Below are positions 1 through 64,000 of a stretch of DNA of 64,000 nucleotides, in pieces; position 1 is the stretch's first letter; each line of letters starts with the position of its first letter. The position numbers and the translations under genes were made by a program. This DNA is from Glaciozyma antarctica PI12 (Eukaryota > Basidiomycota > Microbotryomycetes > Kriegeriales > Camptobasidiaceae). The notes under the pieces were generated by a model. That model was given only the letters and a program-made list of their open reading frames with translations. It was not told the origin of the DNA and did not search any database. The stretch lies in the NCBI GenBank assembly GCA_002917775.1, contig KZ627161.1:1632305-1696304 (forward strand), given 5' to 3'.

Positions 1-1
1 C

Positions 2-196
2 CCCATCTACCCCTACCCTCTCTCGGCCACCGCCTCGCCGCACGAGAAACTTGCCTGGGAACGGGATTCGTCCTTGCTGGCTTGGGTCGGGCACATGGTC
101 TACTTTGAGGAGAAGGAGAAGGACAGGCTTTGGGCTGGGTTCGGAACGGCGAGCACGAGTCTCAAGGACCTGAAGAAGGAGGACAAGTATGAATGA
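2..196 (+). CDS. 3' end of an unidentified protein gene (cut by window edge)
   Basis: An open frame enters from the left edge and stops at TGA 194-196, giving about 64 C-terminal residues rich in Trp, Glu and Lys and ending KKEDKYE. There is no intron in the visible part. A run around residues 25-35 (SLLAWVGHMVYF) could be a short hydrophobic helix, followed by a charged tail. I do not recognise the family. The gene converges with GCN1, whose stop lies 440 bases away. That it is coding rests on frame openness, composition and the orderly end, so only its existence is supported and not a function. Confidence 0.55.
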   Translation, partial: PIYPYPLSATASPHEKLAWERDSSLLAWVGHMVYFEEKEKDRLWAGFGTASTSLKDLKKEDKYE

Positions 197-635
197 CACG
201 ACGAAGGCGGAGATGAAAAGATTGCGGCGTAGGGAAAAAACATGCGTCGCAAGGAGCCTATATGCCTTTGAATTAGAGACGTAGTTAGTGATTTAGAGAG
301 GGAGGGAATTTGAGTTTAGGTACTTTCGCTCTCGCTGTTTTGTATCTTGTAGGATTATAAGTTAGAGAGTTAATTAACAACCTGAACGTTGGGCCCCAAC
401 TGGCTGAAACAACAAAATCGTCCTCATCATCTCGCGCCAGTCCTCTCGCTTCCTCTGCTCCCCTCGCTCCTCTCTCTTCCTCGACAAGCTACAACCTAGC
501 ATTCAAACTCGGCGAGAGGTACCTCACGACCGGAAAGGCGTCCAGGAGAATCAGGAGAAGGAACTGCCGCACTTCGCACGCTCTCGATGTGCACATACGT
601 GTGCATTTCTACATTCCGTAGGCGGCCTTCTTCCA
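197..635. other. convergent 3' intergenic region
   Basis: This is 439 bases between the stop of the left-edge + strand gene and the stop of GCN1 on the minus strand. It is more AT-rich than its flanks around 235-420 (for example TTAGAGAGTTAATTAAC near 361-377), as expected of two 3' UTRs meeting. I see no gene or repeat in it. Confidence 0.6.
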
Positions 636-3600
636 CTACAGCCGCGCCTGTACCTCCTCATCACTAGCCCACGGCTCCCGCTCCTTCAACAACTCCTTTG
701 CGTCCCTCCCCGGTCGTGCGATGGTAGGCGGCGAGATGGGCGCCGCGTTCTTAAGGACCTGCGAGACGACTTCCTGCGCCCAATCGAGGTCGTAGAACGC
801 TTGAGGCGCTTGGTCGATGATTTCTCGTAGAGTGACAGAGGAGAGTTGGGTCACGGGGAGGTGGTCGCTAATGAGGTAGGTCTTGAGATCCTCGATCGCG
901 GTAGGATCGTGCGAGGCGAGAGCGGCTACGAGACGAGCGATGGCGAGGTTGTAGGGCTCTGTGAGCGAAAGATCGTTAGTGGGTGCGCGGAGAGAGGGGA
1001 TGCGAAGCTCCGTACCCTTGTACGTGTCGGCAAAGGCCTCGCCGAGCACCTCGAGAATGGCGTTCTTGGATCCATCCGACAGGTTCTTGCCTCCGCTGAG
1101 AACGGCGTTCGCAAGACCGTTGACGACCGAATCGCGAACGTCGCCTTCCTCCGTCGACACGAGGTTCGTAAGCTCGGTGATGAGGGGGTCGACTCGAGGC
1201 TGGTGGACCATGAGGACTCCCAGTGCCGCTGCTGCGCGGTTGCGGACCATGAGACTCGAGGGGTCGGAGAGCGACTTGACGAAGGTCCGTTGGAGCTGAG
1301 GGAAGAAGGGCTTGACGAATTGGGGGACGCGGGTGAGGAGGATGGAGAGGGTGGAGAGGATGGCGGATTTGACGGGGGCGGGGAAGCGGTCTCCGATGAC
1401 ACGAACTGTGAGAGGGGAGAGTCAGCGGGAACGGTGGGAGCCGGAGAGGAAGGCGACGCACTGAGAGGTCCAACGGTCTGGATGCAGTAGCTCTTGAAGG
1501 CTTCGGGAGAGGTTCGCTCAACGAGGTCACCGAGAGCGTACGCAGCCTGCTCTCGCTGCTCTCCAGTTCCTGCGAGAAGACCTTGAAGAAGGATCGCTGG
1601 AAGAACAGCAAGCATCAGCGCCGGCAACTCGAGGACTGGAGACCTTGGACTTACGGAGAATGGGCTTGAGTCCGTTGGGTCGCGAGAATCCATCGACGGG
1701 AGTACCGGGGGTTCCAGTGCCTTCGATCGTGCGGCGAAGAGGAACGACGAGAGCCTCCATGTCCTCCTTCGAGACCGTCTTGACGAGCGAATCGAGCGCC
1801 TGCCACGCGGCTCCAACGACCTCGGGCGCGCGGTCGTCGAACAGCGAAACGAGCATGCGGATCCAGTCGACGGCGTAGTCGGAGAAGTCGCTCTCGGTGG
1901 CCTGGCAGAACTTGCCGAAGAGAGTACAGCCGGCGACGCGCTTCGCAGGTGTCTCCGACTTGGCGAGGCTGAGCATGTGCATCTGGAGGGCCGAAAGACC
2001 GCTGTCGTGGTCGACGACGGAGGCGAGGACGGCGGTGAGGGCTTCGTCGATCTGCACGAGGGTGTCCTCGTCCTTCTCGGTCTTGAGCGCGTTCTGGAGG
2101 GCGTCGACGATGTGGGTGAGGCGCTTGCCAAGTGCTGATCCAGCGACGCGGACGAGGGAGGCGAGTGCGCGTGCGTTGAAGGCGGTGATGGGAGTGGCGA
2201 TGAGGCGGGGGATGAGGACGGGGAAGATCTTGTCGGCGCGGACTTGCATAACCTGAGGAACGTGACGAGTCAATTCCAGTACGCGCACGGAGAGAGAAGG
2301 ACCGTACCTCCTTGAGGGCGGCAAGAGCAGCATCGGCAGTCTCTCCCGGGGTCTGCAGAGCATCCAAGAGAGTGGGGAGCGTCTCGTCGATCGACCGGGC
2401 TCCAATCGCTTGCTGAGCTGCGTCGAACGCCTGCGCTGCCGCAGACCGCACGATCGGGTCCGAGTCAACGAGCGCGCCGCGAACGATGTCGATGACGGTT
2501 CCCTCGTGAGCCTCGAGCGAAGACTTGTTGGTGTTCGCCATGATCTCCGTGAGCGCAAGGCAGACTCCTTCGCGCTGGCGACGATCCGTCGACGCGATCG
2601 CCTTTTGGAGGATGGTAATGACCTCGCCGAGCACGGCTTCTCCGAGCTTGCGGCAGGTCTCGGCGAGACAGCGGGCAGCAGTCTGGAGAACGGTGGTGAG
2701 CTTCGCACAAACGAGCGAAAACGAAGACCTGGCTCACCTCGCGCTGTTCGATACCCGGACTCGCCAGCGTCCGCACGATGATTTGCACTGCGAATCGATC
2801 TGTCAGTAGCCTGTACGCCAGCTCCCTGAGCTGTGAGCTCACTGAGCACGGGGAGCATCTCGCGAACCGTCCGAGGGGTGTTCTGAACGAGGGCCTTCCA
2901 GACGTGGATGGCGGCCTGGCGAACGACTCCGGTCGAGTCTTGACGAACGATGTAGATGGCCGCAAAGACGCGGTCTCGTCGTTCTTTCCCGAGCGTGTCG
3001 AGGAGCGCCTTCTTGCCGGCGTCCGTCGTAGGGTTCGCCTCTTCGCGCTCGTCCTCTCCTTCCTCGTCCTCGTCGGGCTTGCCGCTGACTCCAGAAATGC
3101 GGAACAGAAGCTCGCCGACGAGCTGGACCGAGCTAGAGAGGAGAGAAAGTCAGCAAAGAGCAAGCGATGTACAAGGTTGTTGACTGACCTTTGACGAATG
3201 CGCCAGCTCTCGTTGAAGAGACCAAGCTCGAGCTCGGGGAGGAGGAGGTCGATGGCCTTGGTGCTGTGGTTCGCGACGATCATCCTTCCTGCGCGCATCG
3301 ACGCCTCGCGAACGTAATCGGAGTCGTCCGCCAAACCGCTGAGGACGGGCTGGATGATGCGACCCAGGTACGGCGAGAAGCGGTCGCCGAACGTTGCGGG
3401 AAGGAAGATGAGGAGCGAGATGTGTCCCTCGCGAACGTAGGCACGAGGACTGCTCGTGTTAGCGATGATGGTGGGGAGAAGGCTTTCGAGGCGGTCGACT
3501 CCAAGGCCGGCGAGGACCTCCGAAACTCCTTGGGCGGCTCCCTGCTGGTCGACTCCACTCGACGGGGACTTGAGGACGGTCATGAGCGTGTCGATGAGGT

Positions 3601-6600
3601 CGGGGAAGTTGTTCTCTCCGAGACGCTCGACGAGACCTCCCAGCGACTTGGCGGCAGTCGAGCGAGCCTCGGGCACGGGGTCGACGAGGACGCCGCGAAG
3701 GAGGGGGACGAGTTGGGAGAGGTAGGGGACGAGATCCTTGGCCTCGGTGAGGGTCGCCATGTTGCCGACGATAGCGGAGGCCTTGCGCTTGACATCGGCA
3801 CTGCGCTCGCGTAGACCACGATCGAGAATCGGGATGACCTTTGCCAAGCTCGTTAGAAAGAGCTCTGAGGTATCGCGAGAGCGGGAAGCTCACCAGTGCG
3901 AGTGACGAAGAATCGATGAAGTGAGCGAAGGTGGTAGCGAGGAGGGCGTCGAGAGCCTTGGGAGTCTTGCGGCTGGGGTCGACGAGAGCCTCGAGGAGAA
4001 TCGCCTGCATTGCCTGAATCTCGGGGTTGGCAATGACCTGGGGAGCGAGAGGATTAGTACCGCCAACGAAAGCTGACTGGAGCAAACGCACCTCGCCGAA
4101 GCGCTTCAAGCTCGTGTTGGCGGACTCGCGGACTTGCTTGTGCGTGTCGGTAAGAACTTCGGTGAGGCGAGGGATGATGGTCGGGAGGGAGACGGAAAGC
4201 TGCTTGGGGGCCAGGAACGCCATGGCGCCCATGAGCTCGATCGCTCCCTTCTTCGCTCGCCACTGCTTGTCGTCCAGACCGGCGAGGAGGGTGGGGAGGA
4301 TGAGCTTAACGGCGTGTCCGCTGAGCTTGCCCATGATCGCCTTGGCGGCATCCTGCGTAGCCTCGCGAACGTCGGGAGAGGCGTCGCCGAACGAGGCGAG
4401 GAGGATGGGGAGGATCTCGCTGATGTAGGGCTCGAAGAGGCGTCCGAGTACGGTCGAGAGGATCTCGTATCCGAAGATGGCGCCCTGCCGAGCGTGCGTG
4501 CTCTTCTTGTCCTCGGCGTTGTCGCGGAGGCGACCGAGAACGCCAAACTCCTTGAGGCTCGACAATCCGCGTCCCTTGACGACTCCTGCCAGACCGTACG
4601 CGGCTCCTCGACGTTCGGCGTACTTGGGAGCGGTGAAGAGGTCGGACATGAGCTGGTCGACGAGAGGAGGGACCTCGTTCTTGATGACCTCGATCTAGAT
4701 GAGGTAGATCAGTCGCAGACGGCGGCTTGGACGACCTCGGACGGCGTGCGAAGGGCCTCGACTAGCCGACCGATAACGGAGGCGATGCGAGGGTCGGAGG
4801 GGTCGAGGTGGCGGGCGAGACGACCGAAGAGAATGACGAGAGCCTCCGTGATGTGATCCTGGACGACGTCGCCGGTGCTGGGGTGGCCCAGGTACAGGTA
4901 GAAAGTCGCGATGAGGGTCTGAAGGTTCTCCTTGCCGTGGATATCGATAACGACGACCGCAGCCTGTCGCAAGAGTCAGGCCTGGTCGCTTGTGGAAAAA
5001 AAGAAGGACATACGTCGAGCATCTCGGAACGAACAGCTTGGCTGCGATCGCCCAAAGCTTCGCCCTGGATGAGGAGGCCGAAGAAGGCCTCAACGTCTGC
5101 GGGCGAGAAGTGGTCCGAGATGAGCTTGAGGGTCGTTCCGATAGCGACACGCGTCCGCCAGGGATCCTCCACCGAGAGAGACGCCTCGATGACCATGCCG
5201 AACTGATCGTAGGCGGGCTGGAGCTCCTTGACCTAGATGAAGAGGAGAAGTCAGCGACAGCCTCGAAAGCCAGTGATGAAACTGCTGACCTTCTCATGGT
5301 ACTCTGCGACAAGCTGCTGGATCGCACCTGCGACCTGAGCGGGGTGCATGTCGATACCCTCGGCGATCGATTGAGCAGTGGCTTGACGAATGGCGTTCGA
5401 CGAGTGGGCTGCAGAAGGGCGGGGTCAGTAGCTGGGCGGGTCCAGGGAAGCGAAGACGACGTACCGAGGAAAGGCAAGAGCTGCGAAAGGAAGCCCTTTT
5501 CGGGAACGTCGAGACCGTTCTCCTCCCAGACATCGACTGCAAGTTGACGGTTCCGGTCGTCGGTGTCGTGCGAGGCGATCCAGAGGTTGGCAGGGAACTC
5601 GAGCTCGGTAAGGTCCAGAGGCTGCAATCACGGACAGTGATCAGCGATAAAAGACTAATATACGGAGCGTCTTCCTTCGTACCTGAAGAGCCTGAAGACA
5701 CGCGAACCGAACGAACGCTTCCTCCGTCATCGCGCCCTCGAGTAGAGCATCGATCTCAGCCGCGGCAGTGGACGCCTTCATCGCTTCGGCGAGGTCAGCG
5801 AGAGCGCTCGTGGCGGTCCTGCTGAGCGTAGGGTACGAGACGAGGGTAGTGATGAGGTCGCCGATCATGGAAAGTCGAGGATACGCCGTCTCCGAGCCTG
5901 CGTTGAGTCTTGCGTCAGTCAAGGCCCAAAACGACAGCTCAGTGAACGCACATTGACGAGCGTGGAACGCGATAATGTCGAGAGCGAGCGCAAGCTGCTC
6001 GAGCGCGCCTTCGGTATCCGACTTCGCGAGGCCGACACCACCAGCTCGGATGACTCGGCTGATGAGAGGTGCGGCGTAGGCGAACGTTCCGGCGTCGAAG
6101 GGAGACTGGTCGGCGAGGATACGAAGGCGATAGAGGACGCGGGTGACGAGAGCGGCGAGGGGCTCAGCGCAGAAGTCGTCAGGGACGACCTGGGCCTCGA
6201 CACCACGAAGGACTGCGACTCCAAGAGAGACTTTGGAGTGACCTAGGCGGTCGGAACAGATGTCTCCGAGAGTCTGCAGGAGCATGCGTCAGGCTACTTC
6301 ATAGGAGCACGAACGAGAGACGCACCTGGTACGTCGCAAACGCCTCAGAGGCGACCAGCGTAGCCGGGCGCAAGACGATGACAGCGAGGACATCCTTGAC
6401 CATCGTTGCCAGGTACTCGCGAACAAGCTCCGCCTTCGAATCGACGAGGCAGAGCAAGAGCGCGAACCCTCGTCGGAGACGACCGAGAGCTTCGGCCATC
6501 TCCTTCCGCACGACCGACTCCTTGGCAAGCTGACGCTCGAGAAGGATCCGGTCCGCCTTGGAGAGCGAGGCGGCGGCGGGCTTTTTGCGCGCGAGAGCTT

Positions 6601-9600
6601 CACGAAGCTCTGCCTCCCAGATCTCAATCTCGTGCTCCTTGGAGTTCTTGTGCGACATGGCGGTCTTCGGCTTGGCGGCGGCGAGGACTGGAAGGTGGTG
6701 AGTATCAGTGACTGCTCTCCCAGGTCGCGCAGCTTTACTTGGACGCACCATCGATGAAAGCGACGCCTTCGGGAGTAGCCCAAATGCCGTATTCGTTGGG
6801 ACCGATGAAGGCAAGGTGCTGCACCGAGAGATCGTCCTCGAACTGAGCAAAGAGCTTGGGCACGACGAGCGACGGGGAGACGAAAGCCAGGGTCGTGGCT
6901 GCTCGGTAGGCGGCTTGTGCGAACTGGGTGCTCTGCGGAGGTACATCGTGAGCTCAACGTTCGACTGTTCAGTGGAAGTACGTACCGAAGGGCTCGTCGA
7001 AGCGTCGCTCCATACGAGATCGAGGAGCAAAGGAAGTCGCTTCTCGATAAGAGTCTCGGGTCCAACCTTGGCCTGCTGGAGAGTGGCGACCCAGAGTCCT
7101 GCCTCCGCTGTTCCCAGCCGAGGGTGATGCGCAAGAACGATAAGGTTCGAGAGGAGCTCCTCGCGGTCGTCCGCCGGCGTCGATTCGCCGAACAAGGTGA
7201 GGGCGCGGAGGATGAGGCGAATCCGGGGAGCTCGGTCCTGAGGAACGTCCTGGTCTTCCGATACCTTGGCGACGCTCTTCGCCTTCTCCGCCTGCGAGAG
7301 TCGTCAGCCTAATGTAGTCTCTAGATAGGTAGGCGGAACGAACCTGGAGGAGCCAGCTGCGGAGTCCCTCGCGCATGATCGTGTGTAGGAGCTTCGCTCC
7401 GCGAACGTTCAGGCGCTGAACTAGGTCGAGGAGTCCCTGGCGGCTCTCGAAGTGGAGGCTCTCGATCCCGACGTGAATCAGGGCGTGCGCGAAGGCGGTT
7501 CTAGGGGAAAAGAAGGAATCAGGAGGTGCGAACGGCGAGAAGGAAAGGTGACGAACCGGAGAGCTTGGTCCTTGACGAACTTGTCCTCGTCGGCGATGAG
7601 GATCGCCTCGAGAGCGCAAGTAAGCCACGCCTCGTCGTCGGCCGAAGTGATCTTGCGGTAGACCTTGTCCCAGAGAAGGAACGTCGGTTTGGCGCCAGTG
7701 GTGAGGACGGCCTGCATCACCGGGTTGCTGGAGATGAAGTCGTCTGCGCGCCGATGCGTCAGTTCCGACCGCAGAGGAAGCGATCTAGGACGTACCGATC
7801 TTCTTGACGCCCCATTTGCCCATCCGACCTTTGAGCGCCGCAACAGCGACGTAGCCCTCGAGAGGACCAGCAGGAGAGTTGAGCGGGTTGGCGGTGACAG
7901 TCTTGAGAGCCGTCTCGAGTGCAGGGAGCATTCCCATCGCGAACGCCTTGGCCGCCTCTCCAACCTTCTCTCCCTCGCTGTCGAAGGACCAGAGTACCGT
8001 CCCCACCGTCAGGACGAGCGAGCGCCGAATCGTCGGCTTGGGCTCCTGCATTCCCTTGACGAGTGCAGCGTGCTGCGGAGCCGTGAGGGCCGTTCCAACT
8101 GCGAGGGACGTAGGGAGGTGGAGGGCGACGACGCGCATCATCGACGAGATAGCGAGGTCGTTGGACTCTTTTGGAAGGAGGGAGAGGGTGAGAGCGACGA
8201 GGTCGGCTGAGAGAGTGGGGGAGGCGGGGAGGGTGGCGAGCATCGTGAAGAGCGTCGTGCGGTGGTCGGGCGAGGACGTCTTGCCGGCCTTGAGAGGCGC
8301 GTAGACCTCCTTGGCGGCGGCGAGGACTTCAGGTTCGGAAGCGGTGTTCGACGAGATGTTTGACGAGGCGAAAAGGACCTTGAAGAGGTGGACTGAGGCG
8401 GCGCGAGTTGTGGGGTTGACAGACTTGGCGGGGGAGGCGACGGCGGGGAGGAGTTTGGCGCGGACGGCGGGGGAGGGGAGAGAGGTTGCGGGGAGGGAGG
8501 TGAAGAAGGAGGCGATGACGGAGAGGGCGACCTCTGGGGAGCGTAGCAGCTATTTTCTCGAAAGTCGGGAGGAAGGTCGTTTCGATGTCGTCGGATTTGA
8601 CGGTTGCGGCGAAGAAGTCGTTGAGAGCGATCTGCGGACGTAGGTGTGAGCTTTCTCGCTTAACGTGGAAGCTCTGAGCGTACGAGAACGCGCTCAGCGC
8701 TCTCCAACGCGCGCCGAAACAACGTTGGCGAGGTAGAATGCGTTGACGGATGCCTGCGAGGTCGCGAGTAAGCTCCAGCTCCCCCAAATGAACAACGCAC
8801 GCGCCTTTGCTTCCTCAACATACGCCTTTCCAACACCCTGAAGCTTCTTGGGCTCCTTCAACCGAAGCGCGACGTCCAGGACGAGTCCTAGGAGGGGAGC
8901 ATGGCGGAAGGTGGGATCGGTGGAGGCGGAAGTGAGGGTCGCGATGAGGTGAAGAATGGTGGCGTGGTTCTATCGCCACAAAACGTCAGCTAAAGCTCGT
9001 GGTGCGGCAGCAAGACCACACTCACGTTGCGCACGATTCGTCGAGTCAGGACCAACACCGACCGCCTAACCGACTCCTTGGGCGTCGCTGTTTCGTCGAG
9101 CAGGGCGTAGAGGAGGTAGGAGATGGAGGTAACGAGCGAAATCCACTGCGGGCCCTCCGTCGGTGCTCCTGCTCCGTGCACGGAAGTGAAGATGGTCGTC
9201 CCCCAGGTCAAGAGAACGTATCTCGTCGCAGACGCGACGGTGCCTGCCTTGTCCACCTTGGCCACCTCACTCTCGAGCCACTTGATCATCCCTCCCGAGA
9301 TCCCCTTCTTCGGCGCAGCTCCATTGACCTCCGCTGAGCCGTTCGATGCCGGAGGAGTGGTGTCGTGCTCGCGGGCGAGAAGAGCTGCGAGGACGGCGAG
9401 GACGGCTTGGCGGGAGGGCTGGTCGTTGTAGCGGGAGATAGTGGATAGGAGGAGTCGGACGAGGTCCTGTACTTGGCTCTGCTCGAGGCCTGGAGAGAGC
9501 GTCAGCTTGGAGAACCCACCTCCGCTTGAGCGTGGACTGACCCGTCTTCTTCGCCAAAGGGAGGATGTCACCGAGCAGGAATGCCGTCCGCTCGTTGAAC

Positions 9601-9689
9601 TTTGCCCCAGCCAGAGTAGCCTTGGCCTTTGCGACCAGGTCGTCCCAGTCAAGCTGACCTCCTTCGCTTGCTGTTCCGTCTGCGGGCAT
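636..9689 (-). CDS. GCN1: GCN1, ribosome-binding activator of Gcn2 kinase (giant HEAT-repeat protein)
   Basis: Gcn1 binds colliding or stalled ribosomes in the cytosol and, with Gcn20, lets Gcn2 phosphorylate eIF2alpha during amino-acid starvation. The gene reads from ATG 9689 (MPADGTAS...) to TAG 636, in about twenty exons split by 45-70 base introns. Almost the whole product is HEAT repeats. The eEF3-like block is clear: [14 protein letters not shown] near 4.6 kb, [12 protein letters not shown] near 4.4 kb, and the long segment around 3.2-3.8 kb with [22 protein letters not shown] and [15 protein letters not shown], which tracks yeast Gcn1 closely from memory. The C-terminal segment has [12 protein letters not shown]. 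Total length, about 2,650 residues, suits the family. An in-frame codon further upstream (near 9857) is less likely to be the start. Conserved reading frame is interrupted at 8550-8553 and twice at 4695-4711 by what look like single extra bases. It shares a promoter with NOP53. Confidence 0.93.
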
Positions 9690-9983
9690 CGTGTCGGGTT
9701 CTACTCCTGTCGCCCAACTGTTGAAGTCAAACTTGGAGCGTTCCGATTTAGCCAAAGCTCGAGGTGTTAGTCGAGGCGCCAGAGTTGTTCGTAGAGGTGG
9801 AGTGGTCGGTGACTGAGTCCCTCCTCTCGAACAGCGTCGAGTCTCGAAACTGCCCAAGTTTTTTTCGCTCTGCAGGTTACTCTCTTTCCTCCTCCTCTCC
9901 CTCCCCTCCTTCGACGCCCAAAGTCGAGCTACTCCTACCCTAATCGAAGGGTCATATCAGCTACAGCTTACGCCACAGCAACG
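9690..9983. promoter_or_regulatory. divergent promoter GCN1 / NOP53
   Basis: These 294 bases separate the start codons of two divergent translation-related genes. The stretch 9880-9960 is pyrimidine-rich on the + strand (TCTTTCCTCCTCCTC), typical of upstream regions here. No TATA box is evident. A 5' UTR intron of GCN1 cannot be excluded. Confidence 0.5.
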
Positions 9984-11375
9984 ATGGGAAAAGTCAAGCG
10001 AAACAGCAAAAAGAGCGCTCCTCCTTCCACTCTTCCCTCCACCTCCGAACTCCTCTTCCAAGTCGACACCGTCGGCTCTTCCTCAGTCCGACAGTCCGAC
10101 ACTCTACGCCGAGACTTCTGCCAACCCTGCCTCCGGTCGTCTCCGCAAGGGCGCTTCCTTCAACAAGCCCCTCAAGTCGGACCTCATCCTCGCCGCTCGT
10201 TCTTCCGTCCCAGCTCTCACTGGCCGAGTCGTGCCTTCCGCCGGGACTGTCGTGAAGAAGGACAAGGAGAAGATGGGTCGCGTTGATCGCGCGACGAAGG
10301 AACGCCTCAACCGGATCGCAGGGAGGGATGGGAAGGGAACTGGGTTGTGGGCAGTCAAGAGCGGTGGAGCAAAGGAGGAGGCCTTCACGGAGGCCGTCCG
10401 TTCGGCGGGAGAGTACGACGCGTGGGAGGTCAAGATTAAGACGGTGGATCCCAAGGAGGATCTCGCACTCAAGAAGGAGATTGAGCTCAACACGAAGAAG
10501 AACATCCCCAAGGTGCGTGCAGCTCCTCTGCTTTGCGGATCTACGCTAACGTGCTTGTTCTGCAGCCCCCTTCGACCCTCCACGACCATCCCCTCCTCTC
10601 CTCTGGCGGAGGACCCCTCTCTGTCCCCCTCCCTCACGCCGGAATGTCCTACAACCCTCCCCAATCCGACCACCAAGCCCTCCTCTCGAAAGCGCTCAAG
10701 CACTACACGGCCGTCCAAGAACGCGAGGATCGTGGCCAACCGATCAAGGACGCCATGGACGAGCTTCGCAAGTCGACCAAGGGCAAGGAGCCCTGGGAGC
10801 TGTACGAGGAGGAGGTCGGTTCGGGCGAGGAGGACGAGTCAGCGGCGATCGAGGACCCCGAGGCGGTCGAGCTTCGACTGAAGAAGAAGCTCCCGAAGCG
10901 CAAGACGCGCCAGCAGCGCAACAAGAAGCTCCTCATCGCCGCCGAAGCGCTCGCTCTCGCCAGGCGTCGCGCCGCCAAGCTCCGCACTTCCTCCGTCCTC
11001 CTCGCCCCCTCCGTCAACGCCGACATGGACTCGTCGATCGAGCTCTCCCTCGCTGAGAAGGCCGCCGCCTCCGTCATTCGTCGCGCACGACTGGCCGACC
11101 GCGGACTCACGCGCCTCAGGTCCGGACCCTCGAGGGTTCCCGACCAGCCCGTCACGTTCCAGCTCGGCGAGGAGTTGTCGGACAACCTCCGTACGCTCAC
11201 TCCCGAGGGAAACCTCTGGCGCGAGTGGGTCGGAAGCGGGATGAGGAGGGGCAAGGTCCCCGTGGAGCGTGCGAACGAGAGCAAGAAGGGAGGGAAGAAG
11301 GGAGGACGTGGACGCGACAAGGGGTCGAAGATGAAGCTCAAGGAGAAGTACGCCTACAAGAACTTTGCTGTGTAG
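9984..11375 (+). CDS. NOP53: NOP53, 60S ribosome biogenesis factor (GLTSCR2/PICT-1 family)
   Basis: Nop53 docks the exosome helper Mtr4 on pre-60S particles so that 5.8S rRNA 3' ends can be trimmed in the nucleolus. Family landmarks are visible in order: ELLFQVDTVG (about residue 23), KPLKSDLILAARSSVP, the DLWA-like GLWAVK, PHAGMSYNPPQSDHQALL, the basic helix KTRQQRNKKLLIAAEAL, ELSDNLRTLTPEGN, and a basic C-terminus ending KEKYAYKNFAV. One intron (10513-10565, GTGCGT...TGCAG) is clear. Two oddities: the frame steps by +1 between about 10083 and 10099, where only impossibly short GT-AG pairs (16 or 25 bases) exist, and the usual N-terminal KKAWRKN stretch is missing, so the start may be incomplete. 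Length, about 440 residues, fits the family. Confidence 0.9.
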
Positions 11376-11602
11376 GCTTGGGGTCTTCGACGTCGTCGTC
11401 GGGGAGCAGGGGGAGGAGTTTGCGGAGGGTTCGAGATGCATTGTATTTCGCATCGGGATTTTGTATCACTCGTTCGTTCGTTGCTCCGAGAGAATCTGTG
11501 TTCCGTTCGAGACCACGCGTTGGAGAAGGTGCGAAGGCGTGCGGCGAGGAGCGACCTGGCGAGTTGAGGACTCCTCCCTTCTCCTCCCTCAACTCGTCTC
11601 AA

Positions 11603-13003
11603 ATGGCCACCGACGCCCCCATCGCCAGCACCTCGCGCCCCCAATCCACCCTCGCGTCGCTCATCGCCGGCTCCGTCGGCGGTTGCGCGCAAGTTCTCGT
11701 CGGACAACCTCTCGTGCGCTCCTCCTCTCCAGCTGAGACTCCCGCTGACTCTCTACTTCGCTGCGTAGGACACCATCAAGACGCGCGCTCAGACTGCTCC
11801 TCATGGTGCGTTCCTTGGTGGCTTCCGCAGGGGAAAAGAGCTGATGTCGGGAGTGCAGGCAAGTTCAACGGCGTGATAGACATCGCGTCTCAAACGATCA
11901 GGAAGGAGGGAATCCTGGCGTTGTACAAGGGTACGTTCCTGCTACCTCCTCCGCACCGGAGCTAACCCCGCGCACAGGAATGGCCAGCCCTTTGCTCGGC
12001 GTAGCAGGCGTCAACTCTCTCCTCTTCGCCTCCAACGCTGCCGCCCGCCGCGTCGTCTCTCCCTATCCGAACCTCTCTATCGCTCAAGTGGCACTCGCGG
12101 GATCTATGGCGGGAGCAGCGCAGAGTATCCTGGCGAGTCCGGTGGAGATGTTCAAGATTCGGATGCAGGGCCAGTATGGGAGTGGAGGGAAGCGGTTGAG
12201 CCAGGTGGTGGGGGATATGTATCGGGAGTACGGGTGGAAGAGGGGGATCATGAGGGGGTACTGGGTACGTTGAGTTCCTTGAGTGGCGGTGGGAGGAGCT
12301 GACAGCGAGTTTCTCGACTCCGCAGATCACGGTCGTGCGAGAGATTCCCGCCTACGCTGGTGAGCCGCGGTGCTCCTTCGCTTCTTCGAGGATTGCTGAT
12401 TAGTCCCCTTGCTCAGGATTCTACGCCGGCTACGAGTACTCGAAGCGGGCTTTCCAGTCGCACTACCACACCGAATCCATCCCCGTTTGGGCAACCTTGA
12501 CTTCGGGTGGTCTCGGCGGAATTGCGTACTGGACAGCATGCTATCCGTTAGGTGAGTAGGCTCTTACAGTCTTTGGCAGGGGCCGTCTGCTAATGCTTCC
12601 GTCGTTCACGCAGACGTCGTCAAGTCTCGCATCCAGCTGCAGGACGCTCCCCCGCGCGGCTTCAACTACATCTTCAACACGTTCAGGACTATTTATCGCG
12701 AAGAGGGAGCGAGGGCATTCGTGCGGGGCATCTCTCCCACCTGTGCGTTGGTCCTGCGAAGCACCGATTTCGGCACTGACGTCTCCCTTCGTTGCAGATA
12801 TTCGAGCGTGCGTGATTCCCGCCTGGCTTACCTGCAGGACTTACTGACCACTCTCCCTTTCCTTCAGTGTTCCCGCAGCGGCGTCAACAGTGCGTCCTTT
12901 TCTTCGCTTCGCAGCTCCACCTCTCGCTAACATTCCTTTCTCGCTCCAGTTCGTGGCGTTCGAGCTTACCATGGAGCTTTTGCAGAAGCACACGCTACTA
13001 TAG
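11603..13003 (+). CDS. mitochondrial carrier of the YMC1/acylcarnitine-carrier group
   Basis: This is an SLC25-type inner-membrane transporter with three mitochondrial-carrier repeats. Signatures are GQPLDTIKTRAQ in repeat 1, ASPVEMFKIRMQ in repeat 2 and YPLDVVKSRIQ in repeat 3. The GVAGVNSLLFASN segment and overall sequence most resemble yeast Ymc1/Ymc2 (linked to glycine/glutamate import) and the carnitine carriers; the exact substrate is an inference. I resolve ten exons: 11603-11713, 11769-11805, 11859-11930, 11978-12264, 12326-12359, 12417-12551, 12614-12742, 12798-12807, 12868-12889 and 12950-13003. They sum to 891 bases, exactly 296 codons plus stop TAG. Exon 8 is only 10 bases long, yet is needed to keep the conserved PTYIRAVPAAAS frame. 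Confidence 0.9.
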
Positions 13004-13599
13004 TCTGCAACCTTTCCATTCCTGCGATCTCGAGATTCGGTGGCCTCGCTCCTTTGTTTCGCTTTCTCGATACGCCTCAAGGGTAGGAGGAGTCTCGCTC
13101 TCGCTCTTCTGCAGGTGCGTCTTCGGCGCGTGTGCATGTTTGCTCTCTCATGCTGGGTTCCTGGCTCGCCCGATGCAGGACTCCAGCGAGTGAGATCCCT
13201 GCGAAGTCTCTCCTTCAAGCCCTGCTCGTCCCCTACTTGTTGAATAGTTACGCTCCAGCTTTGCCAGCCTTTCTCCTCTATCTGCTCGGTGTATCGCTAC
13301 GCACCGCGAGCTCCAGGCCTCGCCAACAGCATCAGCTGCCTGGCCTATACCGATTCTCGATTTCAACATCGTTGCGGGCTAGTTCTCGTTTGGACTTCTC
13401 TAAGTCCGGCGTCGATGCTGACTGGTTTGCTCGTCGCTGTACGGTGATAGGCGAGTCGAAAAAAGAGCGCGGGGCGAGCCTCGATCCGCAGGAGATTTCG
13501 AGAGAGCGTGGGAGTCCAGGGCGTGACGCGTTCGCTGGCCGCGAAGTCATCGTTCGCTGGTTTTTCCTCGACTACACTCGAAGCAAAACGACACGAACG
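13004..13599. other. intergenic region upstream of the Zn2Cys6 gene
   Basis: This is 596 bases holding the carrier gene's 3' UTR and the probable promoter and 5' UTR of the Zn-cluster gene. Open frames cross it (for example from 13132), but they are not supported by any recognisable protein. I see no repeat or RNA gene. Confidence 0.5.
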
Positions 13600-14489
13600 A
13601 TGGGGAAGCACACGACCACTTACGCCAGCTCCGACTCGTCGTCCTCGTCGCAGAAGCGGAGGCCCAAGAAGATTCCCAGGAGCTGCCTTGCGTGTGCGTC
13701 TTTTAGTCATCGTTGCGTGCGAGTTGGACCTGACTCTCTCCTTCGCAGGCCACCAGCGCAAGGTCCGCTGCAGCATGGAACTGCCCGCTTGCTTTGCTTG
13801 CCGCAAGCACGCGCGGACGCTTGGAGAAGACCCAGCAAACACCCGATGCTCCTACTACGATCAGCGAAGTGGAAGGCTCGAAAGTCCTCCGCACGTCAGC
13901 GAGAGCAGGAAGGAGGGGATGAGGAAGAGCGTCAAGCTGGACGAGACCGTGATGGACGAGGCGGTCCAGGATGGATTCGTCGTCGGAATGGGGACGGGAA
14001 GGGATCCGAGGCGAGTCACGACGGAGGATGGTCCAGGTGCGCTTTCATTATCTTGCTTTGCGACGCGAACGGCGCAGCTAACGTGCTTAATATTCCTCAG
14101 AAGTCGCCACGCACTCTTACGAAGTCGCTCCGACCCTCCCTCCGACCCCCATCTCTCCCCTCATCTCGGACTTCCCTGGCGTCGATGCCCCATCCGTATC
14201 GAAGACTCCTTCCCGTCTCCCTTCCCCTCCTCTCAAACTCCGCGACTTCCCTACCCTCTTCAACGCCACTCTCCCCTCCCTCCCCCCTTCGAAGGTCGGC
14301 ACTCCCCTCGACGGAGACTTCTCCGCCGTCTCCCCAGCCCCCGTCATCCAGGAGTACGACTCGCTCGACGACTTTTCGTTCTCGAGTTCGTCGGCGTACG
14401 AGAATGGGATCTCGCCGGGAGTCTTTGCGAACGGCATCTCGCCCGGGGTGTTTGCAAAGGAGGGGCAGGTGCCGCTGTGGGCGATGTAG
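13600..14489 (+). CDS. small Zn2Cys6 (fungal binuclear zinc cluster) transcription regulator
   Basis: This is a nuclear DNA-binding protein of 256 residues from three exons: 13600-13693, 13749-14036 and 14101-14489 (771 bases, in frame throughout). The Gal4-type cluster follows a basic run (KRRPKKIPR) and reads C-x2-C-x6-C-x6-C-x2-C-x16-C, with the first intron falling inside the second Cys codon (SCLAC|HQRKVRC). The last spacing of 16 is longer than the usual 6-9. The remainder is Ser/Pro-rich with no fungal 'middle homology' domain. The C-terminal part repeats NGISPGVFA twice in tandem (about residues 226-245). The target genes are unknown. Confidence 0.8.
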
Positions 14490-14710
14490 GCGACGAGAGG
14501 AGGAGGAGGAGGAAGGAGAGTTTCGCTGGTTAATTTGTTGATAAGATAGTCGAGCAGTCGTTGTATACACGCAATCATTCACCCATACACACCAACGACG
14601 AGAGAGCGACCTCGGTAGCGAGAAGGGAGATGTCTAGCGCGGGTCCGCGGAGACTTGGACCTTCTCCAGGGCTCTCCACGTCGTTGCGCTTGCTCCAGCG
14701 CCCTACCACG

Positions 14711-15810
14711 ATGGTCTCAGCAATCAAGAAGCCGACTACGAGCCCGTACGCAGGCCTGAAGAAGAAGGCAAAGGCTCCTCTTACCGCCCAAGCACTCTAC
14801 AAGTCTCTCCTCGACCAGCTCGACGGCGGCTTCCTCGCCAACGCTCTCAAGACGTGCGATCGCAGTGCGTGCAGGTCCACGCGTAGCGAGCTCAAGAGCT
14901 GACTCTCTCTCGCAGTCCTTCAGCTCGCTCCAACGGACGCCTTGGCCTCTCAAACCCGCACTCAGCTCCTCATCGCGCTCGACCGCTTCCCCGACGCGCT
15001 CTCGACTCTCGGCGCGCAGCCATCACTTGAGCGAGTGTACTGCCTTTACAAGACTGGACGGGAGAACGAGGCGAAGGAGGCATTGGGAGAGCTGCACGAT
15101 GAAGTGAGCGAGGAGAGGGCGGCGAAGCTCTTGGAGGCGCAGGTCGTGCGTTTGGTTTTAGATCCCGTAGAGGAGCGGGACAGGCGCTGACTGATTCTGG
15201 TGGTGCAGTCTTATCGCTTGGAGGACTACGAGCACAGTCGGGATCTACTGGAGGAGCTCGTCGCATCCGCCGACCCCGTGCGTCCTCCCTCCTCTCTCTA
15301 GCAGCGGCCAGAGGAACAAAGCTGACATAGATTCTGTTACAGGAATCCCCCGAATACGCCGACCTCCAAACGAACCTATCCGCCGCGCAAGCCCACCTCG
15401 ACTTCCTCGCCGCCGTCCCCTCCCACCTCGCCAGCTCCACCATCGCCCCCATCGAACAGCTCGAGTCTACCCCGATCGGGCACATGGTCCACGCTCACCC
15501 AGCCTACAAGACCGCCGCTCCCGTCGCCTCGACCTCCGCTCTCCCAGCCCTCAAAGCCCCCAAAGCCCCGCGTCGCCTGCCCAAGAAGTTCGACCCGAGC
15601 AAGAAGCCCGACCCAGACCGCTGGTTGCCAATGAAGCAGCGTCCTGGGATGGCGGAGGAGATTGTGCGGAGGAGGGAGCAGGAGAGGGGGAGGAAGAAGG
15701 GCAAGGATGCGCAGGGAATGACGCAGGGAACTGCTGAGCCGGTCGTGCAGGCCAAGGCGGGGTCGGGAGGTGGTGGAGGAGGAGGGAAGAAGAAGAAGGG
15801 GAAGAAATGA
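14711..15810 (+). CDS. SRP72: SRP72, signal recognition particle subunit (short form)
   Basis: Srp72 binds SRP RNA with Srp68 and is needed for co-translational targeting to the ER. The diagnostic RNA-binding motif lies near the C-terminus: RLPKKFDPSKKPDPDRWLPM (about 15570-15635), followed by a Gly/Lys tail. The N-terminal part has TPR-like helices (ALYKSLLDQLDGGFLANALKTCDR, then PTDALASQTRTQLLIALDRFPDAL). I count four exons with introns near 14864-14914, 15149-15207 and 15279-15343. The product is about 300 residues, roughly half the 550-670 usual for Srp72, and several TPRs appear to be absent. ATG 14711 was chosen because the first helix starts right after it; an in-frame ATG lies upstream at about 14630. 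Confidence 0.88.
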
Positions 15811-16064
15811 GCGCTGGTCAACATCTTGCGAAGTTCGCTGGAAGATAGAGACCGCGCGTGCGGCTCCCTCGAATCCCTCGCGCTTCCCTGGGCTGCTGGG
15901 CGAAGACGGTACTTGCTTGCAGTTCTGAGCACTTCTCTCAACGTCTTGAGCACCTGTACGCGCAGGCAGAAAGAGAAGAATACCACGACCGACGGTCCGC
16001 GCCCGCGAACGCCCGGCACGCGCGCGCCAAAGTTCAGGCGTTCGTATTTTGTCTTCCTGCCGTC

Positions 16065-18014
16065 ATGTTGCTGGGTCGAATGAGCACACGGCGGGTCGCC
16101 TGCGCCGCCTCGAGCGCTTCAAGCTGGCGCACAGTCTCCCAGCTGGCCCCGAGGGTCATCCGCCCTCGTCACCCGGCGTTCCTCGACATGGGCACCTCTC
16201 TCTCGGCGTTGCCCGAGTTTCGGACGAGGGGGGACGACGTGAGGGTGATTTACGAGCCGACAGAGTTCTATACGACACTACTGGTGCGTTCACTGCTTGC
16301 TGGGCTCGAGGAGGAACCCCGGTTGAGCTCTTGTCGCGCGTACAGTACCGGATCTCGAACGCAAAGCATCGCATCTTTATTGCGTCGTTGTATATCGGCA
16401 AGGAGGAGACGGAGCTCGTTAGTCCTTCCTACGGAGCTAGGGAGTGTAGCTAACCAAGCTACGTCCAGATCGACACGCTCCACGCAGCCCTGGCGGCGAA
16501 TCCAGAGCTGCAACTCACTCTCGTCCTCGACTGCCTGCGCTCGACAAGGGAGAGTCCCAAGCAGTCGTCCGCTTCGCTCGCTGCGGCTTTGAGTGCTGCT
16601 TTCCCGAAGCAAGTCGAGGTTAGGCTGTATCATACGCCTGAGCTTACAGGGTGGAAGAAGCGGTGGATCCCTCGGCGGTTCGATGAGGGATGGGGGTCTT
16701 CAACACATGAAGGTCTACGGCTTTGACGACGACGTGATGATGAGCGGGTACGTTGCTCTCTGTCCATCTCGTCGGAACTCCTGCTAATCTCGACTCGGAA
16801 CGCAGCGCCAACCTCAGCGGAGACTATTTTACGAACCGTCAAGATCGCTACATTGAATTCCTCTCCAACCCACCCCTAGCCGACTACTTCTCCTCCCTCC
16901 TCCATACCATCTCCTCCTTCTCCTTCCTCGCCTCGGCCTCCGACACGAGCAGCAAAAATCCCGCCCTGACCATCAGCTGGCCCTCCTCCAACCTCGCTCC
17001 CTCCCCACTCGATTCCACCACCCTCATCCCCGACTTCAAAGCCGTCGCCCACTCCGCGTTTACCTCCCTCACCCGGTCATGGGCCGCTAAACCCCCCTCG
17101 GCACTCTCTTCCACCCTTCCTCCCTCTCCTCGCACGCCTCAGGTCTTCGACACTTCCCTCCGCCCCGTCCTCCAGATGGGACCCTTTGATATCACGCAGG
17201 AGACGGATGTTGTCGTCCCTTCGGTCTTTCAGACGGCCAACAGCCTGGCGACGGCACCTGGGGGAGCCAAGACGACGATCGATTGGACTTCGGGGTACTT
17301 TAGCGTACAGGAGGGGTACAAGGAACGCGTGCTGGATAGCCGAGCGACGGTGCGAATCGTTACTGCTTCGCCAGAGGTGCGTTTCCATTTTCTCGTCGTT
17401 GGCGCTCGCTGACTTCATTTCTCACCGCAGGCGAACGGCTTTTACGGATCTCGCGGCGTGTCAAAGTACATCCCTCCGGCGTACACGTACCTCCAGAAGC
17501 AGTTCTACGACGAAGCTATCGCTCGCGCAAAGCGGCGAAGACGGGAGACGCACGTCGAGCTACGAGAGTGGAAACGTCCCGGCTGGACTTACCACGCCAA
17601 AGGTACGCTCGCTCATCTCCTACCCCGCTACATCTCGCGTTACTAACGACTTCGGATGTAGGAATTTGGCTCACCCCCTCCCTCACTTCGACCCTTCGCG
17701 TCCCTCTCACCGGCTCCCCTCTCGCCGACCCTCACGAGATCGACGAGGAGCTCAAGCTCCAATACCCCTCTACCCCTTTCCTCACCCTCATCGGTTCCTC
17801 GAACTACGGTCGTCGATCCGCCGAGCGGGACCTCGAAGCCAACGTCCTCGTCACGACTTTCTCTCCCGAACTGCGGAAGGACCTCCAGGAGGAGATTGTG
17901 CAGATTAGGAGCTGGGCGACGGACGTGGTGGATGAGAGACTGTTTGCGAGGAAGGAGAGGAAGGTCGGGTGGGGAGTACGGAAGGCGGCGGATGCGATCA
18001 AGGATAAACTGTAG
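16065..18014 (+). CDS. PGS1: PGS1, CDP-diacylglycerol-glycerol-3-phosphate 3-phosphatidyltransferase
   Basis: This mitochondrial enzyme makes phosphatidylglycerol phosphate, the committed step to cardiolipin. It belongs to the phospholipase D superfamily with two HKD-type motifs. The first is HMKVYGFDDDVMMSG...ANLSGDYFTNRQDRY (16.70-16.86 kb). The second region is WTYHAKGIWLTPS...IGSSNYGRRSAERDLEAN (17.58-17.85 kb). Upstream, HRIFIASLYIGKEETEL is the family N-terminal block. The N-terminus is Arg/Ser/Ala-rich without acidic residues, consistent with a mitochondrial presequence; ATG 16065 or 16080 may be used. Introns lie at about 16284-16345, 16420-16468, 16750-16805, 17377-17430 and 17604-17661. 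Between RRFDEGWG and LQHMK the frame steps by +1 at a run of five G (16692-16696); four G would restore it. Confidence 0.92.
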
Positions 18015-18062
18015 AGGTGTTTTCGCACGGAATTTGTATCTTTATTGCACGCGTAGAAAGCT

Positions 18063-19115
18063 TTAGAGCTTGGGGCGACCTTCGGGGAAGGGTCCGTCGT
18101 ACTTGACTCCGAGGAAGGAGGCCATGATTTCGAATCGGCTGAGGAGGAGAGTGTGAGCGTTCGGTAGCGAGGGGGAGAGGAGGGACGTACTCGGAGCCGA
18201 AGAACTTGGCCTCCTTGCCGTCCGCACGCTTGACAACCATCCAGGGAAACCCAAACGCTCTTCACACGTCGTCAGCGTTGTCCGAAATCAGCGAGCGAAA
18301 GAAATACGCGCACCCATTCTTCTCGACTTGCTCGGTCGCTTCCGCCTTGACGCAATCCTTCCATTCGGTCGATTGCGACAGCTCGATATACTCCTTGAGC
18401 TTGGCCGCAGGAATGAGGGACGCAGGGATGATATCGCCAAAGTTTTCGGGCTTCGCAGCCTTTGCGACGTCGCTGGCACTGAGTCCCCAAGTTTGCTCCT
18501 GCGAAGCGTGCGGCGTCATTATCAAAGCTTGCGAGGTGCGGGACGGAAGGACGTACGAAGAAGAGAGAAGTGACGGGCTCGAGCTTGCTGGGTTCGTTCT
18601 CCTCGATGATTCGGAGGAGGCGCATCATGTGGATCTGTACGAGATGGTAGTGAGCGAGATGGGTCGTCGAGGTTGAAGGAGGACATACAGTGTTGACGGG
18701 GAAGGCGGAGGGGTACTTGTAGGGCACGCCAATGAAGCCGGAAGTCATAGGCATGTCGTGCGCGAACATGTATTTCCCTGCCGAAGCAACAGCATCAGTT
18801 TTCGCCTTTTTTGACCTGAAATCGGCGTACCTTTGTTGATAACCTGCGCCGGAGGCTTGTTCCCAGCAGCGACCATGATTCCACCAAGGTAGACAGGCTT
18901 AAGAATGAGCTCCACGTTCCAAGGCTTCTCGAACTGGTCGACGTTGGTCAGCTCGTACGCCCGACGCGCTCGCTAAGAAGGCCTTACGCGCTGAAGGAGC
19001 TTGAGGGCGAACATGGAGAAGGGGGAGATGCTGCACGAGGACGTCAGAGAGGAGAGAGGAAGCAGGGAGAGCACACGGACACGTCGTAGTAGAGGGTGAT
19101 GGAGGCTCGGGTCAT
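18063..19115 (-). CDS. GST kappa / DsbA-like 2-hydroxychromene-2-carboxylate isomerase family protein
   Basis: This is a thioredoxin-fold enzyme of the kappa-class glutathione transferases, found in mitochondria or peroxisomes in other eukaryotes. ATG 19115 begins MTRASITLYYDV and splices to the family motif ISPFSMFALK, in which the Ser takes the redox-Cys position. Then come KPVYLGGIMVAAGNKPP, YMFAHDMPMTSGF, and near the end GFPWMVVKRADGKEAKFFGSDRFEIMASFLG. The kappa-class active-site region is therefore complete. There are about seven short introns. The product is about 240 residues, normal for the class. It ends on TAA 18063, only 49 bases from the PGS1 stop, so the two genes converge tightly. 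The physiological substrate is unknown. Confidence 0.85.
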
Positions 19116-19440
19116 GGCGGGCGATGCGGCGCCTTTGGCTGGTACTCGAAGCGTGGACGAAGCTGGTGGGCTACAAGGGCCGTTAGAGAGCAGTTGGGAG
19201 ACCTTGGAGAACGTAGGTTGGTTCAAAGAACGATCTGAATCTTGCCGAGTGGGGTCCGCGCGACGGTAACTCCAGTACCCACGACCGATTTATCTCTCCT
19301 CCAAGTCTCTCCGACAGCAGGCTCGCAGAGCTAATACAGCAGGCTGCAGAGCCCTACCGAATGCTAGTATGTAAACAAGGCGCGAGCCATAGCTTTTAAT
19401 TGCGAACCAAAGTCCCTCGTCCACGACCCAAAGCCCAAGT
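19116..19440. other. short intergenic region
   Basis: This is 325 bases with the promoter of the GST-kappa gene and the 3' UTR of SFC1. There is a mildly AT-rich stretch at 19365-19410. I see nothing else in it. Confidence 0.5.
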
Positions 19441-20903
19441 CTACTCCTCGCTGAACTGCACGTCGTCGTCCTCCTTGTTCCTCTCCATGTAAGTCTTGAC
19501 CTATCGCACGCGAGAAAGACGCGTCAGCAACGCTCCACCATCTCCAGCAAAAGATAGCTCACCTTCTCGTACACAGCGAACACAACCTATTCGCCCCAAC
19601 GCACTCGTCAGTCGCTACTCTCGAATGACGGAGAGAGGAAGAACAACGCACAGCCTGTCCAGGCGCAACCCTCATCACACGAGGCGTGATTCCCTTGTAG
19701 AAAGCCTGAGCTCCCTCGTCCTTGAACATCTGTCCCGCAACCGTCGTGAACCGAGTCCAGGCCGTCTCGCCCTTGAGAGCCGTAGCGCGTTGAATACGGG
19801 TCCTGCAAAAGAACGCGTCGTCAGCCTCGTTGCGAAGGCGCACGAGAGAGGAGGGGACGCACTTGATCGTGTCAATGGGAGCGTTGGTGAAAGGTCCGAC
19901 GGCTCCGGAGATGAGACCGATGATACCAGTTTGCCAGGCGGGGAGACCTCCTTCAGGGTACTCGGGCTGCCACTTTTGCAGGAGGCGCTTGAGCTCGGTG
20001 TAGGCGGTGAAGTTGGCGGCTGCGAACGCGTTCGAATCAGCACGCGTTCAAGCTGACGAAGAGCACACGGAACGCACCTTGGTTGGTAGATTGCCTGAGG
20101 GCGGTAAGAGCGACTCCACGGTAAAGAGTCTTGGGTCCCTCCTCGCGAAGGATGAGGTAGAGAGCGTGGGCGGCGTTGCGGTATTTCGGGATATCGAGAG
20201 GGTCGGTCATCGAGTGCACCTGCGCTTGAAGACGAATCTTGACGACCTCCATAGGGCAAACGACCGCGACGGCCTCCGTCACTCCAGCTCCGAGTCCAGC
20301 TGCGCACGTCGTTCGTGAGCTTCCTGCGCGTCGTTGCTCGAGGAGGGGAAAAAGGGACGCACCGAGGAAGATGGCAGGAGAGCTCGTCTTGCCCGTCGCC
20401 TTGTCGGTGAGCAGGTCCTTGTACGTCTCGAACGACGCGAACCGAATCGCCATCTTGGGGACGATACCACTGCAGACGGCTCCGAGTCCCTTGTACAGCC
20501 CGAGCGGGCTCTCCTTCTTCACGATAGCGACACCAGTGGCAATGAAGCCTCGAGGCTTGATCTGTTCAATCACGCAGCAAAGGTATCAGCTCCGGCAACG
20601 CAAACACGACCCTGGTCGGCTAACTCCTTCCGCTCCGACTCCAGGAAGAGAGGAAACGAGTTACTCACGCCCTTACCACGGGAGCTCCTACTCAATTGCA
20701 TGCGAACCTTGATCGTATCAAGAGGGTCTGGACAAGGGCACGAGAGGTGAGCGGGCGAACTCGCAGCGGGCGGTACGAACGACGCGAAGCGGAGACGAGG
20801 ACGTACGGCAAGCGAGAGCTTCGGAGAGTCCTGCGGCACCTCCTGCGAGGAGGTGGACTCCGATGGGAGTCTTCTTCTTGGGAGCCGGAGCTGTGGAAGA
20901 CAT
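19441..20903 (-). CDS. SFC1: SFC1/ACR1, mitochondrial succinate-fumarate carrier
   Basis: This inner-membrane antiporter brings cytosolic succinate from the glyoxylate cycle into mitochondria in exchange for fumarate, and is needed for growth on C2 compounds in yeast. ATG 20903 starts MSSTAPAPKKKTPIGVHLLAGG. The three carrier signatures are PLDTIKVRMQL, CPMEVVKIRLQAQ and APIDTIKTRIQ. GLYKGLGAVCSGIVPKMAIRFASFE is typical of the Sfc1 branch, as is ALRQSTNQ before repeat 3. At least six introns are present. The C-terminus is an acidic tail ending QFSEE at TAG 19441. Length, about 320 residues, is normal. Assignment to Sfc1 rather than another dicarboxylate carrier is from remembered sequence, so fairly sure. 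Confidence 0.88.
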
Positions 20904-21301
20904 GTCGTGCTGAAAAGGCGGAGGAGAAGGTGGGGTACGGTTGTAAGCGCGGCGAGTTGGTGGTGGTGGAAGGGAAGGTGGGCTGGAGGTGGAGCTGGAG
21001 GAGCTTGCTGGCGTACTTGAATCCAAACGTGGATTCGAGGTGAGAGTTGGAAAGAAAGAAGCTGAGGAGCTTGTTCCCGGGGGAGTTGGCCGTGAGAAAG
21101 GCTCAGCCGGCTGTGGCTTCTCCCCGCTCTCCTCCGAGAAAAAGAGGGAGCAGGTCGGGTTCGCGGTGTATAGTCAAGCACGTCTCGGTCGCGAGCAGAT
21201 AGATTCGAATGTGCAGCTGGGGTCGAGAGCAGTCGAACAGAGCGAACGGAAGCGCACAACGAAAGGACGACTCGAAAATGCATCTTCAGTTTGCGACGAG
21301 A
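20904..21301. other. intergenic region, SFC1 promoter side
   Basis: This is 398 bases between the SFC1 start and the stop of the pinin-domain gene; both are on the minus strand, so it should hold the SFC1 promoter. It is rich in purines on the + strand around 20920-21000. No recognisable gene is present. Confidence 0.45.
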
Positions 21302-22470
21302 TCAATACTCCAAATCGTCCTCTCCCATCCCATCGTCCCCCTTGACCTCGATCCCACCACCTGCAGCAGCTCCCTTGATCGCCAGCACCGACTCCTCCTC
21401 CTCCTTGATCTTGTCGCCCTCCTTCATCACCGCGTCCTCCCCACTCTCTGCCGTATCCGTAACCGACGCGTCTCCCGCCTTTCCACCCTCCATCTCCACG
21501 TCCTTCCCCTCTCCCTCCACAACCACCGGCGCAGCAAGCCGCAGCTTCTCCTTCCGCTCCGCCTCGACCTCCTTAACTCGCTCATCTCGCTCCTCCTTCT
21601 CCCTCCGCCTCTTCTGCCTCTCCTCCCGCTCCCCCCGCTCAATCTCCTCAATCCCTTCATCCCTCTTCCTCTTGGCCTTTTCCAAATCATCCACCTTGTC
21701 CCCCTTGGCATCATCCCAGTCCTCGCGCTCCCGCCGAATCGCCTTCTTGACCAACGCGATTTGATCCTCGATCTTGTCCTCTTGGAAGGGGAGGAGACGG
21801 TAGGGGAGGTAGTAGAGGGGTTTAGGAGCAGTGGGGCTGGTGAGACGGAGAGCGTGTGGGAGGCGAGGGGCGAAGGGGGCGGCGATACCGTCGGTCGAGG
21901 GGAGGGGAGGGGGGAGGGTAAAGGTCGTGCAGATGAAAGAGGCGAGGTTGAGCTTGGCGTCATGGCGCGTTCGGTACTGTCCCCGGTTTCGTGGTTAGCT
22001 CCAGTTCGCTGCAACGTACGCGCACGAGAGAGAGAGGAACGCACGATAGTCTCCGCATTCCGAATCTCCTCCTCCTTCTTCGTGACGCTCAACCTCAACT
22101 CCTTCCCCTCCCTCTCCCTCCTCCTCTTCTCCTCCATCTTCTCCTTCTCCCCACTCAACTTCTTCGCCAACCTCTCCTCCAACTCGATCCGCTTCTGCGC
22201 CGCACCGCTCACGTTCATCTTGACCACCTCCTTCTTCGCTTGGACCAACGTAGACTGCAAGAGTCCAAACATTCGCTTGCTACGCTTCTTGCTCTCGTCC
22301 TGGATCACGGCGAGCTTGCGCTTCTTCGCTGCGAGCGCTTCGATGTCCACTTCTGGCACGGGCACCTCCATCACGACTTCTTCTGCTGCTGCGACTTGTG
22401 CTGCAGCTTCGGCGGTGGGTTCGGCGGAGGTAGAAGGGAGAGGAGAGGCGGGGGGAGGAGAGGTGGCCAT
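21302..22470 (-). CDS. pinin/SDK/MemA-domain protein
   Basis: Pinin-family proteins are nuclear and bind spliceosome and exon-junction components. The domain signature is visible at about 22.2-22.3 kb: ESKKRSKRMFGLLQSTLVQAKKE, followed by the long charged coiled coil ELEERLAKKLSGEKEKMEEKRR. The C-terminal half is a second Glu/Arg-rich coil (REDWDDAKGDKVDDLEKAKRKRDEG) and an acidic end (DDGMGEDDLEY). One intron is at about 21975-22045. ATG 22470 (MATSPPPAS) is chosen because a well-formed GTAAGT...GCTAAC...CACAG intron (about 22535-22590) lies just upstream and would break frames starting earlier, suggesting a 5' UTR intron; a start near 22640 is the alternative. The family call is good; a specific function here is inference. 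Confidence 0.75.
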
Positions 22471-22865
22471 GGGTGCGTGGGCGCGGAGGAGAGGCGACGA
22501 CGGGGTCGACTGGAGCGGTGGGAGTTGCGACTCTGTGGTTCGTTGGGTTAGCTCGTACGTACTTGAGAGCGTTATCTGGGAAGGACTTACTCCATTTTGA
22601 GGGAGGAGTGGCGGTGGATGGTGTCGAAGAGGGAAGCTCATGGGGGCGAAGGGCGCGAGGGGGGAGAGTCTGTGAAACTCGGCAGGGTTTGTGAAAGGGT
22701 TGAATTTGACCCCCTCTTTAGTCCTTCTTCCTCTTCTTCCGCTCTCTTTGTCAAGGCAAAGGACACGAGAAGAGGACGACGGGTCGAGTCCTGGCCAATT
22801 CTCCTCTCGAGTAGCTCTCTTCGCTCGACTCTCCAAGCCGAACTCCTTCGAAACTCGGCACTTCC
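22471..22865. other. 5' region of the pinin-domain gene
   Basis: This is 395 bases containing the probable 5' UTR, a likely 5' UTR intron (about 22535-22590) and the promoter of the pinin-domain gene, then the 3' end of the pseudouridine synthase gene. A GA-rich stretch lies at 22610-22680. There is nothing else to report. Confidence 0.45.
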
Positions 22866-24919
22866 TCAATTGACGACTCCTCCCTCCCACTCCTCCTCCG
22901 CCCACTGAGGCATCTCCGACTTCCAATCCCACTCGATCGTCTTATACCTCAACGCATGCAACCAAATAAACAGTTCCTCAGGCCTCGGGTCCGGCACCTC
23001 AGGACTCCAACACACCTCACAAAACGCCTCATCCGGTTCCTCCTCATCAAACGTCTCCACTCCCCCTTTCGGCAACGGTATCGGTACCGAATCGTGCGAG
23101 CACCCAGCGGCCTGACGAGCTTTTTCGAGTCCCTTCGTATCCCGCCAACGAGAGTACCCGTCCTGCTCGTCCTTCTCCGCTCGTAATGACTCGAGAACGG
23201 AGATGGCAGCGGGAGTGAGAGGAACTTCGTAAGCGAGTCGGTCCTCTCCTTCCGTCGCAGGAGCGAGGACGGTGTACATCCCGCGAAGGTGGCCTTGCTT
23301 GTTGACTTTTGCGGGGCCGGATTCGTCGTGCGAAGAGGGGTCGAGAGGATCGAAGGAAGGCATGGCGAAGATGCCGCCTTTGCCGCCGGTTGGGCCCCAG
23401 GCGCGCGAGTTTTGGTAGATGGGGTCGTTGCCGATGGGGAAGCCGATATGTTGGAGGTGGACCTGCGGTCGTTCGCGTTAGTGAAGGAGGTTGAGTACTG
23501 AAGGAATCACGAACGCGAATTTGGTGAGAACGACCTGTGATGGGCCGGCCTGTGGATGCGGTATCAGCTAAGTTTCAGGAGAAGCGGAGAGCGAGGGGAC
23601 TCACAGTGAACGACGCTCGTGTTCGACTTTGCGTGATAGCTCAGTCGTCGGAAGATCGTCTTTGCGTGCTGTAGATATGGCGATCAGCTCTGCGCGAAAT
23701 AAGGAACTGGAAAGGAACGCACTCGTCCATCAGGATGCACCACATTCACGCCAATTTGTCGATCGATAGTCAGCAGCGGTTCGTCGACCGTAATCTCCCC
23801 ACTGCGCGCACCAATCAATCAGCTCGCATCCAGCCACATCAACGGCGAAACGTAACGCACTCGGGGAAGAACCCCAGACACCTCGCCACATACTCCTTCT
23901 CAACCCCTCCCTCGTCCGCACGCTGTCCTCCGAACCACGCTCCCAGCTTCTTCGATCCCGCAACAGTAAGCGAGCAGACCATGACTCCGGACGTAAGGCG
24001 ATCCAGTCGATTCGAAGCTGCGATATCAAGGTCAGCGCGTCCGCAAGAGCGAGGAGAGGAACGAACTGTGAACGAGCGGAAGGTCGTAATCGTATTTGAG
24101 GATCTCGAGAAGGGTGTTGAACGTGTATCGACCTGTCGGATGAACGGGCATCGATCCGGGCTTCTCCACTACGAGCGTCTCGCCGTCGTTCCCTGGGAGT
24201 CGTCCGTCGTAGAGGATTCGAATGGGCCCCGCGACAACGGGAGGCTCGTGGCTGGCACCAGCGGCGGAGTCAGCTCCTTCTCTCTAGCTTTCGAAGCGAG
24301 TGGTGCGCACCGGTGAAGGACGTTCGAGATCAGGTCGCCATTCTTGAGAACCGTCGAAGGCGTCGCGGGAGCATTGTTGACCACCACCGCGCCTTCCAAA
24401 GCCCCGCATCAGCTCTTGCACTCCTACACCCTCCTGCCGCACTCACCAGTCTGTATCGTCCATTCCTGCAACGACACCAGTCAGCTCCTCCTCGCCTCCC
24501 GCTCCGCCGCACTCACATGGTACTCGATACTCCTCCCCCTACCCCACACAGCGCATCAGCTCCATCCCCTACCCGACCCCAGAAGCAACGCACCTAAACT
24601 CCGCGTACCTGCACCCGCATCAGCTCCGTCCCTCATAGAAAGCAGCTCGGAAAACGCACATATCAATCAACGTCCTTCCCTGCCACCTCTCCTTCGCAAA
24701 ACTATCATACGTGTACCTACACGCGCTCTCAGCTCCTCCCCTTTCGCCGTAGCGAGAACGTACATGTAGGGCTTGACTTTCCGTAGACCGCCCTCCTCGA
24801 AATACTCGGGGAGAGAGGGGGGGAAGGTCGAAGCGCGGTAAGCGAGCGGGGAGGGGGTTCTTGTTGTTACCTCGGCGGCGCTTGTAGGCTGGTGCTGCTA
24901 GGGCGGGGGTGGGTTCCAT
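22866..24919 (-). CDS. PUS9: RluA-family tRNA pseudouridine synthase (PUS9/RIB2 type)
   Basis: This enzyme isomerises uridine to pseudouridine, probably U32 of cytoplasmic or mitochondrial tRNA as in yeast Pus9/Rib2. From ATG 24919 (MEPTPALAAPAYKRRRG) the order is: EYFEEGGLRKVKPY and YTYDSFAKERWQGRTLIDM (family N-terminus), an S4-like AVVVNN...TVLKNGDLISNVLHRHEPPV, then VVEKPGSMPVHPTGRYTFNTL. The catalytic motif SNRLDRLTSGVMV follows (Asp is the nucleophile), then KEYVARCLG, HAKTIFRRLSY and [26 protein letters not shown]. A C-x2-C element with PEELFIWLHALRYK precedes the end. About a dozen introns, some very closely spaced (24.4-24.8 kb). The deaminase domain found C-terminal in yeast Rib2 is absent, so PUS9 is the better name. 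Confidence 0.87.
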
Positions 24920-25237
24920 CGTTGAGGAGGAAGTCAGGAGGAGACGCGCAAAAACGCGCCCGACTGAGAGGACGCTCGGGCCGCAATCGCCGCGCGGAGG
25001 AGAAGGTCGCTCTTCTCCTCTCTCTCTCGCTTTCGCCGCTCGTGGAGCCTTTGTGCGTGAATAAAGCTGAGAGGAATGCAGAAAGAGGTACTGCGAAATT
25101 CCAACGACTAAAAAGGTTCTGCTACGGAACTATCTACGAGCGATGACGAAGGGGGGAGAACGACGGGGAGTATACGGGACTGAAGGACTGCAAAGAACCG
25201 AGAGGAGGGCGAGAAGACGATAGGGAAGAATGAGGAG
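24920..25237. other. promoter region of the pseudouridine synthase gene
   Basis: This is 318 bases between the synthase start codon and the stop of the next minus-strand gene. It holds a purine-rich 5' flank and a presumed 3' UTR near 25140-25237. No further feature is seen. Confidence 0.4.
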
Positions 25238-27063
25238 CTACTCGAGAACGACAGCGTGTCCTCGCGCGACGACGCCACCTTGTCCGTCCGCGCCGACATC
25301 GAGACTGACGATCCCATTGGCGCCCAACGACCTTCGAAGCGTCCGGTATCAGCTTCGGTACGAGGCCAGATCGTAGAGAAGGAAGCGCACCTGGCGTTGG
25401 CGGTGAGGTTCTGCATAGCGAGCTCCATGAGCTGATCCTCGTCTTCGAAACCCGCTCCGCCTCCCGCGCTCGAGTATCCCTCGGGCATTCCAAGCGATTG
25501 AACTGCGTCATCGTCAGTAGGTCACACAACCTAGAAGCCAGCGAGAACTCACTGATCCGTCCCTTCTCAGGCTGCGACTGATCCGTGACCATAAACTCCA
25601 TCTCGTCTCGCAGAGGCCTCATCATCGGCGAGCCATACGGTGATTCCCTCGCACTCATACGAGGAGAATTCCCTCCGAGGTATTGAGAGCGATGCGAGTG
25701 CGCAGAGCCATAAGGAGTCGGCTGGGGGAAGGGCATCGTCCCGCCGCCGAAGGGAGCGTGGTCCATTCCTCCGCCGAGGACGAGAGGGTCGATGGAGGGA
25801 GATGGGTGGCGCATGCAGAAGCCTCCGACGTTTTTGTGGTCGTCGAAGGAACCTAGGTGAGGAGAGGTGTGGGGGGAGCGGAAGCCATTCGAGTGGAGGT
25901 GGGGAGAGAGGCCGAGGTGCTGTTCGCGAGGAGAGTAGCTGAAGGTGCTGAGACGGGGAGAGCTGCTGTGCATGCTGATGGGGACGGGTTGGACGTTGTA
26001 GGTCTGCGAGCGAGTCAGTCAAATTTGGCGACTGCGGGCTTGCGAAGCGAAAAACGCCGCACATTGTAAACGACAGGTCGCTGGCTGGGCGATCCCATGG
26101 GCATCATCCTCGGCGACGCTTCTCCCATAAAAGGAGAGCCGCCGTACCCATTGCCAGGAACGGCGCCGCTAAACGAGCGAGAGCGCATCCGTCCTCCCAG
26201 TGGCGGCCTCGGCATTCCTCCTCCCATCGCAAGTCCCGCTCCTAATCCCATCGAACCGCCTGGAAGACGTCCTACCATCCCAGCGGCGTAACCATTACCA
26301 ACCACGACAGGACGATGGGCGATATTGGCAACATTGAGAGCAGCGATATTCGCTCGCTCGTTATTGATCATCGAGCGCGTCCTTTGCTGCGAACCACATC
26401 CTCGTCAGGTCCCTTCCCTCCACCTTTTAGAGCGGAACTCACCCTATTAATAGCCTGCTCCTCAATCGCCATCCTCTGCATCGCCATCCTCTCCGCCTCC
26501 ATCTGCTGCATCTCCCTCGCCCTAATCACCTCACTCTCCATCGCCAGCCTCTGCCTCTCCCACTCGAGCCCTAGATTCCCCACCGACCTCGAGCGATATA
26601 GCCCTCCCCCAAGTCCTCCTCCGAGCCCACCGGCGTATCGTCGGGATCCCAATTCCGCTCCAAGAGCATGCTGGTTCACCTGAACGTCGAGTCAGCTCCG
26701 GTCCCTGTCCTAGAACGAAGAGGACCTACTCGTGCAACCTTCCGCTCCAACTCCCTCGTCTCTGCTAGATGCCGCGTCGCCTGCTTAACGTCCTTGATCT
26801 TCCTCTCCTCGGCGATGTGGATCGCCCTGCTCCTTGCTTCAAGTTGCTGCTCTCGAGGCGTTGGAGCTACGTAAGTCTACGGGCGGCAATAATGGAGGTC
26901 AGCGCCCACGTTCGAGAATACCGACTGGGAGGGTCCGAACAAAGGAAGACGGGAGGGGAGAGGTCGGTGGGGCTCGAGACGGGGTGGTAGAATTGTGAGT
27001 AGGCAGGCGTACCTTTGCTCCTAGTTTCCAAATGCTCGAGTTGCTGACGAGTCCCCCAGCCAT
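25238..27063 (-). CDS. low-complexity protein with coiled coil, function unknown
   Basis: From ATG 27063 the first exon reads MAGGLVSNSSIWKLGAK and splices over a 137-base intron, long for this locus, to TYVAPTPREQQLEARSRAIHIAEE. Then come a Gly-rich stretch (YAGGLGGGLGGGLYRSRS), a Met/Glu/Arg coil (ERQRLAMESEVIRAREMQQMEAERM) and a Gly/Pro/Met/Ser-rich middle with many SPR, SPF and SPM motifs. After GFEDEDQLMELAMQNLTANAR the C-terminus is the ordered-looking IVSLDVGADGQGGVVARGHA ending at TAG 25238. About six introns; frames join cleanly. I do not recognise the family. The ordered ends with a disordered, Ser-Pro-rich centre suggest a scaffold or RNA-associated protein, but nothing firmer can be said. 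Confidence 0.7.
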
Positions 27064-27530
27064 TCTCCGTCAATGGGCGTGATGAAGTGCAGGAAGGAGA
27101 CGAGGGGTGATGGCTGGCGCTGGAGATGGAGGAGGACAGCACTGGCGTGTCGGATCGGAGTGAGGTGAAGCTGGGATACGGAAGACGACTTCGACGAGGT
27201 GAGAGTGGAGGAGGAAGAGGAAGAGGGTCTGTCCTCAAACTGGCCGCAGTCAGCGAGGGGGTCAAGCTTGAGTCTCGAGTACTTTCAAGTACGATCCAGT
27301 CCAGCTTCAATAGAATCCAGAAGAAACGGTTTGAGCAGTACAGCGTGTACAAGCCAGAAGGAGAAGAGGCGAAGGAAACTCGAACGCGAGATAAACAAAC
27401 AACTTCTCATCCCCTTCAAAGCTTCTCTCCCGCCTTCTCAAATCACCGCCTCTCCCCTAACCACCATCGTACCATCCCCTCAGATCATTACCTCAACCTT
27501 CACAACCGCGTCAGCTCCCACCCTCGCCCC
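27064..27530. other. intergenic region
   Basis: This is 467 bases with the promoter and 5' UTR of the 25.2-27.1 kb gene and the 3' end of the next minus-strand gene. It is locally AT-rich (27290-27420). Open frames in it (for example minus strand to 27352) look like chance. Nothing else was seen. Confidence 0.4.
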
Positions 27531-29057
27531 CTACTCCCGAAGTCGCTCCACCACCCTCGCTGCCTGCTGCGAAATCGCCTCTCGCCTCTGATACGGGGGA
27601 TGGTACGGCCGGCGACGAGAGTATGGGAGGTGTTTGGTGAGGTGGCGCGGCGAGGGGCGGGTTCGGAGGGCCAGGGGGCGGAGGAATGGAGAGTGGGAGG
27701 GTTGAAGAGGTGAAAATTCGGGGGGAGGAGGGGACGTGGAGGGGTGGCGATGGTGGAGTTGGGTGGTGGAGGAGAGAGGGACGGGGAGAGGAGGGGAGAT
27801 GGGGAGCGGATGGGAGCGACGGTCGACGTGGTAGCTATAGAAACAGGTTTCAGTAATTTTAATATTGGCCGATACTCCGCGAGGTTGACTCACCAGCACG
27901 ACAGTCTCGCTCCTCCGCCTTGGCCGCTCACAGCGCCACTGACCGATTCTGAATCCTCATGAGATCCGCGAGGGTGCGAATCGCTGCCTCGATTTGCAGA
28001 CGCGAGGCGACAGCGGTGGAGAGGCGGTTGTTCCGTGCTTGGAGAAGGTGCTGCTGGGAGGGTGGAGAGAGGTATGGCGCGAAGGAAGCATGGGGATCCG
28101 AAAGGCGCAGATTTAACCCGAGCACGCATGATGGAGGAAGCAAGGAAGAGGGGAAGTAGTCGGCGCGAGAACGTGGCGTACTGAGCGGAGTGAGGAGGTG
28201 CGAGTACGGCGCAGTGCAGCCAGAGGACAGCAGTTTCGTCGTCGAGTTTGAGGCCAATATCAACAGGAGCAGACAGCGAGCAGTATGGATAGCAACCAGG
28301 GGCAGAAGAGGAGGGTGAAGAGGAGCTGCGAACGTCTCCTGGACGGACAAGATGACGCCGGAGGGGACGGACTGAATTGCTCAAGGCTCTTCGCCGCGAT
28401 ACGCGCTGTTAAGCATACGCGTCAGCTCGTCCGTATCAAAGCCCGCCATCGCCTCCTTGAGCTCCTCCATCGTACGCGGCTTCAGCTTGGCCGGCTCCTC
28501 CCCTCCCCCGCGTCCTTCCCCGGCATCGTCTCCAACCACCTGATCTGCCGCCTCCACCGGAATAAATCTATCTCCCCCTCCTGCTGCCTCGCCTCGTAGG
28601 TCCCACGCCTTCTCCAGCGCCTCTTGCGCTACGCGACCGGCTTCGGCTGCCATCTCCTCCCGCGCTCTTGCGACGAGGGAGGGTGATGCCGGCTTGCGGG
28701 TGACCGAGGGGGACGAGGAGGAGGTGGAAGGTGAAGGCATCCGGTCGACGAGGCTGGCTTGAGATGAGGCGATGCGGACTGCCGAGCTGGAGGAAGGAGA
28801 AGAGAGGGGTCAGCTGAGAACAACAAGGGAGAGAACGGCTCGACGTACGCGATGAGAGTTCCCAAGATGGTCAAGGCAAGGACTAGGAGTGGAACAAAGT
28901 ACGGCGAGCGTCTAGCAGCCTTGATCCTGTCCCGGAGGGTGGGAGGAGGCGGAGGCGGAGGAGGGCGACGAGGTCGACCGCGCGACGACTTTGGACTGCG
29001 AGTACGGAGAGTGTTGGAGGCAGGGGTTACGATCTTGGGGACCTGGAGCGTTGCCAT
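27531..29057 (-). CDS. single-pass membrane protein, unidentified; gene model unresolved
   Basis: ATG 29057 starts MATLQVPKIVTPASN, followed by a basic region with eight prolines in a row and then RRSPYFVPLLVLALTILGTLIA, a good transmembrane helix at about residues 50-70. An intron (about 28776-28849) leads to a Ser/Pro-rich and Ala/Glu-rich stretch with AREEMAAEAGRVAQEALEKAW and MEELKEAMAGFDTDELTRML. Downstream (27.9-28.4 kb) three frames each look partly coding (KSLEQFSPS; GVILSVQETFAAPLHPPLLPLV; VDIGLKLDDETAVLWLHCAVLA), so splicing or a base error there is unresolved. A plausible last exon ends REAISQQAARVVERLRE at TAG 27531. The layout, N-out or N-in anchor plus soluble domain, is visible; the family is not. 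It shares a 147-base promoter with GRP94. Confidence 0.5.
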
Positions 29058-29204
29058 CCTTGTGCATGTGTTCGGCGGTGGAATGGAGGAGGAAGAGCGG
29101 CGAGCTAGGACGCGGAGGGCGCCCAAGTCGACGTGTCCTCTCGTGTTCTCCTCTCCTCTGCCACGTGGCTCCAACAACTTTGATCCACCAACTCGGCAGC
29201 TCTA
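29058..29204 (+). promoter_or_regulatory. compact divergent promoter with ACGT-core (UPR-like) sites before GRP94
   Basis: The 147 bases between the membrane-protein start and the GRP94 start contain TCGACGTGTCC at 29128-29138 and a perfect palindrome GCCACGTGGC at 29160-29169, 36-77 bases before ATG 29205. Both have the ACGTG core bound by bZIP factors of the unfolded-protein-response class (Hac1/XBP1). A role in ER-stress induction of GRP94 is inference from this and from the gene's nature; E-box factors could also use the palindrome. Confidence 0.45.
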
Positions 29205-32200
29205 ATGCGAACACGAAGCATCGCTGCGCTACTCGCACTCTCCCTTGGCTTGGTGGCTGCTCAGGAAGCTCCTTCAGCTCCGGCAGCTGGTCTCCTTACG
29301 CCGGAGCAGGAGGCTCAGATCGGCGCTGGTGGGGAGAAATTCGAGTATCAGGTGAGCTTAGGTGTACTCTCGAGCGTTCAGAGCTCCAGCTGACGGTGTG
29401 CGGCTCTCCAGTCCGACATGTGAGCTCCACCTACCTCCTGCGTCTTGTGCACGCTGACGAGCTCCCTTGCAGCGCACGCCTGATGCGGGTAGTCGTCCAG
29501 CACCTCTACACGGACAACGACGTTTTTATCCGCGAGCTACGCAAGTCGTCTCACTCCGTCCCACCCCCTGAGACAGCTCAGCTAACTCCACCTTACGCGG
29601 CAGTGTCCAACTCCAACGACGCGCTCGAGAAGACCAGGCTCCTCTCCCTCACCGACTCCTCTCTCCTAGCTACCGCACCAATCCTCAACGTTACCGTTCT
29701 GGCCGACATCCCCGGCGGAAGGATCGTGATCCGAGGTGCGTGATTCCATCAGCTGATGAGCTGGGAGGAGGGAGCTGACTGGAGCGCAGACTCTGGTATT
29801 GGAATGACGAAGGAAGCGCTGGTTACCAACTTGGGAACGATCGCGCGGTCAGGAACGCAGGAATTTTTGGAGAAGCTGGAGAAGGGAGGAACGGGAGGCG
29901 AAGGCAACAACCTCATCGGTCAGGTATGCGCTCGCCGGTCACTTGCGAGAGGAGCGATACTGATTGGTTTGCGCTCAGTTTGGTCTGGGATTCTACTCTT
30001 CCTTCCTGGTCGCGGATCGCGTCACCGTCGCGTCCAAGTCGAACGACGACCCCGTCCAGCACATCTTCGAGAGCAAGGCGGACGCTCAAGGATTCAGGTT
30101 AGTCCGCTTCAGCTTCCTAGCCTACTCACGCTGACGATATCCTTGCAGCATCGCCGAAGATCCTCGCGGCAACACGCTCGGTCGCGGAACTGAGATCACT
30201 CTGTGCGTCGCTAATTCAAACCTTTCATTCCGAGTTCCCTAACAAAGCTCTTTTCTCTCAGCTGGATCAAGGACGACGCCAAGGAGTACCTCGATAACGA
30301 GAAGCTTCGCGCACTTATCTCTCGCCACTCCGAATACGGCGCCTCTCCCATTTACCTCTGGGCCGAGAAGTCAGTCGAGGAGCCCATCGAAGCTGCCCCT
30401 GCGGCCGAAGTTGACGGCGAGGAGAAGGACGACGAGGAGGTCACGGTCGAGGACGAGACTCCAGTTGAGACGAGGACGGTCATCAAGGGCGAGTGGGAGC
30501 GCGTGAACGATCGCGCACCTCTCTGGATGCGGGAGCCCAAGGACGTTTCCGAGGTCGAGTACGAGGACTTCTTCAAGGCTACGTTCAAGGACGACGTTGC
30601 TCCGCTTGCCTGGTCTCACTTCAAGGTGCGTGCTTCCTCTGCGCCTGCCACGAGATTCAAACTGACCCGCAGACTCGCCGACTAGGGAGACGCAGGCTCG
30701 ACCTCGTTCCGCGCCCTCATCTACATTCCTTCGACCATGCCCAACGACTTCTACTCCAAAGATTACGTCTCGCTCGAATCTCTCAAGCTTTTCGTGCGCC
30801 GCGTCTTTATCACCTCCGACCTCGGCGAGAGCTACTTGCCCAAGTACCTGAATTGGATCAAGGTCTTCGTCGACGCCGACGACCTTCCTCTCAACGTCGG
30901 ACGCGATAACCTTCAGAAGAGCAAGGCTCTCGCGCAGATTAAGCGGAACCTCATCAAGCGCGTGCGTCTTTCCTTCCTTCGCTCTTCGTCAACTCACGAC
31001 CTTCTCTGCAGACGCTCGACCTATTCGCCTCCCTGTCCAAGTCGGATCCCGTGAAGTACAACACTCTTTACGAGAAGGCCGGCGTATCCCTCAAGCTCGG
31101 CGCAGTCGACGACACGAAGAACCGCGCACGAATCGTCAAGCTCCTTCGCTTCGAGACGTCCGCCTCTGCGAACCTCACCTCGCTCGACGACGTCGTCTCG
31201 CGGAGGAAGAAGGGCCAGGAGCAGATCTTCTTTATGGCGGGTACGGGGCAGAAGAAGGACACCCTCGAGAAGAGCCCGTTCGTCGAGCGACTCATCGCGA
31301 GGGGGTACGAGGTGCTCTACTTTGGAGAGCCGATGGACGAGATGCTTGCTAGCTCGATCGGGTCGTACGAAGGCCTCAAGTTCCAAGGCGAGTCTTCCGC
31401 ACGCTCGCTTTCGTCGATCCTGGCTGACGGAGCTTTCTCGCAGACGTCGCGAAGAAGGGACTCAAGTTCGGCGACGAGGACGAGGATTTCGAGGCCAAAG
31501 AGGAGGAGGCAGCCCTCAAGACTACCTTCGAGCCGCTCTCCGCGTACCTCAAGCGCGAGCTTTCCGATTCGATCAACGAAGGTCCGTCTTCGCTCCCCCC
31601 GCGCCTTTCGAGCTCTCCCACCGTACTGACATGCCGATTACCGCAGTCGTAATCTCCACCCGCCTCACTACTTCTCCCTGCCTCGTCGTCACCGACTCGT
31701 ACGCCTGGACTGGAAACATGGAGCGTTTGATGGCGTCGCAGAACAGCGGAACCGGTCAAGGATTTATGGCGGATTTCATGAAGACTCAGAAGAGGGTGCG
31801 CTCGCTTCCTTCTCTCGGCCTGAATGCGCGCTGATATTCAGAGCAGACGTTTGAGATCAACCCTAAGCATCCTCTGATCGAGGGACTGCTCGAGAAGATC
31901 GAGAAGATTTTGAGGGCGACGATGTCGGAGAAGCAGAGCTTCGCGAGACTGTCCAGGTCCTCTGGTGCGTCTTCCTTTGATGCGGCCGAACGTCGCATCT
32001 GCTGACCACCTCTCCACAGGCAAACGGCTCTTGTTCGCAGCGGTTTCACCGTTCCCGACCCCAACATGTGCGTTCTCCCCTCCTCGATCCCCTCGCATCC
32101 ACGCTGACCATTCTCCCTCTCAGCTACTTCTCCCAAGTCGAGGCACTCCTCCGCCGCTCCCTCGGCGTCTCCGCTGGCGCCAAGGCGCGCGACATCGACG

Positions 32201-32508
32201 CCATCAAGCCCGCTCCGGCAGTCGAGGCCGGCCCTCTTCGTCCCTCCGACCCGTCTTACGACCCAAAGCGAACGAACCAAGCGAACGTTCCTTCGTTCGA
32301 GAGCCCCGACGAGTGGGCCAACTGGGCTGGTACGCTCGCTTCTTCTCGTTTGCTGCGAGTTCGAGAAGCTGACGAGGTTTCGCTCGCAGATATCAAGAAG
32401 GGCCTAAAGGACTCTGGAGTCGACGCCGCTGGGAAGCCTGCTGGCAAAGCGAGTGGAGCTTCCGAGCCTGTTGCTGCCGAGTCTGTCGTGCCCCATGATG
32501 AGCTATAG
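29205..32508 (+). CDS. HSP90B1: GRP94/endoplasmin, ER-resident Hsp90 with HDEL
   Basis: This is an ATP-driven chaperone of the ER lumen. The first 20 residues ([20 protein letters not shown]) are a signal peptide and the last four are HDEL (32494-32505), so both ER entry and retention are encoded. GHKL ATPase motifs are in place: [46 protein letters not shown] and [13 protein letters not shown]. After an acidic linker with many Glu/Asp (30.38-30.47 kb) comes the middle domain ([34 protein letters not shown]), then a C-terminal dimerisation region with [13 protein letters not shown] and [14 protein letters not shown]. About thirteen introns, including an 8-base microexon (29412-29419) and a GC-AG intron (29541-29603). 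At 31908-31911 one base seems to be missing in a T run. Length, about 800 residues, fits. ER Hsp90 is generally reported missing in fungi, which makes this unusual. Confidence 0.95.
29412..29419 (+). other. 8-base microexon of GRP94
   Basis: Flanked by CTCTCCAG and GTGAGCTC, the eight bases TCCGACAT join EKFEYQ to ARLMRVVVQ, giving the family-like [12 protein letters not shown]. Skipping it would break the frame into the conserved N-domain. The introns on both sides (29353-29411 and 29420-29472) are of ordinary size for this genome. Confidence 0.75.
29541..29603 (+). other. GC-AG intron in GRP94
   Basis: The donor is GCAAGT instead of GT, the acceptor is GCGGCAG, and a branch-like GCTAAC lies at about 29581. 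Removing it gives [12 protein letters not shown], the conserved Hsp90 helix; no GT donor nearby does so. Confidence 0.8.
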
Positions 32509-32636
32509 AGAACGAACGGACACTGTTTAGGAGCGCAATCTAGGAAGACGTTCAGCAGCCACCTCAGCTCTCCTCGCGAGCTCTCGTTCACTGCGATAAA
32601 CTGAATCTGAATGCAATTCCTTTCGTCCGACACCCT

Positions 32637-35120
32637 TTACTCCTCCGCCGTCAACTGCGACGAGTCCAATCCAATCGAGTGAAGTAGCAAATCGACGTTG
32701 CGCTGCGAAAAGTCACCACGTCAGCACACACCCCAAAAGCTCGTCGAAGAGAGAACGCACAATCTTCAAGCTCGCGACCTCGGGCGTCACGCGTCCCTTC
32801 TTCGCGCTCGTCACGTTCTCCAGCACCTTTTCCCGCACGGCCATCACCAGGCTCTGCTGCTGCTGCGGGTCCGCACACACGGCGACGGCAGCGAGGAAGC
32901 GCCAAACGGGCTCATCATCGAGGTCGATATCGGGTCGAACGGCGTTGATTGACGCGGCCGACTGGCCAGAGAGGTAGTACCCTGGTCCGAAGGGGAGGGC
33001 CGAGACGGCGCGGGTCGAGGGGAAGAGGGAGGGGAGGTCGGCGGAAAGGGCGTGGAAGAGCTGCGTGAAGGTTTGCTGCCATTGCGCGAGATCTTGGGCC
33101 TCGGGAGGAGGGGTCGCCTGCTTGAGTGACTCGGCGTGCGAGAGGAAGACCGTGAGGAACGCGACTCCGGGCTGAGGGAGCGAGCAACGTCAGCTTGCGA
33201 GCGAACGGGATAGGATCGAGACGAACCTTGGACTTGACGACCTTCATGATGTCGTTGCGCTCGATGAGGAGTCCCACCATGCCGGTGACCATGCGAAGAG
33301 GAGCTCGGCCAATGACAGCCATGACGGGAGAGATCATCGCGTTGAGGAAGACGTCCGTCTTGAGCTCGACCGCCGCGCGACGCTGCTTGCCTTCGAGGTT
33401 TCCGGTCGAAAGCTTGTTGACGTCGTCGGTCGCGTCGAGGAGGGGCGCGTCGCGGACGGTGTCGAGCGTGTCGAAGGTCGCGACCATGAGGGTGAGAAGC
33501 GTGAGAGTCTGCTCGGGAGAAAGGTGGCGGAGGGCGCGGGGAAGGATGCGCTTGCCCTTGAGGACGGAAACGAGGGAGATGAAGGGGTGGGGAACGCTGA
33601 ATCGGAGGATGTGAGTGAGGTGCTGGGAGAGTGAGTGCGAATCGACTGACCTGATGTCGAGAGGCTGCATCACGCGAAGAGTCGTCCAGAGCTTGTCTGC
33701 CAACTCAGCGTACTTCGAATCCCTGCGACGACATCGAATCAGCTCGTCGATCGTATCGGCAGGGCAAAAACTGCGAGCTCACCACTCCTCCAGCGCCTTC
33801 GCAGTCGCCTCAACGTGCTCATCAGCCGAGGGATCCTCGGGCATGGCCTCCTGCCTCGCCTTCGCCGCTCCAGCATTCGCCAGCAACGCTGGCTGGATCC
33901 TCCTCAGCTGCTCCAAGTCGAGGACAGCGTCGTAAATCTCCTCGACGATCGTCAAGACGGCACGGTGCGACAATGGCGCACGGTGACCGTGCTCATCCAC
34001 GTCTGCTCCTGCGCCAGTCAAAGCGGTATGGCGATGGTCGGTAGAGGAGGAAATGAGACCGGCGAGGAGAGCGTGTCCTGCACTGGGACCGGAAGAGGAG
34101 GGAGGGGGAGGAGTGGAGGAGACTTGTAGGAGTTGACGAGGTGCTGAGCGAGTGCGGAGAGCGATCTTGCCGAGGGCGCCGTCGAGCGAGACTGCGAGCG
34201 AGGTAGGTCAGCGAGGCTCAGCAACTGCGAATGAGGGAGACCGGAACGCACGCTGTCCCGACTTGTTGCGCTGCTTCGCGACGTCGACAAGACGCTGCAC
34301 GTTCTGTGCCATCTTGTTCATCGCGTTCTCCCGCCTGGTCGGCTTCCGCTCTCTGCGTCGACCTCCGCTACCACCACCTCCTCCTCCTCCTCCGCCGCCA
34401 CCGCCCTGCATCATCGGCCCAGGTCCTCCGCCGTTCGCATTCGCGTTGCGCGACATCTTGATCGCCGCCATGATGTGGAAGTAGAAGTCGTCGGCGTAGG
34501 GATCGTCGGTAACGAGCTGCGAGACCTGGATGCGCGTGATGAAGTCCTTGTCCGAGTTCGACATGAGGTTGTTGTGCTTCGCCTATTCCCACATCACAGT
34601 CAGCTCTCCACTCTTTCCGTCTCAACAATGATAGCGAACGCACCATGGACGCGATCTTGGCCGCCTTGCTCTTACGCTTAGCCTCCATCATCTCGTGCTC
34701 CCTGATCCTCGTCTCGACGTTCCTGATCAACTCCTCCCCAGCAGCCGCCTGCTTCTGTCCCTCCGTCTGCTCCGCCGGTTCCGTCGCTCCCGCCTCCTTC
34801 TGCGCCTGAATCTGCGCCTGCTGCCTGCTCGCCTGGAGCTGCGCGCCGACGAGCGAAGGGTGCTGCGTGTGCTGGTTCATCGAGAGGTACTGAAGGCCTT
34901 GCTCGACCGAGGCGACGCTTCCCTGCGAGGGGAGAGGCGGGAAGAGTGTGCCCATCATGTTGCCGGGCGCGGCTGTCGGGACGTTCGGTGGGAGGTTGGA
35001 AAGAGGTTGCTGGGCGGGGTGAAGGGAAGGGGAGGGGAGGTTGGGAGGAGGAAGCATGCCGGGAGGGAAGAGGCCGGGACGACCCTGCTGGAAGGGAGGC
35101 TGCTGGAACGGCTGCTGTTG

Positions 35121-35156
<36 letters not shown>

Positions 35157-36013
35157 TTGGAGGTGCTGCTGCTGGAGGAAGTGCTGTTGCTGCTGTTGCT
35201 GGAACTGCTGCTGCGAGAACCCAGGGCCAGGCATCCCAGGCATCCCCGGAGGAAAGTCAAAGGGCGGCTGTCCAAAGGATCCATTCGGCTGCTGAGGGAA
35301 GGGGTGCTGCTGCTGCTGGTTCTGGTGCTGCTGGTGCTGAGGAGGGTACGCCGACTGGAGCTGAGGCGAAGGGGCGTATTGCTGCTGCTGCTGCTGCTGC
35401 TGGCTGGGGGACGGGCTGAGGCGAGCGTGCGTTACGGAGCATCTCCGCCTCGACCTCCTCGAGCGTCAGCGGCCGACCAGCCCTCTGCTGAGCAGGTTGC
35501 TGGTGAGCGTTCGCCTGCGCCCTCAACTCGGCCTCGATCTCCTCCAACGTCCTCGCGCCTCGGCGGGGTTGCAGCTGTTGCTGCTGCTGAGCGGCGGGCT
35601 GGTGCTGAGGGAAGGAGGATTGGAGCGGCGTGGCGGAGAGGAGGGGATCGGCATCGAGGGTGTGCCACGGCGACGGGCGGGCGGGCTGGTGCGTGGTGCT
35701 GGTCCAGCTCGACTCTGCGGGGACGAGAGGCTGGGCTCCTCCTAGGAAGCGGGAGGTGGATCCAGCGAAGTCGAAGTCACGACCTGCACACGAGGAGGAC
35801 GAGCGCAAGAGTCAGCTCGCCGTCTCCTCCACGAACCCTCCAGCCTGGCCACTGCTGCTGCCACTCACCAACTGGAGCGCTGGTCTCGATCTCGACGTCA
35901 CCAAAGGTCTCGTCGTTGTATTCGTTGAGGCCTTCCTCGAGCAATCCTCCGAGACCGTCTTCTTCGAGGGCGCCGTAGTCGTAGACTTGGAGGTCCTCCG
36001 GAAAGAACGACAT
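32637..36013 (-). CDS. PAT1: PAT1, activator of mRNA decapping
   Basis: Pat1 bridges the Lsm1-7 ring, Dhh1 and the decapping enzyme on deadenylated mRNA in P-bodies. From ATG 36013 the N-terminus is MSFFPEDLQVYDYGALEEDG, the family's acidic start. A long Gln/Pro-rich region follows, with polyglutamine encoded at 35101-35213 and a shorter run at 35380-35402. The core begins with EAKRKSKAAKIASMAKHNNLMSNSDKDFITRIQVSQL and YADDFYFHIMAAIK. A poly-Gly run (34.37-34.41 kb) precedes RRRERKPTRRENAM. The alpha-helical C-terminal domain includes YDAVLDLEQLRR, ADKLWTTLRVMQPLD and TALVDVFLNAMISPV-like ISPVMAVIGRAPLRM. TAA is at 32637. Between the N-terminal part and the first polyQ run the frame steps by +1 at a run of five C on the coding strand (35406-35410). 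About seven introns. Confidence 0.92.
34370..34406. repeat. poly-glycine coding repeat in PAT1
   Basis: A CCN-rich run on the + strand encodes about twelve consecutive Gly on the minus strand, between the conserved MSRNANANGGG and RRRERKP parts of PAT1. Confidence 0.8.
35101..35213. repeat. CAG/CTG trinucleotide tract (polyglutamine in PAT1)
   Basis: Nearly pure CTG repeats (longest at 35127-35153) interrupted by TTG encode more than twenty Gln in two blocks on the minus strand. The tract is likely length-variable between strains. A second, shorter CTG block is at 35380-35402. Confidence 0.9.
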
Positions 36014-36209
36014 GGTGGTCGGTGTACTTGTGTGGCTGTAGTCGGAGAGGGTGGGCGGAAGTGGTCGAAGAGAGAGGGAGTTGACCTCGACCTCACCAAG
36101 TCGTTCAACTCTCGGCGCCCTGGCTCTCCCTCCTCCCATCAACACCAGACTCGCTCAAACTCTAGGAGAACACAGTCTTCCAGCCAGGCCGACTTCACTT
36201 CTCCCCCAA

Positions 36210-38297
36210 ATGCCGCCCTGTTTTGACCGGAGTCGTGCTGCTCTCCTCGCCTTTGCCCTCCTCCTCGTCCTCCCCTCTCTCGCCAGCGCCGTTCCCCGCG
36301 ACACCACTCCTGCCGACTTGCAACCTCTCAATCTCCGTTACCCGCACCCCGCAAGCCGCACCGACCAGACCTACGAGGAGCCCAGCCTTGAAGACCTCTC
36401 CTTCGTCGATCTCACCTTGCCCGAGGAGGGCGTCAACCCCGCTCCCGTGTGGGCTCGACACCCTCTAGTGTCTCCTCCTGTACCGCACAAGCAGATTCCA
36501 GGAAAGCGGGACATCATCACTGTGTCTGAGGCTCCGTTTCCGCCTGCAGCATGTGAGCTCGGCATTCGTTACGAGGGGAGGAGGTCTCGGAGCTGACTAG
36601 GACTTGGCGGGCGCAGATGTGGATATAAACAACCTTACAACGATAGCGTTGATCTCTCAGGCGGCGGTGGCTCGAATGCAGACGTGGTACGAGGACGGAT
36701 TGTATCAGTGCGTCCTATGCTGTTGTTGCGGTCTGGGGAGGCAGCTCACCTTTTCTTGCTCGCAGATGGACGGCTTGGTGGCAAGTACCGGTGCTCGGTA
36801 TGGCGTACGCGAACCTCGATCGTGCTCTCGGGAATCAGGGTAGGTCTTTCGAGGTCTGGGACTGTTCGCTGCTGATGCATTTCTCACAGGGAACAAGCTG
36901 CTCATCGAGGACGTGCTCAACAAGAACTCCGACTTTGGCTGGATAATTGACGATTACATCGATGATCAGAGTGCGTGCTTCGCGTTGAGCCAGCTCATGC
37001 GCGCAGCTGACCCTTCGCAGGCTGGTGGGCGATGTTTGCTCTGCGAGGTTATGAGCTATATGGCAACGAGACGTGGCTAGATTTAACTGTCAAGATTGCG
37101 GCCAACAACACGCTCTACTGGGACGAGAGCTGTGGTGGTGGTGTGCTCTGGCTCACCTGGCGGCCTCTGATCAAGAATACGATCACGAACGGGTGAGTTC
37201 GTTTCCGCAACCTTGGCTCCCGCTACCAGCCTACTGACTCCCCGCAACTTCAGCCTACACTTTTCAACGCTCGCACGGCTATATCGGTACACAGGCGACC
37301 AGATGTACTACGACGAAGCTCTCAAGACTCTCAACTGGTGGCTCGGCTGGGCCTTCGAAGCCAGCACCGGTCGCATCTACGACACGATCAACTCCCCAGG
37401 CTGCGTTCCCGTCGCGCTTGAATCGTGGACGTACAATTCGGGGGCATTCCTCTTCGGCCTCGCAGACTTGTTCTATGCGACAGGGAACGAGACGCTCCTC
37501 GATCTCGGGAGGTCGATCGCCTATGCCGCCATTCGCGACTTTTCGATGGAGGGTACAGGGATTCTCGAGGAGGGGTGCGAGACGGACCCGCAGCCTTCGC
37601 CGGACCTCCCTCCGGGTTGCCAGCAGGACGAGCTCGTCGTGCGTTCTTCTTCCGTTCTTTGCGAAACGCTGAGCTGACGAGTTGTTCTCGGGCGCAGTTC
37701 AAGGGTATCCTCGTGATGGGAATGTCGGAGCTCTACGTTGCACGACCGGACGAGAACATCTACAACTATATCAATACGCAGCTTCTCTCGGTCGTTTGGA
37801 ACAACATCGACGATACCTGGCTCTTTGGGCAATGGTGGGAGGGTCCTGTGAGTCCTTCTCTCACGCTCCGATGGGCCCATTTGCTGACGCCGTCGTGTCG
37901 CAGTGGAACGAAACTACCGCAGGTTCGTCCTTCGTCGGCTCGCTCGCTCGCGCAGGACCTCACTAACCTCGCTCTCATCACTAGGACCGAAAACGCAGGT
38001 CAACACGCTCTGCCTCCTCTCCGCCGCAGCAACCATCAACGCCGATTTGTTCGTCCTTCGCTCGTCGCCGTCTCTCGCTCCTCGCTGACTTCTTTCTCTC
38101 AGCCTCGCACGAGCAAACGCCGATGACCGCGTCAACGTCACGAATCAAGTCGGCGTTCCTGGTGGCCTGACGACCCAGAAGACTGGGACGGCAGGTACGA
38201 CAGCGCGCGATAACGCTGGGCTGAAGACTGGGCCGCCGAGTTGGATCGCTGGATTTGGAGTCGTTATTGTTGGAGGATTCGCGCTGTTGTTACTGTA
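36210..38297 (+). CDS. GH76 alpha-1,6-mannanase-like wall protein (DFG5/DCW1 type)
   Basis: This is an extracellular, membrane-anchored enzyme thought to link GPI-mannoproteins to wall glucan in fungi. ATG 36210 begins a signal peptide (MPPCFDRSRAALLAFALLLVLPSLASA). After a Pro-rich pro-region come ARMQTWYEDGLYQ and GMAYANLDRALGN, then the catalytic Asp pair in IDDYIDDQSWWAMFALRGYE, DESCGGGVLWLTW, RLYRYTGDQMYYDEALKTLNWW and GAFLFGLADLFYATGN. The C-terminus ends in GPPSWIAGFGVVIVGGFALLLL, a GPI-signal or membrane anchor. About ten introns. Length, about 480 residues, fits. A long N-terminal segment (about 90 residues) before the catalytic barrel is unlike yeast Dfg5. It is divergent from PAT1 with 196 bases between starts. 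Confidence 0.88.
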
Positions 38298-38450
38298 GCT
38301 TCCTATACATTGTATCAATACAGCCCCCTTTATCGGTGCAATCGCAGGCACTTTCTATAGAATTATCGAGGAGGGAACGACTCCGGCTGCTCGCACGGAC
38401 CGCCCCGGCTTCTGGGGCCCCGCGCGGTCGGCTCTTTTCTCTCTCGAACG

Positions 38451-40754
38451 ATGCCGCCTTCGACGTCGACGAACACGCTTTACTCGGTGGAGGAAGTGGC
38501 AAAGGTGAGCGCGCCAGCTTCTGTCGAACTCTGCGCGCGCTGGAGCTCACCTCGTTCCTGGCTGACTAGCACTCGCGCGATGGAGACCTCTGGATGTGAG
38601 TACTCAAAGCTCGTCCACCTACGCACAGCTAATCCCGCCGGGCAGCATCATTGACACCGTCGTCTACGACCTCTCCCGCTTCGCCGACATGCATCCAGGC
38701 GGAACTCACGTCCTTCTCACCGAAGGAATCGCCGGCAGCGACGCCTCAGAGGCTTTCTTCTCTCTCCATCGTTCCGAGGTCCTCCAGAAGTACGAGCGCC
38801 TTCTAATTGGTCGGATTCGAGACGCCGTACCGCAGTACATCCTGCCCATCCCAGGAGCGCTCTCCCCTGTCCCTCACGCCGAGCCTGGATGGCTGGCACC
38901 GTCCTTCCAAACGCCGTATTACGACGACAGCCATCGTGCGCTGCAGAAGGAGATGAGGATGTTCTTTGACGCCGAGGTTAAGAAGGAGGCGAGGGAGCAT
39001 GAGGTCTCGCACGAGCGGCCGACGAAGGAGCTGGTGGAGTTGATGGGGACTCCGAGGTGGGAGATTCACGCCAGTGCGTTCTTTTCTCCTGTTCTCCACC
39101 GAGTTGGTGTGCTGAATTCGGTCGTGCAGTGCGGATGGGTCCTGGAAAGCACCTGTACGGAAGGACTTTGCCTGGCGGCGTCGACCCCAAGGCGTTCAAC
39201 TATTTCCACGAGCTCGTCGTGATCCAGGAGCTGGTCAGGATTGGCGCACCGGGGTACATGGCAGGTGCGTTGACTTGAGTGATCACCCTGCGAAGGCGCT
39301 GATGTTAATCTCGCACAACAGGTCTCCAAGCCGGCATGGTTATAGGTAGGCCTTTCCGACGACACTCGCTCCGCGAGGCATCGGCTGATGAACTCTCTTC
39401 GTCGCTCCGCAGGACTTCCCCCAATCCTCAACTACGGAACCGCCGAGATGCAGCAGAAGCTCTTGCCCGATATTCTCACAGGCAAGAAGTTCATCTCCCT
39501 TGCGATGTGAGTAAACTTGCGTCCGATCTTGTTTCGTTAACGCTAACGAGCTCCCATAAATTCTCAGCAGCGAAGCAGCAGCTGGCAGCGACGTTCAGGG
39601 GATGACGACTTGGGCGCGCAAGACGCCTTGCGGACGTTTCTTCGAAGTGACGGGGAGCAAGAAATGGGTGCGTCGTCTCGCTGCGCTTCTTTAACTTCGC
39701 TAATACGAGCGTTCTAAAGATCACGAACGGCCACTTCTCGGATTTCTTCATGACGGGAGTTCGCACGAGCGAGACGTCGCTGTCGATGCTGCTCATCCCT
39801 CGCTCCGACGCCGTCGAAACCAAGCTCATCAAGACGAGCTACTCGCACGCGGCGGGGACGGCGACGGTGCACTTTGACCATGCTCGGGTGCCGGTGGAGA
39901 ACTTGCTGGGCGAGGAAGGGAACGGGTTGAAGGTCATTTTGAGCAACTTGTGAGTGCGATTCGATCCTAGGCTGACTTCGCTCGCGCTGACGATTTTTCG
40001 ACAGCAACCACGAACGCTGGGTTATCTGCTGTCGCATTGCTCGCTACAGTCGTGTCATCTACGAAGGTCCGCACGATCCATCCTCTCTCCGCGCCACTTC
40101 TCATCATTGCAAACTCCGCAGAGTCGTTCAAGTGGGCTCATCTGCGAAAGGTCTTCGGTCAGCACCTCTCGCTCCTCTCCTCGAATTCGCACTGACGGAC
40201 GTCGCAGGCAAGCCTCTCATTGACCAGCCCGTCATTCGACAAAAGTTCGCTACGATGCTCGCCAAGGTCGAAGCAGGTCAGAGCTGGCTCGAACACCTCA
40301 CGTTCCAGATGTACGTCGCTCCTCCTACTTGCGCTCTCCTTGCCTAACTCGCTTTCGGCACCAGGTGCCACATGGACTACGCCGAGCAGGCGAAGCGTCT
40401 CGGAGGACCTATGGCGCTCCTCAAGTTCTACCTCAGTCGTTCGGGGGGAGAGAGTACGTCCTTCGCACTCGTTTATGATCCGCGAGAAGGTTGCTGACTC
40501 GAAGTTTTTCAAGTCGCCGACGACGCGGTCCAGATTTGGGGCGGGCGAGGCATCACGCAGGGTGGAATGGGCGTCTTTATCGAGACATTCCAACGTGCGT
40601 ACAAATTTGATAGCCTGCTGGGAGGTTCTGAGGAAGGTACGTCGTGTCTTTTTGCGCGTCGAAGGCTCCTCGCTGATGTCGCTGCTGACCTACAGTCCTC
40701 GCGGACCTTGGAACGCGCCAGGCGATGAAGTTCATGCCCAAGGCTGTTCTGTAG
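38451..40754 (+). CDS. cytochrome b5-acyl-CoA dehydrogenase fusion
   Basis: This is a flavoenzyme that oxidises acyl-CoA, fused to an N-terminal haem domain. The cytochrome b5 part is residues about 1-90: [42 protein letters not shown], with the HPGG haem ligand and a second His in FFSLHRSEV. The ACAD part then has GLPPILNYGTAEMQQKLLPDIL, the FAD-binding SEAAAGSDVQGMTT, KKWITNGHFSDFFMTGVRT, NHERWVICCRIARYSR, DDAVQIWGGRGITQGG and a C-terminal FMPKAVL. Frames join cleanly over about twelve introns. Such fusions are known in fungi and are probably cytosolic or peroxisomal; the chain-length preference is unknown. Start ATG 38451 lies 154 bases after the GH76 stop on the same strand. Confidence 0.9.
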
Positions 40755-41172
40755 ATGGTTTTGCAACCTGTGCATAGGGAATGGAGTGCGCTTGCGAGAT
40801 TTCAGAGAAAACGCGCGCTCAGAGATGTAAAGATGGCGTCAGCAAAAGCGCCCGAGCTGGCTTGCGAAGATGGTGACTTTGGTTCGACGTTCGGGTTCGC
40901 ATCATTCCTACGCTCTCTACAGTCGATCGTAGGAGGGGAGAAAAGCGATGGACTATGTAGGTAACGCGTATGCGTCGCTTGGGGTTGAGGAATGGGAAAG
41001 AGGCTCGCTTCTCAGGAAAGAGCGAGCAGGAAGGAATCGCAGTGATGGAGACAGAGGCTGGTATTTTCAAAGGGGTGTGCAAGCATCTAATTCAGATCGA
41101 ATCAAGTTGCACTGGAGAAGAAGAGAGTTAGAACCGGCGTGCGAAAGGAGCGAAGACGCCTGCTCACCTTTT
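40755..41172. other. convergent 3' region
   Basis: This is 418 bases between the stop codons of the ACAD fusion (+) and the first ice-binding gene (-). It should contain two 3' UTRs. No gene or repeat is seen. Confidence 0.5.
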
Positions 41173-42457
41173 TTAGAGCCAGCGAACGACGGAGCGCTTG
41201 GTGACGACCTCGGGCTCGGGATCGAAGGGAGCAACAACGGTGGCCTTCTGGAGAGCGACCTCAGTCTGGGCGAGGATGCGGCCGAACATGGAAGCCTCGG
41301 TCTGGAGGGTGACTCCGGTGGCGGCGAGGACGATACCCTCGAAGTGGGAGCGGTCGCCGAAGGTGACGGCGTCGGCGACGGCCCAGACGATGTTGGTAGC
41401 GTTGGCACCCCTGTGGAATTGTTGTTAGAACTCGGGGAGACGGAGCGACGAAAGAAGAAAAAACGCACGAGGTGAGGGTCTGTGGAGGGAAGGCGTCGTT
41501 AGCGTCTGTTGCAAGAATGGGGCAGCGAGGGACGTACGATCTTGGTGTCGGAAGCCATCCTGACGGTACCGGCGACCTGGAGCACCCAGGTGTCCTCGGC
41601 GCTGGAGGGCAGGAGCAAAGTTAGAACCCGACTGGCGAGACGGCGAAGCAGAAAGAGCTCACGTTCCGCTAAAGAAGCAAATCATCAGTGCATGCTCGCA
41701 GTAAAGAAGGAGGAGAGGCAACGCACTTGAAGACGAGGTCGGTGGGGAGGATCACGTTCGAGCTCCACTTGTACAATCCGGGAGCGAGGGTGAGGCCACT
41801 GAGATCTCCGTCGTTGAGCTCAATCTCGTCGGGGTTGACGAAGCCGTTAGCCTGGACGTCTGTGGAAGGCATAGCGTCAGCGAGTGGCCAAGAAAGCGTC
41901 TAGGAAAAGACGCACAGGCGGTCTCCATGTTGGAGACGGCGGCGGTGAGGTAAGCGGGAGTAGGGTTGCTGGAATGAAAACATTAGCTCGTGTTCTCCGC
42001 CTGAGAGCTCCGACTCACCTCATGTCAGCAGCGTAGATGGCGCCGTTGACGTAGGGAGACTGGGCGACGGCGGTGGAGGATCCTGGAAGAGCAGAGGCAT
42101 TAGCAAATGGAGGCAGAGGCGCGAACAGAGAGAGTACGTACCGAAGCTGGTGCTAAATCCGGTGATGTAGCTGAGGGCGGCAGGCGAAACTCCCTGCGTA
42201 GATGGTCAGCGTCGCATGGCGAGGAGGGCGAGGTGAAGGAACTCACAATGTCGCCGGTGACCGAGCAATCGGGCACGCTGGACACTCCGGCGGCAGCCAG
42301 AATGGCAAAGTTTCCGGCAACTCCAAGGTCGACGGTGAGATCACGCTGTGCGTTGGCCATGGCCTGGGGGAGGGAGTCAGCGAGGGCTTCGCAAGGTCAA
42401 GGAGAGAGAACTTACGGCGAGGCCGACGACGAGGAGAGAGACGAGCGAGGAGGACAT
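41173..42457 (-). CDS. secreted ice-binding protein, DUF3494 family (copy 1)
   Basis: DUF3494 proteins bind ice planes with a flat beta-helix face and protect cells from freezing and recrystallisation. ATG 42457 gives a signal peptide (MSSSLVSLLVVGLAAMANAQ), then RDLTVDLGVAGNFAILAAAGVSSVP, SVTGDIGVSPAALSYITGF, YVNGAIYAADM, LTLAPGLYKWSSNVILPTDLVF, DTWVLQVAG, NIVWAVADAVTFGDRSHFEGIVLAATGVTLQ and MFGRILAQTEVALQKATV, ending VKRSVVRWL-like at TAA 41173. These blocks run in the canonical order. About eight short introns give a product near 255 residues, close to the roughly 260 of known yeast members. It is the same strand and family as copy 2, 1.4 kb upstream, so a tandem duplication is likely; sequence divergence suggests it is not recent. 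Confidence 0.93.
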
Positions 42458-43848
42458 GACTAAGGAGTGGGTTGAAGGAAGTGCGGGTGAGGAGAAGTGG
42501 ATGAAGAGAAGAGAGAAGCAGACGACCGACGCTGGATTTTATGGAATTGACGGACTGATGACGGGTCGCCGCGTCTTCCCTCCTGGCAATCTGAGTTGAA
42601 CAAGTGCCGATGCAGAGAGGAGAAGCATCAGGTAATACTACGCCCAGCTGGCAGCCACGACAGAAAAGGGAGCGAAAGAGAGTTGAACGAAGGCAAAACC
42701 GCGGTCCGGTAGTGCGAAATTCGGCCGTCGATCATTCTTATTCGCCACCAAAGGCCACGAAGCAGGAGCAATGTGTACTAGCAGGGCCTGCGTCCGCCCA
42801 GACAAACAAACGGGCGGGCGTGGAAGGGTCTGGTTCCGCCGAGCAGTGACCCTGGACCCGCGCGAGCTTGTAGGCTTTTGTCCAGCGGGAACAGCAGAGT
42901 TGGAGGGCGCTGAGTAGTTGCTGAGTCTCGCTGAGTACACCAGAACCGAGCTAAGCTGTTCTGAGCAGCACCGAGAGCTTCGAGGCGAGTACCTGCTTGC
43001 AAATCCTCCTCCGTGCCGTTCACCCAAGGTGGCGAGCGAGTGACGGAGGAAGGAAGAGGGGCAACGTCCTCGCTCGGGCGCTAGAATCGACAGGAACGAC
43101 CCCGCTGATAAGTAAGTACTCCCAAGCAGATCCGACTAGGAGTGATGAGGAATCAGGAAAGAGGGCGGAAGGCGGGAAGTCACTTGGCGCATCTCGGCCA
43201 GCGCGCGTGGGTCCCTCTCGGAGGGTATGCGAAGGAGATTGCTCCACGACGCACGTCGACGGTCGCTGTGGTGGTAGATGAGGCTCACGCTGCCAGTAAT
43301 TCAGCTGCCTTCCAGTTCGTTGGAGTTTATAAGCCCCCGTTCCTGCCGCCGTTGCTTTTCGACCGAGGTCCCATCTGGGTATCTCCGGAATGCAAATGAC
43401 TGCGTGTCCTCCGCGAAATCTGCTGGCTAAAGCCAATGTGGTAGCCTCCAAGAAGGGTATAAGGATCGCTAGATTGCGAGAGAAAGGGCAGGTTCCAGGT
43501 CGGCAGAGACGGAGCGCAGAGAACGGGACGCGCGGGTTTGGGGGAAGAAGCGACGACAGAGTACACAAAGCAACGCAGCGAGCTCAGGCACAAGCCAGCG
43601 ATTAGTCGACTGAAGAACCTGCAGTTGATACCGATGCAGTTTAGTCCGAAGCGAGGTCAATGGTCGGCAAGGCTTGCGAAGCTCGAAACCAAAATGCCGA
43701 AGTCAAGCGCAATCTACCAGATCCTCTCCGGATGTGCAAGTCGACAATAAAAGAGCAAGCGCGAAGCAGAGAGGAATCGAGCAGACAGATGCGCACAGGG
43801 AAAAATCGAGAATGGGAGAGGGGGTTTATTGACAGGGGGAGGCGACGT
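42458..43848. promoter_or_regulatory. 1.4 kb region between the ice-binding genes, promoter of copy 1
   Basis: This is the longest gene-free stretch in the window. It holds the promoter of copy 1 (minus strand), with a TATA-like CATAAAAT about 80 bases before its ATG (near 42535-42545). The 3' UTR of copy 2 is at the other end. A CCAAT-like AGCCAATG lies at about 43431. Open frames here (for example minus strand 43020-43568) lack recognisable protein features. No repeat was seen. Confidence 0.45.
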
Positions 43849-45147
43849 TTAAGACCACTGACGGGCGTTGGAGCGCTTCTGGACGACCTCGGGGGCGGGG
43901 ACGAAGGGAGAGTTGACGGTGGCCTTCTGGAGAGCGACCTCAGTCTGAGAGAGGACGCGACCGTTAAGGGACGAGCCGGTCTGGAGGGTGACGAAGCGCT
44001 GGGCGAGGAGGACACCCTCGAAGTGGGCTCCCTTTCCGACACTGCGAAGGGGATAAATACTCAAAGACGGCGAGGAACGAGGAAGAGAGACGTACCGGAC
44101 GTCGTCAGCGACCTGGATCGCGATGTTGGTGGAGTTGGCTCCGCCAGCGAGAGACTGCGAAAAACGAGTTAGCTGCGAAACGTCAACAGCGGAGAAGTAA
44201 ACGTACGAAAGCGACACCGTCGGCGAGGCTGAGACCTCCTCCAATCTGGAGAACCCAGGTGGCGTCGCCGCTGCGAGGAAGTCAAGTCAGCCCATGTCGC
44301 ACCGCAGAAAGCACGAAGGCAACGCACTTTCCCTCGAAGACGAGGTCAGTAGGAACCGAGACCGAGGACGACCACTTGTAGAGTCCTGTTTATAACCTCG
44401 TTAGCTGCCGCGCAACCAGAACTCGAGCCGAAAGCGAGCAAGCGACGTACCAGGAACGAGGGTCTGGTCCCTGAGCTCGCCAGCTCCAAGCTCGACGAAG
44501 TCGGGGTCGGTGAATCCGGCGGCCTGGTTGTCTATAGGAAAGGAAGCAAGGTGAGCTGTGTCGGCGAGGATTGGCTGGGAGACGTACAGGCAGTTCCGGC
44601 GTTGGCGACGGCGGCGGCGAGGTAGACCGGAGTACTGTGGTGGGTTCGGTGAGTGAGAGAACAGAGTTTCCGGAGAAAGATACGTACGGAGTGGAGTAGT
44701 CACCGGCGTAGATCAGGCCCGTAACTTGAGGAGAAGTCGCGTACGTGGTGCTAGAGTCTGTGAGAGACGTTAGCGACCGCTGCTCGGAGAAAACGCGACG
44801 TTGAAGCGAGCCTCGCCCGCACTCCCCCCTCCTCCGCCCCCACCCCGCCCAAAAAAGAGACTGCGTTGTACCTACCCTGGCTGAGACCGAAGCCAGTGAT
44901 GTCTGCATGGGAGATAGATCAGTTCGTCGTCCTGCGTGCGGTGAACGAAGCTCGACGTACAGGTGGCGGCGGCAGGCGACACTCCAATATCGCCAAGGAC
45001 AGCGGAGTCTGGTACACTGCTGATTCCAGCCTGGGCAAGGATCGCAAAGTTGCCCGCGACTCCGAGCTCGACGGAGAGGTCGCGCTGTCCGTTAACGAGG
45101 CCTCCGAGACCGGCGAGTCCGATGGTGATGATCGAGAGAAGGGACAT
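43849..45147 (-). CDS. secreted ice-binding protein, DUF3494 family (copy 2, LeIBP-like)
   Basis: ATG 45147 begins MSLLSIITIGLAGLGGLVNGQ, a signal peptide, then RDLSVELGVAGNFAILAQAG, ISSVPDSAVLGDIGVSPAAAT, SSTTYATSPQVTGLIYAGDY, ELGAGELRDQTLVPG, LYKWSSSVSVPTDLVFEGK, DATWVLQIGGGLSLADGV, AGGANSTNIAIQVADDV and VGKGAHFEGVLLAQRFVTLQ. It ends QKRSNARQWS at TAA 43849. From memory this is close, nearly residue for residue in several blocks, to LeIBP of the Arctic yeast Leucosporidium/Glaciozyma AY30, whose structure shows a right-handed beta-helix with a flat ice-binding side. About eight short introns. It lies 290 bases from the RER2 stop and is transcribed in the same direction. The family call is very sure; species kinship is inferred. 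Confidence 0.95.
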
Positions 45148-45436
45148 TTTTGAGGTAGGTGATAGAGGTTGAGAGGTTGAGAGGTGGGAGAGGTGGTGAA
45201 GGAGAGGGAGAGAGGGACGCAGGTCGGGATGGTTTTGCTGAGGGAATTATTCCGCGAAGGTGCAAGCAGTGACACACCAGCGAGCGAGCGCGCACTAGAA
45301 CTGTACGATTGGGTTTAAGCTACGCAGGCAACGCGGGAACATGGACGTCGTCGTGGCCGCGGACACGGCAGCGAGGATGTTGCGAAGGCCCGAAAGTCCG
45401 AAAGCGAGCATAAATAAAAGCAGTTAGAGTTTAAAG

Positions 45437-47143
45437 TCATTCCGAGCTAGAGAGAAAAGCCTTGGTTGCGACTTCGAGCTTGGCCACCCACGAACCCACA
45501 TGGGCACGTTTGGCGGGGTCGCCTGCTTGGTCATCCCCTGTTGCCACGGAGAGGAAGAAGCAGGAACGGGCAGAAACGGGTGTCCAGCTGGTCGCAGAGG
45601 CCGTGGTAATGTGTGGAGCAGGCAGGTGGTAGGGAACGAGACCCTGGCCGCGGAGGGAGAGAGCAGTGAAGCGAGCTACGCCGAGGGATGATCCACCTGC
45701 TCCGTTGAGCTCGACTGGCTGCAAGATACAGTACCGTGTCAGTCTTCCTGAGTGAGCTCCTGGGAGAGACGAGAGGACGCACGGAAGCGAGCGAATCTGA
45801 AGGAGCGGCGTCGAGAACGAGGCGCCGCCGCAGGTGCCACGTCGTCCTGCGTTTCCACTCTGTGGCATCGTTACAACAGTGCTACCCCTTCCGAGATCCT
45901 TCAGTGTACTGCGCTCAAGCCGAATCCTAGCTTCGAAGCGATCCTCGTCGCCCACACCTCGCCCTGATACGAAAGCAGCGGCGGGAGAACGTCGACGACG
46001 CCAATGTCGGGCCAATTTGGCGGGATAAAGTGAAGAACGGCATTCTCATTCGCCTGCGGTAGCTCGTCAGCGAAGAAATGTAGCGAAGCAGAGCGCGACG
46101 TACCTGCCACAGCAAAAAGTCGCTCAGACGACTAACGCCCGAAGTGCGGATGAGAATGTCGAGAGGTGGCGATGCGGAAGTGTAGAGGTTCGAAGAGAGC
46201 GTGTCTTCGGTGATGTCTCTGTGGGAGAAGAAGACCTTGTGTCAGGAGGACTCTGAAGCGCAGAGGTGGGCACGCACTCGGGTCGCAAGGAGCCGGTCTC
46301 GCAAGATTCGACCGTTCGCTTGATCGCAGTAGCCATTTCCTCCTGCGATGTATAAGGACAGCAGAAATTGAGGATTCCCCTGGTGCAGCAATACACATCA
46401 GCGTAGTCCGCAGATCCTCCCTCTCCCAGACGAACCTCGAATTGTTGGCGGTGAGAGCTTCGGCGCGCGCACACGCTTCTTGCACGTCAGGAGGTAGAAG
46501 ATCCCGCCTTCCTAGTATTCGAATCTGGACTCCATGCCGGTCGAGCAGATCGCTACACGGATTCGCAAGACGAGAGGGAATCAGCTTCGCTCGACCCGTT
46601 CCCTCCCTCCAAGAGCTCACCCTTTCTCGCAGATTTCCACGAGCCTGACCCTCGCCATGTCCATCAATGCCTCCACCTCCTTTGGGTCGCGGTTGAAGTT
46701 CTCAATCGAGAAAGCGTAAACAGTGACGTGCGGGATGTCGAGCTTAAGGAAGAAGGAGAGCACGCGCTTGAGAGCTTCGAATCCCTCTTCGTGGCCTGCA
46801 GCAGCAAAGCGCACAGTTAGCTAGCTTCCTTGCAGCCTCCGTCCCCGCCTGGTCCTGCTTCTGAGCTGAAGCAGGAAAGACGCGAACACGCACCCACGCG
46901 AACTGGCTCTCCCTTCCTCCTGGCAAAGCGGCGATTCCCGTCCATGATGAAGGCGACATGTTGCGGTCGAGGGCCCAGTCGGAGAGCTTGTATCAAGAGA
47001 GAGCGAAGGGGAGGATGGAGAGCGCGTGGGAGCCAGGCGAGGACGGAGGAGAGGGGCAGGTGCGAGTCGGGAGGGTTGGCTGAGGCGACCTCTTGAGTTG
47101 GCTGTATCAATCCCAAGCTGAGCAGACTCCAGAGCGAGGGCAT
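45437..47143 (-). CDS. RER2: RER2-type cis-prenyltransferase (dehydrodolichyl diphosphate synthase)
   Basis: This enzyme elongates farnesyl diphosphate with isopentenyl units at the ER to make dolichol for glycosylation. From ATG 47143 ([14 protein letters not shown]) the motifs are [17 protein letters not shown] (catalytic Asp), [75 protein letters not shown] and [19 protein letters not shown], with the RTSG diphosphate site. The core ends at SKLGFGLSA. An in-frame stop follows at 45901, but two GT-AG introns (about 45846-45897 and 45722-45786) join in frame to [18 protein letters not shown] and [17 protein letters not shown], ending at TGA 45437. The extended form is preferred with reservation; the alternative end is 45901. 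Confidence 0.85.
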
Positions 47144-47317
47144 CACTTGCCTGCTCGGTGTTTGTCGAGCTGGGGAGGAGGAAGAGCTTCTGGTGCGTTC
47201 GAGCTGTTCCTGCTCTCCTTCCTTCCGCAACCAGCTCCCCTCCAGCTCCCACTTCACCACAAGCCAGCACACTCACCAGCACATCCAGCGCCACCGCACT
47301 TACCCTCGACAGCAAGC

Positions 47318-48061
47318 ATGGATCTCCAGAACGACATCCTCTCCGACCTTGGTGGAAGCGCTCCTACGTCGATTCCCGCCAGCTTTGACGCCGCCACTGC
47401 GCCCAACGACGAGTCGGTACGTTCGCATCCATCGGAATAGGCACACACGCAGCTCGGTGCTGACCCTACTCCCGCACGCCCGCAGATTGAGCAGCAGTTC
47501 GCCGTCGTCTGCATGGAGCAAGCAGAGACGTACTGGAACCTCATCACCAAGATCAAGCCTTCGACTCTCCACCGCCTGACCAAGTACGCTATATTCTTTC
47601 CAAGCGTGCTTGACGAGCTCAGCTAACGCGAGGACCAGGTGGGACTCGGAGATCCTCGAGGCGTTCGAGGAGCACTTTCCTGAGATCACGGGCGACGAGC
47701 AGCGGCTAAAGGTCATTGACGAGGACGCGATGAAGTCTGCGGATGGCAAGGCGCGCTGGAGGGCCTTTATGACGCCGTTCGAGAAGCTCGGTAGGTCGAT
47801 TTCGGTGTCTGATGGAGGCTTGCTCACCTCGACTCTTTCTCCCGGCGCAGTGGACGACTACAACTTTGGAACGCTCTTGCGAAAGGACTGCGAGGGAGAC
47901 TACTCGGAGGAGAACTCTATCTTTGGTGAGTCGAGCTATTGGGAGAGGGAGGAGCGTAGCTGACTTTGGCGCTCGCAGCCCTCCGCCTGCAGTTCTACGC
48001 GTTTGAGATTGCCCGCAACAGGCGCGGCCTGAACGACGCGGCTTGGGAGAAGGCGCAATAA
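47318..48061 (+). CDS. PBDC1: PBDC1 / YPL225W family protein (eEF1A chaperone)
   Basis: This is a small cytosolic protein, reported in yeast (YPL225W, Chp1) to help newly made eEF1A fold. ATG 47318 reads MDLQNDILSDLGGSAPTSIP, then the family core IEQQFAVVCMEQAETYWNLI, WDSEILEAFEEHFPEI, KARWRAFMTPFEKLVDDYNFGTLLR and ALRLQFYAFEIARNRRGLNDAAW, ending at TAA 48061. Five exons; the product is about 160 residues, normal for the family. It shares a 174-base promoter with RER2. Identification is firm from the DYNFGTLLR and LQFYAFEIARNR motifs; the chaperone role is known for the family and is assumed here. Confidence 0.9.
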
Positions 48062-48195
48062 GCGGGAGGGAAGGCTACGTTGTACATTGGAACGTTTGTG
48101 CGGAGCGAGGAGGAAATAGGACGAGATTTCTGAAGACTCCTGGGGTGCATTGTCCGATTCTATGATGGAGACGCGCGCGTACGGAGGACGTAGGA

Positions 48196-49882
48196 CTATC
48201 GATCACGGCGTCCTCCGTTGCTGCTGCCCTTCAACTCCTCGTCCTCTTCGGCGAGCAGGCGTCGTTCGAGCTCAAGCTGTCCTGATGCTTCTGGCGAGAG
48301 ACGTCAGCATTCCCAGCCGTCAAGCGCTCCCTTGAAGGAGAAGAGACGAACGAACCGGCTTGCTTCCTTTTCTGCTCGTTGATCTTGGCCTTGGCGTCCG
48401 TGTACAGAAGGCCAGCGAGGAATCCGAGAGTGATGGCTGAGACGCTCTTGAGAGTGACCGGGTCGGCGAAGAAGAGCATGCCCGACACGGCGACGGGGAG
48501 CTTGTTGAGTGCTCCGACCATGCTGTGGATGAGAACGTCAGAGATTTGGGCCTGTATGGAAGCGAAAGACGAACCTGTAGGTCGTAGACGACGTAACGCG
48601 AATGCACCAGGCAGTGGCGTACGAGATGAACACGGCGATTCCTCCCGAGAAGATCATGGCGCTGATGAGGAACGTTCTTGACTCGGCAGGGCTGGGGAGA
48701 GAACGGGCGCGTTAGCCTCACCGCTGAAAGCTCTCGCCGGGACGTCAACTCACAAGTTCTTAGAGAAGTTGTCGGCGGTCCAGCCTTCAGTAACGATCGA
48801 CATGAAGAGAAGGATAGGGATGGAGATGATGTTGTTGTACGCCATCGTGTCCCAGTCCTTGAATCCTGTCGCCTTGATTCGAACCCGCATGGTGAGAATC
48901 TGGAGTCCACGAGAGTCAGCTGAGAAAACTCCGTCGAACCTGGGTAGAACGTACATATCCCGCACTCGCCAAGCAGTTGATCAGGACCCAGAGGTACCCG
49001 ACGTTGGTGTCGTTGCTCACGCGACCGCCGGTGAGCTCAGGAAGCGTCGCCGCGTGCGAGAAGAAGGCGCTGATGTTGGAGCTGGCAGCGATAAGCGACG
49101 AGCAGACCTGTTGGCACGAAATTAGCTTCCTCGCCGTAGGAACTGAGCAAGCTGGTCGCACCATGAGGAAGAAGGCCGTCAATTCAGGGCGCGTCACGGC
49201 GCCTCCAAACCACAGGACCTCTCCGTAGGCGATGAGGATAACTACGAGGGGGTCTTCATCAGCTTGAGAGACGTGTAGAGGTAAGGCTGCGCGTACTCGT
49301 CAGGTTCTTGAAGATGGTGTACCTGCACGCGCCAGATTAGCGCCAGTTGTACGGAGGAGACAGTAACGACGTACACAGGGATACTGAGGTACTGCAAGCT
49401 CTTGCTTCCGGTGTACATCACCGTCACTAGTCCCAACGAGATAGGGCTCCACCGGTACGCCTCTCCCCAGTCGAAAGGTCGGAAATCAATGAGCTGGGTA
49501 GACAGGGATCAGCTTTCAGCGTCGCGTTCGTGCACGCGTAGGAGAGAACGTACACCCATCCTCTTGGCCACGCTCACCACCGCAGAGCAGACGATGGCTT
49601 GGACGGAAAGGAGGAGGAAGTTCATGCTGAACTGGCTTCCCGACACGATGTACTGCGAACCAACGTGGTCAGTCCCTGCAGCTACTCGTTGCCCCCCAGT
49701 ACCACTCGTACTGCAAGCCGTTCCACTGCTGTTTACTGGCTCCCAGCATCTCTGCTCACCTTGTTCATCACCGTCATTGAAATTGAGCAAACGCAAACCG
49801 CAAGGATACTGGGCAACGCGGGATTGGCGAGGAGGCCAGCAACAAAGCCTTTCTTCGCCGGGCCATCTGGAAGTCCTGACAT
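48196..49882 (-). CDS. VRG4: Golgi GDP-mannose transporter (VRG4/GMT family)
   Basis: This ten-helix nucleotide-sugar transporter supplies GDP-mannose to Golgi mannosyltransferases in exchange for GMP. From ATG 49882 ([16 protein letters not shown]) come the helices [99 protein letters not shown] and the substrate motif [16 protein letters not shown]. The charged tail, [22 protein letters not shown], ends at TAG 48196 after a last intron. About ten introns; length, about 390 residues, is usual. Capsules and wall mannans of basidiomycetes depend on this supply. It lies between PBDC1 (convergent) and the SET gene (divergent). Confidence 0.9.
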
Positions 49883-50158
49883 TGCGTGGGTGTTGGAGCG
49901 GGAGCGAGAGGGGGGAGGACGGAGGAGTTGCAGAGATTCGAGGACGTGACGAGGCGACGTGATGAAAGAGGCAGGCGAGGAGGGGAGAGGAGGGCGCCGC
50001 GGGGAAGGAGCGTGTCGGCTAAGTCTGGCGGTGTAGACTGCCTGGTAGCGGGCAAGTCGAGGCTCGGGGAGCGAGGGAGGAGGGAGACCAGCAACACCCG
50101 CCGCCGGACGAGCTCGAAGCTCGAAGTCGACGACGATCCTCTCTTTGCCCCCTCGACT

Positions 50159-51701
50159 ATGCTCAGCGACTGGTTTGCTTCGCAAGGAGTTAAACTAGAC
50201 TCAAGACTCGAGATCTTAACCGACCAGGGCGCTCATAGCGTGCGCGCCAACCAGCCAATTCCTCAAGGCTGCGTCGGTGCGTTCCATCTCCTCCTGCTCG
50301 AGCTCTGTAGGCTTACTCGCCAGACTCACAGTGGCAACGACACCCAAATTAGCTGTGCTATCACCACGCAACGCGGCCTGCTCTCTGCGCGTCGACCAGC
50401 TTCTCCCTCGCCACCTTCCTCCCTCCCTCCTCCTCTCCATCTGCCTGCTGCACGAAGTCCTCATTGGCACAGGATCAAGATGGGCTCCCTACCTCCGCAG
50501 CCTCCCTAGGAACGCTGTCGGTGTAGCCGCTTTGTGGGACAGGGAGAGCTCGGCGCGCCGCTGGGCACGAGGAACGGAACTCGCTACCGTCCTTCGCGAG
50601 CTTGGAATCGACAAGGTGAGGCAGAGTCTCTGCTGGTGTCTTCAGAACCTGCTAATACACTTGCCCTGCAGGATTCTCTCTCTTTCCTCTACGCGACGAC
50701 TGTCCTCCCCTTCCTCTTCCCGCCCTCTTCACATTCTGCCCCCTACTCCCTTCCTCCAACATTGGATCTCTTCCTCTGGTCCTACTCGATCGTCTCAAGT
50801 CGAGCCTTCCAAGTCGATAACTATCATTTCCTCTCCCTCGTCCCTCTCGCCGACCTCTTCAACCATTCCGACGAACACGACGTTCATTTCGAATCCGACA
50901 CCTCCGTCTGCGCAACCTGCGGCTCGTTCGACGAGTGCACGCATGATGCTGGCGCTGGATCGGGTCGGGAAAGAAAGGCGGACGACTACATTTGCGACAT
51001 TGTTACCAACTCGGACGTCGCAGCGGGGCAGGAGGTCTTCAACACGTACGGACCCCTTTCAAACGCCCGCCTTCTCGCCTGCTACGGGTTCGCGCTCGAA
51101 GCCAACGCTTACGAGACGTGCTCCTTCTCGTTCGAGGAGGTCGTCTCTCTGGCCTCGCTCGACGTCACGCTCGAAGACTGGAGCTCGACCCTTCAGCACT
51201 GGCATTCGAGGAACCTCGCTTCACCCGCCGAACCGACCCCCCTCCTCGTCGCAGACGCTACCGGCGGCCTCTTCTTCGACGCAGAAGCAAGGACCTCAGT
51301 CGGCCTTTGGCTCCTCCTCGCTCTCGGCCATCTTCCAGACCTCCCCAAGGACGTCGAAAGGAGGTGCGAAAGTCTCCTGCGAATCCAAGCGGAAGGCTCG
51401 CCAGCAGACGAGGAGGAGCCGCAGGAGGGAAGGCGATCCGTCGAAACCGACGCCTTCGGGGTCATTGCAACTGCGGTCGTCGCTCTCGCTAGGCATCGCC
51501 TCCAGGCGGGGCACGAGCCCCAGCGAAGCGGCGCCGAGGTCCTCGAGCTTGCTGAGGTGCGTACTCCTCCCCCAAGCTGTCTTGGTAGATGCTGATGGAA
51601 CTCGAATGCAGGAGGAAGAAGATGGTCCTACTCGCGCCGCGATGGAGTTCGCTGCAGGCGAGAGGTTGTTGCTCGAATGCGTCGTCGACGGGTGGTCTTA
51701 A
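50159..51701 (+). CDS. SET-domain protein lysine methyltransferase (SETD6/RKM-like)
   Basis: ATG 50159 begins MLSDWFASQGVKLDSRLEI, then TDQGAHSVRANQPIPQG, the usual start of SET domains of the Rubisco-methyltransferase-like class. The insert (iSET) contains SRWAPYLRSLP and LWDRESSARRWARGTELATVL. The SET core returns with SRAFQVDNYHFLSLVPLADLFNHSDEHDVHFES and ends with GQEVFNTYGPLSNARLLACYGFALEAN, so the NH and GPLSN-Y catalytic elements are present. An extra loop, CATCGSFDECTH, sits just after the NHS motif and has Cys/His spacing that could bind metal. Four exons. The substrate, possibly a ribosomal protein or translation factor as for Rkm enzymes, is inference. Confidence 0.88.
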
Positions 51702-51779
51702 TTTTGAACGATATCACGAGGGGTAATTGCACGCGTACTGAAGGGTTTTATTAAGAGGGTGTACACATCCTGTAAAATG

Positions 51780-54700
51780 CTATTGAGGAGAGGAAGAGGA
51801 AGCAAAAGTGGCGCCAGGCCGAGGAGAGGCAGGGAGTCCCGGGCTGCGAGGGCCCGGGAAGGGCTGGAGGGTTGGTGTCGGTGTACGCGGCGTGGCCGCG
51901 TTTGAATCGATGGGAGGCGCTCCGGGAGTGGAGGGGAAAGCGAGGTAGGAGGTTGGGACGTCGTCGTCCTCGTCGTGGTCCTCGAGAGCGTCTTCTGCTG
52001 CCGAATCGCTCGCCGTACTCTCGTCCTCGTCCGCTTGCTCTACAGCCGAGCGAGTTAGCTCTGAGATCCCCCACACCGTCTCAAAGACACCCTACCATTC
52101 AGCTTTCGCATCCCCTCGTGCTCCATAAGATTCGCGCCCGAATCAGCATATACGGCCGAGTTCGGTCGAGGTCGATTCGCAGAAGGCTGGGTGCTGGCCG
52201 TAACCTCGGTCGAATCCAACCCCGTATCTTCCACCATGATCGGACGTGAAAGTCCGGTCGACTTTTCGACGGCAAAGACGAGCTGTGGAAGAGCTCGTGA
52301 GCAAAGCCGAAAGTAAACGCCGACGTGAGACTCACGTCGAATTCGGCGAGGAACAGACTGAATAAAGGAGCCTGCAAGGGGGAGAAACGACGTTAGATGA
52401 GGTATTCCGTCAAAGAACGGGAGACTTACGGGAATGGCGAGAGTGGGGGAGAACACGATGCCGAGGTTCCTCAGTCCCATCTTGGATACTTCGGCGTTCT
52501 GCGCGATAACACACAGGTCTATCACAGCGATGGGTTAGCGACCAGAGCTAGCTTCAATTCTGGAGAAGTCAACTCACGGGCGAAGCTGCAGGCGAGTGGA
52601 AGAACGTCAGCAAGCTCACGCGAGAGTCAAGACTGAAGTCGCCTACAAAAACCGTAAGAGGGTGTAAATGGTCAATGGGAAGCATTGAGACGAGCCTCCC
52701 AAGGGCATTGACACGATCTTTGCGATCGCGAAGATCTGTATCGCATCGCGCGAGTAAGTCCCCTGCCTTCTCCGCAGACGAGCGAAGCACGTACCGATGA
52801 CCTGGATGAACTCTGGATGCAGCTCGCGCGTGAGAAGGTGGACAGGAAGCTCCCGGAGGTAGGTTTTGAGGAGTCCAGCGATGGCGTGCGTGTCGTACGG
52901 CGCGGGGCTGGCGAGCAGGTTAACGTCGCCCTCTGGAAGAGCCGTCAGCGAGCCGTCGAGCGGAAGAACGTGCTTGGAGCGCACCTGTGTTGAAGCGATC
53001 TTTGAGAGCCTGAGTTGGAATGCACAATTAGCGAGCGTTGGGACGGCAGCGACGAGGACTGACCCGAATAACGTTCGCACTTCCGCTGAGGCGAAAGATG
53101 CCTTCCTCGCTCTCCGCATTCTGCAGGGAGGACGATGAGCGCGATTCGACAGGAAGAGCAGCAGCGGAGCGTACCTTGGCCTCTAGCCACTCGATCGAGC
53201 GATAGACGATCGCTGGAAGCTCGAGCCCAGGTCGAATTCGCGAAATGGCGACAGCCTCCTTCAGAGGCACGCCGAAGACTGGTCGCGATGGTGGCTGAGC
53301 AGCGGGCTGCGCTTGCTTGTCTCCTGCTCCTGCAAAAGAGGTCGTCAGCGGGCGCAGAGAGGGGCTATGCCGACAACGAACCAGCTCCTCGTCCAGCAAA
53401 GTTCCAGAACGACTTGGTCTTGCGTCGGTCCGCCTTCTTGAACTCGTATCCCGTCGGGAGAGGTGCGGCGTTCATCGGTCCCGAGACGTTGCTAGCGAGG
53501 AGTTTCGAAGGGGGAGGAGCTTCGCCTCGACGATCCGGTGTCGAAGGTCGCTCTGCGTTGGAGGACGTCTTGTGGTTCCGTTCGTCGTCCCGCCGCGTCG
53601 GCTGCAGTCTCGAGCTCGACCGTTCCCGCATGTCGGCATGCTGGCCGAGCTCCGAAGCTGAGCGCTTTCCTTGATCGCTTGCTGATCTGGCCATGTTGTC
53701 GAGGCTGTTGGGGAGGGAAGTCGAAGGCGGGAGGTCGGTACTTGCTGACCGCTTCGGGAGAAATCTTGAGTCGACCTCGACGAGATTCGACGCGACGGAA
53801 CCGAAAGAGTGCTCGCGTCGATGCTGGTTACGAACATCCTCTGATAGCGGACCGTCGGCAGCGGGACCGCCAGCTGGAATCCGCTCGTGGTCGAAGCTGG
53901 AGCTGCCAACCGATCGCTGAGGACCTCTGGCGCTCTGGACGCTGGTGAGAGCGACGACCCAGCCGTCGCGCTCTTCGTCGTTCTCGGCGCAGAGGATGTG
54001 GTCGGCTTCTTGCTCCTTGTCGTCCTTCTTGCTCGTGCGGATGAGGAACGCGTGGAGGTAGGCGTCGTCCCCGGCGACAGCGGTTTGAGAGGACTGCCTC
54101 CCAATCGCAGCATGCTGGATGTTGATCTCCCCGAACTTGCTTCCACCCCGCTGGAGGACATGCAGACGTCAGCGAGGAGGAGATTGAGAGAGCAGCTGTT
54201 CGTCGTACAGCGTCATAATACGACAAGACACCATGCGCGAGAACGTAGTACCGTTTCTAAAGCGTCGTTTCAGGCTCAGTTTATGGCTCGCGCAGGACGG
54301 AGGAGGATTGAACTAACCTGCCAGCCACCAAAGTTGCGACCTCGCTTCGTCAACCAGCCCTCCATACTCCCGGAAGACGCAGGCGGAGGCGGGGCTTCCT
54401 GAACGACGCCCGTGTTGAAGAAGCTGCAGACGGCTGATCGATCGCGGAGAGGGATGATGATGACGGTTTGGAGGTATCGCTCGAGGACCGCCTGCATAGA
54501 GTCGTTAGCGATTGTCGAGGAGCGGCGGGACCAAAAACGCTGCTTGCCTTGCGCTGGTCAGACTTGTGCGGCGCATGGTCCTTGAAGAGGCTCTTGTCGG
54601 GAAGAGATCCAATCCCTTTGGTCTCCTGCTTCGAAGTTTTTGCCTTGACGGCCGCGTCGAGTCCGAGAACCTCGCTGTAACTCTTCTCGACGCGCCATCC

Positions 54701-56154
54701 CGCCGTTCCGCCTCGTCGCTCCGGATCCGATTCGGGTGGGACGTTGACGACGATATCGACGAGGAAGACAATAACTTCCTTGGATCGTTCGTTCATCTTG
54801 ATGGTCGAGGAGGCGACTCGGACGCTGGTAAAGGGGAGGAAGACGGGGGAGAGAGTTGGCCGTGGTGATGAGGTGGGGGGTCCCGTTCGTGCGGGTTGCC
54901 GTTGGCTCTGAGAGGAAGAGGAAGGTTCGACTTCCTTGTGGTGGTGTTGGCGAGGAGAGTGAGAGTGGTGTTGCGGAGGGACTTCGGTGAGAGGGGAGGA
55001 AAGGGTGGGAGGAGGGGGTGGTCGTTGCTCGCGCGCCGAGGGCTGAGGATCTTGCGGAGATGGTGGAGGATACGTAGAGTGAATGGAGGGTACTGCACCG
55101 GTGGGTGCGGCTGGGAGAGCTGAGGCGAGAGGACCTGGGATTTGTGCGGGGGAGGAAGTTCCGGCGGAGGACGACGTCGAGGTATTCGACGGCGTGCGAT
55201 TTCGACGAATAGCTTCCACCAATCGCGGCGGTTGGAGCTGCTGGTCCGAATAGGTGGGCGAGGGCATCGAAAAGGATGATGCTCGCTCCTGGGCGGAAGT
55301 GGGGGAGAGGCTGTCCTGGGGATGCTGGACGTAGAGGGGAGAGACGGGGGCAAGGGGAGAGAGTTGAGGTAAGAGTCGCCTGCTACACGCAAAACCGTAA
55401 GCGCGTGTCAAAGAAAACGAGGAGAGACTGCGACGCACCTGTCAGGAGTGTGCGGAGGACGGTCCGAGGACGCGATGCTGGGCATGCTAGCCGAGTAAGG
55501 CAGCCTAATAGTTCCATTCTGCTCGCCTTGCGACGACGGAGGGGGAGGGGTCCTGGGAACATCGCTGGACGTCGAAGCTCGCGGTTCCTCCGGTTGCACG
55601 CGACCCAAGTCCAACGAGCCAGCTTTGCGCAGCGACGCGTGACTCGCGGATCGAGAGGGTAATCGCGAGGAGGGGAGAATGGGTGAGGTTTCGGCGAGAG
55701 TTCGGCAGGGGTTGGAGAAAGGAGACGGAGCTGGGGGAGCGTCGAGCTGGTTGCGAGGCGCCGCACCCTCGGTCGAGAGGGTTGTCGGAGGATTGCTGCG
55801 GTTTGAGCTCTCCCCCGTAAGCCCTAGACTCTTCCCTCCTTCCCTGCTGCCAACATTCTCGCTGTTGTGCCGCGAAGTCGGCGGCCTTGAGCTGCCTCCC
55901 GCCGCCGTGCCCATCGCCTTGAGCGACCGCCAAAGCTGCTGGTTCTCTACTCCCATTCTCTCCGCCGTCTTGATCGCCGCGTTCTTCTCAAGCTGTAGTG
56001 CTGAAGCTCGGAGAAGGAGGGTCGAGTGGTGCTGGATGAGCTCGTTGTGCCGCGTGACGAGGGAGGAGAGAGCTGCGTGCGCATCGTCGTGGTGGGCGGC
56101 GAGGAGGTCGTGCAAGGTCAAGACCTTTGGAGAGGTGGAGGGTGTGGTGCTCAT
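51780..56154 (-). CDS. BEM3: BEM3-like RhoGAP with PX and PH domains
   Basis: Bem3 switches off Cdc42 at sites of polarised growth. From ATG 56154 (MSTTPSTSPKVLTLHDLLA) an N-terminal coiled coil (AALSSLVTRHNELIQHH) and a long Ser/Pro-rich region precede the PX domain (EVIVFLVDIVVNVP...YSEVLGLDAAVKAK, SLPDKSLFKDHAPHKSDQRK). The PH domain follows (GSMEGWLTKRGRNFGGWQ, KRYYVLAHGVLSYYDA, INIQHAAIG, ILCAENDEERDGWV). The RhoGAP domain comes after it (FGVPLKEAVAISRI, SEEGIFRLSGSANVIRALKDRF with the Arg finger, HAIAGLLKTYLRELPVHLLTREL, MGLRNLGIVFSPTLAIP). An acidic, Pro-rich tail ends at TAG 51780. Frames join over about fourteen introns, one of GC-AG type (54492-54547). The domain order PX-PH-RhoGAP is that of yeast Bem3. 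Confidence 0.92.
54492..54547 (-). other. GC-AG intron in BEM3
   Basis: On the coding strand the donor is CGCAAG|GCAAGC and the acceptor CTATGCAG, with GCTAACG before it. Removing 56 bases joins HKSDQRK to AVLERYLQTVIII inside the PX domain; no GT donor fits. Confidence 0.75.
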
Positions 56155-56316
56155 AGCGGGGAGAAAGGGAGGGTCGTGTCGCTGGGAAGGGCGGAATGTC
56201 GCGAGGATATGTAAGGCGGCGAACGAGGAGTTGGCTCAGCCGATGATGGATGCTGCTACACAGAGAGAGCGTGTCAGCTTGAGTAGCTTCCCTGCATCGT
56301 TCTCCCAAGCTAGGCC

Positions 56317-56907
56317 TCACCTACTCCTGCTCCTCTCTCCAGCCACGCGGGCGACCTGAGCTGAGACGAAGCCGTCAGCTAGGGGTCTCAGAAGAACCAC
56401 CTCAACCTCTCCCGGCGTTGCGGAATCATTTACCTGTTCCGGTTCGAGCGCGTTGGGAGAAACGAATGTACCTGGGCGGCCAAACGATCTGACGAGGACA
56501 AGGAGGGCGGAGGACGGTTGCGAGGGAGAGGGAGGTCGCCGCGATTCCCAAGGTTGCTGAAGGAGTGACGGGTACGGACGAGAGGGCTTGGTGGCCGGCT
56601 GCTGAAGAGTTGGTATGACTGGAGTCCGGGAGGGGAAGGGAGGGCGACGTCGAAACGCCTCAAGTCCTCCCAGCAGTGCCAGCACGCTCCACGCCCAGCG
56701 TACCCGCATGCCTCGAAATAGGATTTCGTCTCGACCTGTCTCGACTGCAAGGGGATGGCTCTCTCCAGGCTCGACAGCAAAAGATGAACGGCGATAGGTG
56801 ATCGTGTACTTGCAGCGGGGGGAAGTACTCTTGAAAAAGAGAAAACACCTCCTCCCCACGCTCGACCATGACCTCCTGCCTTCCCAAAAACCCTTCGAGC
56901 GCACCCC
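56317..56907 (-). CDS. possible small gene or C-terminal extension downstream of SPE1 (unresolved)
   Basis: Just after the SPE1 stop (56908-56910) the minus strand reads RGALEGFLGRQEVMVERGEE followed by VFSLFQEYFPPLQ, amphipathic and protein-like. A GT-AG intron (about 56745-56809) could lead on to SRQVETKSYFEACG or to frames ending at 56430 or 56317 (GRPGTFVSPNALEPEQVNDS...). Either a small gene starts at ATG 56869, or the SPE1 product continues if one base is missing in the short T run at its stop. I recognise no family. The exon structure past 56750 is guesswork. Confidence 0.3.
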   Translation of the reverse strand, partial: GVRSKGFWEGRRSWSSVGRRCFLFFKSTSPRCKYTITYRRSSFAVEPGESHPLAVETGRDEILFRGMRVRWAWSVLALLGGLEAFRRRPPFPSRTPVIPTLQQPATKPSRPYPSLLQQPWESRRPPSPSQPSSALLVLVRSFGRPGTFVSPNALEPEQVNDSATPGEVEVVLLRPLADGFVSAQVARVAGERSRSR

Positions 56908-58726
56908 TCAAACCATAGAGATGAGGCGTCGAATGGCGTCCTCGTTTCCCCCATCACCGTGCGTGTCGATGGTGTAGCGCACCTCGGAAACCCTGAACCC
57001 GTTGAACTGGAGCGCAAAGAGGACGAATCAGTCTCCGAACAAGGGAGGAGCGGGGAGCGAAAGAACGCACCTGACTCGCCGCACAGATCGTGTAGGCGCC
57101 CATCTTCTCCCACCGGAGCCAGTCTCCCACTCGCAAGGCGTCCGTCGGCAGCGAAGCGTTGGCCTGTACGCAGTCGATCGAGTCGCACGACGGTCCCCAG
57201 AGCGAACACTCGTTCATCGGGGCGTCCGGGAACGTCGGCGAGGGGAGATCGCCTCGACCCTGGAAGACGTCCGAGAGCGTCAAGACGTGCGGCTGGACGA
57301 CTTGGTGGTCGAAGAGGATGCAGTTGAACGCTCCGTACACGCCGTCGTTGACGTAGTCTGCATGAAGAGAGAAGCGAGTCAGATGGAGTTCGCTGTGCGC
57401 AAAGAAGAAAGGAGCGTACACATGACGGTAGGCTTCTCAGAAGTCTCGTCCTCGTCCATGGCCGTGTCGAGCATGCCCTGGTCGTCGTTCGTTCCCTCGC
57501 GAGCAGCTCGTCGAGCGATGATGTTCGTAGCGAGCTCGAAAGCCCGACTAACGTAGTACCTCCCTGGCTCAGCGATGATACGAACGCCCTTGCCCTCGCT
57601 GTCGAGCGGGAAGTGCGTGTCGATCGCCTCGCGCAGGACCGCCGTGATCGCCTCAAAGTTCTCGTCCTCGAAGCCGCCTCCGATGTCGAGCAGGCTGAAG
57701 TTGAAGCCTTCCTCCGCTCCAACGTCGAACGCCCAACGCGCGCGCCGCACCGCGTCTCCGAAGAGCGCAGGGTTCGTGCATCCGCTCCCGCAGTGGAAGC
57801 TGATCCCAGCAACCTCGACTCCGAGCTTCTTCGCCGTCTTGAGGAGCGCCCTGACCTCGCGGAGCGGCGCGCCAAACTTGAGGCCGAGACGGCAAAGGCT
57901 TCCCGAATCGTCCGTGAGGATGCGCAGGACCATCTTCGCGCGAGGGTGGTACTTCTTGACCTTGGCGAGTTCGTCTCTGTTGTCAAACGTCATAAAGTTG
58001 ACTCCGTTCGCGGCGGCGTGGCGAATGAAGGAAGGGGCCTTGCACGGGTTGGCATAAATGATGCGGGACGGGTCGACGGCGATAGGGAGGGAGAGGACGG
58101 AGGTGATCTCGGGCTGAGAGGCACAGTCGAACCCTAGGCCCAGGGCGGCGAGAAGGTGGAGGACGTGAGGGTCGGGGTTGCACTTGACGGCTGAGGAGAG
58201 GGGAGGGTTGGTCAGCTCAAAGTTGGTCCAGCGCAGGCGATGCAGCCAACGTACCGAAGAAGGCCTCCACACGGTAGCCAAGCTCCTTCGTCCACCTCAT
58301 ATGCTGCCTCCAAACCTCGGCAAGATCGCAGACGAAGAACGCGTTCTCGCCATGCGCCTCGCATTCGTCCATATCGATCTCCTCCAATGCGACCCGGAAG
58401 TTCTCGACGATGGAACCAGAGTGCACCGCGGGGAGCGGCGCTGCGGCGGGGACGATGGGAGTCGGCCGGTTCGCCTTGGTCGGTACGAACCTTTCGACGA
58501 CCAGGTCGTGAGAAGGGGGCGTGGGAGGGAGGTAGGGCGCGGGGACGGGCTTCAGCTCAAAGTCGTACTGCTCGATGGAAGCGAAGGACGGGGTCGGCGG
58601 GGCGGTGATGGGGAACGCCTGGGAGGGCGAGAGGGGGAGCTGAATAAAAGGCGAACGGGAGAGCGGCGAACAGCTCAAAAAGGCCTCCTCGACTCGAGAG
58701 GCGAACGGGATCGCGATGGCGGCCAT
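56908..58726 (-). CDS. SPE1: SPE1, ornithine decarboxylase
   Basis: This PLP enzyme converts ornithine to putrescine, the first step of polyamine synthesis. From ATG 58726 (MAAIAIPFASRVEEAF) an N-terminal region of about 130 residues leads to ENAFFVCDLAEVWRQH and the PLP lysine in AVKCNPDPHVLHLLAALG. Then come FDCASQPEI, RILTDDSGSLCRLGLKFG, GISFHCGSGC, LLDIGGGFEDENF, IIAEPGRYYVSRAF, DYVNDGVYGAFNCILFDHQ and the active-site Cys in LWGPSCDSIDC. It ends GFRVSEVRYTID...RRLISMV at TGA 56908. All catalytic residues are present. Three or four introns. A stretch of about 60 low-complexity residues (residues 45-105, Pro/Ala-rich) is longer than in yeast. In other species antizyme controls turnover; no antizyme gene is in this window. 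Confidence 0.95.
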
Positions 58727-59238
58727 GCTGTTGCTTGGAGGTTGGCGATGGGGCTGAAAAAGGGCGGACGGGGAAAGGGGAGGGCTTCTCGAAGGCGGCA
58801 GGAGCGCTTGGATCGGCTGAGGAGACGGCCCTGGCAAGGGCGGTCTGCTTAGAGGGCGCTGATGCGGCTACGGTTGCTTCGCCCCTGTGCGAAGGAACTT
58901 GCGGGACTGTGACGAAGTCGAGGGCGGAGAGGAGAACAAACGAGAGTGGCGAAGGTGGGAGGGGGAGGGGGAGGAAGAAAGTGGTGCGGGCAAAACACCT
59001 CGTCTCCCTCGAAAATCGCCGATGCCCTCTCTTGGGGCAACGACTTGAAACTGCCTGTAATATAACGAATGGTGCAAAGACTACTTCCGGGCATCCAAAA
59101 GGAGAGTGGCGAACAAAAAAAACTGCTGCTGAAAAGGAGGGAGGCGAGGGGAGGGGAGAATAAAGAAAGGCGAGTTCGAGTCGCCCAGCGAGGTAGCCTT
59201 GCTTCCTCCCTGCAAGAGCTCTGGAAGCTCTACCCCGA
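58727..59238. promoter_or_regulatory. SPE1 promoter and ROM2 3' region
   Basis: This is 512 bases between the SPE1 start and the ROM2 stop, both on the minus strand. It holds a long GA-rich + strand stretch (58930-58985 and 59100-59165), thus CT-rich upstream of SPE1. No TATA box or gene is evident. Confidence 0.4.
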
Positions 59239-62200
59239 TTATCCCGCGTACAGAGGAACTAGCTCGTAAAGAACGTGGAAGGCGCCCTCCCTCTTCGAAA
59301 CGTGAATCCGCCGGTCGATATCCTCCTCCTGCCGACGCGACGAGTTCCTGATGTCGACGACGCCAGAATCGACAATGGCAGCGCCATCAAAGGTGAGGGC
59401 AATGTGAGAGCCAGTGATGACCTGTGCGAGGTGACCGGTGAAGGCATGGCGTATCTCGATGATCGTCGGCGAGAAAGCGTCTGGGGGTACTCGTCAGCTT
59501 GTAGACGATGGCGGCGTGATGTCGCTCAAGCTTACAGATGTAAGGGAAGTGAAACGCGACCTGCTCGGGCTTGGTCTCCCACTCGAATCCGGTCGAAACG
59601 AAACTGCCGTACTTGTTGACGTGAAAGGCCATTTCTGATGGAGAGGAAGGGTCAGGACGCTGCTCGTCAAGAGGCGGGGGGCAATGAGAGAAGGAATGAA
59701 CGGAAAGCGACGAACCGTCGTAGACGAGTAGAAACAAGTTGTCCTGCAGCCTGAACATCCCGAGCGTCTTGGACTCCTCGCACTGGCGCGCGAGATGCGA
59801 CACAACGGGGTCGCGCTGATGAGACGAAAAGTCGGGCACGCTCATCGTCCTGCAAAAGCAAGAGTCGTTAGTCATCGACATGTGAATTTCGAGGCATGAA
59901 GACCCACCGAAGACTCTCGAGGTCCATCACTTCGACTCCTCGCGCGCAGATGATGGCCAGCTTGCTGCGAAGGAACTGAACCGAGAACACCTGCGAGAGA
60001 GCGACGTCAGCCCAAGTACGTAGAAGCGAGGCACGAGGAGCGCACCATTGACGGAATGAAGAAGTCTGCTCGGCGGGTAGAGTCGTCAGTTCGGCATTCG
60101 CCTCGAAGACGAGCAACAGCGCACCTTTGTAAGTACGGAACCAGTCGGGCTTGTTCTGGCCGAAATTGAACAGCCGGTGACCTCCTCCTCCGCGGTTTCG
60201 ATCTGCGCTGGCGACGGGTTCGAGCGCTTTGAAGACGGACTCCTTGACGCCGCTTTGCTTGACGTCTGCGGTAACGTTCAGCCAACAGACGAAAGCGCGA
60301 AAGCGTCTCATGACTCACAAATGACAAGCGTCCTCGGATCGACGTCGCCGACCTTGCCAACTCGGAAGAAGAGAACATCCTTCTGCCCGCTGAGGCGTTG
60401 GGGAACCTTCGACGTCGGTTCCGACTTCTTTCCCGAGGGGACGAGTGCTTCGAGCGAGTCTAGAAAGAAATCCTGATAAGCGATTGCAAGCTGCGGACGC
60501 TTGAGGCGAAAACACGCACAGGCGATGAGGACCTTGCTCGCAACGACGAGGATGAAGCCGAACTCCTGCAGGACGGCGCACTGCGTAATCCCTGCGAGAT
60601 GCACGACCTGCTTCATCGAGCGAGGCTTCCCTCGGAAACCGATAAAGAGGCCTTCCGCACAGCCAGCGACGATCAGCGAGACCGTCGACTGCCCGTCCGT
60701 CGTCGTGAGCGGGACCGAGCAAGTTGGGCGTCCGAACTGCGTCGAAGCTGGCGCCTCGGGCGTCAAACTTCCGATCGCCGTCGTCGCGCCGAAAGTTTGG
60801 TCGCTCAAGACCTCGAGGCGGACCACCCGATTCTCCTCCTGCGTCCGCTGCCGCAGAGCGATCGCCTCCTTGAACTTTTTCTCCCATTCTTGACGCGCCG
60901 CCGGCGTGTCGACGTAGTAGGTGACGGGACCAGAATAGCGACCGATCTGGTTGAAGAAAATGGGGTAGACGAGAGGGGAGGCGTCCTGACTTGATGAGGG
61001 AGGGCCGATCGCAGCGTCGTTCGAGTGTCGTTCCGAGCCGAATCGAGCGCTTCGAATGTGGAAGCCAGAGTTGCGAGGAACCGCCGGCCCAGAGAAGCTG
61101 GAAGGCTTGAGCTGGATGAGATCGAGAGGGACCGCCTGCGTGGTCGCTACGAGTCAGCAGCGCTTCTCAGGCGGAGGCGGCGCAAAGGAGAGCTTGCCCG
61201 TCGAGCGATGGGGAATCGGTTGTGACCACGATCTTGACGAGCCGGCTTCGTGACGACGACTGGAGAGAAGCTCGTCAGTCGGAGGACAGCAAGAGATGCG
61301 CCGTGAGGACTGACGGTAATGGTCGAACAGAATCAAGTGGCCTTCTGCCCACTCCGTGAACCCACTCCCGTCCGTCTTGCGATACACCTTTCCCGACATA
61401 AAGTGTCGTCGCTGCTCGTTGAGGAGGTCGAGATCCTGAGCACGCCAAAGAGTTCAGCGAGAGCGTCGGGCGGATGAGGCCAGACCGACGAACCAGCGTA
61501 TCGGTCGGCTTCTGCTGCAAATCGCGAGCGTAATCGCGGCAGGCGACCCTGCTCTTCGTCGCTGCGATCCCCTCGTTCGCATCAAACGATTGCTGCTTGA
61601 TTACCGATATCGCCTGTTGGAGGCAGTCTCGATCCGGGTCTCCCTCGGGCGTGTTCTTTAGGATCTGCTCGAGAATGAGAGTGTAGCGCAGCCCTCGGAA
61701 GGTCGGTCGCGACTGGAACGTGTCGAATCCCCGCTTGGTCGCTTCGGGACGCTTTTGGAAGTCCTGCAAGAAAGTACGCGTGAGCGGCGAGGAGCGAAGC
61801 GACGCTCATGACGAACCATGAGGAACTCCTTGAAGCGGGGGTTGCGAGCCTTCTCCTCCTTGTAGATCGAATCTGCCAGCGGGAACTGGATCGTGAAGGC
61901 CGTGTAGGCGGGGCCCCAGTCCAACGCGGCAGAGAGGACGACATCTCCGATGTTCTTGACGACGTACGGCGTTTCGCGTTGTCGAGAGAGCAGCGCGGCG
62001 AGAAGTATCCCACTGTGCTCGCGAATGTCGGAGAAGTTGAGGAGGATTTGAAAGAGGAAGGCGTCGAGGTGTTCTGGAGCGACGATGGGAGGCTGAATCG
62101 TGCGGAGAGGTTGAGCGAATCCCTAAGCGAAGCGTGAGGGAACGCATCAGTTCGAGACTTCGAAATCGACGAAGGACGCACCTTCTCGACGAGGTCCAAG

Positions 62201-64000
62201 TCGTTGAAGTAGCTCTGTTCGCCCTGGATGAGCTCGAAGATGAGGCTCTGGCGCTGAATCTCGCTCTTCGAGAGCGACTCGACGATAGACTTGGGGACCG
62301 AGGTTGCCCAGTTCTCGGCTTCTTCCGCCTGTGAGGAGACTTCGTCAGATCGAACGGGACGCTGGTCCAACGAGAAAGGACTTGCGCTTTCAGTGGTGGA
62401 GTGCGTCGAGACCAAACTCGGTCGCCGTTGTAGCTGATTCTGCAGGCAAGTAAAATCAGCTGTAAACGACTTGAAAGCTCGACACAAACGTACCTCAGCC
62501 TTGTTGGGACACGAGTAGGAGTAGCACTGAGTCGAGTGCCCGAGCGCGTTGAGCTGCCCGCAGTACGGTGACAAGCACGGCGTCAAGCTCGTGAGAACTC
62601 CCGTAGGAATCTCGTCCATGTCCTCGACTTCGGCAGTCGAATCGACGCCTTCGTCCTGCGGGAAGACGTAGACCTTGCCCGGCGCGTCCTTGATCGCTCC
62701 TGGGTCCCAGTCGACCTCGTGGTACCACAGCGATTGCTGGAGAGATCGAGCAATGTGGAGGGCGTAGCGGCGATCGACGCCAGCATTTGAAGGGAGCGCC
62801 AATTGGATAGTCGTCTGCGAAGAGAAGCCAGGTAAGCCGACGTTCGCAACTCCGCAACATGCCATGGAATCACCACTAGCTCGTCTCCGGTAAAGCTCTG
62901 CGGATGCTCGATCGCTCCTTTTTGGCGAGGGCCTCGCGGCACTCGGTCCTTGACGAAGACGGCGATGTTGGAGAGGAGAGCGGGATTGAGGAACTCGGGC
63001 AAGCCATCTCCGCCTCCCAGGTCCGACGTTGTTCCTGCGCTGTCGGCGCGGTGGAGGGCTGAATTGGGCGTGAGCGAGTTGTTTGAGGAGAGTGTGCCTC
63101 GACGATGGTAGCTCGTAGCTGGCGTTGACGGAGGAGGCTGGGAGGAGGTCGAATGAGTCGCGACGGAGGGCGACGAGGACATGGAGAGGGATGGGGGTCG
63201 GCAAGAGGAGGATTCGATGGGAGGAGTGGTGAAAATGGTGGGTTGGCGGGAGCAGATGCTGCTCGCCGGAGACGACGCGCTCGAGTGCGACGCTGGCTCG
63301 CCTTCGTAAATTTGCGACGCCTCCGGCGTGTTCCACCAATCTCCAGCTGCCGCATCGCGTACAGCGTTCCGTGCGTTTTGTCGGAATTCGGTTCGTCGAG
63401 GCTCGGAAGGGTAGAAGGCATCCGAGGGGACGATGCCTGGGAGGAGCGAGTTTCGGCGGCCTTCCGTAAGTCGCTGGCGGCGGACGACTCTGGCCGTTCG
63501 TATTCGGGTAGGCATGAGTTGATGTGCCGTGCGACGAGGAGGAGTACGAGGATTGGGAGGAATGGGAGGTCGCGGGGAGGGGAGAGGCGGAGTGGGAAGA
63601 CGGGTAGCGGGGCCGTGTAGCTTGAGGAACGACATGAGATTGAGGGCGCCCAAGGGAATGCGAGACGTGTGGGTGGTAGGCGGGACTGGCGCCTGCGGGC
63701 AGCGTGGGAGGAGAAGGGGAGGACGGAGGACGGGCGGTCGCGTTGCTGTAGTCCGAAGACGAAGGAGAGATCCTGCCGCCATAAGGAGCGCCGTACATGG
63801 AAATGATGTCGCGATTTGAGGCGAATGAGTTGCGGTTGTACGCGCTCTCCTCCACAGCGCCAAACATCTCTCCTAAGGAAGCGTTGCCGGTCGCTCCGCA
63901 GGGGTATGCTAGACCGGTCGCCGCGGACCTACTCTGCCGAGCATCGACGCCGATAGATCCATAGATCTCGCCCAGCGACGCGGTGTCGTCCGGTGGGTAG
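59239..64000 (-). CDS. ROM2: ROM2-like Rho1 exchange factor, DEP-RhoGEF-PH-CNH (5' end beyond window)
   Basis: Rom2 loads GTP on Rho1 at the plasma membrane and so drives wall synthesis and the PKC pathway. The frame is open to the right edge (YPPDDTASLGEIYGSIG), so the start lies outside. A Ser/Pro-rich N-terminal region leads to DEP (RRYALHIARSLQQSLWYHEVDWD). The DH domain follows (SEIQRQSLIFELIQGEQSYFNDLDLVEK, FLFQILLNFSDIREHSGILL, PTFRGLRYTLILEQILKNTP), then PH (FMSGKVYRKTDGSGFTEWAEGHLILFDHY) and the CNH domain (TTAIGSLTPEAPAS, IVAGCAEGLFIGFRG, FGFILVVASKVLIAC, KLAIICARGVEVMDLESL). It ends VPLYAG at TAA 59239. About eighteen introns. The frame changes by +1 near 63455-63485 inside the low-complexity part. 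Confidence 0.92.

Follow-up and report, generated by a model that had tools for sequence, protein, structure and literature searches.

GRP94 is a dimeric chaperone of the ER lumen. It is driven by ATP and works downstream of BiP on a selection of secretory and membrane proteins. Its clients in animals, where Canopy is a partner of the protein, include integrins and Toll-like receptors, and these do not apply to a yeast. The fungal members of the family are treated in the sections of Chen et al. 2006 (PMC1525184) on which we draw here. The background of that paper reports an older view that fungi lost the ER Hsp90, and its abstract uses the wording "some Fungi species". An entry for Cryptococcus neoformans, (CNE)HSP90B1 (XP_571124.1), with 11 exons and 758 (780) amino acids, stands in its gene table; we read the bracketed 780 residues as the length with the signal peptide. 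The Cryptococcus protein does not cluster with the animal proteins and stands at the base of the ingroup, with support not above 50%, and HSP90B is given as missing in Neurospora and Saccharomyces. The discussion, in contradiction to the gene table, assigns the fungal HSP90B to Encephalitozoon (cuniculi) and denies it to Cryptococcus. In the count table the Encephalitozoon row has two entries and a total of 1, and the Cryptococcus row has one entry and a total of 2. Because these totals agree with the gene table, we read the contradiction as a slip between two rows. It may have fed the shorthand "lost in fungi". The first-pass annotation of the locus described below, made from the DNA letters, had started from that premise; the older view does exist, but the listing of a C. 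neoformans HSP90B1 in 2006 does not agree with it (PMC1525184, in the sections used). This entry probably means that a basidiomycete GRP94 was on record twenty years ago. No GRP94 of a red yeast or other Pucciniomycotina yeast is described among the matches listed in openly licensed PMC papers.

The gene lies on the plus strand of a 64-kb window, by which we mean the whole stretch of DNA that was analyzed. Its ATG is at 29205 and its stop codon ends at 32508. The spliced model has 16 exons and 15 introns and encodes a protein of about 818 residues (the window protein), which is read with X at one place. The introns are 50-65 nt long (n=15). Thirteen of the 15 have GT-AG borders, and two, 29541-29603 (after exon 3) and 31388-31443 (after exon 10), have GC-AG borders. 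All 15 contain at least one branch-point-like pentamer from a set of five, a count made without a chance control. GC donors usually occur in roughly one in a hundred introns; two in 15 is above that rate. The splicing agrees with the earlier description of an intron-rich gene at this position.

The predicted protein starts with a putative signal peptide. The Hsp90 ATPase domain follows, then a short acidic linker and the middle and C-terminal domains, and the conserved reading finishes with HDEL. Exon 1 (29205-29351) encodes the putative signal peptide and the region before the N-domain; the N-terminus is signal-peptide-like and strongly hydrophobic, with a 9-residue Kyte-Doolittle maximum of 2.7 and a cleavage site placed by eye. 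Exon 2 (29412-29419) is a micro-exon of 8 bases. The N-domain follows in exons 3 through 7: exon 3 (29473-29540) has the FIREL motif and is followed by the first GC-AG intron, exon 4 (29604-29735) contributes to the ATP site, exon 5 (29790-29923) contains the rest of DSGIGM, LGTIA and a lid insertion of the GRP94 type, exon 6 (29979-30097) encodes the FGLGFYS loop, and exon 7 (30149-30202) includes an 11-letter segment that, among the aligned sequences, is common to the window protein and GRP94 only. Exon 8 (30262-30625) spans the end of the N-domain, the acidic linker (residues about 258-297) and the start of the middle domain. The middle domain continues in exon 9 (30686-30961), which has the LPLNVGRD catalytic loop, in exon 10 (31012-31387), which precedes the second GC-AG intron, and in exon 11 (31444-31581), where it meets a second charged region. 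The C-terminal domain starts in exon 12 (31647-31795), continues through exon 13 (31847-31964) and exon 14 (32020-32067), and ends in exon 15 (32124-32329) together with the start of the tail; exon 16 (32390-32508) encodes the remaining tail, HDEL and the stop. Exon 2 was placed by its AG/GT borders and frame and all other exons by splicing, supplemented by hydropathy (exon 1), alignment (exons 5 and 7), Pfam (exon 8), motif comparison (exon 9) and frame translation (exons 13 and 16).

Pfam HSP90 matches residues 229-734 with 487.9 bits against a cut-off of 24.4 (E 5.6e-146), and HATPase_c_3 matches residues 73-189 (E 3.6e-8). In the alignment the ATP-site residues E73, N77, D119, R415 and Q419 are common to the window protein and GRP94. 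We take E73, N77 and D119 to be the catalytic Glu, Asn and Asp of the N-terminal ATPase and R415 to be the middle-domain Arg. The C-terminal MEEVD is absent, and the conserved reading finishes in HDEL. HDEL is the likely retrieval signal of this organism, because a BiP-like gene on another contig (C12), identified from its translation and with a signal-peptide-like start, ends in SHDEL. The initial reading had named the same set of features; the ATP-site residues and the acidic linker are in place and the hydropathy fits a signal peptide, while the HDEL codons are found only beyond a break in the reading frame.

This break lies in exon 13 and is a one-base shift of the conserved reading near 31906. 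Literal translation past this point gives residues unlike Hsp90, reaches a stop at codon 785 and has no HDEL. Beyond the break, 143 codons keep the conserved reading (Hsp90 C-domain, tail and HDEL), so that HDEL, as the last four codons, is in frame with the upstream exons only across the break. The description of the gene as "complete" therefore calls for a caveat, since a single frame does not reach the last part of the C-terminal domain or HDEL. The 5' half of exon 13 has stops in both other frames. An intron that removes the break was sought by eye and rejected, there being no usable GT donor upstream of the break save in the first bases of exon 13; a GC-AG intron of very small size seems implausible. 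Our guess is that the break comes from a sequencing or assembly error, because no other exon is damaged and conservation persists in the 143 codons that follow.

A search of PDB sequences returned endoplasmin as the top three matches (607, 576 and 574 bits), whereas the best cytosolic Hsp90 scored 491 bits and yeast Hsc82 and Hsp82 scored 465 and 461 (best 60 of 171 matches). In a tree of 12 sequences and 564 gap-free columns, which includes one GRP94, that of an animal (9n9j), the window protein groups with GRP94 with an SH-aLRT of 99.2 and a UFBoot of 100. The same grouping has a UFBoot of 89 and a FastTree support of 0.986 in a 7-sequence tree. With the 12 sequences, five of five alternative placements are rejected by the AU test, namely union with yeast Hsp82 (2e-5), with TRAP1 (0.0007), with bacteria (0.0008) or with the cytosolic clade (0.0096) and a position basal to GRP94 plus the cytosolic clade (0.009). 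The more conservative SH test leaves two of them standing, the cytosolic clade (0.073) and the basal position (0.075). The branch of the window protein is 0.78 long, compared with 0.36 for GRP94 9n9j. Its identity is 42% with GRP94, 41% with HSP83 8u1l, 39% with Hsp90 alpha and 38% with yeast Hsp82, values separated by small gaps, and a second alignment gives 45% for GRP94. The lid insertion of the N-domain is one residue shorter in the alignment than that of GRP94 9n9j and four residues longer than in three cytosolic sequences.

Motif strings were compared with those in Table 4 of Chen et al. 2006 (PMC1525184). The HSP90B trio given there, FLREL, IGQFGVGFYS and LPLNVSRE, has no exact match in the window protein, which agrees with it at 4/5, 9/10 and 6/8 residues. 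All three strings are present in E. coli HtpG, so the trio marks ancestral residues and is not diagnostic alone. Of the eleven HSP90A motifs in the table, all are present in yeast Hsp82 and two in the window protein, namely AGG, which is near the N-terminus and off the motif position, and RGT, which is also found in GRP94 and HtpG. The phylogeny, and not the trio, supports the assignment of the gene as a putative ER-type Hsp90 (GRP94/HSP90B). The ER-type identity first proposed for it is upheld by the PDB scores and by the trees with animal GRP94, and the placement inside the cytosolic Hsp90s that had been named as its refutation is rejected by the AU test in the case of yeast Hsp82.

The gene is flanked on the left by two minus-strand ORFs with no Pfam match and on the right by a PAT1-like gene, also on the minus strand and in two ORFs. 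The window has 31 ORFs with a length of 280 aa or more, and a Pfam scan of 21 of them identified PAT1, GCN1-like HEAT, Nop53, pinin, ornithine/arginine decarboxylase and CNH and found nothing in the others, and no tRNA or Rfam family was found in the 64-kb window. Exons 1-12 of the window gene have a GC3 of 0.77, as against 0.82 for five neighbor segments taken together, and the codon frequencies of the two correlate at 0.89. With the short introns, these values bear out the first-pass annotation in its statement that introns and codon use are like those of the flanking genes, and they support its argument that a contaminant origin is unlikely. The genome searched has 20 Mb in 18 contigs, about 60% GC and short, dense introns; on these features and on the statement of the first-pass annotation we take the organism to be a basidiomycete yeast. 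The search found no second copy of the gene. In a collection of genome contigs, at least 596 pattern matches with at least 593 relatives were obtained, and the 80 that were kept are all from records titled as bacteria. No relative was present among 468 pattern matches in viral contigs, for which the patterns were weak and of the linker type.

A perfect palindrome, GCCACGTGGC, occupies 29160-29169, with its last base 35 bases ahead of the ATG. It occurs once in the window against a shuffle mean of 0.07, and 7 of 100 shuffles contained one. As a promoter element it was set aside, its occurrence in the window being not far from chance. Genome-wide it is found at three places, compared with eight for the reversed control pattern. 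The other two places are an F-box-like coding stretch and a site beside a RidA-like gene (labels read from translations). These are not ER chaperones, and a site of the unfolded protein response was rejected.

Cytosolic Hsp90 is universal in eukaryotes to our knowledge, but none was found in this genome by Pfam HSP90 (four of four matches are the window gene), by the N-domain of yeast Hsp82 (two of two) or by the Hsp82 middle and C-domains (again two of two). Searches with the same tool gave 27 matches for Hsp70 and one each for Aha1 and Cdc37. HATPase_c (PF02518) has 16 matches in the genome and none in the window gene. A DNA pattern for GQFGxGFYS had no genome match, a result that is uninformative because an intron splits the motif in the window gene. 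Canopy (PF11938) had no match in the genome and none in the control genomes either, so nothing follows from that result. Aromatic ammonia-lyase is typical of red yeasts, and no match to PF00221 was found in the genome, which would fit another lineage or an incomplete genome. A sample of 60,538 bases from elsewhere in the genome contains no N and speaks neither for nor against missing sequence. Since Aha1 and Cdc37 are present and aromatic ammonia-lyase was also not found, missing sequence is far likelier than an organism with the ER-type protein as its sole Hsp90, and the missing cytosolic Hsp90 is likely a gap in the sequence and not biology. A sole ER-type Hsp90 would, if true, break the rule of a universal cytosolic Hsp90; we consider it extremely improbable.

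The window gene very probably codes for GRP94/HSP90B, the Hsp90 of the ER lumen, in a basidiomycete. It has most likely been retained through vertical descent, and its product has diverged from the animal protein. The two HSP90A strings found in it, AGG and RGT (PMC1525184, Table 4), could point to an origin as a cytosolic fungal Hsp90 with a recently acquired signal peptide and HDEL, but one is misplaced, the other is shared with GRP94 and HtpG, and nine of the eleven motifs are absent. Full-length endoplasmin outscores the cytosolic sequences among the best 60 of 171 PDB matches, and the AU test rejects such an origin whether the partner is yeast Hsp82 or the whole cytosolic clade, even though the SH value for the clade is 0.073. 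We regard it as almost certainly wrong. That the gene is an ER-type Hsp90 in decay, with a real break in exon 13 and a lost end of the C-terminal domain, is unlikely: the one-base shift near 31906 is present in the sequence and the long branch would suit a decaying gene, yet there is a single break in about 818 codons, the splice borders are kept in 15 of 15 introns, and an Hsp90 C-domain, the tail and HDEL can still be recognized in the 143 codons that lie past it.

A different history, in which GRP94 was lost early in fungi and regained horizontally from another eukaryote, draws on two observations in the sections of Chen et al. 2006 (PMC1525184) cited above, the lack of HSP90B in Neurospora and Saccharomyces and the weakly supported position of the Cryptococcus copy, apart from animals at the ingroup base. 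This history appears very unlikely given 15 introns that resemble those of local genes, a host-like codon use and a second basidiomycete listed with an 11-exon copy, so that retention needs no transfer. The simplest history is one of vertical retention within Basidiomycota, drawn from two basidiomycetes, of which Cryptococcus enters by a table entry in a self-contradicting paper. Together they suggest that Basidiomycota kept the ER Hsp90 and that some ascomycete models (Saccharomyces and Neurospora, PMC1525184) are without it. The window gene adds a member to a known family, for which a Cryptococcus gene was already listed in 2006, and it corrects the shorthand that fungi lost GRP94.

We infer the ER location, ATPase activity, clients and vertical descent of the window protein from its sequence and its relatives. 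The signal peptide would direct the protein into the ER, where it would dimerize via its C-terminal domain and its N-domain would bind and hydrolyze ATP. Acting after BiP, it may assist the folding of certain secretory or membrane proteins, and HDEL would bring escaped molecules back from the Golgi. This yeast may thus have ER clients that need GRP94, and a tractable yeast could show which ER clients need it where integrins and Toll-like receptors are lacking.

Among the described Hsp90s, TRAP1 (7kck) and E. coli HtpG have the Hsp90 core in common with the window protein but are 33% and 36% identical to it, have little or no linker, and are rejected as sisters. Yeast Hsp82 (PDB 2cg9) has the same Hsp90 domains and ATP-site residues; its aligned sequence lacks a signal peptide, whereas the window protein has a putative one, and the cytosolic Hsp90 of yeast ends in MEEVD (Chen et al., PMC1525184) where the conserved reading of the window gene has HDEL. 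The Cryptococcus neoformans protein (CNE)HSP90B1 (XP_571124.1), compared by its table entry (PMC1525184), is likewise an intron-rich basidiomycete HSP90B, with 11 exons instead of 16. GRP94/endoplasmin (HSP90B1; PDB 9n9j, 5uls and 2o1u) provides the best PDB matches and is like the window protein in domain order, lid insertion and 19 letters of sequence. The two differ in that the window protein, at 42% identity, has GRD for SRE and GLG for GVG beside catalytic residues, and its tail beyond the C-domain is outside the aligned GRP94 stretch. Animal GRP94 ends in a KDEL-type motif and the conserved reading of the window gene in HDEL, and this C-terminal motif varies among the HSP90B proteins covered by Chen et al. 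2006 (PMC1525184).
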